Shown: piece after piece, positions 1 through 64,000 of the stretch
Numbering within the stretch: position 1 is the first letter of the stretch
Layout: every line of letters starts with the position of its first letter
Source: Pedobacter arcticus A12
GTDB taxonomy: Bacteria; Bacteroidota; Bacteroidia; Sphingobacteriales; Sphingobacteriaceae
Length of the DNA: 64,000 bases
Direction: 5' to 3'
Assembly (NCBI RefSeq): GCF_000302595.1
Contig: NZ_JH947125.1
Location: forward strand, 260,884-324,883
The notes under the pieces: model-generated
What the model saw: the letters and a program-made list of their open reading frames with translations, nothing else
Database searches by the model: none
What the model was told of the DNA's origin: nothing
Translations under genes and position numbers: made by a program

Positions 1-1
1 T

Positions 2-688
2 TTGCTTATTGGCGCCAATTTACCACATATGTTTAGGAGTGATGTTGACCATGATGAAAACAAGATTACCGAAACACTCACCATTCATTTTTTGCCAGAA
101 CTGTTTGAGGCTTTTTTGGCGCTCCCCGAAAATGATTTGATTGCAAAGCTTTTGGAAAAAGCATCGGTGGGGATTTCTGTTTTAGGCGAAACTAAAAGCG
201 AAGTGGCTACACTTATGCAAAAGATTAGCTATGTGTATAAAACCCAACGTTTAATCTCTCTGCTAGAAATTCTTAATAAAATCGCGAGTTCTGCAGAGAC
301 TAATTTTATAGCTACAAAATCTTTAAAGCTGTATGCCAACAAGCAAGATGAAACTCGTTTAAACAGAATTTACCAGTACACGTTAAATAATTTTGCTCGT
401 AAAATCACCCTAGCAGAGATCGCCAATGTAGTTCACATGGTTCCTCATTCATTCTGCCGGTATTTCAAATCCAGAACTAATAAAAGATATTCGTTGTTTT
501 TATTGGAGGTAAGGATTGGGCATGCCTGCAAATTATTAACAGAATCTGATTATAGTATCGCTGTAATAGCTTATGAAAGCGGTTTTATGAATGCATCAAA
601 TTTTAATAGGCACTTTAAACTGATTACCAATAAAACACCGTTTGAGTATAAGAAGCAGTTCCAAATGGCATATTCCGCTGTCTACTAG
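2..688 (+). CDS. AraC-family transcriptional regulator (5' end outside window)
   Basis: The reading frame is already open at the window edge, so the true start lies upstream. The first residues (LLIGANLPHMFRSD) match the end of the cupin-like sensor half of AraC regulators. The last ~100 residues form the double helix-turn-helix DNA-binding domain, with the family-typical segments MVPHSFCRYFK and FMNASNFNRHFKLITNKTPFEYKKQF. The gene lies 135 bases ahead of a sugar transporter on the same strand, which suggests it controls sugar uptake there. The effector cannot be read from the sequence. Confidence 0.88.
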   Translation: MLIGANLPHMFRSDVDHDENKITETLTIHFLPELFEAFLALPENDLIAKLLEKASVGISVLGETKSEVATLMQKISYVYKTQRLISLLEILNKIASSAETNFIATKSLKLYANKQDETRLNRIYQYTLNNFARKITLAEIANVVHMVPHSFCRYFKSRTNKRYSLFLLEVRIGHACKLLTESDYSIAVIAYESGFMNASNFNRHFKLITNKTPFEYKKQFQMAYSAVY

Positions 689-822
689 GTTTTTAAATTG
701 TGGTAATTGTGCAACTGAAATAAATAAAATACTGATAAACTAATTGTTCTTTTATTTATCTTGGCACCCGTTGTTTGAGAATTACAATCACGCAACCTAA
801 ACCCAAAAAATAACACCTAATT

Positions 823-2235
823 ATGGAAAACGAATTAAACTTAGAGAAACCTAAGTACACTGTCCCCTTTGTTACTTTAACTACGCTTTTTTTTATGTGG
901 GGATTTATTACCTGCATGAACGATGTGCTGATACCGCATTTGAAAGAACTGTTTCAGCTCAGCTATCTACAGTCTATGCTGGTGCAATTCTGTTTTTTTG
1001 GTGCCTATTTTATAGGTTCGGTAGTTTATTTTGTTACCTCTCATTTTTCTGGAGACCCTATCAATAAAATCGGTTACAAAAACGGGATGTTATTAGGTTT
1101 ACTAATTGCATCAATCGGCTGTTTTCTATTTTATCCCGCAGCACTTTATGCATCGTACCCGCTATTTTTAAGCGCATTATTTATTTTGGGATTAGGCTTT
1201 ACTTTGCTTCAGATTGCAGCCAACCCATATATCTCTTTGTTGGGAACGCCAGATGGTGCATCGAGCAGGTTAAATCTTGCACAGGCATTTAACTCTTTAG
1301 GAACGACAATTGCGCCTATTATTGGAGGCTACTTGATTTTTGAATTTTTCGCAGTAGACGGAAAAATTACCGCAGCTGCAACAGAAATTCCTTACATTAT
1401 ATTTACAGGAATATTTTTACTGTTGGGACTACTTTTATACAAAATAAAATTACCGGAATTTAAAACTACAGAAACCTTAGCAAAAGGTTTGGGCGCTTTG
1501 CAGTTTCCACAGTTAAAACTCGGGATTTTAGCAATATTTTTTTACGTGGGTGCCGAGGTTTGTATTGGTAGCTTCATTATCAACTTTTTGGCACTGCCAG
1601 ATATTATGGGAATTCCAGAGTCAGTAAGTAAAAACTACTTGGCGTTGTATTGGGGCGGAGCAATGATTGGACGGTTTGTGGGGTCAATTTCCTTAAGTCA
1701 AGGATTATCGCAGGCTAAAAAAATAACTTATATGCTGCTTGCTGCTTTAGCAGTATTTGCACTTATTTTCGCATTGGTAGATTTAAGTTTTTCGCAGATT
1801 ATGGTTTTCTTGGTATTTATTGCCGTTAATTTAATCTTCTTTTTTATCGGTAAATCTGTACCGGCTAGAACTTTATACTTATTTGGTTTGGCAAACGTAG
1901 TGTTGATATTGATTACCATTTTTAGTAGCGGTTCTTTAGCCATGTGGACTATTTTAAGCGTTGGATTATTCAACTCAATCATGTGGTCAAACATCTTTAC
2001 ATTATCTATCCATGGATTAGGGAAATACACCAGTCAGGGTTCGTCTTTGTTGGTAATGGCTATCCTTGGAGGTGCCTTGTTGCCATTAGTGCAGGGTGGT
2101 CTGGCAGATGCTTACGGTTTACAGCACTCGTTCTTTGTGCCAGTCTTTGGCTACCTGTATATTGCATTTTTTGGTCTCTATTGCGCAAAAAAACTTGGGA
2201 ATGTAAATGTCGAAAGTACGGCCGGCGGACACTAG
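823..2235 (+). CDS. MFS sugar transporter, FucP/GluP type
   Basis: A 470-residue polytopic inner-membrane protein with about 12 hydrophobic segments. It resembles the fucose/glucose/galactose:H+ symporters of the major facilitator superfamily: the N-terminal segment LTTLFFMWGFITCMNDVLIP and the motif LQIAANPYISLLG are typical of the FucP group. Length is slightly above the usual 410-440 because of an extra loop around residues 175-190. It follows the AraC regulator and ends in a clear hairpin terminator. The convergent genes downstream encode sugar-modifying enzymes, so a sugar or sugar-acid substrate is likely, but the exact one is not determinable. Confidence 0.92.
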   Translation: MENELNLEKPKYTVPFVTLTTLFFMWGFITCMNDVLIPHLKELFQLSYLQSMLVQFCFFGAYFIGSVVYFVTSHFSGDPINKIGYKNGMLLGLLIASIGCFLFYPAALYASYPLFLSALFILGLGFTLLQIAANPYISLLGTPDGASSRLNLAQAFNSLGTTIAPIIGGYLIFEFFAVDGKITAAATEIPYIIFTGIFLLLGLLLYKIKLPEFKTTETLAKGLGALQFPQLKLGILAIFFYVGAEVCIGSFIINFLALPDIMGIPESVSKNYLALYWGGAMIGRFVGSISLSQGLSQAKKITYMLLAALAVFALIFALVDLSFSQIMVFLVFIAVNLIFFFIGKSVPARTLYLFGLANVVLILITIFSSGSLAMWTILSVGLFNSIMWSNIFTLSIHGLGKYTSQGSSLLVMAILGGALLPLVQGGLADAYGLQHSFFVPVFGYLYIAFFGLYCAKKLGNVNVESTAGGH

Positions 2236-2257
2236 TTTGTTGTTTTGTTAATATAAA

Positions 2258-2293
2258 AATAGGCTGTTTCAAAAGAAGCAGCCTATTTTTTTT
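2258..2293 (+). terminator. Rho-independent terminator of the MFS gene
   Basis: A 13-bp stem (AATAGGCTGTTTC paired with GAAGCAGCCTATT, one G-T wobble) with an AAAA loop is followed by a run of T residues. It begins 22 bases after the transporter stop codon. Confidence 0.85.
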
Positions 2294-2302
2294 GAGTTAA
2301 GA

Positions 2303-2389
2303 ATTGCAGTGAAAATCCTTTTTGTTCTTTTGAGCGGAGTCGAAGAATAGAACAAAAAGATTGCAACGGAAAGCCTGCCCGAACGCCCA
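2303..2389 (-). repeat. Dispersed intergenic element, copy 1
   Basis: First of three related copies (others near 18994-19103 and 42815-42952). Conserved outer arms contain GGATTTTCACTGCAAT at one end and GCAACGGAAAGCC at the other. The inner stem CTTTTTGTTCT (2318-2328) pairs perfectly with AGAACAAAAAG (2349-2359). The tip holds a GAGCGGAGTCGAAG core, complementary to the CTTCGACTCCGCTC repeat common in Bacteroidota. This copy is inverted relative to the other two and fills the space between the convergent MFS and isomerase genes. Confidence 0.75.
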
Positions 2390-2411
2390 AATAGTAAAAC
2401 TGAGATTTAAA

Positions 2412-3467
2412 CTATAATCCCAAAATTCGTTTGTTCAGATTTTTGTCGGTTCCAACTGATACAAAATCATCGAAGGCTCTTTCGGTTACCCTGATGATAT
2501 GATTTTTGATGAATTCTGCACCTTCTCTTGCACCATCTTCTGGATGTTTTAAAGCACATTCCCATTCCAAAACTGCCCATCCCTTATAATCGTATTGGGC
2601 CATTTTGCTGAATATTGCCTTAAAATCTACCTGCCCATCCCCAAGTGAACGAAACCTTCCTGCCCGGTTAACCCAGTCTTCATATCCGCCGTACACACCT
2701 TGTTTGCCAGTTGGATTAAATTCTGCATCCTTAACATGAAACATTTTGATGCGTTCGTGGTAAATGTCAATAAAGGCCAGATAATCCAAACATTGTAAAA
2801 TAAAGTGGGAAGGATCATAAAGTAAACAAGCCCGAGGGTGCTGATTTACGTGGTCTAAAAACCGTTCGTAAGTAACCCCATCGTGTAAGTCTTCTCCGGC
2901 GTGTGTCTCATAACAAAGGTCTACACCACATTCATCATAAATATCTAAAATAGGTTTCCAACGTTTTGCCAATTCTGTAAAAGCATCATTAACCAGGCCC
3001 GCAGGGCGTTGTGGCCACGGATAAACGGTGTGCCACATTAACGATCCGCTAAATGTCACAGAAGCATTTAAACCTAAATTTTTAGAAGCCTGTGCGCCAT
3101 ATTTTAACTGCTGTATTGCCCAAGCGGTTCTGTCTTTTGGGTTTTTACGGAGTTTTTCTGGGGCAAATCCATCAAAAAGTTCATCAAAAGCAGGGTTTAC
3201 AGCTACCAACTGCCCCTGTAAATGTGTGGAAAGTTCGGAGATTTCTAAACCCGACTCCTTTACCAAACCCTTGATTTCATCAGCGTAGGTTTTGCTTTCC
3301 GCTGCTTTTTTTAGATCAATAAATCGCTCATCGTTGGTCGGTAGCTGTATCGCTTTATAACCGTAATTGCTGGCCCATTTACAAATGTCTTTTAGGTTGT
3401 TAAAAGGCGCATCATCACCAATAAACTGTGCTAAAAAAATTGCGGGTCCTTTGATTGTTGTTGCCAT
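2412..3467 (-). CDS. Sugar phosphate isomerase/epimerase (xylose-isomerase-like TIM barrel)
   Basis: A 351-residue protein of the AP-endonuclease-2/xylose-isomerase-like TIM-barrel superfamily. Likely metal-binding residues fall in the expected places: the E of CYETHAGEDLHD, D and H of LYDPSHF, H and D of MFHVKDAEF, and the E of WAVLEWEC. No signal peptide, so it is cytoplasmic. The stop is 3 bases from the end of the gap separating it from the Gfo/Idh/MocA gene behind it in the same direction, so the two form an operon, a common pairing in sugar or inositol-type oxidation/isomerisation pathways. The true substrate is unknown. Confidence 0.88.
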   Translation of the reverse strand: MATTIKGPAIFLAQFIGDDAPFNNLKDICKWASNYGYKAIQLPTNDERFIDLKKAAESKTYADEIKGLVKESGLEISELSTHLQGQLVAVNPAFDELFDGFAPEKLRKNPKDRTAWAIQQLKYGAQASKNLGLNASVTFSGSLMWHTVYPWPQRPAGLVNDAFTELAKRWKPILDIYDECGVDLCYETHAGEDLHDGVTYERFLDHVNQHPRACLLYDPSHFILQCLDYLAFIDIYHERIKMFHVKDAEFNPTGKQGVYGGYEDWVNRAGRFRSLGDGQVDFKAIFSKMAQYDYKGWAVLEWECALKHPEDGAREGAEFIKNHIIRVTERAFDDFVSVGTDKNLNKRILGL

Positions 3468-3470
3468 TTT

Positions 3471-4628
3471 TTAAACTTTAAATTCTGTCCATTTTAAATC
3501 GGATTTGCCAGATTCGATTACATTTTCTATAAAAGCCATCCCGCGTAAGCCGTCCTCAATGCCGGGGAAATCGCTAATCGCTGGTTGTTGTTCTCTTTCC
3601 TTGTCAGACGCTCTTAAATATAGCGCAAAATTCCTGTAAAGGTTTGCAAAAGCTTCCAAATACCCCTCTGGGTGGCCAGCGGGAGTGCGGCAATTGTGTG
3701 TAGCTATTTCACTTAAGTACCCTGTACCTGCTCTGTAAGTTTGAGTGGGCTGGTCAAGTAATTTTACTTGTAGCGAATTATTATCCTCCTGTTGCCAAAC
3801 AATACCACCTTTAGCTCCGTATATCCTGATTTTTACGTTGTTTTCCTCGCCTGTGGCAATCTGGGTGGCCATTAGCACCCCGCTAGCGCCATTATTGAAT
3901 TTCAACAATACGGCGCCATCATCATCTAAGCGTCGGTTTTCTACTACCGTGTTGATGTCGGCGCAAATTTTAGAAGTTGTTAAGCCACTTATATATTCTG
4001 CAAGGTTGAAAGCATGAGTGCCAATGTCTCCCATAGCGCCGGCAATTCCACTTTTGCTGGGGTCGGTTCGCCAAGCGGCCTGTTTATTCTCGCTGTTTTC
4101 TAAAGGCTGGCTTAACCAACCTTGTGGGTATTCTACGTATATTTTTCTGATTTCTCCGATGTGTCCGTTTGCAATTAACTGCTTAGCTTCTTTCACCATG
4201 GGGTAGCCAGTATAAGTGTGTGTAAGCATCAGCGATTTGCCACTTTGAGCTAAAATCTGTTTCAGTTCTTTAGCTTCTGCAAGTGAAAAAGTGATGGGTT
4301 TATCTAAAATAACATGAAAGCCATTTAGCAGAGCCATTTTTGCAGGTTCAAAATGTAAATGGTTGGGTGTAACAATACTTACTACCTCCATTCTTTCCTC
4401 GAAAGGGAGTGCGCTTTCTTTTTCAAAGAGTTCTTTGTAGGATAGATAACTGCGCTCGGGCGACAAGCCTAATAACTGTCCACTATCCTTAGATTTTTCG
4501 GCATCACTACTGAAAGCACCACAAATTAAATCATATTCATTATCTAGTCTGGTGGCAATTCGGTGTAAAGCACCAATAAAAGCACCTTTACCTCCACCCA
4601 CCATTCCAAGTCTTAATTTTTTATTCAT
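3471..4628 (-). CDS. Gfo/Idh/MocA-family NAD(P)-dependent oxidoreductase
   Basis: A 385-residue cytoplasmic dehydrogenase. The N-terminal Rossmann fold shows LGMVGGGKGAFIGALHR, and the conserved lysine sits in HVILDKPITFSLAEA (the EKP-type motif, here DKP). The C-terminal alpha/beta substrate domain includes GDIGTHAFNLAEYI. Such enzymes oxidise or reduce sugar ring carbons using NAD(P). It is the first gene of a two-gene operon with the isomerase and sits 3 bases upstream of it. Together with the convergent sugar transporter this suggests import and redox/isomer conversion of a sugar. Confidence 0.92.
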   Translation of the reverse strand: MNKKLRLGMVGGGKGAFIGALHRIATRLDNEYDLICGAFSSDAEKSKDSGQLLGLSPERSYLSYKELFEKESALPFEERMEVVSIVTPNHLHFEPAKMALLNGFHVILDKPITFSLAEAKELKQILAQSGKSLMLTHTYTGYPMVKEAKQLIANGHIGEIRKIYVEYPQGWLSQPLENSENKQAAWRTDPSKSGIAGAMGDIGTHAFNLAEYISGLTTSKICADINTVVENRRLDDDGAVLLKFNNGASGVLMATQIATGEENNVKIRIYGAKGGIVWQQEDNNSLQVKLLDQPTQTYRAGTGYLSEIATHNCRTPAGHPEGYLEAFANLYRNFALYLRASDKEREQQPAISDFPGIEDGLRGMAFIENVIESGKSDLKWTEFKV

Positions 4629-4770
4629 TATTTAGGTTTTAAGCTAAATTAAGAAGTTATTTTAGAAAAGTGTGTTTTAGCTATATTAATCGCTGTTTTA
4701 TAGAATAAAGAATTTGGATTTCTTCTCAGAATCCACCGCCAAATAAGGTTTCAATAACAGAGAATTACTA

Positions 4771-6117
4771 TTATTTAACCTTTCTGCTTTTGGTATTAAT
4801 CTGGAGTATAACGTTGTCTAGCTCGGTAGCGGATATTTCGAGCATTTGATTAAGGTCTGCTAATTCATCTAAAGTGTGGGTATGTTTGATCAAACTTACC
4901 AAAGCTAGGATGTTAGCTAATGGTTTGCGTACCAAGTGTGATTGTTCCCAGGCTATTTCATTCAGCAACTTGTTTTGTTCAACTATTTTATCAATGTAGT
5001 CTTTGTCTTTGGTTATGTTTTTTATGTTGTCTGAAAGGCCTATGATTTTACCATCATTGTCTTGTACGGGAAACATTGAAAACCTCCACCATGATTTGTC
5101 GAGATGTTTTTCAACCACAATTGTTTTTCCAGACAAAACGTCTTGATAATGTTGACTAAATTCTCGCCTTAATTCTGGAACAACATAGTCAATTGCACAA
5201 TCTCCAATTTTAGACTCTTTTCCAGAAATTTCGAGAGAAACGTCTTTAGCAAAGTTATTTGAAAACAGAATTTTTAGTTCGCAATCTAAAAAAGTTAAAG
5301 CTTCTTCAGTACTATTATGCAAAGCTTCTAACATCAGTTGATGTTGTAATAGAAGCGCTTCAGATTTTTTCTTTTTAGTAATATCTACGGTTGTAAATGT
5401 TACGCCAATTATTTCGTTTTCTTGATTATATGCTGGATGGTAGCCTGTCTTAAGCCATACCTCTTTATTGGGAAATTTGCTAAGTTTCTCTAGTCTTATA
5501 GTTTCGCCTTTAAAAGCTTTTTGACTGTTCTGATAAAAAGCTTCGCGATCTAGAATGTAATCCCAAATGCTACTGTTTATAACTAGAGATTTGTTTAAGT
5601 TTAATTCTGACACATAATTTGCCCAATGATTAAAGGACATAATTTTGTAATCTGGAGATATAAGAACATTACTTTGGGTAGTACTATTTAAAATAGCCTG
5701 AAGTTTGATATTTGTATTCGTTAATTCGTCACGAGTGCGTTCTTCCGGTGTAACATCAATTCCAATCCAAAGAATACCTAACGTTTTATCGTTTTCCTTT
5801 AGTACCGAAAGTTCCCAGCTTGTCCAAGTAGAAAACTGCTCTCCCTGTAAAGGTTTTCTGATTTTCAACTCGTAAAGTTCGTCAGGGTTTTCTAAAAGCC
5901 TTTGTATAGTTTCATTACAAGTTTCGTGGTCATCAGCGTGAATGCCGATGCGAAATTGTTTCCCAATAAAATCATTTGTGATAAAACCAAAGCGATTTAA
6001 AAAAGCATTGTTTGTATAAACATACTTTTCGTCAAAATCCGTAATAATTATCGAATGTCTTTTTGAATTTTGTAAGTATAAGGGAATTAGGGGCTTAAAA
6101 TCGATTTTAGTATTCAT
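4771..6117 (-). CDS. Multi-PAS sensor protein with DHp-like tail but no ATPase domain
   Basis: A 448-residue soluble protein with three PAS domains in a row (about residues 15-130, 135-255 and 260-375). A final ~65-residue helical segment resembles a histidine-kinase dimerisation region: EQSHLVRKPLANILAL has a His-box-like SHLVRKPL. The reading frame then ends in SRKVK with no HATPase_c domain, and the next ~130 downstream bases hold none either. It therefore looks like a PAS sensor or kinase-like scaffold that cannot autophosphorylate. Similar short forms occur in Bacteroidota. No response regulator is adjacent. Confidence 0.8.
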   Translation of the reverse strand: MNTKIDFKPLIPLYLQNSKRHSIIITDFDEKYVYTNNAFLNRFGFITNDFIGKQFRIGIHADDHETCNETIQRLLENPDELYELKIRKPLQGEQFSTWTSWELSVLKENDKTLGILWIGIDVTPEERTRDELTNTNIKLQAILNSTTQSNVLISPDYKIMSFNHWANYVSELNLNKSLVINSSIWDYILDREAFYQNSQKAFKGETIRLEKLSKFPNKEVWLKTGYHPAYNQENEIIGVTFTTVDITKKKKSEALLLQHQLMLEALHNSTEEALTFLDCELKILFSNNFAKDVSLEISGKESKIGDCAIDYVVPELRREFSQHYQDVLSGKTIVVEKHLDKSWWRFSMFPVQDNDGKIIGLSDNIKNITKDKDYIDKIVEQNKLLNEIAWEQSHLVRKPLANILALVSLIKHTHTLDELADLNQMLEISATELDNVILQINTKSRKVK

Positions 6118-6279
6118 AGACTACACTCTTTTACGGAAAGCACAATATTTTGTTACTGTGCGTTTACTAGAAAGAGATTGAGTTATAATTTATTTCTCGA
6201 ATTTAATTAAAAGGATCGCAATTACTAACGATGTCAATTAAAAGATGAGTAGGAATCTTAAGTTTTTTGTCTAATTATA

Positions 6280-6555
6280 TTATTTTTTAATCCTTTCAAT
6301 ATCAATATAGGCATTAATTTTAAAAACATTCAACCCGTTTTCTTCTGCGTCGATAAAAGAAATAATTTCCGCCCTTGTTTCCTTTAACTCTTGAATTTTT
6401 AGCAAAGATTCTTGATTTTTCTTTCCCGTTCTTTCTTCAGTACTAAAGCTTTTTACATCATGAAATTTTATTTTTTCTTCAATAAGAGTCAACAGAATTT
6501 CTTTGGTATCTTTTGAATTAAAAGTACCTTCAATGAGTTTGAATTTCTCTTCCAT
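6280..6555 (-). CDS. Small hypothetical protein
   Basis: A 91-residue charged, soluble protein without recognised motifs. Sequence such as LIEGTFNSKDTKEILLTLIEEKIKFHD followed by a coiled Lys/Glu-rich middle (about residues 40-65) suggests a helical, possibly coiled-coil fold. An ATG start is followed by a clean frame. It stands alone between the PAS gene and lysR, is transcribed away from lysR and shares the intergenic space that holds the lysR control motif. I do not recognise its function; Bacteroidota genomes carry many such small conserved proteins. Confidence 0.6.
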   Translation of the reverse strand: MEEKFKLIEGTFNSKDTKEILLTLIEEKIKFHDVKSFSTEERTGKKNQESLLKIQELKETRAEIISFIDAEENGLNVFKINAYIDIERIKK

Positions 6556-6628
6556 ATTTTTTTGATAAACGTTTTATAAAGTTCGGGTTTAAACTGCCAC
6601 ACAAAGGTGGACTTTCTAACTTATTAGT

Positions 6629-6659
6629 TTTTATTTATGTTTGTAATGCTAAGCATAAA
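6629..6659 (+). promoter_or_regulatory. Predicted LysR operator/promoter upstream of lysR
   Basis: A 31-nt block containing TTTTATTTATGTTTGT, then ATGCTA, then ATAAA. It matches the block at 11570-11600 in front of dabB at 28 of 31 positions. Inside it ATGCTAAGCAT (6646-6656) is a perfect 11-nt palindrome, and TTTATG...CATAAA are inverted half sites 14 bases apart. TATGTTTG (6637-6644) fits the Bacteroidota -7 promoter consensus TAnnTTTG. The block ends 8 bases before the lysR start, a placement that would suit autoregulation. Confidence 0.65.
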
Positions 6660-6667
6660 ATATATTT

Positions 6668-7591
6668 ATGAACTACACGCTCAATCAGTTACAGATTTTC
6701 TTAAAAATTGCGCAGACACAAAGCGTAACGAAAGCTGCCGAAGAGTTGCATTTAACGCAACCTGCTGTTTCGATACAGTTACGCAACCTGCAATTGCAGT
6801 TTGATATTCCCTTAACTGAAGTAGTTGGGCGCAAAATTTACATTACTGATTTTGGAAAAGAATTAGCCGAAGCAGCAGAGAACATTCTTAACCAAGTGCA
6901 TGCAATCAATTATAAAACGCATGCTTTTAAAGGTCAACTCACTGGTAAACTTAAAATTTCTGTGGTTTCAACTGGGCAGTATGTAATGCCTTATTTTATT
7001 ACTGATTTTGTGGGGCAACATGCAAACGTGGAACTCCAGATTGATGTAACCAACAAAAAAGGGGTACTAAGCAGTTTAGAGAATAACGAAGTTGATTTTG
7101 CTTTAGTGTCGGTTTTACCAACTACATTAAACATAGAAAAACTGGATCTGTTACAGAACAAACTTTACTTGGTTGGCGGTTCAAGAAACGAATATAAAGA
7201 AGCGGTTTATGATAAAAGTTTGTTAAATAACTTGCCTATTATTTTTAGAGAGAAAGGCTCTGGAACTCGACAGACTATGCAAGATTTTATGGATAAAAAT
7301 AATTTATCTGTCCTTAAGAAAATGGAGCTAACCTCAAACGAGGCAGTTAAGCAAGCGGTTATTGCCGGTATGGGTTATTCTATTATGCCATTGATTGGTA
7401 TTAAAAATGAACTTAATAATAAAGACGTACAAATTATACCGGTAACGGGTTTGCCAATCTCTTCAACTTGGAGTTTGATTTGGTTAAAAGGTAAAAACCA
7501 TTCGCCCGTTGCGGCGCATTTTCTGAAGTACTTAAAGCAGGAAAAGGATAATATTGTTGCAGATAAATTCCACTGGTCGCAAAGCTATTAA
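6668..7591 (+). CDS. LysR-family regulator, likely controlling the dab inorganic-carbon genes
   Basis: A 307-residue LysR-type regulator. The N-terminal winged helix-turn-helix (residues 1-60) reads YTLNQLQIFLKIAQTQSVTK and LHLTQPAVSIQLRNLQ. The remainder is a periplasmic-binding-like effector domain with the segment FREKGSGTRQTMQDF, also typical of CbbR/CmpR-type regulators of carbon fixation or bicarbonate uptake. It converges on dabA with only 58 bases between the stops. A motif in its own promoter is repeated upstream of dabB. Both facts support dabBA as its target, though the effector is not deducible. Confidence 0.93.
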   Translation: MNYTLNQLQIFLKIAQTQSVTKAAEELHLTQPAVSIQLRNLQLQFDIPLTEVVGRKIYITDFGKELAEAAENILNQVHAINYKTHAFKGQLTGKLKISVVSTGQYVMPYFITDFVGQHANVELQIDVTNKKGVLSSLENNEVDFALVSVLPTTLNIEKLDLLQNKLYLVGGSRNEYKEAVYDKSLLNNLPIIFREKGSGTRQTMQDFMDKNNLSVLKKMELTSNEAVKQAVIAGMGYSIMPLIGIKNELNNKDVQIIPVTGLPISSTWSLIWLKGKNHSPVAAHFLKYLKQEKDNIVADKFHWSQSY

Positions 7592-7605
7592 CAGTTTTGA
7601 TAAAC

Positions 7606-7635
7606 AGAGAAACCATCTTATCTGGTGATTTCTCT
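7606..7635. terminator. Hairpin between convergent lysR and dabA
   Basis: AGAGAAA-CCA pairs with TGGTGATTTCTCT across an 8-base loop and is flanked by AT-rich sequence. It lies between the two convergent stop codons and probably serves as a shared terminator. Confidence 0.6.
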
Positions 7636-7649
7636 ATTTAAAATTATTG

Positions 7650-10013
7650 TTATTTAACTTTTTCTTGTACTAAGTTATCTGTATTTGCTGTTGCAGAGCA
7701 ACTGTCTTTTGCAGAAACATACATTTTTGGTTTTGCATCTTTTAATGGATCTATTACCATTAAATAAATCCACTCGTTAGCAATTAAGCTTTGAAGTTTC
7801 GGATTCTTATCTAAAATGGCACTTATTCTTTCTAAAGGCGCTTCAATTATTACCGATAACCTGAGTGGTTGATGGTGCATCTTGTTATCAGCAGCTTTAA
7901 CAGATTGCAAAGGAATTCCGATTTTTAAATCGCCTCCGTTTCCTTGCACTACGCCAAAATGGCCAGTTACATTGTGTGTGGTTTTTGAGCCTCCGCCAAA
8001 TCTATCAGTATCAACTGTTGAAAAGTAATAGTGGTTATTAATCCATTGCGTAACCGTCATTGGTCCTTGCATAATGGCTTCTAAAAGATTTCCACTGTCA
8101 TCTGTTTTCCAGTCGTACGACTGTAGAAAACATCGACTTTCTAAATCTACATTTTTAGATAAACTCCGCGGACCAATAATAAAACCGGCGTTTTTAGCTA
8201 AACCCCATTCTGGTCTTGTTTCTGCCCAGTTATTAGCTTTTTTATGTACAAAATCTATTTCTTGCTTAGTTAAACCTCTTCTTTCTTTAATGGTGTTGGA
8301 TTGTACTTTAGCCAAATCAGCTTTTAAGTTCTTGAGTAACTTATGGTGAGATGTAGGTACGTGGCTATCAAATAAAACAATGTCTTCTGTAGTTGTGTTA
8401 TGCTCAGCGCCAATAAAAACGGTGTTTTCGGGAATTACCAAGTCAAAATCTTTTGCCAAAACTTCTCTAACTTCTGGTAGGTTGGCTAAGCTTGCCAGCA
8501 TCCTTGCATTGTTTCTACCTGGACTTGCAGCACAAGCGCCACAATCCAAACTAGAACCAAATGGATTGTTTTTGGAGTGGCTGCCATGACCAGCAAAAAC
8601 TACCAGTGGCGCAAATTTTTGCCAGCCCATTACTGCAAAAGCAGATTTTACAATAGTTACTTTTTCTGCCAAAGGTATTCCAGCTATAGAACTTGGTTCA
8701 TGATGAGCATGCGCAATTTTGGTATGGCAAAAGCTTTCATGATTGGGTGTGTTTTTTTGTTCCGACTTATACAGCTTACCTGGAAAAAGAGACCTCGCAA
8801 CTAAAGAGGCACCATAAATTAATCCCGCACCTTCCACGTAGCCAAAAGCAGAGGGAAGCATGTTTTTTAATCTTCTGAAGAAATAATCTTTAAACTTTTG
8901 GTCAGCAACTATTTTCTTAAAACTTGATATTTCTGCAGCTTTTCCTTCATCGCAATCTTCGGAAATAATGTAAGAAGACGGAACAATTGGCGGGCAAGAT
9001 TTCCGAAGCATTCCCGTACTTAAATCTTTGTAATCTGCTGCTATTCCAAAAAATCCAGCGAAACCAAATGTTTCATAGTTACCCTGCGCTTCAATATGCC
9101 TTCTAATTAATTCTGATCTGGTATCGATACAAAAAACCAATTGTGCATCTGGCACTCCATCGGCTTGTATTACCTCTTCAACCGTAATTTGTTTTTTATC
9201 TAATTTGAGCACCAATTTATCTTGCAGACTTTTCTCCCAAGCTTTTAGCCAAACATATTGTAGCTTAATGGTTTCTAATAATTCTTGGTTGTTTTTAACC
9301 GGAGCAATTATCTGAGCATTGGTTTGTTGCGCAATCCAAAGTCTTACGGCCAAGTATTCCAACAACGAAATCGGATATTTTTGTTGCCATTCGGTTTGGT
9401 TGTCAACTCTGTATTTAATATATCCAGTCCAGCCTGCTAAAGCGGCAATGTGGTATTCAAATATTTGCAGATAATCTTCGGTAGCGAAACCGCTAATCGC
9501 TTTTGTTAATGCTTCACTGGCTGATGCAGGGATTTCATCTATTGATTTAATGTGGATTTGCTTATCGTATTTAGCTAATTTCCGCCAAGCCTGATAAAAG
9601 CCTTCTGTTCTGTTTGGCATTTCCCATTCGGTAGTTCCCTCATCTAAAAATGCTGTCAGCCATTTTACCATCATCGCATCTAAATGATGGTTGGGGTTTT
9701 CTTCTGCACTTGGCTTATAAGTTTCCAATTCTTTTAGGTAAAAAGCAGGCGACTCCATGAACCCGTAGGTCATCAGTATTTCGGTTAATACTGCCTCGTC
9801 TATTTCGCCGGTATCCCAAGCTTGTTGGTAAGCAGAAGCTTCTGGAAATAACGAGCCTCCAAAATATTTAGTTGCACTCTGGGTAGCATTTAAAAAAGAT
9901 TCGTTTTCGTATCCTGATAAAGGATTTGAAGTTACAAAAGCATATAAAGGGAACGTTTTACCAACCACGTTAGCTGCTTTTTCAATAAGTTTGTTCAAAT
10001 TTTGCGTGTTCAT
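7650..10013 (-). CDS. dabA: DabA, carbonic-anhydrase-like subunit of the DAB inorganic carbon pump (DUF2309)
   Basis: A 787-residue soluble protein of the UPF0753/DUF2309 family. DabA binds zinc like a beta-carbonic anhydrase and works with the membrane protein DabB to convert CO2 to bicarbonate unidirectionally. The expected zinc/active-site set is visible: C295 and D297 (FCIDTRSE), H476 (FAGHGSHSKNNPF) and C491 (DCGACAASPGRNNAR), with the family spacing of 15 between H and the second C. It starts 3 bases after dabB, so the two form one operon. No carboxysome or RuBisCO genes are nearby, so in this probable heterotroph the pump would feed bicarbonate to carboxylases of central metabolism. 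Confidence 0.93.
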   Translation of the reverse strand: MNTQNLNKLIEKAANVVGKTFPLYAFVTSNPLSGYENESFLNATQSATKYFGGSLFPEASAYQQAWDTGEIDEAVLTEILMTYGFMESPAFYLKELETYKPSAEENPNHHLDAMMVKWLTAFLDEGTTEWEMPNRTEGFYQAWRKLAKYDKQIHIKSIDEIPASASEALTKAISGFATEDYLQIFEYHIAALAGWTGYIKYRVDNQTEWQQKYPISLLEYLAVRLWIAQQTNAQIIAPVKNNQELLETIKLQYVWLKAWEKSLQDKLVLKLDKKQITVEEVIQADGVPDAQLVFCIDTRSELIRRHIEAQGNYETFGFAGFFGIAADYKDLSTGMLRKSCPPIVPSSYIISEDCDEGKAAEISSFKKIVADQKFKDYFFRRLKNMLPSAFGYVEGAGLIYGASLVARSLFPGKLYKSEQKNTPNHESFCHTKIAHAHHEPSSIAGIPLAEKVTIVKSAFAVMGWQKFAPLVVFAGHGSHSKNNPFGSSLDCGACAASPGRNNARMLASLANLPEVREVLAKDFDLVIPENTVFIGAEHNTTTEDIVLFDSHVPTSHHKLLKNLKADLAKVQSNTIKERRGLTKQEIDFVHKKANNWAETRPEWGLAKNAGFIIGPRSLSKNVDLESRCFLQSYDWKTDDSGNLLEAIMQGPMTVTQWINNHYYFSTVDTDRFGGGSKTTHNVTGHFGVVQGNGGDLKIGIPLQSVKAADNKMHHQPLRLSVIIEAPLERISAILDKNPKLQSLIANEWIYLMVIDPLKDAKPKMYVSAKDSCSATANTDNLVQEKVK

Positions 10014-10016
10014 ATT

Positions 10017-11519
10017 TTATTTGCTTTTAAACATTAATACAGTTTTGTGGTGAGGTTGCGAGTCGTTCATTAGCTTAACATAAAGCCAAGAGAAATTTCG
10101 AAAAACACCCAGTTTCATGATGAAGAAACCGATTAAGAAAATAATCCCGAATATAATTTGTGTGAGACTTAATGCTAGCGGAATATCAACCATTGGCATA
10201 GAGCTCATTAAAACCGTTACACCTTGGTATATTAAAGCGTATAAACCTATTCCTACAAAAAACAGTAAGGGCGGTACAAAAGCTTTTTGAAAAATACTTA
10301 GGTTTTGTTGTTTAACGATGTTGTAAGTAATTTGACCAACCGTAATGGCTACAATAAGCGTTAAAAATATCCCGCTGTTCATCTCGGTGCCTTTACCCGT
10401 AAGGGTTGCAAAAAGCAAGGCTCCAACTAATCCGTAGATGAGTACAACTATTGCCTGTAGCGGTTTAATGATGATTTTCTCTTTGTTTTCTGGGATGGTT
10501 TGTTTTACGCTTTCGCCGGATGAAAGAAATAAATAAGCTTTATAAAAGCCGTGTAAGATAAGGTGAACAACAGCAGCGTTAAAAAATCCTAAGCCGCATT
10601 GCATAATCATAAAACCCATTTGTGCAATGGTAGAGCAACCGAGTTTTTGTTTTACGTTGGGCTGTATTAGTTTGGAAAATTGTGCAATAATTGCGGTTAA
10701 TCCGCCGATTATTAACAGAATGGCAAAGGTGTTTGAAACAAATATTAAAGTAGAGAATAGTGTCAGTAAAATACCGGCGCCGTTTACAAAGCCAGCATGC
10801 ATTAATGCAGAAGCTGGAGTTGGTGCCGTCATCGCAGAAAGTAGCCATCTGTGAAAAGGGTAAATTGCCGACTGGATAATTGCTGCAACAATAATTAATA
10901 AAGCGGCGGTGATTAAGGTAACCTGCGAAAGATTTTGAAGGTTTGCAATAATGCCTTCTAACGTAAATTGATTGGTTTGTATGGCGAGTACGGTGACGCC
11001 AGCAGTTAAAAATAAAGTGCCGAGCAAAAAGTATTTTTGGGCAAATTTTTTCGCTTCCCTTGCTTCGCCCCAATGGCTATTTACACCTATCAAATTAGCC
11101 ATAAAAACACCCATCGCAAACCATGATAATAGCAGCAATGCAACATGGTTACTTGCAATAAATAACATCACCGAAAGGGTAAAACCTAGGCTTAAGCAGA
11201 TAAACTTTTTCTGATATTTAAAACCCGCTAGATAATAAATGCTGTAAGTGCTTAAGATAGCACTGAAGAATGTTACGGTTGTCCAGATTAATAATGTAAA
11301 ACCATTGATGCGGATTATATTTCCCCAGTTCCATGTTTGGCTGTTGCTAAAACTGCTAACTAATAAAATTGCGCTTCCTAAAAAAAATAACCATAAAAAG
11401 ATGTTTATGGCATTTGCAAAACTGGAAACTGCCTGTAGCTTTTCATCAAGTAAACTTGTGGGAGAGCCGTTTAAGGGTGATCCAGAAGAAATAATGCGAG
11501 TGTCTGTATTTATTTTCAT
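10017..11519 (-). CDS. dabB: DabB, proton-conducting membrane subunit of the DAB inorganic carbon pump
   Basis: A 500-residue membrane protein with about 13 hydrophobic segments, homologous to the antiporter-like subunits of complex I (NuoL/MrpA family, PF00361). The signature PFHRWLLSAMTAPTPASALM followed by HAGFVNGAGILLTLFS is diagnostic of this group. In the DAB system this subunit couples cation flow to DabA activity. No other nuo or mrp genes are present, and dabA follows after 3 bases, which supports dabB over a complex I subunit. The start codon is 51 bases from the predicted LysR-controlled motif at 11570-11600. Confidence 0.92.
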   Translation of the reverse strand: MKINTDTRIISSGSPLNGSPTSLLDEKLQAVSSFANAINIFLWLFFLGSAILLVSSFSNSQTWNWGNIIRINGFTLLIWTTVTFFSAILSTYSIYYLAGFKYQKKFICLSLGFTLSVMLFIASNHVALLLLSWFAMGVFMANLIGVNSHWGEAREAKKFAQKYFLLGTLFLTAGVTVLAIQTNQFTLEGIIANLQNLSQVTLITAALLIIVAAIIQSAIYPFHRWLLSAMTAPTPASALMHAGFVNGAGILLTLFSTLIFVSNTFAILLIIGGLTAIIAQFSKLIQPNVKQKLGCSTIAQMGFMIMQCGLGFFNAAVVHLILHGFYKAYLFLSSGESVKQTIPENKEKIIIKPLQAIVVLIYGLVGALLFATLTGKGTEMNSGIFLTLIVAITVGQITYNIVKQQNLSIFQKAFVPPLLFFVGIGLYALIYQGVTVLMSSMPMVDIPLALSLTQIIFGIIFLIGFFIMKLGVFRNFSWLYVKLMNDSQPHHKTVLMFKSK

Positions 11520-11562
11520 ATCGTTGGATTTTTTTGACTCCGCAAATCTGAAAAAACAAACA

Positions 11563-11600
11563 CATAAATTTTTATTTATGTTTGTTATGCTATGTATAAA
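11563..11600 (-). promoter_or_regulatory. Predicted LysR operator upstream of dabBA
   Basis: Bases 11570-11600 repeat the 31-nt block found before lysR (28 of 31 identical; similarity continues as an AT-rich TATATTT(T)ATG stretch). Bases 11563-11580 add the palindrome CATAAAT-TTTT-ATTTATG. The block lies 51-81 bases upstream of the dabB start, an activator-like position. It is in the opposite orientation to transcription compared with the lysR copy. Confidence 0.65.
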
Positions 11601-11715
11601 TATATTTTATGGTTTAGCTTTCGTTAATCCTAAAAAATTACCCTTTGTTTTTAAAGGTTAATGGGAGTAGTCACCGCCAGTGTTAGGAAGAAAGTTAAAG
11701 AGAGATTTTTTAACA

Positions 11716-12993
11716 CTAATAGCCATACTTATTTTTCCAAAGCTCTTTTAAATGCGCTCTGGTTTTTTGTTCGGCTGGGTTTGGTTGAGGGTCGTAAAGC
11801 TTGGTGCCGCTTAATTTTTCGGGAAGGAATTCCTGCTCGGCAAAGTTGTTTTCAAAGGAATGGGCGTATTTATAGTCTTTGCCGTAATCCATATTCTTCA
11901 TCATTTTGGTTGGGGCATTACGCAGATGTAAAGGCACTGGTAAATCTCCGGTTTGCTTCACCAAGGCTTGTGCTTTGCCAATCGCTTCATAAGATGCATT
12001 GCTTTTTGCAGACGAAGCCATATAAGTAACGGCCTGCGAAAGAATAATCCGAGACTCGGGCCAACCAATTACATTTACCGCTTGAAAACAGTTGTTGGCT
12101 AACAAAAGGGCGTTTGGGTTCGCATTCCCGATATCTTCAGAAGCTAAAATTAGCAACCTCCTGGCAATAAACTTAGGGTCTTCGCCACCTTCAATCATCC
12201 GGGCCAACCAATAAACCGCCGCATTAGGGTCGCTTCCTCGGATGGATTTGATAAACGCCGAAATAATATCATAATGTTGTTCGCCCGTTTTATCGTAAAG
12301 CGCCATGTTCTGTTGTACATTCAGCAAAACAAAATCATTGGTAATTACTACTTTTTTGTCATTGGCTGCATTTACTAAGAGCTCAAAAATATTTAAAAGC
12401 TTACGTCCGTCGCCGCCAGATAACCTAACTAATGCTTCGGTTTCTTTCAGTTCTATTTTTTTGTTCTTTAAAACTTCGTCGTTTGTAATCGCATTGTTTA
12501 AAAGACTAATCAATTCCTCCTCGTTCAAATTCTGCAATACATAAACTTGGCATCGCGAAAGCAAAGCCGAGATAACTTCAAAAGATGGGTTTTCTGTAGT
12601 AGCACCAATTAAAATAACCAAGCCTCGTTCCACCGCTCCTAACAAAGAATCTTGTTGCGATTTTGAAAAACGGTGGATCTCATCAATAAATAGTACGGGC
12701 ACAATCCCACCTTTTTTATATTGGGCTGCTTTTTCAATCATCTCTCGCACATCTTTAACGCCCGAATTAATGGCACTTAAAGAAAAGAACGGCCTATCTA
12801 AGCTTTGTGAAATAATAAAAGCTAAAGTGGTTTTTCCTACTCCCGGCGGGCCCCAGAAAATCATCGATGGAATGTGGTTGTTTTCAATGGCTTTTCGTAA
12901 AACAGCACCTTCGCCAACTAAATGTTGTTGCCCCGTGTATTGTGCCAATGAGTTGGGGCGCATACGCTCTGCTAACGGATCTGTTAATGCCAT
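11716..12993 (-). CDS. rarA: Replication-associated recombination protein A (AAA+ ATPase RarA/MgsA)
   Basis: A 425-residue AAA+ ATPase related to the clamp-loader ATPases and to eukaryotic WRNIP1. It acts at stalled replication forks. The N-terminus carries PLAERMRPNSLAQYTGQQHL, the Walker A is GPPGVGKTT, the Walker B is FIDEIHRF and the sensor 1 region is GATTENPSFEV. The C-terminal helical tetramerisation region contains LARMIEGGEDPKFIARRL. Length and domain order match the family. It is followed on the minus strand by the 3' dab promoter region, with no obvious functional link to it. Confidence 0.95.
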   Translation of the reverse strand: MALTDPLAERMRPNSLAQYTGQQHLVGEGAVLRKAIENNHIPSMIFWGPPGVGKTTLAFIISQSLDRPFFSLSAINSGVKDVREMIEKAAQYKKGGIVPVLFIDEIHRFSKSQQDSLLGAVERGLVILIGATTENPSFEVISALLSRCQVYVLQNLNEEELISLLNNAITNDEVLKNKKIELKETEALVRLSGGDGRKLLNIFELLVNAANDKKVVITNDFVLLNVQQNMALYDKTGEQHYDIISAFIKSIRGSDPNAAVYWLARMIEGGEDPKFIARRLLILASEDIGNANPNALLLANNCFQAVNVIGWPESRIILSQAVTYMASSAKSNASYEAIGKAQALVKQTGDLPVPLHLRNAPTKMMKNMDYGKDYKYAHSFENNFAEQEFLPEKLSGTKLYDPQPNPAEQKTRAHLKELWKNKYGY

Positions 12994-12996
12994 AAA

Positions 12997-13430
12997 TTAA
13001 AATTTGATAATTTTTTGAATCGGTTTTTGACTTATTGGCGAATTTGAAGATTTTAATTGATTCAACAAATTGCCATCTGGTTTTTGTAAATAAAGTAGTA
13101 CCAAATAGTGTTCCCCTTTTTTAAAAGGTGCTGTTGGTTTAAACGCTACATGATTTCCTGTAATGCGATATTTTCCCGGCAAGGGTTTTTCTAGGTCTTG
13201 CAAATCTTCATCTGCTGTTTTTCTGTAAACCGAAATACTGTTTTGCCATTGGGTTTGATTTAAGCTATCTAAAGCTAAAATTTTAAGGATAGATGGATCA
13301 ATGTTTTGGATAAAAATAGAAGAAGAATCGGCACTGAGCGAATTTTGATTTCATTGGCTAACAAATTGCTGCCCGAATTATTGCAAGACATCGATAAAAA
13401 CAACAAAATTAGTATATTGAGTCTCCACAT
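12997..13430 (-). pseudogene. Frameshifted small lipoprotein gene
   Basis: The 5' part (start ATG at 13430) encodes MWRLNILILLFLSMSCNNSG, a lipoprotein signal with its lipobox Cys. The 3' part, ending at 12997, continues in another frame with LSADSSSIFIQNIDPS and ends ITGNHVAFKPTAPFKKGEHY...KIIKF. The frames join if one base is added in the TTT run at 13349-13351 (plus strand). The restored product would be about 145 residues, with a C-terminal half resembling a bacterial Ig-like or copper-resistance-type domain. It lies 3 bases upstream of rarA. Either a real frameshift or a sequencing error. Function unknown. Confidence 0.65.
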
Positions 13431-13446
13431 TTTATAAAATTAGAAA

Positions 13447-13791
13447 ATGAAACTGATTATTGAAATTTTGATTATGGGTGTAGCCGTTCTTTTGGCTGCC
13501 TTTTTAATTCCGGGCGTACATGTCGACGGTTTTGGTAGTGCAATATTGGTGGGTATTTTATTAGCCTTAGCCAATGCAACTATTGGCTTTATTTTAAGGA
13601 TACTTACCTTTCCAATTAATTTTTTAACCTTGGGCCTAATGTCTTTTATCATTAGTGTGTTGATGGTTTTGCTGGTTGATCGCTGGATGGATAGTTTCCA
13701 TACTTCGGGTTTTTTCTCCGCAATGATTTTTGCTATCGTGTTGGCTATTATTAAAATGCTTTTCAATACCAATAAGGAAGTTAAAGGTTAA
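13447..13791 (+). CDS. Phage-holin-family / DUF360-like small membrane protein
   Basis: A 114-residue protein with four hydrophobic segments (about residues 1-22, 27-50, 54-78 and 86-108) and short loops. It matches the four-TM family named after mycobacteriophage holins, which is widespread on bacterial chromosomes without phage neighbours. Typical features are the VDGFGSAILVGILLALANAT and ILTFPINFLTLG segments. No lysin or phage gene is nearby, so this is a housekeeping membrane protein of unknown function. It is divergent from the frameshifted lipoprotein gene with only 16 bases between the start codons. Confidence 0.82.
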   Translation: MKLIIEILIMGVAVLLAAFLIPGVHVDGFGSAILVGILLALANATIGFILRILTFPINFLTLGLMSFIISVLMVLLVDRWMDSFHTSGFFSAMIFAIVLAIIKMLFNTNKEVKG

Positions 13792-13875
13792 TTTTCCTCG
13801 AAAAATTTTATGTTTTGTAATTAGAGGTTTTGTTTTTTGCGAAAGGAAGTTGCTATTTTTGGGTATGGCGTTTTT

Positions 13876-13949
13876 AACCACAACGCTCACAAAGAAATAC
13901 ACAAAGAGTGCAGGTTTTTTTAACCACGGAGAACGCGGAGATCACAGAG
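13876..13949. repeat. Degenerate AACCAC..GAGAAC..CACAGAG-type intergenic repeat
   Basis: Bases 13876-13949 contain two AACCAC units, each followed by purine-rich, CACAAAG/CACAGAG-like words. Such sequences are common dispersed intergenic repeats in many bacterial genomes. The rest of the 271-base gap between 13792 and 14062 shows no gene. Assigned by pattern only. Confidence 0.4.
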
Positions 13950-14062
13950 CTGGAAGGATATAAGATGAGATTTTTGTTTCGTAATGAACAAATAAGAATC
14001 ATTGCCAATACACTTAGCATTTTAACAGTACTCATAAAGCAGCAAAACATTAAATAATACAC

Positions 14063-16288
14063 ATGAAATTCAGCAAACTCAATAATTCCCAAACAAACCA
14101 CAACATAAGCAAGTCCCTCTCCTTCGGAGAGGGATTTAGGGTGAGGCTCTTTCTTTTTTTCTTTTTTTTATGCTCCTCCTCGGCTTTCGCCCAATGGGGA
14201 CAAGAAACCTATTGGTCTTTAGATGGCAATAAGATTATGGCGGTAGAAAGCGGAAACATTGTAGAACGCAATGCGATAGATCCTTCAAAAACCTCCGTTA
14301 TAGTTGCTAAAGAAGATCTAATTGGTGCCGACGGGAAAAACCTAAACGTAGTAAGGTTCGCTTTTGCAAACGGAAACCAAAAAGTGCTGTTAAATTCCAA
14401 TACAAAAAAGGTTTGGCGTTATGATACTCGTGGAGATTTTTGGGTTTATAATCTTAAAGATCATAGCTTAAAGCAGATTGGTAAAGATAAACCCGAGTCG
14501 TCGTTAATGTTTGCTAAATTTTCTCCGGATGCTACAAAAGTTGCTTACGTAAGCGGACACAATATTTACGTGGAAGATTTGAATTCTGGCGGAACAAAGG
14601 CGCTGACTACAGATGGAACTTTACGTTTGATCAATGGAACTTTTGATTGGGTTTATGAAGAAGAGTTTGATTGTAGAGATGGTTTTAGATGGTCGCCAGA
14701 TAGTAAATCTATTGCCTATTGGCAGATTGATGCCCGCAAAATCAAAAACTATTTGATGATTAATAACACAGATTCTCTGTACCCCTTTACCGTACCTGTA
14801 GAATATCCGGTTGTGGGCGAAGACCCAAGTGCCTGCAAAGTAGGCGTAGTAGCTATTGCAACCGCAAAAACACAGTGGATGAACGTACCGGGTGATGCGG
14901 TTCAACATTATATTCCACGTATGGAATGGGCGAACAGTTCTAAAGCTCTAATTATCCAACAGTTAAATCGCAGACAAAACATCAGTAAAATTATAATGCT
15001 GAACGTAGCTGATAATGCTTCGAAAACCATTTATACCGAAATAGAAAAAGCCTGGGTAGATGTTAAGGCAGAAGCAACCGGTTGGAATTGGATAGAAAAA
15101 GGGAACAAGTTTGTTTGGTTAAGCGAAAAGAGTGGTTGGCGACATATTTACACCATTGATTTAAACGGGAAGCAGACTTTACTTACACCAGATAATTTTG
15201 ATGTAATTTCTCTGAATTTGATCGACGAAAAAAACGGCTTAATTTATTTTATGGCGTCGCCAGATAATGCTACTCAAAGTTACCTGTATAAAGTGAGTAT
15301 TGCAGGAGGTAAAGCCATCCGCGTTACACCATCAAACGAAAGTGGAACACATGATTATGATATCTCACCAAATGGAAAACTGGCATTTCATAATTATTCC
15401 AACGCTACAATGCCAACCTCTCAGAATGTTGTGGCATTACCAACGCATAAATGGATAAGTGGAGATAAACTTGGGCAACAGACTAAAAATGCTAACGTTC
15501 CAAACGTGGAGTTTTTTAAGGTGAAAACGCAGGACGGAATTGAGATGGACGGTTGGATGGTGAAGCCAAAAAACTTTGATGCAACAAAAAAGTATCCCGT
15601 GGTTTTTTATGTTTACGGCGAACCAGCAAGTCAAACCGTGGCTGATCGTTTCGGAATAAGTTTTAATAGACTTTATGCAGGTAATATGGCAGATGATGGT
15701 TATATATATATATCTGTTGAAGGTCGTGGTGCTCCAACCCCAAAAGGCAGGGAATGGCGCAAATCAATTTATCATAGAATTGGAGATATCAACATCCGTG
15801 ACCAAGCCTTGGCGGCTAAAGAAATTTTAAAATGGGATTTTGTAGATGCTGAAAGAATTGCAGTTTGGGGTTGGAGTGGGGGAGGTTCGTCGACACTAAA
15901 TTTGATGATGCAATATCCGGAGATTTATAAAACAGGAATTTCTATTGCAGCAGTAGATAACCAATTGAATTACGACAATGTTTACCAAGAGCGTTATATG
16001 GGTTTATTACCCGAAGACCGACACTATTTTGTAGATAATTCACCTTTGGCCCACGCTAAAAGTTTGCAGGGAAATCTTTTATTAATACATGGAACTGGCG
16101 ATGACAATGTGCATTATAACAATGCCGAACAGATGATTAACGAGCTGATCAAACACGGAAAAGTTTTTCAGATGATGAGCTATCCAAATCGTACCCATAG
16201 TATCAGAGAAGGAGCCGGTACCAGCCGCCACTTAGCGCTAACCTATACCAAGTTTTTACAGGAAAACTGCCCGCCAGGTGGCAGATAA
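14063..16288 (+). CDS. S9-family serine peptidase (DPP IV-like), exported
   Basis: A 741-residue exported prolyl-oligopeptidase-family enzyme. Residues ~70-490 are the DPPIV_N beta-propeller (for example FDWVYEEEFDCRDGFRWSPD) and ~530-741 the alpha/beta-hydrolase domain. The catalytic triad is visible: S605 in GWSGGGSS, D680 in HGTGDDNVHY and H712 in PNRTHS. The double Glu of YEEEFD fits dipeptidyl-peptidase specificity. The signal peptide (RLFLFFFFLCSSSAFAQ) starts only after ~27 residues; those are partly encoded by a dispersed palindrome at 14115-14133. An in-frame GTG at 14141 would give a normal-length signal peptide, so the start is uncertain. Confidence 0.92.
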   Translation: MKFSKLNNSQTNHNISKSLSFGEGFRVRLFLFFFFLCSSSAFAQWGQETYWSLDGNKIMAVESGNIVERNAIDPSKTSVIVAKEDLIGADGKNLNVVRFAFANGNQKVLLNSNTKKVWRYDTRGDFWVYNLKDHSLKQIGKDKPESSLMFAKFSPDATKVAYVSGHNIYVEDLNSGGTKALTTDGTLRLINGTFDWVYEEEFDCRDGFRWSPDSKSIAYWQIDARKIKNYLMINNTDSLYPFTVPVEYPVVGEDPSACKVGVVAIATAKTQWMNVPGDAVQHYIPRMEWANSSKALIIQQLNRRQNISKIIMLNVADNASKTIYTEIEKAWVDVKAEATGWNWIEKGNKFVWLSEKSGWRHIYTIDLNGKQTLLTPDNFDVISLNLIDEKNGLIYFMASPDNATQSYLYKVSIAGGKAIRVTPSNESGTHDYDISPNGKLAFHNYSNATMPTSQNVVALPTHKWISGDKLGQQTKNANVPNVEFFKVKTQDGIEMDGWMVKPKNFDATKKYPVVFYVYGEPASQTVADRFGISFNRLYAGNMADDGYIYISVEGRGAPTPKGREWRKSIYHRIGDINIRDQALAAKEILKWDFVDAERIAVWGWSGGGSSTLNLMMQYPEIYKTGISIAAVDNQLNYDNVYQERYMGLLPEDRHYFVDNSPLAHAKSLQGNLLLIHGTGDDNVHYNNAEQMINELIKHGKVFQMMSYPNRTHSIREGAGTSRHLALTYTKFLQENCPPGGR
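14115..14148 (+). repeat. Dispersed palindrome CCCTCTCC-TTC-GGAGAGGG inside the S9 peptidase 5' end
   Basis: A perfect 8-bp inverted repeat with a 3-base loop, followed by ATTTAGGGTGAGGCT. The unit is familiar as an intergenic dispersed repeat in many bacteria. Here it falls within the open frame between the first ATG (14063) and the signal-peptide hydrophobic core. Confidence 0.65.
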
Positions 16289-16441
16289 TGGGGCGATTTG
16301 CTTTTAACATTATACTTAATAAATAATTACGAAACGTTAGTGATAACGTGTTAAAGCACACAATCTATTTCTGAATACCAATAAATAAAAACCTGATTTA
16401 CCTATTTTTCTGTAAATTACGTTTCCTAAGAGTAAATTGTG

Positions 16442-18898
16442 ATGCGTAAATATTCTGTTTTTTTAAAGGCCCTATGCCTTGTTTTTTGCATTTTACCATT
16501 TCAATCTATTGCGCAAAATCTGCAAGATTCGGTTTTAAAGCTGATTGCATCACCAAATAAGAAAGCTACAGAATTAACAGATACCAGTTTTAACGGACTT
16601 TTAAAACGGGTAGATTTTTACGCAGAAAAATTCAATGATTTTAGCAACCAATTAAATAAAGGTTTTGATACCGTAGAAGTTGCAGAGCTACTACCAAGCA
16701 TTGAAGCCCGCTTAAAGGACTCTAAAGTTTATTCCTTGAGTGATAGGTTGTTGACATTAAGGTCTTTGTCTACCTTTCAGGATTATTTTGCAACCTCGCA
16801 AAAGCAGCTAAATAATTGGGATCAGCAACTTACATCCTACAATAATAAGCTCACAAAAATGCAGGAAACCATCTGCGGTTTAACTACAGATACGGTTTTT
16901 AAATTTTTGCCGGCAGATTCGGCTTTGCGAGATCGTTTTTTTTCAAGATTAAACGCATTGGGTCCAAAGTGGCATCGTTTGGATTCGGCAAGCAACCTCG
17001 CAATCTTAAAAATAGGACTGTTGCAAAGCCGTGTTTCGGCATCGCAGTTAGAGTTGATTGATTTTAATGAGCAGATTAACGAAGGTTTAAAAAAGCTAAG
17101 TTCCAAAACATTCGAAAAAGAATATCCCTATTTGTGGGATATAAATTTCAATAATTTTTTTACGGAGCTTAAAGTCGGCTTAAGCAAAACAATCGGCTTT
17201 AATCTAAAAATTCTGTGGTATTATCTAAAGTACAGTTACAAAGTTCACATCATTAACCTTGCGCTTTTTTTGCTACTGTATGTCTGGCTCTCTAAAAGCA
17301 GGAATGCTATTTTAGCGAAAAGAGAGGATGCAGTAAGTGTGCTCGATCATGCATTGCTAACCTCCAAATACCCGGTACTTGGCGCATTAACGGTCACGCT
17401 TACCTTAGGTTCATTTTTTTACTATCATCCGCCAATTATTTTAAGTCAACTCTATTTAATTGCTTTAATGTTGTGCGTTGCCGTTTTAATTAAGCAGGCT
17501 TATGCATCTTATTTTTATATCTGGCTGGCATTTATTGGTTTTGCATTAATTTTCTGCATCAGTAACTTGTTTTTTGAGGTTTTTCCAGCTGAGCGTTTGC
17601 TCTTCTTTTTAATAAGTAGTTTGTTGTTGCTGTTTTCTCGGTGGATACATAAAAACAGGAAACCTGCTTTTTTTGATGAAAGTAAATCTACACGCAATTA
17701 TCTAATTTATATCTATTTTGCGTTTTTGGCTGTAGGAATTATTGCCAACCTTTTCGGGCGTTACAGCCTGTCTAAAACCACCACAATAGCGGCAACTTTT
17801 ACTTTAGTAGAAGCTGTTTGCCTAATACTTTTTGTGCAAATTATTACAGAAGGAATTTATTTGCAGATGGAACTGGGAAAAATTGAGGTCAATAGAATTT
17901 CATCCTACCTGGATTTTAAAAACCTTAAAAACAAAATCGGTAAACTTTTAAAAGTGCTAGCGGTAGTTTTATTACTGATTTTCTTTGCTCAAAACCTAAA
18001 TATTTTTGATGAAATATTTGAGCGTTCAAAAGAGTTTTTTATGCAACAGCGTGAAATTGGGAGTACAAAATTCACTTTCGGTGGTTTCTCGCTTTTTATC
18101 ATTATCATTTACTTGGCCACTGTTATTGCGCAAATAGTTAGTTACTTTTTAGAATTTGCCGATCAGCATGCGCCAGCTACCTCCCGAAAAGGAAAGTATA
18201 GCTCCACTATTTTATTGGTGCGATTAGCAATATGGGTTGTAGGTTTTGTAATTGCCATTGCAGCCTCGGGCGTTCCAATAGATAAGTTAACAATTATTTT
18301 AGGTGCCTTGGGCGTAGGTATAGGTTTTGGTTTGCAAAGCTTGGTAAACAACGTGGTGTCGGGTATTGTTATGGTTTTTGAAAAACCCATACAAGTTGGT
18401 GATTTGATTGAGGTTGGCGATAAAACAGGAACGGTGACCTCTATGGGGATTAGAGCCAGTAAAATTTTAACATTTGAAGGCTCCGAAGTTATTGTGCCAA
18501 ACGGCGATTTACTATCGCAGAATTTGATTAACTGGACTTTGAGTAATACGCATAAACGTATTTCGTTAGAGGTTGGCGTGGGTTATGGGACAGATATTGA
18601 AAAGGTTAAAGATATATTTAAACGCATTCTAATAGCAAATAAAGAGGTAATGGAAACGCCGGCTCCACTCATTTTGTTGGATAAGTTTGGCGATAGTTCT
18701 GTTAATTTTAAAGTGCTCTGCTGGATAAGAGACATTGATAATTGGTCGCTGATCAGAAGTGTTTTAATGAGCAGTGTTTTTGAAGAGTTTTATAAAATCG
18801 GCATTGAAATTCCTTTCCCAAAACGCGATGTGAATCTGTATATTAAAGAAAATGCTGTGGCAGATAATAAAACAGCGCCAGACGAACCGTTGGAATAA
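16442..18898 (+). CDS. Large mechanosensitive ion channel, MscS superfamily
   Basis: About 818 residues. A signal peptide (LCLVFCILPFQSIAQ) is followed by a ~230-residue periplasmic, coiled-coil-rich domain, then about 8-10 membrane helices (from residue ~265), then the conserved MscS core. The pore helix and beta domain are recognisable: GALGVGIGFGLQSLVNNVVS, FEKPIQVGDLIEVG and GTVTSMGIRASKI. This layout resembles MscK/YbdG-type channels that release solutes on hypo-osmotic shock. I chose the ATG at 16442 over the GTG codon directly before it. No partner gene is evident. Confidence 0.93.
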   Translation: MRKYSVFLKALCLVFCILPFQSIAQNLQDSVLKLIASPNKKATELTDTSFNGLLKRVDFYAEKFNDFSNQLNKGFDTVEVAELLPSIEARLKDSKVYSLSDRLLTLRSLSTFQDYFATSQKQLNNWDQQLTSYNNKLTKMQETICGLTTDTVFKFLPADSALRDRFFSRLNALGPKWHRLDSASNLAILKIGLLQSRVSASQLELIDFNEQINEGLKKLSSKTFEKEYPYLWDINFNNFFTELKVGLSKTIGFNLKILWYYLKYSYKVHIINLALFLLLYVWLSKSRNAILAKREDAVSVLDHALLTSKYPVLGALTVTLTLGSFFYYHPPIILSQLYLIALMLCVAVLIKQAYASYFYIWLAFIGFALIFCISNLFFEVFPAERLLFFLISSLLLLFSRWIHKNRKPAFFDESKSTRNYLIYIYFAFLAVGIIANLFGRYSLSKTTTIAATFTLVEAVCLILFVQIITEGIYLQMELGKIEVNRISSYLDFKNLKNKIGKLLKVLAVVLLLIFFAQNLNIFDEIFERSKEFFMQQREIGSTKFTFGGFSLFIIIIYLATVIAQIVSYFLEFADQHAPATSRKGKYSSTILLVRLAIWVVGFVIAIAASGVPIDKLTIILGALGVGIGFGLQSLVNNVVSGIVMVFEKPIQVGDLIEVGDKTGTVTSMGIRASKILTFEGSEVIVPNGDLLSQNLINWTLSNTHKRISLEVGVGYGTDIEKVKDIFKRILIANKEVMETPAPLILLDKFGDSSVNFKVLCWIRDIDNWSLIRSVLMSSVFEEFYKIGIEIPFPKRDVNLYIKENAVADNKTAPDEPLE

Positions 18899-19198
18899 AT
18901 TTGATGGAGCGTTGAATGGGGTTGATTTAAGCTTTAGATTATTGTTCTGGAAAGTTTTTTAGCGTGTTTTCTAGCTTTTTAATGTATTCATTTGGGCGTT
19001 CGGGCGGGCTTTTCTTTACAATCTTTTTGCGCTGTTCTTCGTCCGATAGCTATCGGACTCCGTTCAGAAGCGCAAAAAGGATTTTCACTGCAATCCCTAA
19101 CGCTAAATACTGCTAAATTCAAGAAATCATCTTTATAAAGATAGTTTGCTTATAATCAAATTGTTGAATTTGTTTTGAAAAGCAATTGTGACCAAAGT
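18899..19198. other. 300-base gap holding repeat element copy 2
   Basis: No gene is supported between the MscS-type channel and the convergent acyltransferase. The main content is the dispersed repeat at 18994-19103 (listed separately). The remainder is AT-rich without convincing hairpins or frames. Confidence 0.7.
18994..19103 (+). repeat. Dispersed intergenic element, copy 2
   Basis: Begins GGGCGTTCGGGCGGGCTTTT and ends GGATTTTCACTGCAATCCC plus TAACGC. The inner stem CTTTTTGCGCT (19023-19033) pairs perfectly with AGCGCAAAAAG (19069-19079). Compared with copy 1, two stem pairs have changed in a compensatory way. The tip core CTTCG...ACTCCGTTCA is split by a perfect 18-nt palindrome, GTCCGATAGCTATCGGAC (19041-19058). 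Confidence 0.78.
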
Positions 19199-19936
19199 TT
19201 AGTTTTTTTCCACAATAGTTCTTACCGCCATTTCCGCTTCTTTAACTACCAGTTCTACATCTTTCCCAGCTGGCTCAATCGGAGTTAATACGGTGAATTT
19301 AATGGGTACAAAAGCATGTAGCCAAAGTGTTCCGTTTTTTACAACTTTATAAGAATTTTCTATCGCAACGGGAACAATTAGCGCATTCGGAGCTTTTTTC
19401 AAAATGGTAGCAATTCCACCTAGCTGGAAATCTTTCATTTTCCCATCTTTTGAACGGGTACCTTCCGGAAAAATCACGGTCGACCAATTGTTGTTTTTCA
19501 TTCGCTCTCCAAGCTTCATGATTTCACCTAAAGACTGTTTGCGATCCTTGCGGTCGATGTTTGCACCACCTCCATATTTTAAATTGAAGGAAATAGAAGG
19601 GATGTTTTTGGTGAGCTCTATCTTGGAAATAAATTTAGCGTGGTATTTCCGTAAAAACCAAATCATCGGCGGAATATCATACATACTTTGATGATTTGCC
19701 GTGAAAATGATCGGTCTATCTGTTGGTAGGTTTTGATGGTTGATAAACCTTATGCTGCCACCTAAAACGTAATAAGCGCTCGTTAAGAAAAAGTTCATGA
19801 TATCTACCACCGACTTATGCGCTTTATAACCACCTAGTTTATAGCTCAACCATTGTATGGGTTGAAAAACAACCAAGATCAAAAAGAAGGCAAAATGGTG
19901 TAAGGGGCTTAAAATAAAACCGAAAAATCTCCTCAT
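19199..19936 (-). CDS. 1-acyl-glycerol-3-phosphate acyltransferase (PlsC family)
   Basis: A 245-residue membrane-anchored acyltransferase that would acylate lysophosphatidic acid in phospholipid synthesis. Motif I is NHQSMYD (the NHxxxxD catalytic pair), motif III is FPEGTRS and motif IV lies around ALIVPVAIENS. An N-terminal hydrophobic segment (residues ~10-35) anchors it to the inner membrane. The gene follows the NUDIX gene by 16 bases in the same direction and probably shares its transcript. The acyl-chain or exact lysolipid preference cannot be read. Confidence 0.92.
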   Translation of the reverse strand: MRRFFGFILSPLHHFAFFLILVVFQPIQWLSYKLGGYKAHKSVVDIMNFFLTSAYYVLGGSIRFINHQNLPTDRPIIFTANHQSMYDIPPMIWFLRKYHAKFISKIELTKNIPSISFNLKYGGGANIDRKDRKQSLGEIMKLGERMKNNNWSTVIFPEGTRSKDGKMKDFQLGGIATILKKAPNALIVPVAIENSYKVVKNGTLWLHAFVPIKFTVLTPIEPAGKDVELVVKEAEMAVRTIVEKN

Positions 19937-19952
19937 TCAGCAAATATAAATT

Positions 19953-20501
19953 TTAAAATCCTTCGCGTAATAATTTAACCCTCAAAATGCCGGCAACCGT
20001 TAAAGAATCCGTGATTTTGCCAGTTATTACCATTTGATAAACCTCTTCAAAGGGGAGTTTTTTTACTTCTAATTGTTCGGTTTCTTCTGGTTGGGCTGCA
20101 AATTGTTCAAACTCCTTGGCTAAATATAAAATCCCTAATTCATCGCTCACCGAGTTTGACAGGTGCATTCGCAATACTTCATCCCATTCTTTCGCAACCA
20201 AACCTGTTTCCTCCAAAAGTTCTCGTTTGGCAGAATCTAAAGGGCTTTCAGCTAGCGGACCACCACCTTCTGGCAGTTCCCAGCTGTACTGTTTCAGCGG
20301 AAAGCGATATTGACCGACCATAAAAATTTGATCGTCGGTATCAATTGCAATAATGCCAATCGCAAAGTTTTTAAAATGGATTTCTCCATAAATCCCTTTT
20401 CCGCCAGAAGGATTGATTACCTGATGCTCTGTTACGCCAATCCAAGGATTATCGTAAATCTTTTCGCTGCTTAGCGTTTGCCAAGGGTTAATATCGCTCA
20501 T
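19953..20501 (-). CDS. NUDIX hydrolase (ADP-ribose pyrophosphatase-like)
   Basis: A 182-residue cytoplasmic NUDIX enzyme. The NUDIX box is GGGPLAESPLDSAKRELLEE followed by TGL (consensus GX5EX7REUXEEXGU), preceded by the ELPEG segment common to ADP-ribose and nucleoside diphosphate-sugar hydrolases. It would cleave a nucleoside diphosphate linked to another moiety with Mg2+. It lies 11 bases downstream of the SPFH gene and 16 upstream of the plsC-like gene, within a minus-strand run. Confidence 0.92.
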   Translation of the reverse strand: MSDINPWQTLSSEKIYDNPWIGVTEHQVINPSGGKGIYGEIHFKNFAIGIIAIDTDDQIFMVGQYRFPLKQYSWELPEGGGPLAESPLDSAKRELLEETGLVAKEWDEVLRMHLSNSVSDELGILYLAKEFEQFAAQPEETEQLEVKKLPFEEVYQMVITGKITDSLTVAGILRVKLLREGF

Positions 20502-20512
20502 TAAAGTTGGGG

Positions 20513-21418
20513 TTAATTACCTCCGATAATTACTGGGTTTTTTCCGCTTCCCATAATCATCACTTTGGTATTTGGCGATTTTGCAAGCTCTAATTGTGCC
20601 TTAATACTTTCGTACTGCAATTGTTTATCGGATAAACCAGAAGATATGATCCTTTGATAATCAGAAATACCCTGCGCTTCTACTCGTTTACGCTCGGCTT
20701 CTTGCCTTTCTTTTTGAAGCACAAAAGTCATTTTTTGAGCATCCTGTTCTGCATTAATTTTAGATTCGATACTCGCTTTTACAGACGCTGGCAAAGTGAT
20801 GTTTCTAACTAATAATTGTTGTAATGTTAAACCTCTTTTTTCAAAGCTCTTTTTGATGCCTTTAGAAATTGCAGTCTGAAATTCTTCCCGTTTAGACGAA
20901 TAGAGCGCTACAGCATCGTAAGAAACTGCATTATCTCTGATGATTGTACTTGAAACTGGGCGAACTATTTTGTCTAAATAGTCGGTTCCAATTTCTTTTA
21001 ATATCCTAGGCGCATCTGCGCTATTTACACTAAAAAGTACCGATAAATCCATTACCACCTCTAATCCATCTGCCGTTAAAACTCTTATGGCATCGTCTCC
21101 TTGCACCGCACCTTCCGTTTGGGCAGAAGCCATGGTGTAATTTTGCGTTTTAACATCAAAAGGGATAACTTCTGCCAAGGGGTTTACAAAGTTTAACCCA
21201 CTATACAAAACGTTATCATCCACTTTTCCAAAAAGAGTTTTTACACCAACGTCTCCAGCTTCAATTGTTTTAAAACAAGACGTAAATACACCTAATAAAA
21301 TAACGATTGGAGCTATTACATAGAGTACTTTTGATGTTTGTACTGACTGACTATTGGGTTGCCTTGACAAAACAAAAGCTGCCAGAAAAGCAAAAATTCC
21401 TACTACAATTAAAATCAT
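20513..21418 (-). CDS. Prohibitin/SPFH-domain membrane protein
   Basis: A 301-residue protein with two N-terminal hydrophobic segments (residues ~1-15 and 32-52), then an SPFH (prohibitin/band 7) domain at about 50-230. Signature parts include SCFKTIEAGDVGVKTLFGKV, SSTIIRDNAVSYDAVALYSS and LLVRNITLPASVKASIESKI. The following helix (EQDAQKMTFVLQKERQEAER) is a charged coiled coil that would drive oligomer formation. Family members form membrane microdomain scaffolds and often modulate FtsH-type proteolysis. It is 3 bases downstream of the small membrane-protein gene. Confidence 0.9.
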   Translation of the reverse strand: MILIVVGIFAFLAAFVLSRQPNSQSVQTSKVLYVIAPIVILLGVFTSCFKTIEAGDVGVKTLFGKVDDNVLYSGLNFVNPLAEVIPFDVKTQNYTMASAQTEGAVQGDDAIRVLTADGLEVVMDLSVLFSVNSADAPRILKEIGTDYLDKIVRPVSSTIIRDNAVSYDAVALYSSKREEFQTAISKGIKKSFEKRGLTLQQLLVRNITLPASVKASIESKINAEQDAQKMTFVLQKERQEAERKRVEAQGISDYQRIISSGLSDKQLQYESIKAQLELAKSPNTKVMIMGSGKNPVIIGGN

Positions 21419-21421
21419 ATT

Positions 21422-21664
21422 TTATTTATTAAGCTTTGTTTTCTTTTTAGAACTAGCCTTAAGGTTATCTTCAGCTTTCTGTCTCATTTCTTCTCGCACA
21501 AATTTAATGTGTTTGATTTTGTAATACACACTTAGGCCAAATGCAGCTGCGCATACAAGTGGGATAAAATAATAATTGCCGGCTTTGTACCCATAGTAAC
21601 CAATAGCTACGGATGCAATGATCATAACGTTAAGAATAACGCTAAAAATGATGTGTTTCACCAT
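21422..21664 (-). CDS. Small two-TM membrane protein
   Basis: An 80-residue protein with two hydrophobic helices (about residues 4-24 and 30-48) and a Lys-rich cytoplasmic tail ending KKKTKLNK. It sits between the rhodanese and SPFH genes with 2-3 base gaps, so all three are almost certainly co-transcribed. No known domain is recognised. Conserved placement beside the SPFH gene could be tested in related genomes. Confidence 0.72.
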   Translation of the reverse strand: MVKHIIFSVILNVMIIASVAIGYYGYKAGNYYFIPLVCAAAFGLSVYYKIKHIKFVREEMRQKAEDNLKASSKKKTKLNK

Positions 21665-21666
21665 TA

Positions 21667-21984
21667 TTAATAAACTTGCATATCATTGTCAAATTCAGCA
21701 GCCCAAGCCATAATGCCACCCTTTAAGTTGTACACATTGGTGTAACCTAGGTTTTGCTCTAATTGCGCACAAGCATTTGCGCTTCTTGCACCGCTTCTGC
21801 ACTGCATAACTACCGGAATATCTTTTCTAATTTTATCAGCTTCAATCACTACACCCGCTAAAGGAATATTTTCTCCTTCAATGTTAGACATTTCGTACTC
21901 AAAAGGCTCACGAACATCAATCAACTGAAATTCTTTGCCTTCTTCTTTCCACTGTTTTAGTTCTGTTACACTTAATTCTTTCAT
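21667..21984 (-). CDS. Single-domain rhodanese-like protein
   Basis: A 105-residue cytoplasmic rhodanese domain. The active-site loop VVMQCRSGARSANAC contains the catalytic Cys with the loop CRSGARS, typical of single-domain sulfurtransferases (GlpE/PspE-like). The N-terminal part has the signature LIDVREPFEYEMSNIEGENI and the C-terminal NLKGGIMAW. It would carry persulfide sulfur. First gene of a minus-strand run rhodanese - membrane protein - SPFH - NUDIX - PlsC. Confidence 0.92.
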   Translation of the reverse strand: MKELSVTELKQWKEEGKEFQLIDVREPFEYEMSNIEGENIPLAGVVIEADKIRKDIPVVMQCRSGARSANACAQLEQNLGYTNVYNLKGGIMAWAAEFDNDMQVY

Positions 21985-22193
21985 GTTTTCTACTGTTAAT
22001 ATGTTTTCAAATTTAGGAAAATTATTGTGGGATGTTGGGGGTAGTAGTTCAACTGACTGTCAGAAATGGTCCGGGCTCTCGTTATCTCTGATACAAGACT
22101 TGGTTGCATGTTGTTTTGAGGATAATCTTCATGTATGATTATTGAACGTTTTTACGCTAATAATTAACGGACTGAACGGTCACCAATAACAAT

Positions 22194-23882
22194 CTACTTC
22201 GTTTGCGCACTCACTACTTTAGGTCCTCCGATGGTTTTGTACACGCCTTCTCCATTTAGTACTTTCGCCATTAAACTGCCGTTTTCAAGTAATTCAACGG
22301 CCTTTTTCAGTTCTGTATCATATTGAAAACTATTGATAGTTCTACCTTTCTCAAAGTAGTAGCGTTGTGCAATTTCACTTTCTAAAACTTGTTTGATTTC
22401 TGCTTTATAAGTAACCAAATCAGCTTCTTTGCTCGTTGCTATTTTTTGTTTTAAATTCTCGAAATCGCCTTTTATTGCACCCCATTTTTTTTCATCTTCT
22501 GCATCATCTTTTAGTTCTGATAAAGATTTTTCTGTGGCTGTTTGATAATTGTAATCTTTACCCTCCAAAAAGGTCACAAAGTTTTGATATTCAGCATCGC
22601 TCAATACAAATTTTTCTGCCGAAGCAATGTTTGGGTGCTTATTGAAAAATGCTGTTGCATAGTCGAAAATTAAATATTTACTCACCAAAACTTGGGTAAT
22701 TTGATGAAATTCAGCAGGTTTAATGTTGAAATCGGGGTAAATCCCACTTCCGTTATAAACAGATCTTCCTCCTTTTGTTTTAAAAACAGATAATAAAGAA
22801 TCTGGCAGTTTATCTACCGATCCATCATCGTGGCGGTGCGTGTAATCTAAAGATTGGATACATCTGCCGGAAGGCGTATAATATTTGGCAACCGTAATTT
22901 TAACCAAGCTATTATAAGGCAAATTAAACGTTTGTTGCACCAAACCTTTTCCAAAACTACGTTGACCAACAACTACCGCTCGGTCTAAATCCTGTAAAGA
23001 ACCCGCTACAATTTCTGATGCCGAAGCCGAACGGTTGTTAACTAAAACCACAATAGGTAAATCTGCAGCAATTGGGTTATTGTAGGTTTTATAACTGATG
23101 GTTTTTTCTGGGTTCTTGCCTTTTTGCACCACAATTTCCACATCACGGTTTACAAAAAGATTCACAATTTTAACCGCTTCCTGCAAAATACCACCACCGT
23201 TATAACGTAAATCTAAAATTAAGCCTTTCGGGTTGTTTTTCTGAATCTCCACTAAAGCATCCTTAACTTCCTGACCAGCATTTTCTAAAAATTTATCCAG
23301 CTTAATATAGCCAATACCGTTATCAAGCATGGTATGGTAACTTACATTCGGCTGATTAATTTCTGCTCTATTAATCTGTTTTTCGATGTTTTTGCCGTCT
23401 CTCGAAATAATTATTTTAATAGGAGTTTCTTTCGGACCTTTTAATAGCTGACTAATTTGATCGTTGGTTTTACCGGCAATTTTCTCATTGTCGATGCTAA
23501 TTACTTCGTCTCCAGCTCTGATGTCTGCTTTTTGCGCCGGATAACCTTCAAACGGAGCGGAAATAAAAACCCGACCATCCCGATGAATTACACCAGCACC
23601 AATACCGCCATATTGTGTACTCACGTATTTCATTTTATAATCTTCAATCTCAGATTCTGGCACAAACTCGGTATAAGGATCTAAGTTTTCCAACATGGCG
23701 TCAATTCCCGTACGCATTAATTTAGAGGTGTTTACCTCATCTACATAGCTGATGTTTAGTTCTTTATATACGGAAGCAAAAATGTCTAAGTTTTTAGAAA
23801 TCTGGAAAAGATCTTCCTTAAAAGAGAAGCTGATGCTGGCGATGAGCAGTAAGCCTAAAGAAATTGAAATATATTTTTTCAT
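22194..23882 (-). CDS. C-terminal processing peptidase, S41 family
   Basis: A 562-residue exported serine protease. A signal peptide/anchor spans residues ~1-22, a PDZ domain ~85-170 (GGIGAGVIHRDGRVFISAPF, GDEVISIDNEKIAG) and the S41 core follows. The Ser-containing motif VNNRSASASEIVAGSLQD and the general-base Lys in VGQRSFGKGLVQQTF mark the Ser/Lys dyad. Family members cleave C-terminal tails of periplasmic proteins. A long C-terminal region (~400-562) is common in Bacteroidota S41 enzymes. It stands alone with a 208-base upstream gap. Confidence 0.93.
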   Translation of the reverse strand: MKKYISISLGLLLIASISFSFKEDLFQISKNLDIFASVYKELNISYVDEVNTSKLMRTGIDAMLENLDPYTEFVPESEIEDYKMKYVSTQYGGIGAGVIHRDGRVFISAPFEGYPAQKADIRAGDEVISIDNEKIAGKTNDQISQLLKGPKETPIKIIISRDGKNIEKQINRAEINQPNVSYHTMLDNGIGYIKLDKFLENAGQEVKDALVEIQKNNPKGLILDLRYNGGGILQEAVKIVNLFVNRDVEIVVQKGKNPEKTISYKTYNNPIAADLPIVVLVNNRSASASEIVAGSLQDLDRAVVVGQRSFGKGLVQQTFNLPYNSLVKITVAKYYTPSGRCIQSLDYTHRHDDGSVDKLPDSLLSVFKTKGGRSVYNGSGIYPDFNIKPAEFHQITQVLVSKYLIFDYATAFFNKHPNIASAEKFVLSDAEYQNFVTFLEGKDYNYQTATEKSLSELKDDAEDEKKWGAIKGDFENLKQKIATSKEADLVTYKAEIKQVLESEIAQRYYFEKGRTINSFQYDTELKKAVELLENGSLMAKVLNGEGVYKTIGGPKVVSAQTK

Positions 23883-24014
23883 AAAATATTAACCGAAGAA
23901 TTAGTTTAAATGTACAAATTAAGTTTTAACAGACTACTTGATATTTGCTTTAACATCATCGAAAAACTAACTCCGCAGAAAGCTGTGAAAATAACTATGG
24001 TTAAAAAACGAGTA

Positions 24015-25553
24015 TTATAAGTCAAATTTTATACCCTGCGCCAAAGGTAATGCTGTAGAATAATTAATGGTATTTGTTTGTCTTCTCATGTAAGCTTTCC
24101 AAGCATCAGAACCCGACTCTCTGCCACCTCCAGTTTCTTTTTCGCCCCCAAAAGCACCGCCAATTTCTGCTCCAGATGTGCCAATGTTAACATTAGCTAT
24201 CCCACAATCAGAACCATTAACAGATAAAAAATGTTCTGCCTCACGCATATTGGTTGTCATAATTGCGGATGATAAACCTTGCGGAACAGCATTCTGCATC
24301 TCAATAGCTTCGTCCAGCGTTTTATACTTCATCAAATAAAGAATAGGGGCAAAAGTTTCATGCTGTACAATCTCCATTTCGTTTTTTGCTTCAGCAATGC
24401 AAGGTTTTACGTAACATCCCGATTTAAAATCTTCACCTTCTAAAACGCCACCTTCCACAATAAAGTTTCCACCTTGTAATTTACATTGGTCAATAGCATC
24501 TAAATAATTCTTTACCGCAGTTTTATCTATCAAAGGTCCAACATGGTTTACTGTATCTAAGGGGTTTCCAATTTTTAACTGAGCATAAGCTTTAACCAGT
24601 TTCGCTTTGAAAACGTTGTAAATGCTTTCATGGATAATTAACCGGCGGGTAGAAGTGCAACGTTGACCAGCAGTGCCCACCGCTCCAAACACAGCACCAA
24701 TTAAAGTCATGTCTAAATCAGCATTTTCTGTAATAATGATGGCGTTGTTGCCACCTAATTCTAAAATATGTTTTCCTAATCTTGCACCAACATTGGTAGC
24801 CACAGATTTACCCATTTTGGTAGAACCAGTTGCAGAAAGTAAAGCAATATTAGGGTCTTTCGCCATTAACTCACCAATATTTTTATCGCCCAAAACCAAA
24901 CATGAAATTCCTTCGGGTAAATTATTCGCTTTTAAAACCTTTGCCATGATTTTTTGGCAGGCAATAGCGGTTAAAGGTGTTTTTTCTGAGGGTTTCCAAA
25001 TACTAACATTTCCACAAACCCAGGCTAATGCGGCATTCCAGCTCCAAACCGCAACCGGGAAGTTAAAAGCCGAAATAATTCCTACAACACCCAAGGGATG
25101 CCATTGCTCGTACATGCGATGCTGAGGGCGCTCAGAATGCATCGTTAAGCCATACAACTGACGAGATAAACCAACTGCAAAATCACAGATATCGATCATT
25201 TCCTGCACTTCGCCCCAGCCTTCTTGCAAACTTTTCCCCATTTCATAAGAAACCAGTTTCCCTAAATCTTCTTTATGGTTTCTTAATTCTTGACCTAACT
25301 GGCGTACTATTTCACCGCGTTGTGGTGCGGGTACGTTTTTCCATGTTGAAAAAGCCTCTTTTGATTTTTGTACTACGGCATCATAATCATCGGCTGTAGC
25401 CATATCTACTTCAGCAATTAGATTGCCGTTGACCGGAGAAATTATAGCCTGTAGATTTTTTTCAGCACCAAACCAGTTTTCTCCAGTGCTTGTTGCTTTA
25501 TTTTGAGCTAAGAGCCCTAGCTTCTTAAGCGTAACGTTTATTGAGTTTTCCAT
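24015..25553 (-). CDS. Aldehyde dehydrogenase, alpha-aminoadipic semialdehyde dehydrogenase type
   Basis: A 512-residue NAD(P)+-dependent aldehyde dehydrogenase, close to the ALDH7 (antiquitin, piperideine-6-carboxylate dehydrogenase) group by overall sequence. Visible features are ISAFNFPVAVWSWNAALAWV, the catalytic Glu in HILELGGNNAIIITENADL and the catalytic Cys in GTAGQRCTSTRRL. The C-terminus has the ALDH7-like GAEIGGAFGGEKETGGGRES. ALDH7 enzymes oxidise lysine-derived semialdehyde or related aldehydes. No lysine-catabolic genes flank it, so the pathway is inferred only from family resemblance. Confidence 0.92.
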   Translation of the reverse strand: MENSINVTLKKLGLLAQNKATSTGENWFGAEKNLQAIISPVNGNLIAEVDMATADDYDAVVQKSKEAFSTWKNVPAPQRGEIVRQLGQELRNHKEDLGKLVSYEMGKSLQEGWGEVQEMIDICDFAVGLSRQLYGLTMHSERPQHRMYEQWHPLGVVGIISAFNFPVAVWSWNAALAWVCGNVSIWKPSEKTPLTAIACQKIMAKVLKANNLPEGISCLVLGDKNIGELMAKDPNIALLSATGSTKMGKSVATNVGARLGKHILELGGNNAIIITENADLDMTLIGAVFGAVGTAGQRCTSTRRLIIHESIYNVFKAKLVKAYAQLKIGNPLDTVNHVGPLIDKTAVKNYLDAIDQCKLQGGNFIVEGGVLEGEDFKSGCYVKPCIAEAKNEMEIVQHETFAPILYLMKYKTLDEAIEMQNAVPQGLSSAIMTTNMREAEHFLSVNGSDCGIANVNIGTSGAEIGGAFGGEKETGGGRESGSDAWKAYMRRQTNTINYSTALPLAQGIKFDL

Positions 25554-25700
25554 AATTAATCAAAATAATCCCACCACAGTGCCGAATATATACATTGTAG
25601 TGTTTAATTGGTATATTTACAAATAGAATGTCTTTTAATAATGGCTTTTTTCGAAAATAATTTAAAACTAATTAATTGCAGTTAAATTTAATTTCCATCA

Positions 25701-26012
25701 ATGCTACATCCAAGTTTTAAGGTGCACTTACCGAAAGTTATTGAGCTATTAAAGGCACATAAGGTGAAAAATGCATGTGTCTTTGGCTCAGTTTTAACTG
25801 CAGATTTTGGAAAAGAAAGCGACGTAGATTTTATAGTTAATTTGGAGGAAGGTGTAGAGCCTGTAGAAGCGGGTATACACCTCTGGGATTTATACGATGG
25901 ACTAAGAGACTTGTTGAACAGAGAAGTTGATATTCTTACCGAGCGGTCGCTAAAAAACCCTTATTTCATCCAGGAAGTTAATAATAGTAAGTTGCCTATT
26001 TATGGATATTAG
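25701..26012 (+). CDS. mntA: MNT-type nucleotidyltransferase (antitoxin-like)
   Basis: A 103-residue minimal nucleotidyltransferase. The fold signature is GSVLTADFGKESDVDF (GS-x10-DxD), and a third acidic residue is in REVDIL. In type VII toxin-antitoxin pairs MntA neutralises the HEPN RNase HepT by adding AMP to a Tyr of its RX4HXY motif. The HEPN gene starts inside the last codons of this gene (ATG at 26002, 11-base overlap), the usual arrangement. The antitoxin frame is intact; the partner is frameshifted. Confidence 0.88.
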   Translation: MLHPSFKVHLPKVIELLKAHKVKNACVFGSVLTADFGKESDVDFIVNLEEGVEPVEAGIHLWDLYDGLRDLLNREVDILTERSLKNPYFIQEVNNSKLPIYGY

Positions 26013-26336
26013 GGAACTTAAGTTGCTTAAGGATATATTAGACTGTGTTGATCGGATAGAAGATTATATAGGTGATAAAAAAACTTATGAAGCTTATGTA
26101 AGTAATCCCCTCTTGCAAGATGCAGTTGAACGAATATCACCATAGGTGAGGCTATGAGCGCTTTGCTGAAGATTAATTCATCAATTGATATTACTAACGC
26201 AAGAAGAATTGTAGATGCAAGAAATAAGCTTACGCATGGTTACGATGAAATCGAAATTGTGCAAATCTGGAGTATAATTATTAGGCACTTGCCCATTTTA
26301 AGAATCGAAGTGAGCGTTATCCTTGACAACCCATAA
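26002..26336 (+). pseudogene. hepT: HEPN-domain toxin (HepT-like), frameshifted
   Basis: The frame from ATG 26002 encodes MDIRELKLLKDILDCVDRIE through LLQDAVERISP and stops at TAG 26143-26145. A second frame directly continues with GEAMSALLKINSSIDITNAR and the full RX4HXY motif RNKLTHGY, ending at 26336. Adding one A in the AA at 26133-26134 restores VERNITIGEAMS, the normal HEPN sequence. The restored protein of about 111 residues matches the family length. As written the catalytic half is out of frame, so the toxin should be inactive unless the base loss is an assembly error. Confidence 0.85.
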
Positions 26337-26518
26337 GTTTCAAAAGCTATATTTTCAAAAAATATTTTTGTTTGAATATTAATTTCTAGAACTCAACCTT
26401 TTATAAGTTGGCTGTCTAATTGTTAGTAAATATCTCATCATAAATTGTTATATTAATAATAATTTCAAGATTATTAGCAGAAAGAAGTTCGCAAACGTTG
26501 AATTAAAATTTGTGTCCA

Positions 26519-27922
26519 ATGGAAGAAGATTTCGAGTTTGAATTTGGCGAAGATCCAAAATTATCGGTTGAGCGTTACGAGGAGATGATTCGCAATCATG
26601 ACCAATACTTTTTTGATGCATTGGCTTTTGAAAATATTACCGACTATTATACTGACAAAGGCGATCCTATTAAAGCTTTACAGGTGATTGAATATGCGGT
26701 TTCCCAACATCCTTTTGCGGCCGTTTTCCACATCAAAAAAGCACAATTATATGTTTTTACAAACGAGCTTGATAAAGCTTTTGAGTCTTTAGAAAAAGCA
26801 GAAATGCTAGAGCCTTCTGAAGCAGATATCTACATGATCAAAGGTAATATCTACGAAAGTTTAGAGCGCCATGATGATGCGATAGAGAATTTGAAGATAG
26901 CGTTAGAGATGGCAGAAACTAAAGATGAAGTGCTGATGCAGCTATCTTTTGTTTATCAAAATATGGGTAATTATGAAGAAGCTGTAAGCTATCTTAAACT
27001 TTGTTTGGAAAACAACATGGAAAACCAGGATGCCCTCTACGAGCTTGCGTTCTGTTACGATGTTTTGGATAAGCAAGATGAGAGCATCCAGTTTTATCAG
27101 CAATATATTGATAGTGAACCTTATTCTTTTGCAGCTTGGTATAACCTCGGCAACGCATATCATAAGCTAGGTCTGTTTGAGAAATCAATCGACGCCTACG
27201 ATTATGCAATTTTGATCAAAGAGAATTTCGCTTCTGCATACTTTAACAAGGGAAATGCTTTGGTTCAGTTAGACCGTTACCAAGACGCTATTGATGTTTA
27301 CCATGAAACCTTTGAGTACGAACCACCAAACGCAGATACTTATTGCGCAATGGGCGAGTGTTATGAGAAATTGGAGAAGATGGACGAAGCTCGTTCTTTC
27401 TACAAAAAAGCGGTTAAAATGGACACGAAAATGTCTGATGCTTGGTATGGCATTGGCGTAACGCTAGATTTTGAGGAGCGTTACTTTGAATCGTTACATT
27501 TTTATAAAAAGGCTTTAAATATCGATGATCAAAACCCGGATTACTGGTTTGCGATTGCAGATGCACATTATAAATTAGGGAATTTAGAGGAATCTGAGCT
27601 GGCTTATGAAAAAGTGGTAGAAGTAAACCCTTTAGATGTTGAAGCTTGGTTAGATTATTCGTCTATTGTTTTTGAACAAGACAACATTAAAAAATGTGTG
27701 GAAATTATTGCTGAGGGAATTAAAAACAACCCAGATTCTGCGGATTTATACTATCGTTTTGTAGCTTATTTATTTGCCGACGGGCAGTATAATGAAGCTT
27801 TAAATCAGCTACAGACGGCTTTGAATGCAGATTTGGAAAAGCATTATTTGTTGTTCGAATACCTTCCTCAGTTACAGACAAACAAAGTAATTATTGATAT
27901 TATCAATGGATTTACCAAATAG
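26519..27922 (+). CDS. Tetratricopeptide-repeat protein
   Basis: A protein of 467 residues made almost entirely of TPR units (at least 11, residues ~20-450), for example AWYNLGNAYHKLGLFEKSID and AYFNKGNALVQLDRYQDAID. The N-terminus is acidic (MEEDFEFEFGEDPKL). No signal peptide is present, so it is likely a cytoplasmic protein-protein interaction scaffold. I use the ATG at 26519, since an upstream in-frame TTG at 26510 adds only three residues. It is 75 bases upstream of the phosphosulfolactate synthase gene and shares its direction. Partner unknown. Confidence 0.9.
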   Translation: MEEDFEFEFGEDPKLSVERYEEMIRNHDQYFFDALAFENITDYYTDKGDPIKALQVIEYAVSQHPFAAVFHIKKAQLYVFTNELDKAFESLEKAEMLEPSEADIYMIKGNIYESLERHDDAIENLKIALEMAETKDEVLMQLSFVYQNMGNYEEAVSYLKLCLENNMENQDALYELAFCYDVLDKQDESIQFYQQYIDSEPYSFAAWYNLGNAYHKLGLFEKSIDAYDYAILIKENFASAYFNKGNALVQLDRYQDAIDVYHETFEYEPPNADTYCAMGECYEKLEKMDEARSFYKKAVKMDTKMSDAWYGIGVTLDFEERYFESLHFYKKALNIDDQNPDYWFAIADAHYKLGNLEESELAYEKVVEVNPLDVEAWLDYSSIVFEQDNIKKCVEIIAEGIKNNPDSADLYYRFVAYLFADGQYNEALNQLQTALNADLEKHYLLFEYLPQLQTNKVIIDIINGFTK

Positions 27923-27997
27923 CTTCTGTAAAAATGTGGTTTTAAAACCTACTATTTGCTGTTATTTGATATTTTTTTTGGATTTTTGCATCCGAAT

Positions 27998-28771
27998 ATG
28001 AATTATACATTAAATAATCTTCCAGAACGTACCGTTAAGCCTCGTCAAAATGGATTAACAATGGTGATGGATAAAGGTCTGAGCCTTAGACAGGTTGAAG
28101 ATTTTATCGAAGTTGCTGGAGAACATACCGATATTGTAAAACTTGGGTGGGCAACTTCCTTTGTAACTCCTAATCTTAAAGAAAAATTAAAAATATACCG
28201 AGATGCAGGTATCCCTGTTTATTTTGGTGGAACTTTATTTGAAGCTTTTGTAATCAGAAATCAGTTTGATGACTACCGCAAAGTTTTAGATGAATTTGAT
28301 ATGAAATTTGCAGAAGTATCTGATGGGTCTATCGAGATTCCTCACGATGAAAAATGTGAATACATTCGTAAATTAAGCTCGCAGGTTACCGTAATATCAG
28401 AAGTTGGCTCTAAGGACGAAAAGAAGATTTTTGCGCCTTATAAGTGGATTAATTTGATGAGAGCCGAAATTGAAGCAGGATCTTGGAAGGTGATTGCTGA
28501 AGCAAGAGAAAGCGGTAACGTAGGTATCTATAGAGATTCTGGAGAGGTTCGCCAGGGTTTGGTTGACGAAATTTTAACGCAGATACCATCAGAAACCATT
28601 ATTTGGGAAGCACCTCAAAAGCCACAACAAGTATGGTTTATAGAATTAATAGGCTCTAATGTTAATTTAGGAAATATTGCGCCTGCAGAAGTTATTCCAT
28701 TAGAAACTATTCGGTTAGGTTTGCGCGGCGATACTTTTAACCATTTTTTGAATCAGATTAAAGAAAAATAA
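27998..28771 (+). CDS. comA: Phosphosulfolactate synthase (ComA family)
   Basis: About 257 residues, a TIM-barrel enzyme of the (2R)-phospho-3-sulfolactate synthase family, which adds sulfite to phosphoenolpyruvate. Typical segments are NGLTMVMDKGLSLRQVEDFI, HTDIVKLGWATSFV, PVYFGGTLFEAFV and LRLGLRGDTF. The start is taken as MNYTLNNLPERT; the upstream in-frame start gives a hydrophobic leader that looks non-coding. In archaea and some bacteria it begins coenzyme M synthesis; here no later steps of that pathway are adjacent. Use in another sulfonate route is possible but unproven. Confidence 0.88.
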   Translation: MNYTLNNLPERTVKPRQNGLTMVMDKGLSLRQVEDFIEVAGEHTDIVKLGWATSFVTPNLKEKLKIYRDAGIPVYFGGTLFEAFVIRNQFDDYRKVLDEFDMKFAEVSDGSIEIPHDEKCEYIRKLSSQVTVISEVGSKDEKKIFAPYKWINLMRAEIEAGSWKVIAEARESGNVGIYRDSGEVRQGLVDEILTQIPSETIIWEAPQKPQQVWFIELIGSNVNLGNIAPAEVIPLETIRLGLRGDTFNHFLNQIKEK

Positions 28772-28790
28772 GGGAGTTTTATAACTCCTT
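28771..28790 (+). terminator. Hairpin after comA
   Basis: AGGGAGTT pairs with AACTCCTT across TTAT and is followed by TTGGGTTTG. It begins at the comA stop codon and ends 13 bases before aroE, so it would partly separate the two transcripts. Confidence 0.55.
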
Positions 28791-28803
28791 TTGGGTTTGT
28801 GTA

Positions 28804-29592
28804 ATGAAAAAATATGGATTAATAGGATTCCCCCTTGGGCATTCTTTCTCAGAGAAGTACTTCACAGAAAAATTTGAAAAAGGCAATCTCAAAAACTATC
28901 AGTATTCGCTTTTTCCGTTAGAAAATATTCAGGATTTTCCTAAACTTTTGGCGAGCGACCGCGATTTGTATGGGATTAATGTTACCATTCCGCATAAGAT
29001 CGAAGTTCTTCAATTTTTGGACGAGGTAGATTCGGCAGCAAAGGAAATAGGAGCTGTTAACTGTATTAAAATTTTACACGGGGATACGGTTAAGTCGTTG
29101 TTTTCTGGAGAACTCTGTACGCTAAACCCAAAGAAATATAAACTGGTTGGTTATAATACCGATGCTTACGGTTTCGAAAAATCTATTGAACCTTTTCTGA
29201 AAAGCCACCATAAAAAAGCACTGATTTTGGGTAATGGCGGCGCAGCTAGGGCAATTAAATATGTGCTAAAGCAACGTAAAATAGCTTTTAAGTTTGTGAG
29301 CCGTAATCCTGATAAGGATATGTTTAGCTATGCAGATTTGAACGAAAGCGTATTAAGCGAATACCAGATTATTATTAACACCAGCCCGGTTGGTACTTAT
29401 CCAAACGCAGATAATTTTCCAGATATTCCTTACCAATTTTTAACAGATAAACATCTTTTGTATGATTTGGTGTATAATCCCGAAGAAACTATTTTTTTAC
29501 GGAAAGGTAGAGAGCAGGGAGCTAGCATTAAAAATGGTTACCAAATGTTAGAATTGCAGGCAGAGAAATCGTGGGAGATTTGGCAGTCCTAA
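28804..29592 (+). CDS. aroE: Shikimate dehydrogenase
   Basis: A 262-residue NADPH-dependent enzyme reducing 3-dehydroshikimate in aromatic amino acid synthesis. The substrate site shows GHSFSEKYF and the catalytic Lys in NVTIPHK; the C-terminal Rossmann fold has LGNGGAARAIKYVL, and the late signature NGYQMLELQAE contains the conserved Gln. Length matches the family. It lies behind comA with a short gap on the same strand. No other aro genes are seen in the window. Confidence 0.95.
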   Translation: MKKYGLIGFPLGHSFSEKYFTEKFEKGNLKNYQYSLFPLENIQDFPKLLASDRDLYGINVTIPHKIEVLQFLDEVDSAAKEIGAVNCIKILHGDTVKSLFSGELCTLNPKKYKLVGYNTDAYGFEKSIEPFLKSHHKKALILGNGGAARAIKYVLKQRKIAFKFVSRNPDKDMFSYADLNESVLSEYQIIINTSPVGTYPNADNFPDIPYQFLTDKHLLYDLVYNPEETIFLRKGREQGASIKNGYQMLELQAEKSWEIWQS

Positions 29593-29707
29593 ACGGTTGA
29601 TAGTGAGCAATTTTTAGCGGAACTGAAAAACTTCGCGGACTATGAGATACAATTTGGTTTAGACTTTTTTAAGCTAAAAAATGGTTAAAAATTAATAACT
29701 TGAGCCA

Positions 29708-30292
29708 ATGAAATATTTTTTCTTAGTCTATTTTAGCTTCCTACTATTGCAAGGCTGTAGTCAAACTGCAGACTATGCTCCAAAACCTCGAGGCTACTTT
29801 AGACTGGAGTTCCCCAACAAAGAATATCAGACTTTCGATAGCAACCCATATTACAGTTTCGAATATCCTAAATACGCCAACATGTATTTAGATAGTTTAG
29901 ATGGCAACCAACCCAATTGGTACAATCTTGCTTTTCCACAATTCAACGCCCGTTTACACATCAGTTATTATCCAATCAGTTCAAAAAAAAAATTTAATGA
30001 ATTGGTAGAGGACTCCCGTAAATTAGCATTTAAACATACGGTTAAGGCAACCGGAATTGATGAGGGCTTAATTGAAGAAAAAGACCACAACGTTTACGGC
30101 GTTTTTTACGCTATTGATGGCAACACAGCATCTTCAACACAATTTTTTTTAACAGACAGTAACCGTAATTATATGCGGGCCGCTTTATATTTTAACGAGA
30201 AGCCACAACCAGATTCTATACAACCAGTAGTAAATTTCATTAAAAAAGATATTGACCGTATGATCAAAACTTTTAGATGGAAAAAACCATAA
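29708..30292 (+). CDS. gldD: Gliding-motility lipoprotein GldD
   Basis: A 194-residue lipoprotein with the signal YFSFLLLQGCSQT (lipobox Cys 17). The mature part has the GldD family pattern APKPRGYFRLEFPNKEYQTF and LDGNQPNWYNLAFPQFNARL. GldD is essential for gliding and type IX secretion-linked motility in flavobacteria and is conserved also in non-gliding Bacteroidota. It is followed after 8 bases by the alpha/beta-hydrolase gene. GldD supports the phylum assignment. Confidence 0.9.
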   Translation: MKYFFLVYFSFLLLQGCSQTADYAPKPRGYFRLEFPNKEYQTFDSNPYYSFEYPKYANMYLDSLDGNQPNWYNLAFPQFNARLHISYYPISSKKKFNELVEDSRKLAFKHTVKATGIDEGLIEEKDHNVYGVFYAIDGNTASSTQFFLTDSNRNYMRAALYFNEKPQPDSIQPVVNFIKKDIDRMIKTFRWKKP

Positions 30293-30300
30293 CCTAAGAA

Positions 30301-31617
30301 ATGAAAAAATTATTATTAATCCTTTTATTTGCAGTGTCAACAATTGGCGCTAAAGCACAATCAATTTTTGAAAATATAAACCTCGCGGAAACGTTTTTTG
30401 CAGCTTTGGATTCTGGCCATTACGAAAAAGCATATTCTTTTTTTGATGCTACCGTTCAAGAAAAACTAAAACCCGATAACCTAAAGGCTCTTTGGCAACA
30501 AACACAAGCTAGAATAGGTGAATTTAAAGCAATTGATGGCGTACAGAATAAAATTAAAGACGATTTTCAGTTGGTTATTGTTAACCTAAAGTTTGCTAAT
30601 GATAACCAACCTTTTCAATTGGCGTTTAATAAAGCCAATAAGATAGTGGGCATTTTTATGCTGCCAAAAAGTATGGAAAATGCTTACAGATTACCTAGCT
30701 ATGCCGATACTGCTTCTTACACACAGAAACTGATTACCATAAAATCTGGGAAGTTTGAGTTACCAGCTATGCTAACCTTACCAAAAGACAGTTTAAACTG
30801 CCCAATGGTAATTTTGGTACACGGAAGCGGACCGTCAGATATGGACGAAACGATTGGCCCAAACAAGCCATTTCAAGATATTGCATTAGGTTTGGCAAGC
30901 AAAGGAATTGCATCAATTAGGTACGTAAAACGTACATTAATTTATCAAAACGAATTTAAAGGAGCTTTTACGGTAAAAGAGGAAGTATTGGATGATGCTT
31001 TATCGGTAATTAATTATGCCAAAACAGTTCCGCAGATTGATCCGAATAAAATTTACGTTTTTGGGCACAGTTTGGGCGGAATGTTAGCTCCCCGAATTGC
31101 AACTTTAGAACCTATAATCAAAGGAGTTGTTTTGGCAGCGGCGCCAGCCCGAAAGTTGCAGGATATTGCCATTGAACAGAACAACTATTTTAATACTTTG
31201 CAGCCTGATAGTGTGAAAGCAGCGAGTAAAACAATACTTGCGCAGAGTATCAAAGAACTGAATGAGACAAAAGCATTTAACGAGAAAACAGCGAAACAAG
31301 ATTCCTCTTATTTAGGTTTACCTGTTTCTTATTGGGCAGATTTAAATGCGATGGACCAAGTTGCCATGGCAAAAAAGTTAAACCAGCGCATGCTGATTAT
31401 TCAAGGTGGCAATGATTTTCAGGTGAGTAAGCAGGATTTTGATATTTGGGAAAAAGGATTGAAAGGTAAGCGTAATGTAGATCTAAAAATGTACCCAATG
31501 CTCAATCACCTATTTGTATTTGTAAGTGAAAAAGGAGACAGCAGACAATATGCAACGCCAGCTAATGTTGATCAAACGCTGATTGATGATTTAGCGAGTT
31601 GGATAAACCAGAAATAA
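30301..31617 (+). CDS. Exported alpha/beta hydrolase with DUF3887-like domain
   Basis: A 438-residue exported hydrolase. A signal peptide (LLLILLFAVSTIGAKAQ) is followed by a ~100-residue DUF3887-like domain (FFAALDSGHYEKAYSFF, VQEKLKPDNLKALW) and an alpha/beta-hydrolase domain. VHGSGPSDMDETIG forms the oxyanion region and FGHSLGGML carries the nucleophile Ser; the late LNHLF holds a candidate His. The substrate is unknown; family members are ester or peptide hydrolases. The gene overlaps the next start codon by one base and is probably co-transcribed with the MBL hydrolase. Confidence 0.88.
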   Translation: MKKLLLILLFAVSTIGAKAQSIFENINLAETFFAALDSGHYEKAYSFFDATVQEKLKPDNLKALWQQTQARIGEFKAIDGVQNKIKDDFQLVIVNLKFANDNQPFQLAFNKANKIVGIFMLPKSMENAYRLPSYADTASYTQKLITIKSGKFELPAMLTLPKDSLNCPMVILVHGSGPSDMDETIGPNKPFQDIALGLASKGIASIRYVKRTLIYQNEFKGAFTVKEEVLDDALSVINYAKTVPQIDPNKIYVFGHSLGGMLAPRIATLEPIIKGVVLAAAPARKLQDIAIEQNNYFNTLQPDSVKAASKTILAQSIKELNETKAFNEKTAKQDSSYLGLPVSYWADLNAMDQVAMAKKLNQRMLIIQGGNDFQVSKQDFDIWEKGLKGKRNVDLKMYPMLNHLFVFVSEKGDSRQYATPANVDQTLIDDLASWINQK

Positions 31618-32255
31618 TGAAATTAAAAGCTTTTGTAAACAATCCTTACCAGGAAAACACCTATATACTTTATGCCGCAAATGGCGATTGTGCTATTGTT
31701 GATCCCGGAATGTACACTTCGGTAGAGCAAAATTCGGTCGTAAACTTCATTAAGGAAAATAGTTTGAAGCCTACGACCTTGTTAAATACGCATTGCCATA
31801 TTGATCATGTTTTAGGCAATAAATTTATTTTTGATCAGTACGGTTTAAAACCACAATTTAATAAAGGTGAATTAATGCTTTTGCAATCAGTGCCATCTTA
31901 TGCACCACAGCAAGGTTTTAATTATGAGCTTTCGCCAGAACCGGAAATTTTTTTGCCCGAAGTAGGCGAAATAACTTTAGGAGGAGAGGTGTTGGAACTG
32001 CTTTTTGTACCAGGCCATTCGCCGGCACATTTATGTTTTTACAGCAAAGTAGATAAATTTGTAGTGGGCGGAGATGCGCTTTTTAGAGGAAGCATTGGGC
32101 GTACAGATTTGCCCGGAGGAAATCACGCCCTGCTATTAAAAAGCATTGAAGAACGCTTATTTACCTTGCCAGATGATGTAGAAGTTTATCCCGGACACGG
32201 ACCACATACTACCATAGGTTTCGAAAAATCAAACAATCCATTTTTTAACCGTTAA
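31617..32255 (+). CDS. Metallo-beta-lactamase-fold hydrolase (glyoxalase II-like)
   Basis: A 212-residue cytoplasmic hydrolase. Metal ligands are clear: HCHIDH (THCHIDHVLGN), the H in VPGHSPAHLCFY, the D in GGDALFRGSIGRTDLPGG and the last H in YPGHGPHTTIG. The pattern matches the small glyoxalase II/YcbL-type hydrolases acting on thioesters or similar. I chose the ATG overlapping the upstream stop (TAATG) rather than an earlier alternative. It is 3 bases ahead of the permease gene and lies in the same run. Confidence 0.92.
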   Translation: MKLKAFVNNPYQENTYILYAANGDCAIVDPGMYTSVEQNSVVNFIKENSLKPTTLLNTHCHIDHVLGNKFIFDQYGLKPQFNKGELMLLQSVPSYAPQQGFNYELSPEPEIFLPEVGEITLGGEVLELLFVPGHSPAHLCFYSKVDKFVVGGDALFRGSIGRTDLPGGNHALLLKSIEERLFTLPDDVEVYPGHGPHTTIGFEKSNNPFFNR

Positions 32256-32258
32256 AGC

Positions 32259-33485
32259 TTGAATACAGCATATTATATTGCCAAGAGATATCTCTTTTCA
32301 AAAAAATCTACCCATGCTATAAATATCATTTCAGGTATTTCCATGTTGGGGGTTTTTGTTGGGAGCGCTGCTTTGGTTGTTATTTTATCTGCATTTAATG
32401 GTTTGGAGGATTTGGTGATATCGCTATCAAATACGGTAACGCCAGATTTACGAATTGAACCCACCAGCGGGAAAACTTTTGACCCCAACAATACGGTGCT
32501 TTTAGATTTTCAGAAGGATAAGGATATTGCACTTTATACAGAAGTATTAGAAGAGAAAGCACTTTTTAGGTACAGCAATCAACAGTTTATAGGGCAAATA
32601 AAAGGAGTAAGTAATTCTTTTTTGTTCAACAAAAAGCTAAAATCCAGTATTGTACAGGGCGAACTTGCGCTTGGTAATCAAGAACAGCCTTTGGCGGTTG
32701 TTGGTTCTACCGTTCAATATACTTTGGGTATAAACATCAATAATCCCCTAACCGTTTTAGAGGTTTACTCGCCAAACAAAAACACCTCAAATGCATTTAG
32801 CCCAACAGATGAGTTTGTAAGCCGTTACCTTACTCCGGTTGGTGTATTTGAGTCTAATCAAGAATCAGATAACGCCATCATTATCCCGATAGCTACAGCA
32901 AGGGAGTTACTTGCAGAACCAAAGAATATTTCAGCTGCCGAAGTTATTTTGAAAGATGGCAGTCGTTCTAACACGATAATGAATACGCTACAAAAAGCGC
33001 TTGGCGAGCGGTTTATAGTTAAAGACCGTATCCAACAAAATGCGCTTTTATATAAGATTTTGAACTCGGAGAAATGGGCTGTTTACCTCATTTTAACTTT
33101 TGTACTGGTAATCGCGACTTTCAATATTGTTGGGTCTTTAACGATGTTGGTAATTGATAAGCAAAAAGATATTGCCGTGTTGAACAGCTTGGGCGCTGAT
33201 AAAAGTATGATCAGACAGATTTTTCTGTTAGAAGGATTGATGATTTCTTTTGTGGGCTGTGTTTTAGGGTTGGTTTTAGGAGGGCTGTTTGGTTATGCCC
33301 AAATGAAATGGGGTTTTATTACCATGTCGCAGGGTAACTTGGTGGTAAATGCTTATCCAATGGCTTTAAAAGCTGGAGATTTTGTGTTGGTTTTTGTTAC
33401 CGTTTTGGTAATTTCTTTTATTGCTTCGTTTATCAGTTCCAGACTGAGTGTAAAACGTTTCGAACAGCTGAAGCAAGCTTTGTAA
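32259..33485 (+). CDS. FtsX-like ABC transporter permease (LolC/LolE type)
   Basis: A 408-residue inner-membrane protein: one TM helix at residues ~20-45 (SKKSTHAINIISGISMLGVF), a large periplasmic MacB-like domain (~50-265), then three TM helices near ~275-300, 315-345 and 370-395. VIDKQKDIAVLNSLGA and the C-terminal VKRF are family typical. LolC/E proteins extract lipoproteins from the inner membrane together with an LolD ATPase, which is not in this window. The start is a TTG (AAGCTTGAATAC); no ATG lies near. Close spacing suggests co-transcription with the MBL gene. Confidence 0.9.
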   Translation: MNTAYYIAKRYLFSKKSTHAINIISGISMLGVFVGSAALVVILSAFNGLEDLVISLSNTVTPDLRIEPTSGKTFDPNNTVLLDFQKDKDIALYTEVLEEKALFRYSNQQFIGQIKGVSNSFLFNKKLKSSIVQGELALGNQEQPLAVVGSTVQYTLGININNPLTVLEVYSPNKNTSNAFSPTDEFVSRYLTPVGVFESNQESDNAIIIPIATARELLAEPKNISAAEVILKDGSRSNTIMNTLQKALGERFIVKDRIQQNALLYKILNSEKWAVYLILTFVLVIATFNIVGSLTMLVIDKQKDIAVLNSLGADKSMIRQIFLLEGLMISFVGCVLGLVLGGLFGYAQMKWGFITMSQGNLVVNAYPMALKAGDFVLVFVTVLVISFIASFISSRLSVKRFEQLKQAL

Positions 33486-33683
33486 GCTGATTCTTAATAT
33501 TTAAGCGTTCTCGATTACTGTGGCTAGGAATATACGGGGCTGAACTTTCTATAGGTTGGAAGACGTTCCTTTGAAATTGTAGTAATGCAAAGCCTTTCTA
33601 GGTTTTCTAATCAGAAACAATTAATCATTCATCATCCAGTTCAGGTTTAACATCATTTTTTAGATTCTTGCGATAAAAAATAT

Positions 33684-34814
33684 TTATATTTTGAGGAAAA
33701 CCTTGTTTTTGTATAAGAAATACAAAATAAACCAAGTGACACCCAAGGCGCCTAAAGCGATGTAGAAATCATGCCACTGCTCTGGCGCATATTGGTAAAT
33801 TCCTTTAAATAGTCTTGTGGAAGTGTACTTCATATTAAATAGGCCGTTTGCTAGGTAAATCAACAGAGAGTTCATACCAATAACCTTGAAAAAGAAACCT
33901 ATCCGTTTGTACTTTTTAATGTCTATCACCCAATAAAAGAGTGCTAAAAACAGAAAAGACATCCCTGCGGTCAATAGCACAAAAGAGCTAGACCATAGGT
34001 GTTTGTTGATTGGGAAATGTAAGCTCCAAATAAGTCCGATACCAATGCTTACCACTCCAAAAATAATAAGTCTTTGTAATTTTTCTTGCCATAGCGATGA
34101 GTTTTTCCTCAATATATCTCCGGCAATAGTCCCAAATAGTGTTAAGCAAAGGGACGGCAGTTGGGTGGAAAAAGCAAGCTCATCATAGGTTTTTTGTAGC
34201 AACCGTCCAGGCATTATGTGGCGGTCTATCCACCCCGGTAAGTTGCCCTCAAAAGATAGATCGCCAGCTAAATAGCCAGGAGCAGGAATAAGAAAAAGCG
34301 CTGCGTAATAGCCCAAAACAATACCCGATATCCAGTACAATTGCTTTTTTGGAAAGTTTACATACAAAATACCGCTAACAAAAGTGGCAAATCCAATGCG
34401 ACCCAATACGCTTCCAAACCGAATAGTTTCTGGCTCAAATATTTTAAGCGGATTGTTTTTGTAAACTAAGCCTAATGCAATTAGAACCAACATTCTTTTA
34501 AATAGCTTTTTATATAATTCTATTTTAGGAATTCCTTTTTGCACACCACTACTTAGGCTGTAGCTCATGGATACGCCGGCCATAAATAGAAATAGCGGAA
34601 AAATAAAATCGTAAAACGTGAAACCATGCCATTCGGGATGTTTGAATTGATCTGCCAAAACATCTACCCAAGGCAAATTTGTTTTTCCTTTCAATAAATA
34701 AATCAAGGTTGCACCGCCCGAGATAAAAAGCATGTCGAACCCACGGAGAACATCCAAAGACTCCAGCCTGCCTCCTGACTGTTTATTGTCAGGTGCGTTA
34801 TTTGTGATACGCAT
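33684..34814 (-). CDS. Multi-TM acyltransferase-like protein (DUF5009/HGSNAT-related)
   Basis: A 376-residue inner-membrane protein with about 10 hydrophobic segments. The N-terminal signature SLDVLRGFDMLFISGG and HPEWHGFTFYDFIFPLFLFM match the bacterial relatives of heparan-alpha-glucosaminide N-acetyltransferase (DUF5009/DUF1624). The conserved His in the HxxWHG segment is the likely catalytic residue. Such proteins acetylate amino sugars from cytoplasmic acetyl-CoA. No glycan genes are adjacent, so the acceptor remains unknown. Confidence 0.87.
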   Translation of the reverse strand: MRITNNAPDNKQSGGRLESLDVLRGFDMLFISGGATLIYLLKGKTNLPWVDVLADQFKHPEWHGFTFYDFIFPLFLFMAGVSMSYSLSSGVQKGIPKIELYKKLFKRMLVLIALGLVYKNNPLKIFEPETIRFGSVLGRIGFATFVSGILYVNFPKKQLYWISGIVLGYYAALFLIPAPGYLAGDLSFEGNLPGWIDRHIMPGRLLQKTYDELAFSTQLPSLCLTLFGTIAGDILRKNSSLWQEKLQRLIIFGVVSIGIGLIWSLHFPINKHLWSSSFVLLTAGMSFLFLALFYWVIDIKKYKRIGFFFKVIGMNSLLIYLANGLFNMKYTSTRLFKGIYQYAPEQWHDFYIALGALGVTWFILYFLYKNKVFLKI

Positions 34815-35016
34815 TTATTGATTTTTAGGTTTATAATTTAGGATTCGCAAATCCAATATAGGCAATTATCAAAGAATAATTGCAGTATTTTTTTCCAGTA
34901 ACTCAGCTACTTTATGTAGGTTTTAGCATTAATTGAGCTATGTTTCCATAATCCTGTGGATTTTTGATTAGCTATAAAACATCCTTAAGAGTGAGTAGCG
35001 GAGTTCTTGGAAAAAA

Positions 35017-36264
35017 TTAATGGATTTTAAGCGATAGAATAGTGATATCGTCTGTGGCTTCTAGGTAATTCCTTAAAACATCCATTTTGTTAATCAGCTC
35101 TTTATGCAGATGTTTTAAATCTTTGGATTTATGTTCTCGCAAAAACTCAATCAATTCCTCTTCGGTAATAGAGTGTTCTTCTTCGCCGTCAAACTCAATA
35201 ATTCCGTCGGTATAGTTAAATATAATAGCATCATGTTCCAGCGTGATTTCACCTTCGTTTACAAAAGGTAGCTCATCAAAAACGCCAATCATAGTAGTAC
35301 CTTTTTTTAGTTCTATAACTTCATTTTCATGAATTACTAAGGGGCTATTGTGTCCGGCGTTGATATATTTGACTAATCGTGTTTTGTCGTTATAAACTCC
35401 TAAAAATAAGGTGATAAAGCGGTCGCCTTTGGTATTGTTGTAAACAATTTCGTTTAGCTTCTGTATAAGCGTAGTTAAAGGAGTGTTTAAGGAAACCAGT
35501 GCTCTTAAGCTAGCCTGAAAATTGGCCATAATTAAAGCTGCGGAAATTCCCTTGCCAGATACATCCGCAACGCACCATAGAAATTCTTCGGGGTTTATCT
35601 GTATAAAATCAAAAAAATCGCCACCAATACTCTGGTGTGGTCTATAAATAGATTCTACATCTAAAAGGTTGGTTTTTGGTAGGTTTTGTGGAATCAGCAT
35701 GTTTTGGACCTGCCTAGCCAATTCAACTTCTCTTTGTAAACGTTCACGGTGTAGGCGCTCTTTAAAAAGTTTTTTGTTTTCAAAGGCTACAACAATTACA
35801 TTAATTAGTGTTTGAATATAATCGACACTGTTTCCCAGTAATTTTTCGTCGTTTTCAAACTTCCCTACAAGCACAAAAGCTAGAGCCTCTTCTTTGTGGT
35901 GAACAGGAATAAAATAATCAAATGCATTGAATATCGGATTCTGATGGTCAGTGATATTCACGGGGTATTTTAGTGGCATCAATTCGTCAGCAATCACTTG
36001 CAAATCTTCTGGGGCCTCAAGTTCATCACCAAAATTAGACACGCAAAAATATTGATCTATGTTTAAAAGCAACAATCTAAACTTTTTAACGCGTAGGTTG
36101 TTTCTCATGATCGTTTCTAGCATTTCAACTAGGGTTTCACTGGATACATTGCTATTAATTGCCCTCGTAATTTCTAATAGTGCACTTAATTCAGCTTGTC
36201 GCTTTAACAAGAGTTCTACTATATCTATCTGGGCATCAGATTCTGAAGAATCATGCTCTTGCAT
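35017..36264 (-). CDS. GAF-SpoIIE (PP2C-type) serine phosphatase
   Basis: A 415-residue cytoplasmic protein. A GAF-like sensor domain spans about residues 15-165 and an RsbU/SpoIIE-type PP2C domain about 190-413. Metal-binding motifs are visible: SIGGDFFDFI, CVADVSGKGISAAL and INAGHNSPLVI, plus ATDDITILSLKI near the end. Such phosphatases usually dephosphorylate anti-sigma-factor antagonists in partner-switching control. No STAS or anti-sigma kinase gene is adjacent, so its target cannot be stated. Confidence 0.92.
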   Translation of the reverse strand: MQEHDSSESDAQIDIVELLLKRQAELSALLEITRAINSNVSSETLVEMLETIMRNNLRVKKFRLLLLNIDQYFCVSNFGDELEAPEDLQVIADELMPLKYPVNITDHQNPIFNAFDYFIPVHHKEEALAFVLVGKFENDEKLLGNSVDYIQTLINVIVVAFENKKLFKERLHRERLQREVELARQVQNMLIPQNLPKTNLLDVESIYRPHQSIGGDFFDFIQINPEEFLWCVADVSGKGISAALIMANFQASLRALVSLNTPLTTLIQKLNEIVYNNTKGDRFITLFLGVYNDKTRLVKYINAGHNSPLVIHENEVIELKKGTTMIGVFDELPFVNEGEITLEHDAIIFNYTDGIIEFDGEEEHSITEEELIEFLREHKSKDLKHLHKELINKMDVLRNYLEATDDITILSLKIH

Positions 36265-36437
36265 TTTTTTGTCTGTTGTGTATGGTTTAGAAAACTAAAT
36301 GTACAGAAAGCAATACAAAGTGTCAACTAAAGGTTTGTTTTTTCCGTTTTCAAGCGAAAAAAAAGTATAATGACCGGAAAGAAAAGGATAATTGACATTG
36401 CAATTTGGCTTTAGAAAAATAGAAATTTTTCTGAAAG

Positions 36438-37550
36438 TTAAACATTAGAGACATCGGCTTTTAAATCAAACAAATCTCTAAGTCCGATGGTAATTAAGTT
36501 GAACGCGTAAACCGTAAGCATAATCATTAAGCCGGGAATCAAGGCTAGGTAAGCGCCATCCATCACAATATAACCGTAATGTTCCTTAATCATTCCGCCC
36601 CAAGTTGGCATTGGCGGTTGTGCACCAAAACCTAAAAAGCTTAAACCAGCTTCTAATAAAATTGCTGATGCAAAGTTAGATGCCGCCATCACTAAAATGG
36701 CGCCCATAATATTGGGTAGAATATGGATATAGATGATGCGTAGATTTGAAAAACCCAGAGAACGGGCAGCTTCCACAAATTCGGTGTTTTTTAAAGATAA
36801 AACCTGTCCGCGTACCAAGCGGGCAACTTCTACCCACATGGATAAGCCAACGGCAATAAAAACCTGCCAAAAGCCTTTTCCTAAAGCAAAAGAAATAGCA
36901 ATGACTAATAATAAGGCCGGTAAAGACCATAAAACATTCATTAACCAACTGATAATAGCGTCGATTCTGCCACCAAAAAATCCGGCGGCTGCGCCTAAAC
37001 TGATGCCCAAAACTAAACTGATGAGAACTGCCATAAAACCCACGGTTAAAGAAACGCGAGCTCCGATGATGATTCTGCTCAGTAAATCCCTGCCGTAAAT
37101 ATCGGTACCTAGCCAAAAAGTTTTGTTAATAATGTTTTCTTTTTTGATTTGATATTGAGTTTTACCTTTAAAAGTGTTAAGCCCAATTTTCTTCCATTCG
37201 CTGCTTTCGCCGGCACCTAAATATTCTTTATACCATAAGTACTGCGAATTAAATCGATACGTGGTAACGGGTGTTAAATCAAATGCATTGGTTTGCCCAT
37301 GCAAAAGTTTTGTAAACAGATTAACTTTTGGTGGCTCGGGATTTTTTGGTGTTTTGATAAAAGTGAAACTAGAACCAGGTTTTTCGATATTGAGTTCCAG
37401 ATGCATTTCATTTGCCATTGGACTATCATCGGGCGTAAGCCAATAACCTAAAAAAGCTAAAACGGTAACTAGCGTAATAAAAAACAAGCCGATTAAAGAG
37501 AGTTTGTTTTTAGCAAAAGTACGCCATGATTTGTTTGAGTTGCTTTCCAC
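36438..37550 (-). CDS. Oligopeptide/dipeptide ABC permease, OppC/DppC type
   Basis: A 370-residue inner-membrane permease. The OppC N-terminal segment (WRTFAKNKLSLIGLFFI) and the EAA loop (EAARSLGFSNLRIIYIHILP) are clear, and helices cluster from residue ~160 onward. A ~100-residue periplasmic stretch sits between the first helix and WLGTDIYGRDLLSRIIIGAR, longer than in enterobacterial OppC. No OppB, substrate-binding or ATPase gene flanks it, an unlinked arrangement. It is 12 bases downstream of the GT2 gene. Confidence 0.9.
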   Translation of the reverse strand: MESNSNKSWRTFAKNKLSLIGLFFITLVTVLAFLGYWLTPDDSPMANEMHLELNIEKPGSSFTFIKTPKNPEPPKVNLFTKLLHGQTNAFDLTPVTTYRFNSQYLWYKEYLGAGESSEWKKIGLNTFKGKTQYQIKKENIINKTFWLGTDIYGRDLLSRIIIGARVSLTVGFMAVLISLVLGISLGAAAGFFGGRIDAIISWLMNVLWSLPALLLVIAISFALGKGFWQVFIAVGLSMWVEVARLVRGQVLSLKNTEFVEAARSLGFSNLRIIYIHILPNIMGAILVMAASNFASAILLEAGLSFLGFGAQPPMPTWGGMIKEHYGYIVMDGAYLALIPGLMIMLTVYAFNLITIGLRDLFDLKADVSNV

Positions 37551-37562
37551 GATATTAACGAC

Positions 37563-38696
37563 TTATTTTACCATACGGCCTTTCCAATTGTATTTACCGG
37601 CGTTGCCCATTATCCCAATATAAATGAAATACACCACATGTAAAAATGTTAGAAAGGTGAGGTTAATGAGCAAGCCTTTACGTTTAACAAAGTTAGTAAG
37701 CGGTTCTAAGAAAAATAGTTCGGCACTAAATTTTATCACAAACTGAATGGCTACTAATTTTAAAAAATCGGGATAAAAAAAGGCAAGTACAAAGTTTAGT
37801 GCTAAAGAAAGGTTAAAGAGCCACATACAAACGGCTAACGCAATTATTTTTTTGTCTTTGTATTTTACGCTTTTGCTAGCCCAGCGTCTTCTTTGTTGGA
37901 TAAATTCTTTTACGGTTGATTTGGCATGGGTATAAACCAGCGCATCATACGATTTGCAGAAACCAATGGTGCCCGGATAAGCTTTCGCTACTTTATGTAA
38001 AAAGAGTTCATCGTCGCCAGATGCCAAATCATCAATACCTTTAAAACCGCCCAATTTTAAAAACACCTCTTTTTTATAAGCCAAGTTAGCCCCGTTACAG
38101 GTTGAGGGCATTTTGTTCCCAATGCCTGCCGCACCTAATCCAATAAGGTATAAAAACTCTAGGGTTTGTAAGCGTTCAAAAAGAGATTTTTCTTGATGAT
38201 AAACAACCGGCGAGCTTATTAAATTAAAGTTTTTCTCCTGATAAAGCCCCACTACACTCAACAGCCAGTTTTTTCCCATTCTACAATCGGCGTCTGTAGC
38301 CACAATCAACTCGCCAGAGGTAACTTTTATAGCTTCGGCAATTGCTTTCTTTTTATAAGAATTTAGGGGTTCGCTTTCATTAAGCTGGATTAATTTAACA
38401 CCGCGATCCGCATAGCTGGCGATAATGCCAGAAGTGTTATCTGTAGAATGATCATCTACAATAATGAGTTCAAAAAGTTCTTTTGGGTAATTCTGTTGTA
38501 ATATATCTTCAATGGTTAAATGGATACTTTCGGCCTCATTTCTGGCTGCAATTAAAACCGAAACTTTAGTTTTTGGCAAAACAACCAATGGCGTATAGAA
38601 AGGGATTTTTTGCCAACCTGTTCTCAAAAAGAACACTAAAAAAGCATATAAAAAAGTGAGAGCTAAGGATAAGCAGCTAATTATTACGACTATCAA
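37563..38696 (-). CDS. Membrane glycosyltransferase, family 2
   Basis: A 377-residue GT2 enzyme anchored by an N-terminal helix and about three C-terminal helices (from ~290). The catalytic set is visible: VLIAARNEAES, the nucleotide site VDDHSTDNT, the metal motif ATDADCR, the SGDDELFLHK segment with its acidic residues and the QRRRW motif characteristic of processive or flippase-linked GT2. It overlaps the next gene, a UPF0104 protein, by 20 bases, implying translational coupling. Probably acts in a cell-surface glycan or glycolipid, type unknown. Confidence 0.9.
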   Translation of the reverse strand: MIVVIISCLSLALTFLYAFLVFFLRTGWQKIPFYTPLVVLPKTKVSVLIAARNEAESIHLTIEDILQQNYPKELFELIIVDDHSTDNTSGIIASYADRGVKLIQLNESEPLNSYKKKAIAEAIKVTSGELIVATDADCRMGKNWLLSVVGLYQEKNFNLISSPVVYHQEKSLFERLQTLEFLYLIGLGAAGIGNKMPSTCNGANLAYKKEVFLKLGGFKGIDDLASGDDELFLHKVAKAYPGTIGFCKSYDALVYTHAKSTVKEFIQQRRRWASKSVKYKDKKIIALAVCMWLFNLSLALNFVLAFFYPDFLKLVAIQFVIKFSAELFFLEPLTNFVKRKGLLINLTFLTFLHVVYFIYIGIMGNAGKYNWKGRMVK

Positions 38697-39672
38697 AAAA
38701 TTTCAGTTTAAAAACAAAGTAAGAACCAATGATGGCAGGAATAATTAAATTCACAAACCAAATTAACGCAATTGCGGCCATTATTGCCACATCATGTGTG
38801 GTGATAAAACCAAAAAAGTAAGTTGCCGTTAAACTGCGTACGCCAACATCCAATAAATCTAACGATGGCAATGCAGATTGGATAAAGAACAGGATAAAAA
38901 CCATTAAAGCTGACTGATAAAAATGGATTTCTGGTAGCAACAGATAAATAATTACAATATATTGGATCGTAAATACCGAAAACCTGGCGATGCTGTACAA
39001 CATTACTTTAGTAAGTTCTTTGTGGTGATAACGATTGAGGACCGAAAAAAATCGTTTGAACTTTTTTAAGAAATTGATGCTGTTTAAAGATTTTTCTATC
39101 CAACGGATGTTAAAATAAAACACGATGAAAAAAAAGCAGAAACCCATTACCAAAAAGCAGATGGCTATAAATAACCATTGGTCTAAGGGTTTAAAATTAT
39201 AGATAAACCATAGTAAAGCAATTGCGCCAACCACATTAGTAATCACCATTTGCGCAATTTGCCCAACGCTCATGGCAACGGCTCCTTGTATCCGCCGCCT
39301 TGGCGAAAGAAAAAATACCCTACCGCCATATTCTCCAATTCTGTTGGGAGTAAAAATGGCCCAGGTTAAGCCACAAAAAACAGATTCTACGGCTTTATAA
39401 TAACTAATGCGTTCAACTTTTGAAATCAGGAATTTCCATTTTGCGCTTTCAATTAGCCAATTGGCCAGCATCAGTAAAAAAACCAAAGTTATTGTGCTGT
39501 AAACCTTAACAGGAGATAAGTCTTTTATGAGTTGGTTAAACTGACTAAGATTTTGGTGGTTGCTGAGTTTTTGGTAAATAAAATAACCAGCTAAAACAAC
39601 GATAATTATTTTTAAGCTGTAACTGATTATTTTTTTCTGCTTTGCCGTCAACGGGTATGTGATTTTATACAA
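38677..39672 (-). CDS. UPF0104 / lysylphosphatidylglycerol-synthase-like TM protein
   Basis: A 331-residue protein with about 8 membrane helices. The segments LIESAKWKFLI, FTPNRIGEYGGRVFFL and LPSLDLLDVGVRSLTATYFF match the membrane-domain family related to MprF flippases. It begins at a TTG (39672) whose bases overlap an alternative ruvC start on the opposite strand. It precedes the GT2 gene by overlap, so the pair may export a glycolipid. The catalytic MprF synthase half is absent. Confidence 0.85.
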   Translation of the reverse strand: MYKITYPLTAKQKKIISYSLKIIIVVLAGYFIYQKLSNHQNLSQFNQLIKDLSPVKVYSTITLVFLLMLANWLIESAKWKFLISKVERISYYKAVESVFCGLTWAIFTPNRIGEYGGRVFFLSPRRRIQGAVAMSVGQIAQMVITNVVGAIALLWFIYNFKPLDQWLFIAICFLVMGFCFFFIVFYFNIRWIEKSLNSINFLKKFKRFFSVLNRYHHKELTKVMLYSIARFSVFTIQYIVIIYLLLPEIHFYQSALMVFILFFIQSALPSLDLLDVGVRSLTATYFFGFITTHDVAIMAAIALIWFVNLIIPAIIGSYFVFKLKFFDSRNN

Positions 39673-39701
39673 TGTTAAGAATTTACGCTAATATTGCAGC
39701 C

Positions 39702-40268
39702 ATGTTGAAAGAAAAATCCAAAGAACGTATTATCCTAGGGATTGATCCAGGTACTGCGGTGATGGGTTATGGTTTGATAAAAGAAACCGGAAGTAAGATT
39801 GAACTGATTAGTTTGGGGGTGGTAAAAATGACCCATTTGGACGATCATTTTTTGAAACTGCAACGTATTTTTGAAAAAACAACGAACTTAATTGAGCAAT
39901 ACCATCCCGATTGTATTGCTTTGGAAGCACCTTTCTACGGTAAAAACATTCAGGTAATGCTAAAGTTGGGTAGGGCACAAGGAGTTGCAATGGCTGCAGG
40001 TTTGGCTAAAGGATTGCCAATTTTTGAATATTCACCAAAAAAGATAAAGCAATCTGTTACTGGAAACGGAAATGCCACTAAAGAACAGCTTGCGGCTATG
40101 TTAAAGCAATTGCTGAATTTTAAGGAAACGCCAGAGTTTTTAGATGCCACGGATGGTTTGGGTGTTGCGGTTTGTCATTCGTTCCAGAAAATCTCAACTA
40201 GCGGTACCGGTAAATCTTACAGTGGTTGGGAAGCTTTTGCTAAAGATAATGTAAAGCGGGTTAAATAA
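39702..40268 (+). CDS. ruvC: Holliday junction endodeoxyribonuclease RuvC
   Basis: About 188 residues. The four acidic catalytic residues are present: D in LGIDPGTAVMGYG, E in ALEAPFYGKN and the two D of FLDATDGLGVAVCH. RuvC resolves Holliday junctions with RuvAB. I chose MLKEKSKERIILG (ATG 39702), the usual N-terminus; an upstream ATG at 39672 would add ten residues and overlap the divergent UPF0104 start. The stop lies 14 bases before an HD-gene relic. Confidence 0.95.
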   Translation: MLKEKSKERIILGIDPGTAVMGYGLIKETGSKIELISLGVVKMTHLDDHFLKLQRIFEKTTNLIEQYHPDCIALEAPFYGKNIQVMLKLGRAQGVAMAAGLAKGLPIFEYSPKKIKQSVTGNGNATKEQLAAMLKQLLNFKETPEFLDATDGLGVAVCHSFQKISTSGTGKSYSGWEAFAKDNVKRVK

Positions 40269-40282
40269 TCTGTTCGTTAAAA

Positions 40283-40335
40283 ATCATTTCAACGTTTTCC
40301 TTCCCACTCACCGTAAAATTGCTCCAAGTATTCAG
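40283..40335 (-). pseudogene. Relic of the 3' end of an HD-hydrolase gene
   Basis: Read on the minus strand it encodes EYLEQFYGEWEGKR and a stop, then ATGATTT, identical in protein sequence to the last 13 residues (YLEQFYGEWEGKR) of the HD hydrolase at 41071-41718, whose own residue before that stretch is Q. The matching DNA differs at third codon positions (GAG/GAA, CAA/CAG, TAC/TAT, GGT/GGC), and homology ends abruptly upstream. It is therefore a diverged remnant of a second copy, not a recent duplication. Confidence 0.75.
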
Positions 40336-40417
40336 TCTAAGCGGGATTTTTCTTTTCGAGAACCCTGCGTTTATTTATTATATTTCAGATTAAGGTATAA
40401 AATCCTCCCGGCTCATT

Positions 40418-40463
40418 GCCGCCGGAAAGGCTATTTCTTTTTAGATAAAAAGAAACAAAACTC
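40418..40463 (+). repeat. CCGGAAAGGCT hairpin element, copy A
   Basis: GCCGCCGGAAAGGCT is followed by TTTCTTTTT paired with AAAAAGAAA (40434-40442 with 40447-40455). The same CCGGAAAGGCT word lies beside a hairpin again at 40900-40971, in the opposite layout. Such elements resemble dispersed repeats of Bacteroidota. Confidence 0.5.
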
Positions 40464-40892
40464 TTTTTTTGTCGCACAGGTGCTTTTGGCGCAAAGCCAC
40501 CGCACATCAGAAAATCAAGTGCGCTTATTTTTACTAGGAACTACGTTAACAAAGTGCATTGCAAACCCGACGTAAAACCGCTTTCGCTATATGCTTGGCA
40601 GTGCTGTTATTAAGTCTACTGCTGCTGATTTTCTGATTTTCCAGCACTTCCACCGCTCCTTGTATTGTGAAAACTTATTATGGTAACCTTTATAATAGAA
40701 ATAGCAGAGCCACTTAGCAAGTCTGGCCTTAGAATGTTTGGATTGGAACCCGATAAATCTTTTGCAGAAACTTTGTTTATCTACAGGCATCAGCAATCTG
40801 CAGAAGTGTTGTAGAAACTTTGTTAAAGCAATACCGTTCTCACGGCTTGGATTGCGCTAAAAGATTTATTACGGTGTAATGAACAAAGATTC

Positions 40893-40985
40893 GGAAGCCT
40901 TGATTTTTTTGGTTCTTTTTTCATCAAGGAAAAAAGAACTTGAGTTGGCCGCTCAAGAGGCCGGAAAGGCTGTGTGGAAATGCCT
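40893..40985 (+). repeat. CCGGAAAGGCT hairpin element, copy B
   Basis: A perfect 11-bp hairpin GTTCTTTTTTC (40912-40922) and GAAAAAAGAAC (40929-40939) is followed by CTTGAG...CTCAAG around GGCCG and then GGCCGGAAAGGCT. It shares the last word and the T-rich/A-rich hairpin with copy A. Confidence 0.55.
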
Positions 40986-41070
40986 TTTTATAAATTTTAA
41001 CATCAATGGAATGTTGTGTGCAGACCTTGTTTGGGCTGGATAATGTCAATAGATCCAAAAATACATCATT

Positions 41071-41718
41071 TCAACGTTTTCCTTCCCACTCGCCATAAAA
41101 CTGTTCTAAGTATTGTAGCATAAAAGCATGGCGTTGTTGTGCAACCTGCTTCCCAGTTACGGTATTCATTTTATCTTTCAGCAACAATAGTTTTTCGTAA
41201 AAATGATTGATGGTAGGAGCTGTTGTGTTTTTATAAGCTTCTTTACTTTGGTTGATCTGTGGCGGAATAGCTGGGTTGTAAAGTTCTCGGTTTTTAAAAC
41301 CACCATAAGTAAAAGCCCGGGCGATGCCAATTGCACCAATTGCATCTAACCTGTCTGCATCTTGTACTACCAACATTTCTGGCGACGAAAAATTAAGCAC
41401 ACCCAAACTAGCTTTAAACGACATGTTTCTGATGATTTGCTGTACATGTATAACAATTTCATCAGCTATATTGATAGATTTTAAAAAATCGCCAGCTTTT
41501 TGCGGACCAATTTCTTCATCTCCGTTATGGAATTTAGAGTCGGCAATATCATGTAAAAGCGCTGCAAATTCAACCACATCCAAATTTACATGTTCATGCT
41601 TGGCAATTTCCTTCGCCGTTTTCCAGACGCGTTCAATATGCCACCAATCATGACCTGCCTCTGCGTTTTCGAGTTCTTTTTTTACAAAACTTAGGGTGAG
41701 TTGTATTTTATCTTGCAT
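41071..41718 (-). CDS. HD-domain phosphohydrolase (YedJ-like)
   Basis: A 215-residue cytoplasmic HD-superfamily metal-dependent phosphohydrolase. The HD motif occurs as AGHDWWHIERVW (first H), AALLHDIADSKFH (HD pair) and VQDADRLDAIGAIGIARAFT (last D), the layout of the YedJ/PA4019-type nucleotide hydrolases. Its substrate is unknown. It stands alone on the minus strand, with a relic of its own 3' end about 740 bases downstream and a heptamer repeat upstream of its start. Confidence 0.9.
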   Translation of the reverse strand: MQDKIQLTLSFVKKELENAEAGHDWWHIERVWKTAKEIAKHEHVNLDVVEFAALLHDIADSKFHNGDEEIGPQKAGDFLKSINIADEIVIHVQQIIRNMSFKASLGVLNFSSPEMLVVQDADRLDAIGAIGIARAFTYGGFKNRELYNPAIPPQINQSKEAYKNTTAPTINHFYEKLLLLKDKMNTVTGKQVAQQRHAFMLQYLEQFYGEWEGKR

Positions 41719-41780
41719 ACATCCGATCCAGATTTTTTATCCGGAAATATTTATTTTAATAATTTTCAAAAAATTAAATT

Positions 41781-41840
41781 TTCACCATTCACCATTCACC
41801 ATTCACCATTCACCATTCACCATTCACCATTCACCATTCA
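41781..41840. repeat. Tandem heptamer (TTCACCA) x 8
   Basis: Eight perfect TTCACCA units plus a final TTCA occupy 41781-41840, between the SDR stop codon (41844) and the HD start (41718). Units are identical, as expected of a slippage-prone microsatellite. A change in unit number would alter this spacer length. Confidence 0.9.
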
Positions 41841-41843
41841 AAC

Positions 41844-42719
41844 CTAACTCCCCTTCGTTCCCCTTATCATCTGCTCTAAACCATCCCACATTTCGTCCGT
41901 TACAATCTCCAAACCATTAAATTGTCCAGCTCCCTGTAACCATTCGCCCCCATCAATTGTAATGATTTCCCCGTTAATATATCCCGAAAAATCCGACAAT
42001 AGATAAGCGGCTAAGTTTGCCAGTTCTTGATGATCGCCCACTCTTTTTAATGGAACGCGATTTTTAAAATCAAATTTTTTAGCCATTTCTCCGGGCAATA
42101 ATCTATCCCAAGCGCCTTTTGTAGGGAAGGGGCCTGGCGCAATAGCATTACACCTAATTTGGTAATGCCCCCATTCCGCCGCTAAAGATTTTGTCATTGC
42201 TAAAACGCCACCTTTTGCGCATGCCGACGGAACCACGTAGCCCGAGCCTGTAAATGCATAAGTAGTCACAATATTTAAAATACTTGCCGGCTGTTTTTCT
42301 TTGATCCAGTGTTTGCCAAAAGCCAAAGTGCAGTTTACGGTTCCCTTCAAAACAATATCTATAATGGTGCTAAAAGCATTTGCAGACAATCTTTCCGTCG
42401 GCGAAATGAAATTTCCCGCTGCGTTGTTCAACAAACCATCAACGGTTTTAAACTTTTCTAAAGAAGCATTCAAAACGTTTTCTACCTGCTCAGCATCTCT
42501 AACATCGCAGGCAACTGCCAAAACTTTACCGCCAGTTTTTGCTTCCAACTCTTCGGCTGTTTTTTGCAATACCTCTAACTTTCGCGATGTGATGACCACA
42601 TTTGCCCCTAATTGCAATAAATAAGTACTCATTGCCTTTCCCAAGCCCGTTCCTCCACCGGTTACTACATAGGTTTTACCTTTTAAAGCATCGTCTCTTA
42701 ACATGGGTTGGTTGTACAT
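41844..42719 (-). CDS. SDR oxidoreductase, 2,4-dienoyl-CoA reductase-like
   Basis: A 291-residue Rossmann-fold oxidoreductase. The nucleotide motif is VVTGGGTGLGKAMS and the NNAAGN segment is LLNNAAGNFIS. The active-site stretch reads VPSACAKGGVLAMTKSLAAE: the Tyr of classical YxxxK SDRs is absent, while Ser/Lys fit the 2,4-dienoyl-CoA reductase group. This would use NADPH to reduce dienoyl-CoA in beta-oxidation of unsaturated fatty acids. A crotonase gene lies ~300 bases upstream in the same direction, which supports acyl-CoA metabolism. Confidence 0.9.
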   Translation of the reverse strand: MYNQPMLRDDALKGKTYVVTGGGTGLGKAMSTYLLQLGANVVITSRKLEVLQKTAEELEAKTGGKVLAVACDVRDAEQVENVLNASLEKFKTVDGLLNNAAGNFISPTERLSANAFSTIIDIVLKGTVNCTLAFGKHWIKEKQPASILNIVTTYAFTGSGYVVPSACAKGGVLAMTKSLAAEWGHYQIRCNAIAPGPFPTKGAWDRLLPGEMAKKFDFKNRVPLKRVGDHQELANLAAYLLSDFSGYINGEIITIDGGEWLQGAGQFNGLEIVTDEMWDGLEQMIRGTKGS

Positions 42720-42814
42720 GGTCTTTAAATTTAATGTGTTTTATGTAAGATAGTGATTTTGGTAAAATAGCAAGCTAAAACGGGTGTAGATATTTAAGGG
42801 AAGTAACAAATATA

Positions 42815-42952
42815 TGGGCGTAACCCGCTAAAGGGCGGGTCGGGCTTTCCGTTGCAATCTTTTTTGTTCATCCTTCAACTCCCTCTTCGGCTCCGCTCAG
42901 AGTGACAGTGCTCAGGATCACAAAAAAGGATTTTCACTGCAATCCCTTACGC
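42815..42952 (+). repeat. Dispersed intergenic element, copy 3
   Basis: Begins GGGCGTAACCCGCTAAAGGG, continues GGGCTTTCCGTTGCAATC and ends GGATTTTCACTGCAATCCC plus TTACGC. The inner stem is CTTTTTTG (42859-42866) with CAAAAAAG (42921-42928) plus ATCC with GGAT after an internal loop. The tip contains CTTCAACTCC and CTCCGCTCAG, the same core as in copies 1 and 2 with a different insertion. Confidence 0.72.
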
Positions 42953-42974
42953 AAAACCCAATAAATAAAAAGCC

Positions 42975-43006
42975 TCTTCTGATATGCAAAATGACATATT
43001 AGAAGA
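42975..43006 (-). terminator. Terminator of the MG2/plug-crotonase transcript
   Basis: TCTTCTGATATG pairs with CATATTAGAAGA (one bulge) and, read on the minus strand, is followed by GGCTTTTTATTTATT. It sits 23 bases past the crotonase stop codon. Confidence 0.7.
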
Positions 43007-43028
43007 TGTGAATATGCTTTAAAAGCGA

Positions 43029-43799
43029 TTACCCAGCCTTTTTTCCCTGCAAATTCTCAATAATGGTTTTTAAAATAGAACGCGTACTTGGTGACCACCA
43101 TTGCGCTAACATTTTGTCTAACGTCTCGGTTTGGTCCTCGTTCATTTTTTCGATCAAGGCTTTGCGTATGTTCAGCTTACTTTGTTGCCAAGTGTTTTGC
43201 TCCAATTGTAGGTAAACCTTCATCTGCTTTAAAGCTGCCGTCATCAAAGAGTCTATGGGTTTAACCACATCAACCAAACCTATAGTTTTTGCTTCGGCCG
43301 AACCCATTAGTTTACCCTCTAATAAATTGCGGTAAGCATTGCCTTTACCAATCCAAAAAGCATAAAGTTCAAAAATACTATCGGGTACAATAATGCCAAC
43401 TGGCACTTCATTTAACCCGATGATAAACTCGCCTTCCGCCATTACGCGGTAATCAGAACAAATTGCTAAAACACAACCACCTGCGGGGCTATGGCCACTT
43501 ATGGCAGTAATTAAAGGCTTTTTAAAACTGGTTAGCGCTTTAACTAAGTCTAAAAACTTGGCCCAAAAAACTTTCATCTGCAACTCATCATAACCATAAA
43601 GTTCAATTAAGTCTAAACCAGCCGTAAAAAAACCATGCTTACCGGTCAATATCACACCAAAAATGTTGGCGTCTTGTTCAATACTGGTAATTATTTTTTT
43701 CAACTCGTCCAGCATTTTCTCATTCATGGCGTTAGACTTTCCGCGGTCTAAAGCAATAATTGCTATGCTATCCTGTATGGTTATTTTAAGAGTCTCCAT
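43029..43799 (-). CDS. Crotonase-family enoyl-CoA hydratase/isomerase
   Basis: A 256-residue crotonase-fold enzyme. Oxyanion-hole segments are GKHGFFTAGLDLIEL and SGHSPAGGCVLAICSDYRVM; the catalytic-Glu region lies around FIIGLNEVPVGIIVPDSIF. It would hydrate or isomerise enoyl-CoA thioesters. Only 6 bases separate it from the upstream MG2/plug gene, suggesting one transcript, although the functions do not obviously match. The SDR 300 bases downstream may act on the same pathway. Confidence 0.9.
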   Translation of the reverse strand: METLKITIQDSIAIIALDRGKSNAMNEKMLDELKKIITSIEQDANIFGVILTGKHGFFTAGLDLIELYGYDELQMKVFWAKFLDLVKALTSFKKPLITAISGHSPAGGCVLAICSDYRVMAEGEFIIGLNEVPVGIIVPDSIFELYAFWIGKGNAYRNLLEGKLMGSAEAKTIGLVDVVKPIDSLMTAALKQMKVYLQLEQNTWQQSKLNIRKALIEKMNEDQTETLDKMLAQWWSPSTRSILKTIIENLQGKKAG

Positions 43800-43805
43800 T
43801 TTGTT

Positions 43806-46508
43806 TTATTTTTTTGGAATCACATTATAGTTGATTACTTTTCTAGCAAGATGACCATTTAAATCTGTTCCTTCAAGTATAACTCTGTATTTTCCTGTAT
43901 TATCTCCGTTATAAAAGCTCACGTTTGCGTTGCCTAACTTGTCTGTAATAATATTCGGGTTCCAGTAAATAGTAGTTCTTAAATCGGCAACGCTAGCGTT
44001 TAATTTTGGGTCGGCATAATTTGGGACATAAAATTCTTTAGTTTTTAAAAAACCAATAGGCTGGTAAGTAACTACGCCCGGTACAAATACTTTGCTCACG
44101 AAGCCTGGTTTGCCTCTTTTGGTATTGATAATAATCACACCGCCAGCACCTCCGCCTCCGTATATTGCAGTATAGGCTATACTTTTTAAAATTTCGATAG
44201 ATTCAACATCTTGAATGGGGATGTCGCTTAAAGACTCTGGCTCCATATTCATTCCGTCAACTATAATCTGCGCTTCTCTACCTCTGATATAAGCAATCCC
44301 ATCATTAATTGTTAAGCCAGCAATTCGCCCTTGCAATGCTTGTTCAATAGAAAAAGCGTTTCCGAAATCTTTTTCTGTTAACACTTTGTCCGCATTTCCA
44401 GAGCCGTTTAAATTTGATGTTTCTTGAACTTCGGGTTTTTTATCAACCACAACCACCTCGCCTAATAAAATAGAACGGTTTACAATTCCGTTTTTGAGCC
44501 ATTCTTCATATTGTGATTTGCTATTTTTTAGATAGGCCGTCATAGAATCGTTGATATTGACCGTTAAATCTGCCTGGTTTTTATTTTTTAATACAACCGG
44601 AAAGGTGCTGTTGTAAAGCTCAATCTCCACAAATTTTCGGTCTTTTACGTTTCTTGCCTGCACCATAAATCGGGTACTGTCCGGAAAGTAAAGACTATCG
44701 ACCATAAACTCGCCTAATGCATTTGTTTTAGTCTGCACTAAAAACGGTTTCTTGCCAGACGAAAATATGGTTACGGTACCGTCTACTACCGGTTTATCTT
44801 TTCCTCGGGTTACCCGCCCGCTAATGCTCAAAGTTTTTTCTGGTTTAAAAGTATCCTTTTGCGGAACGTTTAAATTTTTCCAGTTGAAACGGCGCCAGCC
44901 TTGGGTAAGCATCAATACATCAGTATCTATTGTTTTACTCTCGGTAATGTTGCTTAAGTAATAGTTGGGTTTTTCAACATAGCCCTTAATGTCGGAAGTA
45001 AGCAATAAGTTGGTAAAAATGCTTTCTTCCTCATCATTAGGTATGTTTACTTTGCCAGCATCAACTACCGCTATAGAGAACGCACCCATTACAGGCAGAC
45101 CATTGGAGCCTGTCGATTTTATGGATAAAGTAGCTTTGCTTCTTTGGGTGTATGTTGTTTTATCGGTGTTGATAGCTAACCCAATAGTATCTGTTGGCGG
45201 AATAAAAATCAGCCTTTCTGCTATAGGCTGCATGTTTTCATCAAATAGTGTAAATTGGTTAATGCCAGAAATAAACCGTGATCTATCAAGCTTTGCCGAA
45301 AACGCTAAGGACGTAATTTTTGAGCTGGCGGTATACAGTATATTGCCACTGTTTTGCGCAACTACAGTGAAAAATTTATTTAAGTTCTGCTGTAAAAAAC
45401 CATTATTAACAGCAACTTTAACGGTAATACTATCAGCTTGTGAACTCATTATACTTAATGTAGCACCTTCTGCCAACACGGTGGGTAGTTTGATGTTCCT
45501 TTCCGATCCATCTTCGAACTTTACTACGGCTTCGTAAGTTTTTCCTGCTTTAGGGGTTAAGCTAAAAATGCCCATTCCTAAATTGCGTGTGTTAATCAAA
45601 GCTAGTTTTTCGCCATTGTTATCCTGCACATATCCAGCTATTGCTTTTCCCAATCCATCTGCGCCTAAAGCTTTAAATGCAACCTTGCTTCTTACATCCT
45701 GTACTAAATTGCCGCCTTCTGGAAAAAACTGAACATCAACCGAGTTAGAGGTGCTTTTTATTGGTATAATTTTGTCTATCGTTGTGTTTTCGCCGATTTT
45801 AATTGCCGCATTGATACGCCCGCTATTTCCAAAAGATGCTTTGGTATTATTAAATCCTAACTCAATATTTCCTTTTTCATCGGTCTTAATTTTGCCTTTT
45901 GTAATTGTTTTACCTTCTATAACAACATTGTAGGTTACTTCTTTGTTAGCGTAAGGGTAGCCATCTAAATTGCTGAAGTTGATTTTTGAATTTATTTTTT
46001 CCGATTTTTCTTCCTGCGTAAAACTATATGTTGCTTTAGTAATCAATTGGTTAGCCCATGCGTTTCCAACCTTAAATGTTTTATCGTAAAAGAAAGCCTC
46101 GTCGTAATTACGCATCCATGTGGTATATGCCCGCAAGCGGTAATTTCCTTCTTTTATCGAATCTTTTAATTCAAAATTGCCCCAACCTAAACCAGCAACC
46201 AAAGGTAAACGCAAGGTTTTTTGTACCGAGTCTTTAGCGTCAATTAAATCAACATAAAGTATATTGCTGTTTGGTGTTGATTTTAAATTTTGTGCATCAA
46301 CAACATAAGCTTTAAACCAAATTTGATCCCCAACAGCGTAGTAAGGTTTGTCTGTATGGAGGTATATTTTTTCTTGTGTGTGAGTTGTAAAGTATTGCTG
46401 AAAACTTTTTAAAAACTTTGTCAGTGGGTCATCATCGGCTGTAAAGCTTAATAAAAAATAGGCGCTAGCGAATAGCAATAAAATGCCGGAAGTTTTTTTT
46501 GTTTTCAT
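43806..46508 (-). CDS. MG2-domain protein with TonB-plug domain but no barrel
   Basis: A 900-residue exported protein with a signal peptide (SGILLLFASAYFLLSFTA). The N-terminal alpha-2-macroglobulin MG2-like domain (~45-150) starts with EKIYLHTDKPYYAVGDQIWF. Several Ig-like modules follow, then a carboxypeptidase-regulatory-like domain (~575-650) and a TonB-dependent-receptor plug (~720-805: IEQALQGRIAGLTINDG, IIVDGMNM, GGGGAGGVIIINTKRG). There is no outer-membrane beta barrel after the plug; ~95 residues remain. The family recurs in Bacteroidota; partner and role are unknown. Confidence 0.85.
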   Translation of the reverse strand: MKTKKTSGILLLFASAYFLLSFTADDDPLTKFLKSFQQYFTTHTQEKIYLHTDKPYYAVGDQIWFKAYVVDAQNLKSTPNSNILYVDLIDAKDSVQKTLRLPLVAGLGWGNFELKDSIKEGNYRLRAYTTWMRNYDEAFFYDKTFKVGNAWANQLITKATYSFTQEEKSEKINSKINFSNLDGYPYANKEVTYNVVIEGKTITKGKIKTDEKGNIELGFNNTKASFGNSGRINAAIKIGENTTIDKIIPIKSTSNSVDVQFFPEGGNLVQDVRSKVAFKALGADGLGKAIAGYVQDNNGEKLALINTRNLGMGIFSLTPKAGKTYEAVVKFEDGSERNIKLPTVLAEGATLSIMSSQADSITVKVAVNNGFLQQNLNKFFTVVAQNSGNILYTASSKITSLAFSAKLDRSRFISGINQFTLFDENMQPIAERLIFIPPTDTIGLAINTDKTTYTQRSKATLSIKSTGSNGLPVMGAFSIAVVDAGKVNIPNDEEESIFTNLLLTSDIKGYVEKPNYYLSNITESKTIDTDVLMLTQGWRRFNWKNLNVPQKDTFKPEKTLSISGRVTRGKDKPVVDGTVTIFSSGKKPFLVQTKTNALGEFMVDSLYFPDSTRFMVQARNVKDRKFVEIELYNSTFPVVLKNKNQADLTVNINDSMTAYLKNSKSQYEEWLKNGIVNRSILLGEVVVVDKKPEVQETSNLNGSGNADKVLTEKDFGNAFSIEQALQGRIAGLTINDGIAYIRGREAQIIVDGMNMEPESLSDIPIQDVESIEILKSIAYTAIYGGGGAGGVIIINTKRGKPGFVSKVFVPGVVTYQPIGFLKTKEFYVPNYADPKLNASVADLRTTIYWNPNIITDKLGNANVSFYNGDNTGKYRVILEGTDLNGHLARKVINYNVIPKK

Positions 46509-46550
46509 TTACTTAGGATGATTTTTTTACAACAAGGTTTAAAATTTAAA

Positions 46551-46571
46551 AAAGCCTCTGTTAGAGGCTTT
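46551..46571 (-). terminator. Terminator after dcd
   Basis: AAAGCCTCT-GTT-AGAGGCTTT is a perfect 9-bp hairpin. Read on the minus strand, it follows the dcd stop by about 24 bases and is followed by TTTTTTAAATTTTAA. Confidence 0.8.
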
Positions 46572-46594
46572 AGGTATAAGTATTAATTTTCGTT

Positions 46595-47131
46595 TTAGAA
46601 CTGATTTTTCCACATCATGCTTTCTACAGGTTTGGTGGTTTTGTTGTTGTATTTTGCGTTTCCTTTGGTGTTGTACATGGTTTCTATATCACCTTCAACT
46701 ACAAAATAAATTAATTGTCCAATCGGCATTCCCGCGTAAATCCGTACAGGCTGTGTAGCAGATATTTCTAAGGTCCAAGTATTGCAAAAACCAACGTCTC
46801 CTTTTCCTGCTGTGGCGTGTATGTCAATCCCCAATCTTCCGGTGCTAGATTTGCCTTCTAAAAACGGAACATGTTTGTGTGTTTCGGTATATTCTAATGT
46901 AACACCAAGGTATAAAGTGTTGGGTTGTAGCACAAAACCTTCTTTCGGAATCTCAAAATGCTCAATAGTGTTGTGTTTTTTAGCGTCAAGTTCTCTGTCT
47001 TTATAGCAAGCCAAATGTTTTCCTAAATGCACATCGTAAGAATTAGTGCCTAAACAGTCTCTATTAAAGGGTTCTATTACAATTGTACCGGCTTCAATTT
47101 CTTTTAGTATAAGTTGGTCAGAAAGTATCAT
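46595..47131 (-). CDS. dcd: dCTP deaminase
   Basis: A 178-residue enzyme converting dCTP to dUTP for thymidylate synthesis. Family motifs are clear: NSYDVHLG near the N-terminus, HVPFLEGKSSTGRLGIDIHA and the catalytic Glu in NTWTLEISATQPVRIYAGMP. Length matches the usual trimeric enzyme. It is monocistronic with its own terminator, and divergent from the phosphopantetheinyl transferase gene across 71 bases. Confidence 0.95.
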   Translation of the reverse strand: MILSDQLILKEIEAGTIVIEPFNRDCLGTNSYDVHLGKHLACYKDRELDAKKHNTIEHFEIPKEGFVLQPNTLYLGVTLEYTETHKHVPFLEGKSSTGRLGIDIHATAGKGDVGFCNTWTLEISATQPVRIYAGMPIGQLIYFVVEGDIETMYNTKGNAKYNNKTTKPVESMMWKNQF

Positions 47132-47202
47132 GGTTTATTTTTGATAAACCCTAAATTATAATTAATTTAAAATACTTTCGATAATAAATTATAATTTTAG
47201 AA

Positions 47203-47841
47203 ATGCCTATAACTTTTTATCAAGATATTAACTCGGATACTGCTATCGGTTTATGGAAAATTACGGAGACTCCTGCAGAATTGGAGGCACAATTGCAACT
47301 TAAAGAGCATGAGATTGTTCTTTTAAAATCGTTAGGGAAAGAAAAAAGAAATTTGCATTGGCTGGCAACACGTGTGCTTTTGCGCAAAATGATTAATACC
47401 AACGAATACATTGATTTTCAGGTCGACGAAAGCGGGAAACCTTACCTTGCAAACCATCCTCACCATATTTCTTTAAGCCATTCTTATGATTATGCGGCGG
47501 TAATGGTAAGTAAAACCAGAAAAGTTGGGATAGATATAGAAGTTATAAAATCGAAGATAGAAAGGGTACAGCAAAAATTTTTGGCTGATAAAGAACTGGA
47601 GTTTATAGGCAAAACCGATAGGATTGAGAAACTTTACGTATGCTGGTGTGCCAAAGAAGCTTTGTACAAACTCAACGGAAAAAAAGAAACTTCGTTTAAA
47701 GATCACATCAAATTAAATGATTTTACTTACGCTGATGAAGGGATGCTAAAAGCGAAAATTGAGAAAAACAATCGCTTTAAAAATTACGTTGTTAATTTTA
47801 AAAGGATTGAAGATTACATGTTAGGCTACGTTTGCGAATGA
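47203..47841 (+). CDS. 4'-phosphopantetheinyl transferase superfamily protein (Sfp-like)
   Basis: A 212-residue enzyme that transfers the phosphopantetheine arm of CoA to carrier proteins. The two signature segments are VGIDIEVIKSKIERV (D and E metal ligands) and WCAKEALYKLNGKK (KEA motif); HHISLSHSYDYAAVMVS is the third. Its size fits the Sfp/AcpT-type group rather than short AcpS. It overlaps lipB by four bases (ATGA), so the two are translationally coupled; both act in carrier-protein or lipoyl modification. Confidence 0.92.
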   Translation: MPITFYQDINSDTAIGLWKITETPAELEAQLQLKEHEIVLLKSLGKEKRNLHWLATRVLLRKMINTNEYIDFQVDESGKPYLANHPHHISLSHSYDYAAVMVSKTRKVGIDIEVIKSKIERVQQKFLADKELEFIGKTDRIEKLYVCWCAKEALYKLNGKKETSFKDHIKLNDFTYADEGMLKAKIEKNNRFKNYVVNFKRIEDYMLGYVCE

Positions 47842-48542
47842 TAAAGAATAAAAAAGTAATTTTTGAAGATTGGGGTCTGCTTGATTATCAGGAAGCTTGG
47901 GATAGGCAGGAACAAGTTTTTTCTGAAGCGGTAGCTATCAAATCGTTCAACAGAACTCATCCCGATGAAGAAAAACAGACTACCAATACGCTTGTTTTTG
48001 TAGAGCATCCACACGTATATACTTTAGGGAAAAGTGGTAAGCCAGAAAATCTGTTGTTGGATGAGAGCCAGTTGAAAGAGAAAGAAGCCACTTATTATAA
48101 GATTAACCGTGGTGGTGATATTACCTATCATGGGCCAGGGCAATTGGTAGGTTATCCCATTTTAGACCTCGATAATTTTTTTACCGATATTCATTTATAC
48201 CTCCGAACTTTAGAGGAGGCCGTGATTCTTACACTTAAAGATTATGGCATAACAGCGGGTAGGTATCCCGGTTTTACCGGTGTTTGGATTGATGCCGATA
48301 ATGAGAAAGCTCGAAAAATTTGTGCAATGGGTGTACGTTGTAGTCGTTGGGTAACCATGCATGGTTTTGCTTTTAATGTAAATGCCAACCTGGATTATTT
48401 TAAAAATATAGTGCCTTGTGGTATCGATGATAAAGACGTTACCTCTATGCAACGCGAACTGGGGCACCCCGTAGCTATAAATGAAGTTAAAGAAAACCTA
48501 AAACAACATATTGCCGTACTTTTTGATATGCAAATGGTATGA
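47838..48542 (+). CDS. lipB: Lipoyl(octanoyl) transferase
   Basis: About 234 residues. LipB moves octanoate from acyl carrier protein to lipoyl domains. The family motifs are RGGDITYHGPGQLVGYPI, the catalytic Lys in ARKICAMGVR and the catalytic Cys in IVPCGIDDKDVTSM. The start is the ATG inside ATGA shared with the upstream gene, which is preferred over a TTG two codons earlier. Coupling to the phosphopantetheinyl transferase is logical, since the substrate is octanoyl-ACP. Confidence 0.94.
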   Translation: MIKNKKVIFEDWGLLDYQEAWDRQEQVFSEAVAIKSFNRTHPDEEKQTTNTLVFVEHPHVYTLGKSGKPENLLLDESQLKEKEATYYKINRGGDITYHGPGQLVGYPILDLDNFFTDIHLYLRTLEEAVILTLKDYGITAGRYPGFTGVWIDADNEKARKICAMGVRCSRWVTMHGFAFNVNANLDYFKNIVPCGIDDKDVTSMQRELGHPVAINEVKENLKQHIAVLFDMQMV

Positions 48543-48545
48543 TGT

Positions 48546-49274
48546 ATGAAAATTTTATTTTTTTTAGGATTAGGAAGCTGTTTATTTTTTGGTGGATGCA
48601 GTAAAAAAAGCGATGCTACAATTATAACCAAAACAGAGCCACCAGTTTTAGTGGTTGGCCCAATTGCTAGAGACCTAACTTATTTGGCTTTAGGCGATTC
48701 TTATACTATCGGCCAGTCTGTAGAAACCAGCCAAAATTTCCCGAACCAATTGGTTGATCAGTTGAAGAGGGCTGGTTTAAATATAACACCCAAAATTATT
48801 GCCCAAACCGGTTGGACTACCACTAATTTAAAAGGCGCAATTGCATCCGCAACCTTAGCTCCAAAATACGATTTTGTAACTTTGCTAATTGGCGTTAACA
48901 ACCAGTATCAAGGTGGTGATGTCAATAATTACCGGAAAGAATTTGGAGAATTATTGCAAACAAGTATTCAATATGCTGGCGGTAATGCCTCTAGTGTGGT
49001 GGTTTTATCGATACCCGATTATAGCGTAACCCCTTTTGCAGGAAACAATCCCAATATAACCTCCCGTATCGCAACAGAGATTGATGCATACAATCAGATT
49101 AATAAAGAAGAGACAGAAAAACTCAAGGTTAATTATTTGGATATTACGTCTATTTCTAGAGAAGCTAAAAACAATAGGAATTTGATTTCAACAGATGGAT
49201 TGCATCCGTCGGCCACAATGTATCAAGAATGGGTTAAGCTTTTAGCGCCATTAGTCTTAGCAAACCTTAAATAA
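48546..49274 (+). CDS. SGNH/GDSL-family lipoprotein hydrolase
   Basis: A 242-residue lipoprotein with the signal FLGLGSCLFFGGCSKKSD. The catalytic Ser lies in LALGDSYTIGQS (block I), the Asn region is LLIGVNNQYQGG (block III) and DGLHPSATM (block V) gives the Asp/His pair. Such enzymes are esterases or lipases acting in the periplasm or at the outer membrane. It starts three bases after the lipB stop and ends with a strong hairpin, so it completes the PPTase-lipB operon. Confidence 0.92.
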   Translation: MKILFFLGLGSCLFFGGCSKKSDATIITKTEPPVLVVGPIARDLTYLALGDSYTIGQSVETSQNFPNQLVDQLKRAGLNITPKIIAQTGWTTTNLKGAIASATLAPKYDFVTLLIGVNNQYQGGDVNNYRKEFGELLQTSIQYAGGNASSVVVLSIPDYSVTPFAGNNPNITSRIATEIDAYNQINKEETEKLKVNYLDITSISREAKNNRNLISTDGLHPSATMYQEWVKLLAPLVLANLK

Positions 49275-49292
49275 ATTTATAACTGGCTACAT

Positions 49293-49329
49293 AAAAAAGA
49301 GCGGTTGGTTTAACTAAATGCTCTTTTTT
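49293..49329 (+). terminator. Terminator after the SGNH gene
   Basis: AAAAAAGAGC (49293-49302) pairs with GCTCTTTTTT (49320-49329) across a 17-base loop. The T-rich arm follows on the plus strand; on the minus strand it can also terminate uraH, whose stop is 21 bases away. Confidence 0.7.
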
Positions 49330-49349
49330 CATTGGTGTAAAATAGTTTT

Positions 49350-49760
49350 TTAATTGCCTCTATACGTTGAGTATCCAAACGCAGAAAGGGTAATGGGCAC
49401 ATGATAGTGCTGTTTTTTGTCCTTAATTTCGAAAACTACCTCAATAAATGGGTAAAAAGTTTCTGTATTACTCTTCTTAAAATAGTCGCTAACTAAATAG
49501 GTTAGTTTATAGATCCCTAAATTGTCATTTGCTGAGTTGAGGAAATCACCTATACGACCATTTACATCAGTTGTTTTTTCATCTATAAAAAACCATTTTT
49601 TAGTATCTGGGTTTTGCTTTTCCAATTTAATTGTAACACCCGAAGCTGGCGCACCTTTGCTGATGTCTAAAATGTGACTAGAGAGTTGATAGGTTTTTTC
49701 TTGTGAGAAGGCGAAACTTGTTAAAAAGAATAGTAAAGCCGCAAAAGTTATCTGTTTCAT
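49350..49760 (-). CDS. uraH: Exported 5-hydroxyisourate hydrolase (transthyretin-like)
   Basis: 136 residues with a signal peptide (ITFAALLFFLTSFAFSQ) and the transthyretin-like fold. It hydrolyses 5-hydroxyisourate in urate breakdown. The N-terminal HILDISKGAPASGVTIKLEK, the R of DVNGRIGDF and the C-terminal HYHVPITLSAFGYSTYRGN match the family. The terminal tetrapeptide is YRGN, where YRGS is usual. I chose MKQITFAALL (49760) as start. No other purine-catabolic gene is adjacent, and export suggests a periplasmic role. Confidence 0.88.
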   Translation of the reverse strand: MKQITFAALLFFLTSFAFSQEKTYQLSSHILDISKGAPASGVTIKLEKQNPDTKKWFFIDEKTTDVNGRIGDFLNSANDNLGIYKLTYLVSDYFKKSNTETFYPFIEVVFEIKDKKQHYHVPITLSAFGYSTYRGN

Positions 49761-50115
49761 ATTTATCATTTTTATACAGATTAAACCTTTGTACAATCAT
49801 ATTGTTTGATGAAGATTGTTAAAAGATGTTAACGTAAAGTTTTAAATAGTTGACATAAAAGAGAAGCAAACTTAAACAGCATTGCTTCTTAATAGTTGCC
49901 TTACCTATATTTATTAATACCTAGATTTTGTCAAAACATTTCATGATGTAAAATTACTGCGTGAAATGTTTTGATAGATGCCTAGAAACACGTAGATGAG
50001 TAAGTAAATGGAGTTATCTAGAAATATTGAAGCTGATAGCAATATAAACTATCTCATGTTAAATAACGTTAATGTTTAGGTTTTGCGCAAAAGAAAGATA
50101 AATTTGCAAATTGAA
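49761..50115. other. 355-base gap with two inverted repeats
   Basis: No gene is supported between divergent uraH and the FKBP genes. Two hairpins are present: AGAAGCAA (49862-49869) with TTGCTTCT (49882-49889), and the 13-bp perfect pair listed separately at 49931-49974. Confidence 0.65.
49931..49974. repeat. Perfect 13-bp inverted repeat
   Basis: TCAAAACATTTCA (49931-49943) and TGAAATGTTTTGA (49962-49974) are exact reverse complements separated by 18 bases. No T run follows, so a simple terminator is unlikely. It lies about 140 bases before the FKBP start and 170 before that of uraH. Its role is unknown: a protein-binding site, an RNA hairpin or a small mobile remnant are all possible. Confidence 0.75.
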
Positions 50116-50598
50116 ATGAAAATGAAGAATTATATATACATTTTGCTAATTGCCATATTAGCAATTGGTGCTTGTAAAAAGGAACCATATGTTGACTATC
50201 AGGCAATAGCGCTGGAACAATATGGAAAAGATACCGTAATTATCAATAAATATATTGTTGATAATGATATTCCAGCAGTTAAAGACTCGACTATGGATAT
50301 CTATTACCAGATTATTGAACCGGGGACGGGAGATGTAGTTCCTAATGATTACTCCATGATTACCATAGATTATACGGGAAAATTATTAAACGGAACAACG
50401 TTTGATCAAGGTACTGCCGCGAAATTTCAGCTTGGATCTTTAATAGCCGGATGGCGTTTAGGAGTGCCTAAGATCAGAAAAGGCGGCAAAATCCGCTTAA
50501 TTATTCCTAGCGGTTTTGGTTACGGTGGTTCTGCTTCCGGCAAAATTCCGGCAAACTCCATATTAGATTTCGAAATCGAATTAAAAGAAATACAATAG
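50116..50598 (+). CDS. FKBP-type peptidyl-prolyl isomerase lipoprotein
   Basis: About 160 residues: lipoprotein signal (LLIAILAIGACKKEP), a short linker and a FKBP domain (~65-160). YSMITIDYTGKLLNGTTFDQ and GWRLGVPKIRKGGKIRLIIP are domain landmarks; FGYGGSASGKIPANSILDFE is the usual C-terminal loop. It would catalyse proline isomerisation in the periplasm. The start (ATG 50116) was preferred over an upstream in-frame TTG. The next gene begins directly after its stop, so both are one transcript. Confidence 0.88.
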   Translation: MKMKNYIYILLIAILAIGACKKEPYVDYQAIALEQYGKDTVIINKYIVDNDIPAVKDSTMDIYYQIIEPGTGDVVPNDYSMITIDYTGKLLNGTTFDQGTAAKFQLGSLIAGWRLGVPKIRKGGKIRLIIPSGFGYGGSASGKIPANSILDFEIELKEIQ

Positions 50599-51489
50599 AT
50601 GATAAAGAAAATTTTAAGCTTATCTATCATAGCGATTCTGGCTTTAGGAGCATGTAAAAAAGAAACTAGATCTTTACAGGAAATAGAGGAGCAAAATATA
50701 GAGGCTTATTTAAAGTCAAATAATTTGACGGACTTTAAAAAAGAAAAAGCTACGTACACTAACGGAAGTAGTGTTGATACAGCGTTTTATTATTATAAAG
50801 TAATAAATCCTGGAACTGGGGAAGAAGTTGGTTATCCAAGTTATGTTGGAGTGTCACAAACTACTACCTCTATTAATAAAAGTGTAAAGTTTGAGTTTTC
50901 AAAATACAGCCCTCAATATAATTACTTAGGCTATATTACGCCTACATCTTGGAGAGAGAGTCTTTTGAAAATAAAAAAAGGTGGCGAAGTAAGAGTAATT
51001 ACACCATCTTATTTAGCGTATGGAAAAACTGGTTCAGGTTCAAGCTTGCCAGGTAATGCTATTTTGGATACTAAACTTAGCTTAGTTAACGATGTTGACA
51101 GAGTAGCTTATGAAGATAAGTTGATTCAAGAATATTTGGTTGAGAAAAATCTAACTGCTACTAAAGATGCAAATGGTATTTATTATAATATTATAACACC
51201 GGGAACTGGAACGGCTATTACTTCTACTGCGGCGAGTGTTAAAGTTGCTTATACAGGTAATTTGTTGACAGGTAGTGTTTTTGATAGCGCAACAAATAGC
51301 TCTCCTTTAACAATCAACATTGCTTCAACCATAGAGGGCTGGAGAATAGCGGTGCCTTTAATTAAAGCTGGCGGAAAGATTAAGCTTTACATTCCATCAA
51401 GATATGGTTACGGTGCTACACCAAGTAATGGTTTACCCGCTAACGCGATTCTGGAGTTCGAAATTGAATTGATTGAAGTTACCAACTAA
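50599..51489 (+). CDS. Two-domain FKBP-type peptidyl-prolyl isomerase lipoprotein
   Basis: A 296-residue lipoprotein (SLSIIAILALGACKKET). The first FKBP-like domain (~65-160) is divergent: it keeps LKIKKGGEVRVITPSYLAYG but lacks the usual DYTG start. The second (~185-295) is canonical (VKVAYTGNLLTGSVFDS, GWRIAVPLIKAGGKIKLYIP, YGYGATPSNGLPANA). The pattern suggests duplication of a single-domain ancestor, with the first copy losing active-site residues. It directly follows the single-domain FKBP gene and ends with a strong terminator. Confidence 0.88.
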   Translation: MIKKILSLSIIAILALGACKKETRSLQEIEEQNIEAYLKSNNLTDFKKEKATYTNGSSVDTAFYYYKVINPGTGEEVGYPSYVGVSQTTTSINKSVKFEFSKYSPQYNYLGYITPTSWRESLLKIKKGGEVRVITPSYLAYGKTGSGSSLPGNAILDTKLSLVNDVDRVAYEDKLIQEYLVEKNLTATKDANGIYYNIITPGTGTAITSTAASVKVAYTGNLLTGSVFDSATNSSPLTINIASTIEGWRIAVPLIKAGGKIKLYIPSRYGYGATPSNGLPANAILEFEIELIEVTN

Positions 51490-51513
51490 AACAAACAATA
51501 TTTACGTTAAAAT

Positions 51514-51540
51514 AAAAGCAATCCAAAAAGGGTTGCTTTT
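51514..51540. terminator. Bidirectional terminator between FKBP and photolyase genes
   Basis: AAAAGCAATCC (51514-51524) pairs with GGGTTGCTTTT (51530-51540), with one wobble or mismatch near the loop. Poly-T follows on the plus strand and poly-A precedes it, so it can serve both convergent genes. It overlaps the photolyase stop codon. Confidence 0.85.
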
Positions 51541-52852
51541 ATTTTTTAAGTGCTTCCCGGTAAGTTTTTAAGCATCGCTCACGAGCCATTTTATGGTCAA
51601 CAATGGGTTTAGGATATTTAAATACATCATCAAATTCTGGAATCCATTTTTTAATATATTTCAAATCCTTATCAAACTTTTTTAACTGCTCATGCGGATT
51701 AAAAATTCGGAAATAAGGAGCAGCATCAACACCGCTTCCCGCCGCCCATTGCCATCCACCAACATTGCTTGAAAGTTCATAATCCAATAGTTTCTCTGCA
51801 AAGTAATGCTCGCCCCAGCGCCAGTCAACCAGTAGATGTTTGGTTAAAAAGCTAGCCACCACCATACGTACGCGGTTGTGCATAAACCCGGTTTGGTTTA
51901 ATTGTCGCATTCCAGCATCAACCATGGGGTAACCCGTTTTTCCCTCGCACCAGGCTTTAAATTCTGTTTCGTTATTTCGCCACTTAATTTGGGCATACTC
52001 TTTTCTAAAAGATGCTGTGGCCGAATGCGGGAAATGGTAAAGAATGGTAAAGTAGAAGTCACGCCAAATTAATTCGCTGAGCCAAACGCTGCTTTTTTGT
52101 GCTAGGGCAGTAGCAACTAATTCACGAATACTTACAGTGCCAAATCGTAAATGAACGCTGATGTGCGAAGTTGCATCCATAGCAGGGAAATCCCGATCAT
52201 GACCGTAATCCTTCAAAATTGATTTGTATTCTTTATTGGGAAAAGGAATTTTGCTCTCTTGAAAGCCAAGATTGTTGAGGCCTGGCAATATACACGGCTC
52301 AATCTTTAAAAAGTTTTCACTGTACTTTTCTGTAGGATAAGCCTTGTAGTGAAAAGGCCTTAGTTTAGCCAAATATTTGTTTTTAAACGGAGTAAAAACA
52401 ACGTAGGGTTTTCCATCATCTTTTAAAACTTCATCTTTCTCAAAAATGCACTGGTCTTTAAAAGTTTTAAATTTGATTTGATTTTTCTCAAAAAAGCATT
52501 TTAAATCGCTGTCTCTTTTAATGGCATAAGGTTCATAATCGTGGTTAGTGTAAACTTCTGTAACTGAATAATCCTTTATTAAATTCTCCCAAACTTGGTC
52601 GGGTTTGCCATGCAAAACCAAAAGACTTGTGCTGTGTTTTTCTTCCAGTTCTTTTTTGATAGCAACTAATTCTTTATAGATAAAAGTAATCCTAGCATCG
52701 GCCTTATCATTTAATTTGTCTAGAATGTCAGTATCAAAAATAAAAATCGGTAAAACTTTAAAGCCACTTTTTAATGCGTGGTATAAGCCTGCGTTATCTG
52801 CTAATCTTAAATCTCGTCTGAACCAAAAAATTACAATTTTTTCTCTACCCAT
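51539..52852 (-). CDS. Deoxyribodipyrimidine photolyase (cryptochrome/photolyase family)
   Basis: A 437-residue light-driven DNA repair enzyme. The N-terminal antenna domain begins IVIFWFRRDLRLADNAGLYH. The FAD domain includes LSELIWRDFYFTILYHFP, TGYPMVDAGMRQLNQTGFMH and NRVRMVVASFLTKHLLVDWR, and GGWQWAAGSGVDAAPYFRIF is the classical signature. It would repair cyclobutane dimers. The start overlaps the stop of the TIGR01777 gene by eight bases, so the pair is translationally coupled; that pairing is frequent in Bacteroidota. Confidence 0.93.
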   Translation of the reverse strand: MGREKIVIFWFRRDLRLADNAGLYHALKSGFKVLPIFIFDTDILDKLNDKADARITFIYKELVAIKKELEEKHSTSLLVLHGKPDQVWENLIKDYSVTEVYTNHDYEPYAIKRDSDLKCFFEKNQIKFKTFKDQCIFEKDEVLKDDGKPYVVFTPFKNKYLAKLRPFHYKAYPTEKYSENFLKIEPCILPGLNNLGFQESKIPFPNKEYKSILKDYGHDRDFPAMDATSHISVHLRFGTVSIRELVATALAQKSSVWLSELIWRDFYFTILYHFPHSATASFRKEYAQIKWRNNETEFKAWCEGKTGYPMVDAGMRQLNQTGFMHNRVRMVVASFLTKHLLVDWRWGEHYFAEKLLDYELSSNVGGWQWAAGSGVDAAPYFRIFNPHEQLKKFDKDLKYIKKWIPEFDDVFKYPKPIVDHKMARERCLKTYREALKK

Positions 52853-53750
52853 AAATTTCCTGCAATGCTTTATCTATAGTTGGGTAAGCGAATCCGAATC
52901 CAATTTCCTCAATTTTCTGGGTACTCATTTTAGTGCTTCCCAAAACCACGGCACTCATTTCTCCTAAAGCTAATTTTAGCGCAAAAGCAGGGACATTAGG
53001 TAGCCATAAAGGTTTTTTTAATTGCTTTGCGATAGCTTTTGTAAGTTCGGCATTTGTTAAAGGATGTGGGCTACACATATTAAAAGCACCAGTTATAAAT
53101 TCGTGTTCAATACCAAAAAGGTACATATCTGTTACATCTTTTAGGTGGATCCAAGAAATCCATTGTTTACCGTTACCGAGTGGAGCTCCAAAGCCATATT
53201 TTATAGGTTGTGCAATTTTTTGTAATGCACCGCTGTATTTGTCTAAAATTACACCTGTTCTAAACTTAACTATTCTTAACCCTAATTTGTTTCCTTCATC
53301 TACAGCTTGTTCCCACTTGATGCAGCAATCTCCTAAAAAGTCATTCGCTGGTGTGGATTCTTCAAACATCAGTTGATCATCTCGATCGCTGTAGTAGCCT
53401 GCGGCAGATGCAGAAACGATAGATTTTACTTGATGATTTTCTTGTTGGAGTAATTTATAAATCAGTGCGATAGATTCTGTTCGACTGTCAATGAGTTCTT
53501 TTTTTCTTTTATCCGTCCAGCGTTCGTCGGCGATGCCGGCACCAGCTAAATGTACAATTGTATCAACCCCTTGAATGCAATTAGGGTCAATCTCCTGCTT
53601 TTTAACGTCCCATTTAAAAGTATTATAGGGAGAATGATGAGATGGATTTCTGCTCAGCAAAACGACTTCATGCCCGTTTTGGATAAGCGCTTTGCTCAAA
53701 TCTTTGCCAACAGTTCCAGTTCCGCCAGTAATTAAAATCTTTTTGCCCAT
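52845..53750 (-). CDS. TIGR01777-family NAD-dependent epimerase/dehydratase-like protein
   Basis: A 301-residue extended-SDR protein. The nucleotide motif is ILITGGTGTVGKDLSKALIQ; the family signatures GADTIVHLAGAGIADERW-like (here VDTIVHLAGAGIADERWT) and SASAAGYYSDRDD are present, and the C-terminal DUF1731-like part contains NVPAFALKLALGEMS. Members resemble the cell-division-linked SulA-type epimerases, but the reaction is unknown. It overlaps the photolyase gene, so a joint response to light or DNA damage is conceivable. Confidence 0.88.
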   Translation of the reverse strand: MGKKILITGGTGTVGKDLSKALIQNGHEVVLLSRNPSHHSPYNTFKWDVKKQEIDPNCIQGVDTIVHLAGAGIADERWTDKRKKELIDSRTESIALIYKLLQQENHQVKSIVSASAAGYYSDRDDQLMFEESTPANDFLGDCCIKWEQAVDEGNKLGLRIVKFRTGVILDKYSGALQKIAQPIKYGFGAPLGNGKQWISWIHLKDVTDMYLFGIEHEFITGAFNMCSPHPLTNAELTKAIAKQLKKPLWLPNVPAFALKLALGEMSAVVLGSTKMSTQKIEEIGFGFAYPTIDKALQEIYG

Positions 53751-53822
53751 AGTTGAATAACCAAAGAATGTTCATTTGGTTTTAAAGGCGTAAAAAATCA
53801 TGCCCAATAAATCCTTTAAGGA

Positions 53823-54251
53823 CTAACTGTTGATGTAATTTTCCAGATTTTGGATGGTAGCCTTTTGGTCTTCGATAATAAACTTAACCACATCACCAAT
53901 AGATACCATTGCAGTTAACTTTCCGTTTTCCACAACTGGTAAGTGACGGATGTGTTTATCTGTCATTACTTGCATGCAATGTTCTAACGTTTGTTTTGAA
54001 TTAATTGTAATAGGGGAAGGGGTCATTACGCTATCAATACGCACCTCTCTTGACGATTTACCTTTTAAAACTACCTTTCTGGCGTAATCTCTTTCAGTAA
54101 AAATACCTATTAAATTGTCGTTTTCTGTGATTAAGATAGCGCTGATGTTTTTACTATTCATGATTTCCAACGCTTCATAAACCATGGAAGAAGGCGCTAT
54201 GGATATAACCTGTATTTCCTTATTGCTTAAAATTTGATGCACTGTGCTCAT
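53823..54251 (-). CDS. Tandem CBS-domain protein
   Basis: A 142-residue cytoplasmic protein made of two CBS domains (about residues 8-65 and 75-135). They bind adenine nucleotides and sense energy state. Visible parts are SSMVYEALEIMNSKNISAIL, GIFTERDYARKVV and VMTPSPITINSKQTLEHCMQ followed by HIRHLPVVENGKL. No catalytic or DNA-binding domain is attached, and it stands alone. Its partner is unknown. Confidence 0.92.
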   Translation of the reverse strand: MSTVHQILSNKEIQVISIAPSSMVYEALEIMNSKNISAILITENDNLIGIFTERDYARKVVLKGKSSREVRIDSVMTPSPITINSKQTLEHCMQVMTDKHIRHLPVVENGKLTAMVSIGDVVKFIIEDQKATIQNLENYINS

Positions 54252-54419
54252 AAAAGGTTGATTTTTGGTGTTACTAAAAGTAACGAAAAAAAATTACATT
54301 CAAATAATGCCCTTTTACATTTGTACGTATCGCGAGTTGTTAAAGAAATTGGAAGCTTTTAGTGTAAGTTTTTTTACCTGTCGATTTATAGCTGGTAATT
54401 TTTAAAAAACCGATCGCTA

Positions 54420-55865
54420 TTAAACCCCGTTAAAGTTCACAATCCTTTTAGCCATTCCGTTAAAAATAAAAAGGTGGAAAGGCCCCATGAGCCACCAGTA
54501 AGCCCTGCCCCAAAGTCCGTTAGGCCTAAAAGTTGCCGTTTGTTTTAGGTATTGGTGACTGCCCCGCTCAATAACCTTAAATTCTAGCCAGGCTTCGCCC
54601 GGAAGGCGCATTTCTGCATAAAGCAACAGTCTTTTCGTTTGTTTATCGGCCAAAAGCACTCTCCAAAAATCGAGTGCATCACCTGCTATAATTTCGCTTC
54701 CACTTCTTCTTCCCCTTCTAAGTCCTACGCCACCTACAAATTGATCTACTAAACCTCGCAAACCCCAAAGCCAGTCTAAGTAATACCAGCCTCTTTTACC
54801 GCCAATGGCCCAAATATTTTTCAGCACTTCATTGCTGTCTTTTTCAAAATTTAGTTTTACCTGATAGTGGACCGTACCTTTTTGTGGAACTTCAATTTGA
54901 TCCATAAAATCAGTATCCAAATAACCTTTGTTTAAAGCATCTCGCCAGCTAGATACGATAGAGTTCTGTTCTATTTTTAAAAAAGCATAGCCGAGTGCCT
55001 GTTGGTAAGTAGCACACTGATGTGGGATAACATCGAGGATTTTATGGTCGTGGCATACGACCTCATTTTTCATGCTTTCCACTAAACTACTTGCAATATT
55101 ATAATTGACCGATGTGACAATATTTAGCCAATAAGATGAAAGTCGGGGCGTTAATACGGGGATGGTTAGGATATAACGTTTAAGCTTTCGAGCTTTTGCG
55201 TAGCCCAGAAGCATGTTTTTATAGGTCAGAATATCAGGTCCACCGATATCAAAAGTTTGGTTAAAAGTTTTTTCGTTAACTAAAACCTTTTCCAAATAAA
55301 AGAGAACATCTCGGATGGCTATCGGTTGACATTTTGTGTGTAGCCACTTTGGCGCAACCATTACAGGTAGTTTTTCTGTTAAATCGCGTATAATTTCAAA
55401 AGATGCACTACCGGAACCTATAATAATTGCAGCTCTAAGAAAAGTATGGGGTATGCTGCTTTTTTTAATAATCTCTTCCACCGCTAACCTTGATTTTAGA
55501 TGCTCAGAAAGTTGCTCATCATTAACAATCCCGGTAAGGTAAATAACCTGTCGACAATTTGTTTGCTCTAAGACCTTAACAAAATTTGTAGCTGATAGAA
55601 CCTCAAGACTTTTAAAATCAGAACGGCTGTTGCCCATAGAATGCACTAAGTAGAAAGCGGCGTCTATATCTTTTGGGATTCCATTTAGCGAGTCATCTAT
55701 TAATAAATCGCCCACAATTAAATGAGTGTTTTTGTTCGCTTTTAAACTTTGTTTTGTTCGGCGCTCATCACGTACCAAACAGTAAACTTCATGACCTGCT
55801 GCTTCTAAAATAGGTAATAATCTTGCTCCAATATATCCGTTTGCACCGGTTAGCAGTATTTTCAT
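54420..55865 (-). CDS. SDR oxidoreductase fused to a DUF2867 domain
   Basis: A 481-residue protein. Residues 1-~290 form an atypical SDR/NmrA-like Rossmann domain (ILLTGANGYIGARLLPILEA, AFYLVHSMGNSRSDF). Residues ~330-480 are the DUF2867 domain (IWAIGGKRGWYYLDWLWGLR, ALDFWRVLLADKQTKRLLLY, RGSHQYLKQTATFRPNGLWG). Such fusions are found in many Bacteroidota and Proteobacteria; the reaction is unknown. It stands alone, and its promoter region abuts a strong terminator. Confidence 0.9.
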   Translation of the reverse strand: MKILLTGANGYIGARLLPILEAAGHEVYCLVRDERRTKQSLKANKNTHLIVGDLLIDDSLNGIPKDIDAAFYLVHSMGNSRSDFKSLEVLSATNFVKVLEQTNCRQVIYLTGIVNDEQLSEHLKSRLAVEEIIKKSSIPHTFLRAAIIIGSGSASFEIIRDLTEKLPVMVAPKWLHTKCQPIAIRDVLFYLEKVLVNEKTFNQTFDIGGPDILTYKNMLLGYAKARKLKRYILTIPVLTPRLSSYWLNIVTSVNYNIASSLVESMKNEVVCHDHKILDVIPHQCATYQQALGYAFLKIEQNSIVSSWRDALNKGYLDTDFMDQIEVPQKGTVHYQVKLNFEKDSNEVLKNIWAIGGKRGWYYLDWLWGLRGLVDQFVGGVGLRRGRRSGSEIIAGDALDFWRVLLADKQTKRLLLYAEMRLPGEAWLEFKVIERGSHQYLKQTATFRPNGLWGRAYWWLMGPFHLFIFNGMAKRIVNFNGV

Positions 55866-55944
55866 ATACTAATAACAATAAAAAGGGCTGAGGGTTTTAG
55901 GAATTTGGTTTTTCTGGGGATGTTTGCTAAACTTATAAAAAGAT

Positions 55945-55976
55945 AAAAGCGAAGTTTAATTAAAAACTCCGCTTTT
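55945..55976 (-). terminator. Terminator of the rlmN-comF-lipoprotein operon
   Basis: AAAAGCGAAGTTT (55945-55957) pairs with AAACTCCGCTTTT (55964-55976), with one mismatch. Read on the minus strand, it lies ~70 bases after the lipoprotein stop at 56046 and is followed by ATCTTTTTAT. Confidence 0.65.
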
Positions 55977-56045
55977 ACTAATCTAAATTAACGCTCTCAG
56001 ATAATTATACGGTAGCGTATTTTAAAAGGTTACAAAATGTTTTTT

Positions 56046-57425
56046 TTATTTTTCGTAACAACCTAATGTTGATGGGAAAACTCTTGCTTTTTGCAAAATA
56101 TCTTTGTTTAAATACGTTGTAAAATAAGTGTGAGCACTTAAATCTTTACCCTTGTCATTTGCCGGACTGTTGCTTACAAGTTGATAGTTTTCTTTTCGGG
56201 TATTGATAAAGAAAGGGTCATCGTTATAAAAGTTGCTTGCGCCAAGTTCTTGTTTATCTGTTCTGATGCTGTTGTTTTGAAAATCCTGCACAAAGGCTAA
56301 ACTTCCTTTTTTATCGAAACCTAACTCTCGCGTTAAACTGCCGAATATGATATTGTTAATAAACTGTGTTTTTAATTCGCGAATTTTAGATAAATCGGTA
56401 TTTAAATAATCTGTAAAATAAACAGATGGCGTTTTGCGTGGAAAGTTGAAATTATAATTTGCTAAGGTATTTTGATAGAAATTAAAATCTCCACCATAAA
56501 AACCTGCCACCAAATATTGTCCACAGTTGTAGATTAAATTATTGATTGCAGTTACGCTTGCGTTATAACCCAACACTCCGGCAACTTGATGATTTTTAAT
56601 GATGGAGTTGGTTAACAGAAGTTTTGGGTTGGTGTTACTACTTAAAGAATCAACGGTTAGCCCCACCAAGGCATTTTTTATAGTGCAGTAATTTAAAGCA
56701 TTGTTAATGCTTGATGCTAAGAACTGAACCCCGTCCCATTGGCCTGGTTCATCATTGTAGATGCGTTCCTGCCTATCGCTGGTAAACGTAATGCTATCTG
56801 TTAGTGTGCCGTGTGCTTTTAAAGTGCCAGCAATGGCTAAACTAGCGCTTTTATGGAAGTATAGTCTGGCGCCCGCTTCTAACGTTAAAATCGTGTTTTT
56901 GGCAACAGTTGCGTTATTGTAAATAATATAAGGTTTGCCTTTGGTAAAGGTTGTGTTGGCACTAATGGTTTCGTTATTTAAGTAAATGGCGTTTTGCCCG
57001 TAAGCAGCTAAAGGGATTTTTTGCTGATTTCCGTTTAAATTGATCTGAATTTCATCTTCAACCAAAAACGGTTGATCAACCGAAGTAGGGTCTATAAAAG
57101 CCTTTACAAAAACGTAGATAGAATCATTTCCTCTTATTTTTAAATTATTGATGGCGCTTGCAGGCGTTCCATTAATATTGATTTTAAACGGAGAAGATGG
57201 ACCGCCTAGTAACTGGATATTGGAGATAATTACACTGTTTTTATTGTAATTGAATATTTTTAAGGTTCTATTGGTGGTGCCCGTACTGGTAAATACGGTG
57301 TCAAAAAGTAAAGAATCTGTAGAAAATTGAAGCTTTGTATCGGCGTTTGTATCAATATCATCTTCTTTTCTACAGGAGAAAAGTACGGTGATTAAGAGTA
57401 GGGCAAGAGCTAATTGTTTAACCAT
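56046..57425 (-). CDS. Lipoprotein with predicted right-handed beta-helix
   Basis: About 459 residues. The lipoprotein signal is LALALLLITVLFSCRKEDD. An Ig-like domain (~30-150; NRTLKIFNYNKNSVIISNIQ) is followed by beta-helix-type short repeats (~185-400: NATVAKNTILTLEAGARLYF, NALNYCTIKNALVGLTVDS, NPKLLLTNSIIKNHQVAGV), as in parallel beta-helix surface proteins. Function is unknown, possibly glycan binding. The start is the ATG at 57425. It is 17 bases downstream of the ComF-like gene. Confidence 0.85.
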   Translation of the reverse strand: MVKQLALALLLITVLFSCRKEDDIDTNADTKLQFSTDSLLFDTVFTSTGTTNRTLKIFNYNKNSVIISNIQLLGGPSSPFKININGTPASAINNLKIRGNDSIYVFVKAFIDPTSVDQPFLVEDEIQINLNGNQQKIPLAAYGQNAIYLNNETISANTTFTKGKPYIIYNNATVAKNTILTLEAGARLYFHKSASLAIAGTLKAHGTLTDSITFTSDRQERIYNDEPGQWDGVQFLASSINNALNYCTIKNALVGLTVDSLSSNTNPKLLLTNSIIKNHQVAGVLGYNASVTAINNLIYNCGQYLVAGFYGGDFNFYQNTLANYNFNFPRKTPSVYFTDYLNTDLSKIRELKTQFINNIIFGSLTRELGFDKKGSLAFVQDFQNNSIRTDKQELGASNFYNDDPFFINTRKENYQLVSNSPANDKGKDLSAHTYFTTYLNKDILQKARVFPSTLGCYEK

Positions 57426-57442
57426 TTTTACAAAGATGCTTA

Positions 57443-58138
57443 TTATTCTGTGAAGGCAATGCCTACAATATGGATGTTTTTTATGCCGATATCCTGCAAA
57501 GCAATTACGCAAGCTTCTAAAGTTGCTCCCGTAGTTATCGTGTCATCTACCAATAAAACCGTGTCTAAATTAACCCCGTTTGATGAAGCGGAAAACACCT
57601 TTTGCATATTCTCAAATCTGTTGCTTCGGCTTTGTTTGGCTTGGCTTTCCCGTTCGGTATTTCTGCTCAAAATATCGGTATAAACCGGGATATTTAATAT
57701 TTCCGATAAACCGTTTGCAAAAGCTTCACTCTGGTTGTATCCGCGGGTCTGTAATTTATGTAGATGCAATGGTACAGGAATAATGGCTTCAGCTTCCTGA
57801 TATTGTGCCAGTTGTTTCAGTTCTTGGGCGTATAAGTTTCCAAGTGCAACTCCAACCTGTGGCTGTTTGTTATATTTTAGCTGATGCATGGCGTTTTGTA
57901 CCGTTCCACCTTTGTTGAAATACAAAAAGGCAGCGGCAGAACTGATATTTATCCTTCCCCAAAATTGCTTTGCCAATCGATTATCCGCATCTAAATGAAA
58001 GTTAGTATAAGGAAAATGGTGTAGGCAGGTGTTGCAGAAGTGGTTTTCCTGTTGAGATAGGGTAGTGCCACAAGCTTGGCAAACCTCCGGAAAAAACAGA
58101 GAACCAAAATCGTTGAGGTATTTGCCTATTAAGCTCAA
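57443..58138 (-). CDS. ComF-family phosphoribosyltransferase-like protein
   Basis: A 231-residue cytoplasmic protein. A Cys4 zinc-finger-like N-terminus (PEVCQACGTTLSQQENHFCN plus TCL) is followed by a PRTase-fold domain. The PRPP-binding motif is VLLVDDTITTGATLEACV, and the family segment TRGYNQSEAFANGLSEIL is present. ComF proteins are linked to DNA uptake in naturally competent species, but the reaction is undefined. It abuts rlmN with no gap, so co-transcription is certain enough to infer. Confidence 0.92.
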   Translation of the reverse strand: MSLIGKYLNDFGSLFFPEVCQACGTTLSQQENHFCNTCLHHFPYTNFHLDADNRLAKQFWGRINISSAAAFLYFNKGGTVQNAMHQLKYNKQPQVGVALGNLYAQELKQLAQYQEAEAIIPVPLHLHKLQTRGYNQSEAFANGLSEILNIPVYTDILSRNTERESQAKQSRSNRFENMQKVFSASSNGVNLDTVLLVDDTITTGATLEACVIALQDIGIKNIHIVGIAFTE

Positions 58139-59188
58139 TTATGCTCCTTCTTTAACGGCTAATTGCCCGCAAGCGGCATCAATATCTTTCCCTCTACTTC
58201 TTCTAATTACGGTGTTGATTCCTTGTTTTTTTAAGTAATTGGCAAAAATATCCAGTTTATCTTCCGTTGCGTTGGTGTAATCTGCGAAAGAAATGGGATT
58301 GTATTCAATGATGTTTACTTTGCAGGGAACGTGTTTACAAAACTTTGCCAAGTCCATCGCATCCTGTAAACCATCGTTTAAATCGTTAAAAACAATGTAT
58401 TCGTAGGTAACCGGGTTTTTCGTTTTGGAGTAATAATATTTTAAAGCTTCTGCCAAGGCTTCTAAAGTATTCTGCTCGTTAATGGGCATAATCTCGTTCC
58501 GCTTGGTGTCATCGGCAGCATGTAATGATAGGGCGAGGTTAAACTTCACTTCGTCATCTCCCAGTTTTTTAATCATTTTGGCAATACCGGCGGTAGAAAC
58601 GGTGATCCTTTTATACGACATGTTTAAACCATCTTCGGCCGTAATCCGATCTATAGATCTTAGTACATGAGCGTAATTTAATAAAGGTTCGCCCATACCC
58701 ATATAAACGATATTGGAAAGCGGAATGCCATATTTTTCGATAGCCTGTTGGTTAATTAAAACCACTTGGTCGTAAATTTCATCGGCAGTAACGTTACGTT
58801 TGCGCTCCATATAACCCGTTGCACAAAATTTACAGGTTAAACTGCAGCCAACTTGCGAAGAAACACAGGCCGTCATTCTTTCTGAAGTAGGAATTAAAAC
58901 ACCTTCAATCAGATGCGTATCATGTAGCTTAAATGTGTTTTTAATGGTTCTATCTGCACTGATCTGCGAGCTGTTGATTTTAACCGCATTGATCACAAAG
59001 TTTAAATCGAGTTGCTCACGTAAATTTTTAGAAAGATTGCTCATCTCCTCAAAGCTTCTTGCTGATTTTTTCCAAAGCCATTCGTAAACCTGATTGGCTC
59101 GGAAAGCTTTCTCGCCCATTTCGGTAAAAAGTACTTTAAGTTGTGGGAGTGTAAACGCCCTGATATCTTTCTTTTGCAGCTTTTCCAT
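58139..59188 (-). CDS. rlmN: 23S rRNA (adenine-C2)-methyltransferase RlmN
   Basis: A 349-residue radical-SAM enzyme that methylates 23S rRNA A2503 and tRNA A37. The CxxxCxxC cluster motif reads CSLTCKFCATGYM. The second catalytic Cys is in the C-terminal IDAACGQLA, and the SAM-binding region includes YMGMGEPLLNYAHVLR. Length and order are family typical. It is the first gene of the rlmN-comF-lipoprotein run. Confidence 0.96.
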   Translation of the reverse strand: MEKLQKKDIRAFTLPQLKVLFTEMGEKAFRANQVYEWLWKKSARSFEEMSNLSKNLREQLDLNFVINAVKINSSQISADRTIKNTFKLHDTHLIEGVLIPTSERMTACVSSQVGCSLTCKFCATGYMERKRNVTADEIYDQVVLINQQAIEKYGIPLSNIVYMGMGEPLLNYAHVLRSIDRITAEDGLNMSYKRITVSTAGIAKMIKKLGDDEVKFNLALSLHAADDTKRNEIMPINEQNTLEALAEALKYYYSKTKNPVTYEYIVFNDLNDGLQDAMDLAKFCKHVPCKVNIIEYNPISFADYTNATEDKLDIFANYLKKQGINTVIRRSRGKDIDAACGQLAVKEGA

Positions 59189-59551
59189 TATCGGCTCAAA
59201 ATTAACATTTTATAAGGGGAATTGGGAAAGATGAATTTATTTTACATTCAATCAAAATAAGCTACGAACGTAGATACATCAGCAGTTGAATTTTTTTCAA
59301 GAAAATCATGATGGAGAACTAACAGAACTAATTATTTCTGAAAAATTCAGCTAGCAAGACCGCCAGTTTTTTGAAGCTATCATGACAGTGCATGATGGTT
59401 AAGCATAAATCAATCCGTACATTGCAGAGTACCAATTAAATGTTCCCCCCACATTTTTTTAAGTTAAATCTTTTTAAGATTGATAATTAGCTTTTATAAC
59501 AAGCTTTTTTATTAAAAAGAAATATTGGTAAAAAATAAAAATCCGTTTTTC
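59189..59551. other. Divergent intergenic region upstream of GH92 and rlmN
   Basis: 363 bases without a gene. They must hold the divergent promoters of rlmN and the glycosidase genes. I see no convincing Bacteroidota -7 match, riboswitch or terminator. AT content rises toward the GH92 start (AATCTTTTTAAGATTGATAA). Confidence 0.6.
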
Positions 59552-61813
59552 ATGAAAAGTTTTAAGCTGAAGTTAGTTTTACTTTTAACCATATGTTTTG
59601 TTGCATTTACAGAACTAAATGCACAGGAGCAGGTTCTTACAAAATACGTTGACCCATTTATAGGTGCTACCGGTGAGGGCCATACTTTTTCTGGCGCTTC
59701 ATTACCTTATGGGATGGTGAAAATAGGACCAGATTGTGGCAAATTAAACGCTAATTCTGGTTATGACGGTGATGGGGAAATCAAAGGAGTTAGTCACGTA
59801 CATGTTAGTGGTACAGGTGGTCCGCCAAAATATGGAAATGTTTTGGTCGCTGCTACTTCAGGGCCGGTTGATATCATAAATTATGGTTCGCATAGAACAA
59901 ACGAAAGTGCAGCGCCTGGATATTATGCTTATCGTTCAAAGGAACATAATATAGAATCGGAATACACGGTAACACACAGTGTAGGCTTTCACAAATACAC
60001 TTTCGCTAAAAATCAAAAGCTCAATTTAATGTTTGATTTGGGTAGTTTTTTAGCAGGAGGCGATAATAAAAAATCAGGCGAATACAGCCAAGAATTAGTC
60101 GGCTCAGAGGTTAGGGTTATATCAGATACAGAAATAGAAGGCTATACCCGCATAAGATGGGGATGGAATGTGGGAGACGCCTATACCGTTTATTTTTATG
60201 CCGTTACCGATAAACCCGCTCAACAAACCGGCACTTGGAAATCGGGTAAATTAGACAAAAACAAAAAATCGCAATTTGATTCTCACGAACCTGTTGGGGC
60301 ATATCTCACTTTCGGGAGTAACAGCTCTGGGGAAGTTAAGATGAAGGTTGGAATATCATTTCTAAGCATAGGTAAGGCAAAACAGAATATAAAAAACGAA
60401 TTACCAGCATGGGATTTTGAAAAAGTAAAAAAAGATGCTTCTGATATTTGGAATGAAAAACTGAATAAAGTCGTAGTTAAAACTAAAAACGAAGATCAAA
60501 AGAAAATCTTTTATTCCGCTGTTTATAGAACGATGTTGATGCCGGTTAACCGCACTGGAGAGAATCCAAAATGGAAATCAGACGCTCCTTACTATGATGA
60601 TTTTTACTGTATTTGGGACACGTTTAGAGCAACCCACCCTTTGCTAACATTAATACAGCAGGATGAGCAGGTTGAAATGATTAACTCTTTGATTGATATC
60701 TACAAACAAGAAGGCTATGCACCAGATGCCAGAAGCGGAAACTCTACGGGAAGAACGCAGGGAGGTAGCAATTCTGACGTGTTAATTGCAGATGCCTTTG
60801 TCAAAGGACTAAAAGGCATCAACTACGAAGAGGCATTAAATTCAATGATTAAAAACGCGGAAGTTCCGCCCGGCGGAGACGAGCGTTTAATGGGAAGGGG
60901 TGGGATTAATGATTACAACAATTTAGGCTACGTTTCTACAGATTATGAAAGAGCAGGAAGCAGGACTATGGAGTATGCCTACAACGATTATTGCATTGCC
61001 ATTGTGGCTAAGGGGTTGGGTAAAGATGCGCTGTATGAAAAATATATCAATCGATCTAAAAACTGGGAAAATATCTGGAACAAAGACATTGAAAGCGATG
61101 GCGCAAAGGGCTTTATATGGCCAAAGCGGAAAGATGGGACATGGTCTAACAAGTGGAATGTACACAAAAGTGAAGGCTGGAGTGGTTGGCTTTATGAAGG
61201 TAATTCATGGGAATACTCATTATATGTGCCACATGACGTAGCAAGCGTTGTAGCAAAAGCCGGAGGAAAAGATGCATTTGTGAGCCGATTAGATACTTTT
61301 TTCACAAAAAACACACAATCCTTCCATCCTTGGTTAAACGATTATTATAATGTGAATAACGAACCAGGCTTTTTAACACCAACCCTCTACACCTATGCCG
61401 GCAAGTCTTATAAAACCAATGAAACCGTTAGAAACATCATCATCAAAAATTACACTTCAAAACCTGATGGGTTACCTGGAAATGATGACGCTGGGAGTAT
61501 GTCGGCTTGGTACATTTTTAATACCATAGGCTTTTTCCCAGTTGCAGGTCAGGATGTTTATATAATTACCGCTCCAATGTTTAATGAGGTAAGTTTAAAC
61601 TTAGGTAATGGAAAAACATTCAAAATTGTAGCAAACAAACTCTCAGCTAAAAACCTGTATATCAAATCAATAAAGCTGAACGGAAAATTTTTAGATAGAG
61701 CGTGGTTTAGGCATGAAGAAATAGAAAATGGCGGAGTAATGGAAATTGAAATGACCAATAAACCAATAAGTTGGGATAAGGTTTTGCCTCCTTCACTCAG
61801 CACAAATAAATAG
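59552..61813 (+). CDS. GH92 exo-alpha-mannosidase, exported
   Basis: About 753 residues: a signal peptide (KLVLLLTICFVAFTELNAQ), an N-terminal beta-sandwich and a C-terminal (alpha/alpha)6 barrel, as usual for GH92. Motifs include VDPFIGATGEGHTFSGASLP, YCIWDTFRATHPLLTLI, GYAPDARSGNSTGRTQGGSN and LPGNDDAGSMSAWYIFNTIG. GH92 enzymes are calcium-dependent exo-alpha-mannosidases acting on yeast mannan or N-glycans. The start is the ATG at 59552 (the upstream TTG adds an unlikely nine residues). The GH2 gene follows after 33 bases. Confidence 0.94.
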   Translation: MKSFKLKLVLLLTICFVAFTELNAQEQVLTKYVDPFIGATGEGHTFSGASLPYGMVKIGPDCGKLNANSGYDGDGEIKGVSHVHVSGTGGPPKYGNVLVAATSGPVDIINYGSHRTNESAAPGYYAYRSKEHNIESEYTVTHSVGFHKYTFAKNQKLNLMFDLGSFLAGGDNKKSGEYSQELVGSEVRVISDTEIEGYTRIRWGWNVGDAYTVYFYAVTDKPAQQTGTWKSGKLDKNKKSQFDSHEPVGAYLTFGSNSSGEVKMKVGISFLSIGKAKQNIKNELPAWDFEKVKKDASDIWNEKLNKVVVKTKNEDQKKIFYSAVYRTMLMPVNRTGENPKWKSDAPYYDDFYCIWDTFRATHPLLTLIQQDEQVEMINSLIDIYKQEGYAPDARSGNSTGRTQGGSNSDVLIADAFVKGLKGINYEEALNSMIKNAEVPPGGDERLMGRGGINDYNNLGYVSTDYERAGSRTMEYAYNDYCIAIVAKGLGKDALYEKYINRSKNWENIWNKDIESDGAKGFIWPKRKDGTWSNKWNVHKSEGWSGWLYEGNSWEYSLYVPHDVASVVAKAGGKDAFVSRLDTFFTKNTQSFHPWLNDYYNVNNEPGFLTPTLYTYAGKSYKTNETVRNIIIKNYTSKPDGLPGNDDAGSMSAWYIFNTIGFFPVAGQDVYIITAPMFNEVSLNLGNGKTFKIVANKLSAKNLYIKSIKLNGKFLDRAWFRHEEIENGGVMEIEMTNKPISWDKVLPPSLSTNK

Positions 61814-61846
61814 ATTAAGATTTTTGAAACGATAAAATACCGAATT

Positions 61847-64000
61847 ATGAAGAAAATGATAGCGAACAAACTATTGACGCTTAGTTTGATATTGACAACC
61901 ACCTGTTTTGCTTACGCTCAAACCAAAGAACACCTAACCAATCCCAGTTCAACGGATTATGTTTTTTTAAGATCTACAGAAGTTTACGGGGGCAATTATG
62001 CTTGGGAAATGATCAAATCTGGAGACATAAATCAAAGCGGAAAAGAAATATCAAGTGCTAATTACCCAAAAGCGTCCAATTGGCAAAAAGCGATTATTCC
62101 AGGTACGGTACTAAATAGCTTGGTTGCTAATGATAAGTACCCAGAACCCTACTATGGCGATAACAACAGAAAATCCAGAAAGTTAATTCCTGATATAGCA
62201 GATGTAGGAAATGACTTTTATAATTACTGGTTTCGTACCGAGTTTAGCATTCCAAAATCTTTTAAAGGGAAGCGTGTTTGGATTAAATTTCACGGTATAA
62301 ATTATCGATCTGAAATTTGGTTCAACGGAAAAAACCTTGATAAAATGGCTGGGATGTTTAATGCCGAAAGTTTTGATGTTACAGATTTAATAAATAGAAA
62401 AGAGAAAAACACATTAGCAGCAAGAATAGCCCCGGTTGATGTACCAGGTTCTAATTTTAAACCCGGGCAAAAGCGTACCGGCGCAGTTGGCGAAAACCAT
62501 AACGGAGGTAACGGAGAGATTGGACAAAACGTAACCATGTTAATGAGTGCAGGTTGGGATTTTACCGTTCCAGACGGCATAAGAGATAGAAACACAGGTA
62601 TTTGGCGGGATGTTGAACTTTATGCAACAAATGATGTGGTACTTGAACATGCCTTTGTAAAGAGTAAACTTAATTTGCCCGATACCACTTCGTCTGAACA
62701 AACGGTTTCTGTGGAGGTAACAAACACCAGTAATGAAATGCAAAAAGGAATTTTGTTCGGTAAGATTTTAGAAAGCGGTAGTGAGTTCAGCAAAGATGTA
62801 TCACTAGCTCCAAATGAAACAAAAATAATCACTTTTACTCCTACGGAGTTTGCAAGTTTAAGATTGAAAAATCCAAAATTATGGTGGCCCATCAATAAGG
62901 GAAATCAAAATTTATACACACTTGAGCTAAAATTCGGTGCTTCAAAAAAGAAAACAAAAAGTCAAACGGCTATCAAATTTGGAATCAGAGAAATCACATC
63001 TGACCAAAACACACCAGATAAATCGAGAAGATTTTTGGTAAACGGGCATCCTGTATTTATCAGAGGAACTAATTGGGTTCCTGAAGCAATGTTGCGTAAT
63101 ACTGAAGAACGCACCTATGCAGAATTGCGTTACACTAAACAAGCCGGAATCAACCTAATTAGGTTATGGGCAGGTGGAATTGCGGAGTCTGATTACTTTT
63201 ATCAACTATGTGATGAATTTGGGATTTTGGTTTGGTCCGAGTTTTGGATCACTGGCGACACCCACTTCCCTACAGATACGGCACTCTATTTTAAAAATCT
63301 AAAACAAACTGTAAAAAGAATCAGAAGTCATGCGTCTTCCGCTTATTATGTTTCTGCAAATGAATCTACCGAGATTGAAGGTGCTGGTGATATTATCAAA
63401 AGTCTCGACAATACAGTGGGTTATCAGTTCCAATCAGAGTGTTGCGGAGTGCATGACGGAAGCCCATATCGTTATGAAAACCCAATGCAATATTTTGAAA
63501 ACACAGCTTCTGTAAGGGGAAGCAGGGTAGATGGATTTAATCCCGAATATGGCACTTTAAACCTCCCAATAGTGGAGTCGCTACGGAAAATGATGCCTAA
63601 GAAAGACCTCTGGCCAATTGTCGACTCAGTTTGGACTTATCTGGATGGTAATGGTTTTCATCAAGTAAATACCAAATATCGAGAAGCTGTAAATGAGTTT
63701 GGTAAGTCATCATCAATAGAAGAATACGCAAAAAAAGCACAGTGTGTAGGGGCTATAAATTACAGGGCAATTTGGGAAGTTTGGAACTATAATAAGTTTA
63801 ATTATGGCGACCGTTTTGCATCGGGTTTTTTGTTTTGGTACCATAACAGTCCGGTGCCGCAAACGGCATCCCGTTTATACGACTGGTATTTAGAACCCAC
63901 TGCGGCGCTATATTATTCGCAAAACGGGTTGCAACCATTACATCCTCAGTTTGATTATTTAAAAAACACGGTCTCCGTTTACAATGATTTTAGAACAGCT
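61847..64000 (+). CDS. GH2-family glycosidase, exported (3' end outside window)
   Basis: 718 codons are open to the window edge, so the C-terminus is missing. A signal peptide (LLTLSLILTTTCFAYAQ) leads into the GH2 sandwich domain (DFYNYWFRTEFSIPKSFKGK, GINYRSEIWFNGK) and the barrel (FIRGTNWVPEAMLR, GINLIRLWAGGI). The general acid/base is probably E506 in SANESTE and a candidate nucleophile is E567 in FNPEYG. Its overall form resembles exo-beta-glucosaminidase/endo-beta-mannosidase-type GH2 enzymes. Next to GH92 it likely removes core beta-mannose or beta-glucosamine. Confidence 0.9.
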   Translation, partial: MKKMIANKLLTLSLILTTTCFAYAQTKEHLTNPSSTDYVFLRSTEVYGGNYAWEMIKSGDINQSGKEISSANYPKASNWQKAIIPGTVLNSLVANDKYPEPYYGDNNRKSRKLIPDIADVGNDFYNYWFRTEFSIPKSFKGKRVWIKFHGINYRSEIWFNGKNLDKMAGMFNAESFDVTDLINRKEKNTLAARIAPVDVPGSNFKPGQKRTGAVGENHNGGNGEIGQNVTMLMSAGWDFTVPDGIRDRNTGIWRDVELYATNDVVLEHAFVKSKLNLPDTTSSEQTVSVEVTNTSNEMQKGILFGKILESGSEFSKDVSLAPNETKIITFTPTEFASLRLKNPKLWWPINKGNQNLYTLELKFGASKKKTKSQTAIKFGIREITSDQNTPDKSRRFLVNGHPVFIRGTNWVPEAMLRNTEERTYAELRYTKQAGINLIRLWAGGIAESDYFYQLCDEFGILVWSEFWITGDTHFPTDTALYFKNLKQTVKRIRSHASSAYYVSANESTEIEGAGDIIKSLDNTVGYQFQSECCGVHDGSPYRYENPMQYFENTASVRGSRVDGFNPEYGTLNLPIVESLRKMMPKKDLWPIVDSVWTYLDGNGFHQVNTKYREAVNEFGKSSSIEEYAKKAQCVGAINYRAIWEVWNYNKFNYGDRFASGFLFWYHNSPVPQTASRLYDWYLEPTAALYYSQNGLQPLHPQFDYLKNTVSVYNDFRTA

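Follow-up and report, generated by a model that had tools for sequence, protein, structure and literature searches.

Background

LysR-type regulators canonically place a recognition site near -65 and an activation site near -35 of the promoter that they control, and both heterotrophs and autotrophs have DAB pumps. Classical LysR operators are described as a recognition site combined with an activation site, with a dimer that slides (PMC12609908, PMC11739112). In cyanobacteria, CcmR is reported to repress its own gene, sbtA and the NdhF-type CO2 uptake operon ndhF3, with 2-oxoglutarate and NADP+ as its co-repressors (PMC3401165), and CmpR, encoded divergently from a bicarbonate transporter operon, is reported to activate that operon (PMC4390856). 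Among the matches listed in the open-access literature there was no prior description of the site reported below (under names other than DAC, which one review uses, PMC10880623) and none of DAB-pump regulation in Bacteroidota; an earlier note on this DNA had likewise known of no such site for a Bacteroidota dab locus.

A dab locus with two matching blocks

The window, by which we mean the whole stretch of 64,000 nucleotides of Pedobacter arcticus A12 that was analyzed, contains a dab operon and a lysR gene:

6280..6555, minus strand: gene for a 91-aa protein of a small family, divergent from lysR
6668..7591, plus strand: lysR, a 307-aa LysR-type regulator (PF00126, E 3e-17; PF03466, E 1.2e-37)
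7650..10013, minus strand: dabA (PF10070, E 6.9e-234)
10017..11519, minus strand: dabB, NuoL/NdhF-like (PF00361; NADH dehydrogenase subunit 5/L models)
11716-12993, minus strand: RarA/MgsA-type ATPase, the gene end beyond the second operator copy

The earlier note had proposed that a block at 6629-6659 recurs at 11570-11600 with 28 of 31 bases identical, and direct sequence comparison bears this out (both on the plus strand, three of 31 bases differing). Eight bases separate the first block from the lysR ATG (6668), as had been said; the gap between the second block and the dabB ATG (11519, minus strand) is 50 bases by count, not 51. A pattern allowing up to three mismatches has two matches in the window (mean 0.00 over 100 shuffles), and a near-identical pattern, equally tolerant, finds no others in the entire 4,228,921-base genome. 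We also searched with a sequence-only covariance model of 47 lysR sites from loci outside Pedobacter, Pseudopedobacter and Mucilaginibacter (nearly all Flavobacteriaceae). In the P. arcticus genome this outside-kin profile ranks the dabB copy (E 3.9e-6) and the lysR copy (E 5.2e-6) as the top two matches, with the next at 0.57; these E-values are rough because the calibration was shortened.

Conservation of the element across dab loci

A DabA search yielded 80 dab loci, among them those of Pedobacter, Mucilaginibacter and many Flavobacteriaceae; L001, L002, L007 and L008, copies of the window or L021 loci, were dropped before dab-locus sites were counted. A LysR ortholog more than 50% identical from residue 1 is present in 55 of the 80, which with the window and L003 makes 57 lysR genes. 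Their 110 upstream bases align without gaps outward from the ATG, and the element stands 8-9 bases 5' of lysR orthologs in many Bacteroidia. Information per column (numbered from the lysR start) is 0.13 bits at -110..-71, 1.19 at -66..-60, 0.24 at -59..-48 and 0.88 at -47..-9. With a leave-one-out matrix for columns -47..-9, 54 of the 57 lysR genes score above 24 bits, the three below threshold scoring 4.2, -23.1 and -56.7 bits; the best of 2.2 million simulated positions reaches 8.3 bits with the same matrix. The shuffles, the genome-wide pattern count, the simulated matrix scores and the profile search together lead us to reject chance or an AT-rich background as the source of the match.

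A site above 14 bits occurs in 76 of the 80 dab loci, for a matrix trained on the lysR sites of the same loci; the four without it are L036 and L069, which lack the region upstream of dabB, and L075 and L085, which are misses. The search of this genome and of related dab loci that the earlier note had suggested thus gives two top matches at home and a site at nearly every relative. Across the dab loci and the window, 93 sites exceed 20 bits, distributed as 55 at lysR, 24 near dabB and 14 elsewhere. The 24 accompany dabB genes that share no divergent promoter with lysR, and all have the same orientation, pointing away from dabB. The 14 others are at neither lysR nor the estimated dabB start; several lie 300-520 bases before dabB, where a small gene may intervene.

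In 22 flavobacterial genomes the fetched dab locus has no visible lysR (the sequence of some breaks off near dabB, that of L069 within it, and a close lysR on another contig is possible). Each of the 22 genomes contains one ortholog at E<=1e-60, and for 18 of these orthologs the fixed place has a site scoring more than 14 bits (one base off in L230 and L243), the other four being L228, L235, L237 and L239.

The element and the regulator co-occur in genome scans

The model used for scanning (R1) was built from lysR-proximal sites and therefore favors lysR promoters. Among 301 genomes of the family, 86 have a match at E<=0.1, many of them weak, and 31 have the LysR ortholog (E<=1e-70). At E<=1e-3, 23 genomes show a site and 21 of these have LysR, versus 31 of 301 overall (p 1e-22); at E<=0.01, 32 show one and 24 of these have LysR. 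Seven of the 31 LysR genomes have no site at E<=0.01. The fixed place scores above 18 bits in 26 of 30 family LysR loci; of the four without a scored site, L255 is unscorable and L256 has its site upstream of a probably misplaced start. Sixteen family genomes carry dabA. The 12 of these with LysR are the same 12 that have a site at E<=0.1, and the four without LysR have no site at that threshold. One of the 12, G095, has a distant dabA (32% identity), with weak sites at the dab operon and none at lysR.

The class-wide scan, which probably includes families used in model training, gave 48 matches at E<=0.003 in 45 of 395 genomes; setting aside G000 and G072 (two matches each) leaves 44, of which 40 lie 8-9 bases before a LysR ortholog. 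Occurrence at many unrelated promoters, which the earlier note had named as grounds for dropping its proposal, was looked for and is not what the scan returned, since 40 of the 44 are at lysR and 36 of the 44 face icd, sbtA or dab. One genome, G506, has a profile match with no matrix site above 14 bits and no query genes nearby.

These counts bear on the idea that some other DNA-binding protein uses the site and that LysR is merely its neighbor. LysR is missing from two of the 23 genomes whose site reaches E<=1e-3, as this idea would allow, and binding by LysR is itself something that we infer. However, 40 of the 44 class-wide matches directly precede LysR, and LysR is still in the genome in 22 of the 22 cases with no lysR near dab; we consider the idea very improbable.

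Anatomy of the element

The candidate operator is about 50 bp long, with four CATAAA/TTTATG half-sites, and is larger than the 31-bp block first noticed. Its parts, and those of the adjoining predicted promoters, are as follows:

6602..6605, minus strand: CAAA on the plus strand, the TTTG of the predicted -7 box of the leftward promoter of the 91-aa reading frame; predicted start near 6597
6621..6670, plus strand: operator copy 1, lysR promoter, including 6629-6659 (sequence, column conservation, matrix, profile)
6634..6639, plus strand: dyad I half-site TTTATG, by column conservation; its degenerate partner in this copy is TATTAG at 6622-6627
6636..6643, plus strand: predicted lysR -7 box TATGTTTG (TAnnTTTG); predicted transcription start near 6648
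6654..6670, plus strand: dyad III, CATAAA-N5-TTTATG (T-N11-A), the final half-site containing the lysR start codon
11543..11546, minus strand: CAAA on the plus strand, the TTTG of the predicted dabB -7 box; predicted start near 11538
11562..11611, plus strand: operator copy 2, dabB promoter, including 11570-11600 (sequence, matrix, profile, column conservation)
11563-11568, 11575-11580, 11595-11600 and 11606-11611, plus strand: copy 2 half-sites CATAAA, TTTATG, TATAAA and TTTATG

In Flavobacterium psychrophilum the sigma-A -7 box is reported as TAnnTTTG at -12 to -5 (PMC9723704). CAAA, the complement of the TTTG in this box, occurs 19 bases to the left of the 39-bp site in all 29 dabB-only copies (including one duplicate row, L168, with a site identical to that of L166), in nine of nine icd-only copies and in 52 of 55 lysR copies. 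The A of the target -7 box is also matched (T at -60 in 29/29 and 9/9), and its first T mostly is not. On the lysR strand, TAnnTTT[GA] is found in 45 of 55 lysR copies, four of 29 dabB-only copies and three of nine icd-only copies (lysR versus dabB-only, Fisher p 2.3e-9). It is thus mostly kept only where lysR follows, and this part is therefore promoter: the predicted lysR -7 box lies inside the 31-bp block and is not operator proper. We rejected a generic promoter motif as the explanation of the whole: one part of the block is indeed the predicted lysR -7 box, but the remainder is kept in copies not preceding lysR.

That remainder was examined in the 37 copies with no lysR behind them (L168 removed beforehand, its site being identical to that of L166). 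TTTAT at -3..+1 is kept in 31 of the 37, against 0.7% expected, and ATG at 0..2 in 26, where the frames that it opens are all short (1 to 49 codons). From this conservation of the final half-site without lysR we conclude that the lysR start codon belongs to the half-site, which would explain the ungapped distance from lysR to the site. All 37 copies have the T of the T-N11-A dyad (at -12), and 36 of them have its A (at 0). The earlier note had drawn attention to another feature, ATGCTAAGCAT at 6646-6656. This odd palindrome is indeed perfect, though only at lysR; in the dab copy the sequence is ATGCTATGTAT. As a conserved core it fails: its ATG-N5-CAT has the G in 22 and the C in 28 of the 37 non-lysR copies.

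The half-sites form two dyads, CATAAA-N6-TTTATR centered at -37.5 and CATAAA-N5-TTTATG centered at -6, about 31.5 bp or three helical turns apart. Relative to the predicted target start (-71, taken from the -7 box spacing and unmapped), they stand near -34 (calculated as -33.5) and -65. The target promoter has a -7 box and, by eye, no clear -33 element.

Two further accounts can be weighed against this anatomy. One holds that the copies are alike only through duplication of a promoter when an operon was split, with no present role. The dabB copies of the window and of L021 do closely resemble the lysR copies and retain the lysR -7 box, as after a recent split. Yet the operator pair at lysR and dabB is also kept in L021 despite a DabA identity of 74%, and most other dabB copies have lost the lysR -7 box and kept the half-sites, so that we give this account very little credence. 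The other would have the element act in RNA as a lysR leader, in keeping with the part of it that would fall in a short lysR leader; at dabB and icd, however, the predicted promoter is downstream of the copy and the copy faces the other way, which would leave it outside the target mRNA. We find a role in RNA barely credible.

Genes faced by the site

Strong sites in family genomes without dab face other genes. In the class-wide set, the facing gene run includes icd as a first or later gene in 25 of 44 cases, sbtA without icd in seven and dab in four; it consists of a band-7-like lipoprotein alone in three, a small protein in one and a DUF6671-like protein in one, is unassigned in two and is absent in one. 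These assignments were made by tblastn or likeness, with Pfam applied to examples only (PF00180 with PF18324, PF05982 [sbtA], PF00484 [carbonic anhydrase], PF01145 and PF20376). Carbonic anhydrase or a relative lies between the site and sbtA in L306, L317 and L321, and a second G202 site faces such a gene on its own (L147). At nine icd genes a copy occurs although no lysR was seen in the vicinity (L153, L156, L158, L159, L173, L174, L210, L216 and L282). Position, with sites before dabB, sbtA and carbonic anhydrase, is thus what assigns the site to an inorganic-carbon uptake regulon. In our reading, the target products together raise or use cellular CO2/bicarbonate. We discarded icd as a target in P. 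arcticus itself: a 480-aa icd query has a single match there, which is related to only part of the query, at 33%, and this icd type was not found in the genome.

NADP-type isocitrate dehydrogenase makes 2-oxoglutarate and NADPH. If the enzymes encoded here are of this cofactor type, their products would belong to the pools that CcmR reads, a link that is suggestive only.

The divergent 91-aa protein matches no family in a Pfam search. Its relatives (80-128 aa as called) are divergent from 47 of the 57 lysR genes of the dab set, a count that used the first-listed divergent reading frame and so excludes L087, whose second candidate resembles the small protein. A 42-member alignment gave a beta-alpha-alpha-beta model of high confidence, with a pLDDT of 90.9. 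Relatives are also found near several operators in dab-less genomes.

The regulator

LysR has both the N-terminal HTH_1 domain (PF00126) and the C-terminal LysR substrate domain (PF03466). Across the 57 orthologs, 0.71 of the positions in residues 18-45 are at least 90% conserved, versus 0.38 in residues 90-292, a contrast that is common among LysR-family regulators. In a search of the PDB, its three best relatives are 5y2v, 5z49 and 5y2w, and the alignment to NdhR/CcmR (5y2v) is nearly full length (E 8e-49). Against the CbbR equivalog NF045990, LysR scores 173.4 bits, under the cut-off of 450.

Proposed mechanism

Directly seen here are the sites with their fixed geometry and conservation, and the genes that accompany them. 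We propose that this LysR uses the motif as its operator, with one copy in its own promoter and another at dabB, bound by a tetramer that probably activates dab and probably represses lysR, and we put the probability of this reading at about 0.8. The operator tying the regulator to dabBA that the earlier note had envisaged finds strong support in genome comparison, namely in the fixed placement at lysR, the dabB copies and the co-occurrence with LysR. The copy at the regulator's own promoter would serve both lysR and the divergent 91-aa gene, and the second copy would serve dabB. Two dyads with four half-sites leave room for a LysR tetramer; seen from the target gene, the distal dyad (T-N11-A) would be the recognition site and the proximal dyad the activation site. 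Because the dyads would stand near -65 and -34 and the target promoter shows no clear -33 element, LysR, once bound, is probably an activator of the inorganic-carbon genes. Binding would also cover the lysR -7 box, its predicted start and its start codon, so that lysR is probably self-repressing. The signal may be a low level of CO2/bicarbonate, which 2-oxoglutarate or NADP+ might convey as they do to NdhR/CcmR.

The sign of target control is uncertain because the nearest solved relative, NdhR, is a repressor. The same LysR at the same operator might instead repress dab and the other targets and be released at low inorganic carbon, by analogy with what is reported for NdhR/CcmR at its own gene, sbtA and ndhF3 (PMC3401165). 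Against this, both dyads (near -34 and -65) precede the -7 box predicted for the target and leave the predicted target start uncovered, the usual geometry of an activator. CmpR, also a near relative, is described as an activator (PMC4390856). We judge repression of the targets unlikely, if still a serious contender, and activation by LysR more likely.

Discussion

What the analysis adds is a precise operator, a named regulator, a predicted target set and the exact bases to mutate, and with them a possible function for LysR genes of the kind seen here. The same circuit recurs in many related bacteria, in which, to go by sequence, one regulator probably governs the genes for CO2/bicarbonate supply. 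The presence of icd and CO2/bicarbonate supply genes under one site suggests active management of inorganic carbon in these bacteria. More tentatively, and at somewhat less than even odds, many supposedly heterotrophic Bacteroidia may have a dedicated inorganic-carbon regulon, in which an NdhR/CcmR-like LysR, acting at a 50-bp operator within which its own start codon lies, would control dabBA, sbtA, carbonic anhydrase and icd and, by sensing 2-oxoglutarate, NADP+ or CO2, balance carbon supply against carboxylation.

Among known systems, NdhR/CcmR of Synechocystis (5y2v, 5y2w) is LysR-type and the best solved relative of this LysR, but it is a repressor from a cyanobacterial autotroph, whereas the present regulator belongs to Bacteroidota and its targets include dabBA, icd and carbonic anhydrase; the likeness seen is in protein sequence and target genes. 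CmpR (5z49) is likewise LysR-type and a near relative, but its target is the ABC transporter operon cmp and its reported effectors are RuBP and 2-phosphoglycolate. CbbR is a related LysR-type regulator, although this LysR falls far below the NCBIfam cut-off for CbbR. With classical LysR operators the element shares a recognition dyad of the form T-N11-A, and its second dyad is predicted to fall near the -35 region of the target; it differs from them in that the recognition dyad includes the regulator's start codon and in that the dyad centers are about 31.5 bp apart.

Genes accompanying the probable operator

The 91-aa gene divergent from lysR encodes a member of a small conserved family, which is found in the company of the putative LysR operator, dabBA (dab), the bicarbonate supply gene sbtA and the isocitrate dehydrogenase gene icd. 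A Pfam search with this protein returned no family, and modeling predicts a beta-alpha-alpha-beta fold. A 448-aa PAS-domain protein (window 4771-6117, -) adjoins the gene. The proteins concerned are as follows (L numbers denote loci from other genomes, with coordinates within the locus):

Window 6280-6555, minus strand: 91-aa protein
L321 3847-4683; L286 536-1372; L323 6374-7243: DUF6671 protein or look-alike
L145 2302-3069; also L296, L299, L307 and L319: Band-7 (SPFH) lipoprotein behind an operator copy

The DUF6671 protein and its look-alikes (Pfam assignment on L321 only) adjoin sbtA or stand directly behind the operator. The Band-7 lipoproteins, of about 255-270 aa and preceded by operator copies in several genomes, occur there alone or with icd after them (assigned by Pfam in L145 and L307 only, among the five loci).

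Other genes were seen at the operator: a TerC-family membrane protein lies between operator and icd (L310 2238-2999), and at one of the lysR operators the gene divergent from lysR encodes Sua5, a bicarbonate user (L160 2458-3417). Directly behind an operator copy in two loci (L058 3610-3990 and L169 7926-8306) is a second match to the LysR, at 38% and confined to its N-terminal 128 residues; in L169, icd lies across the operator from it.
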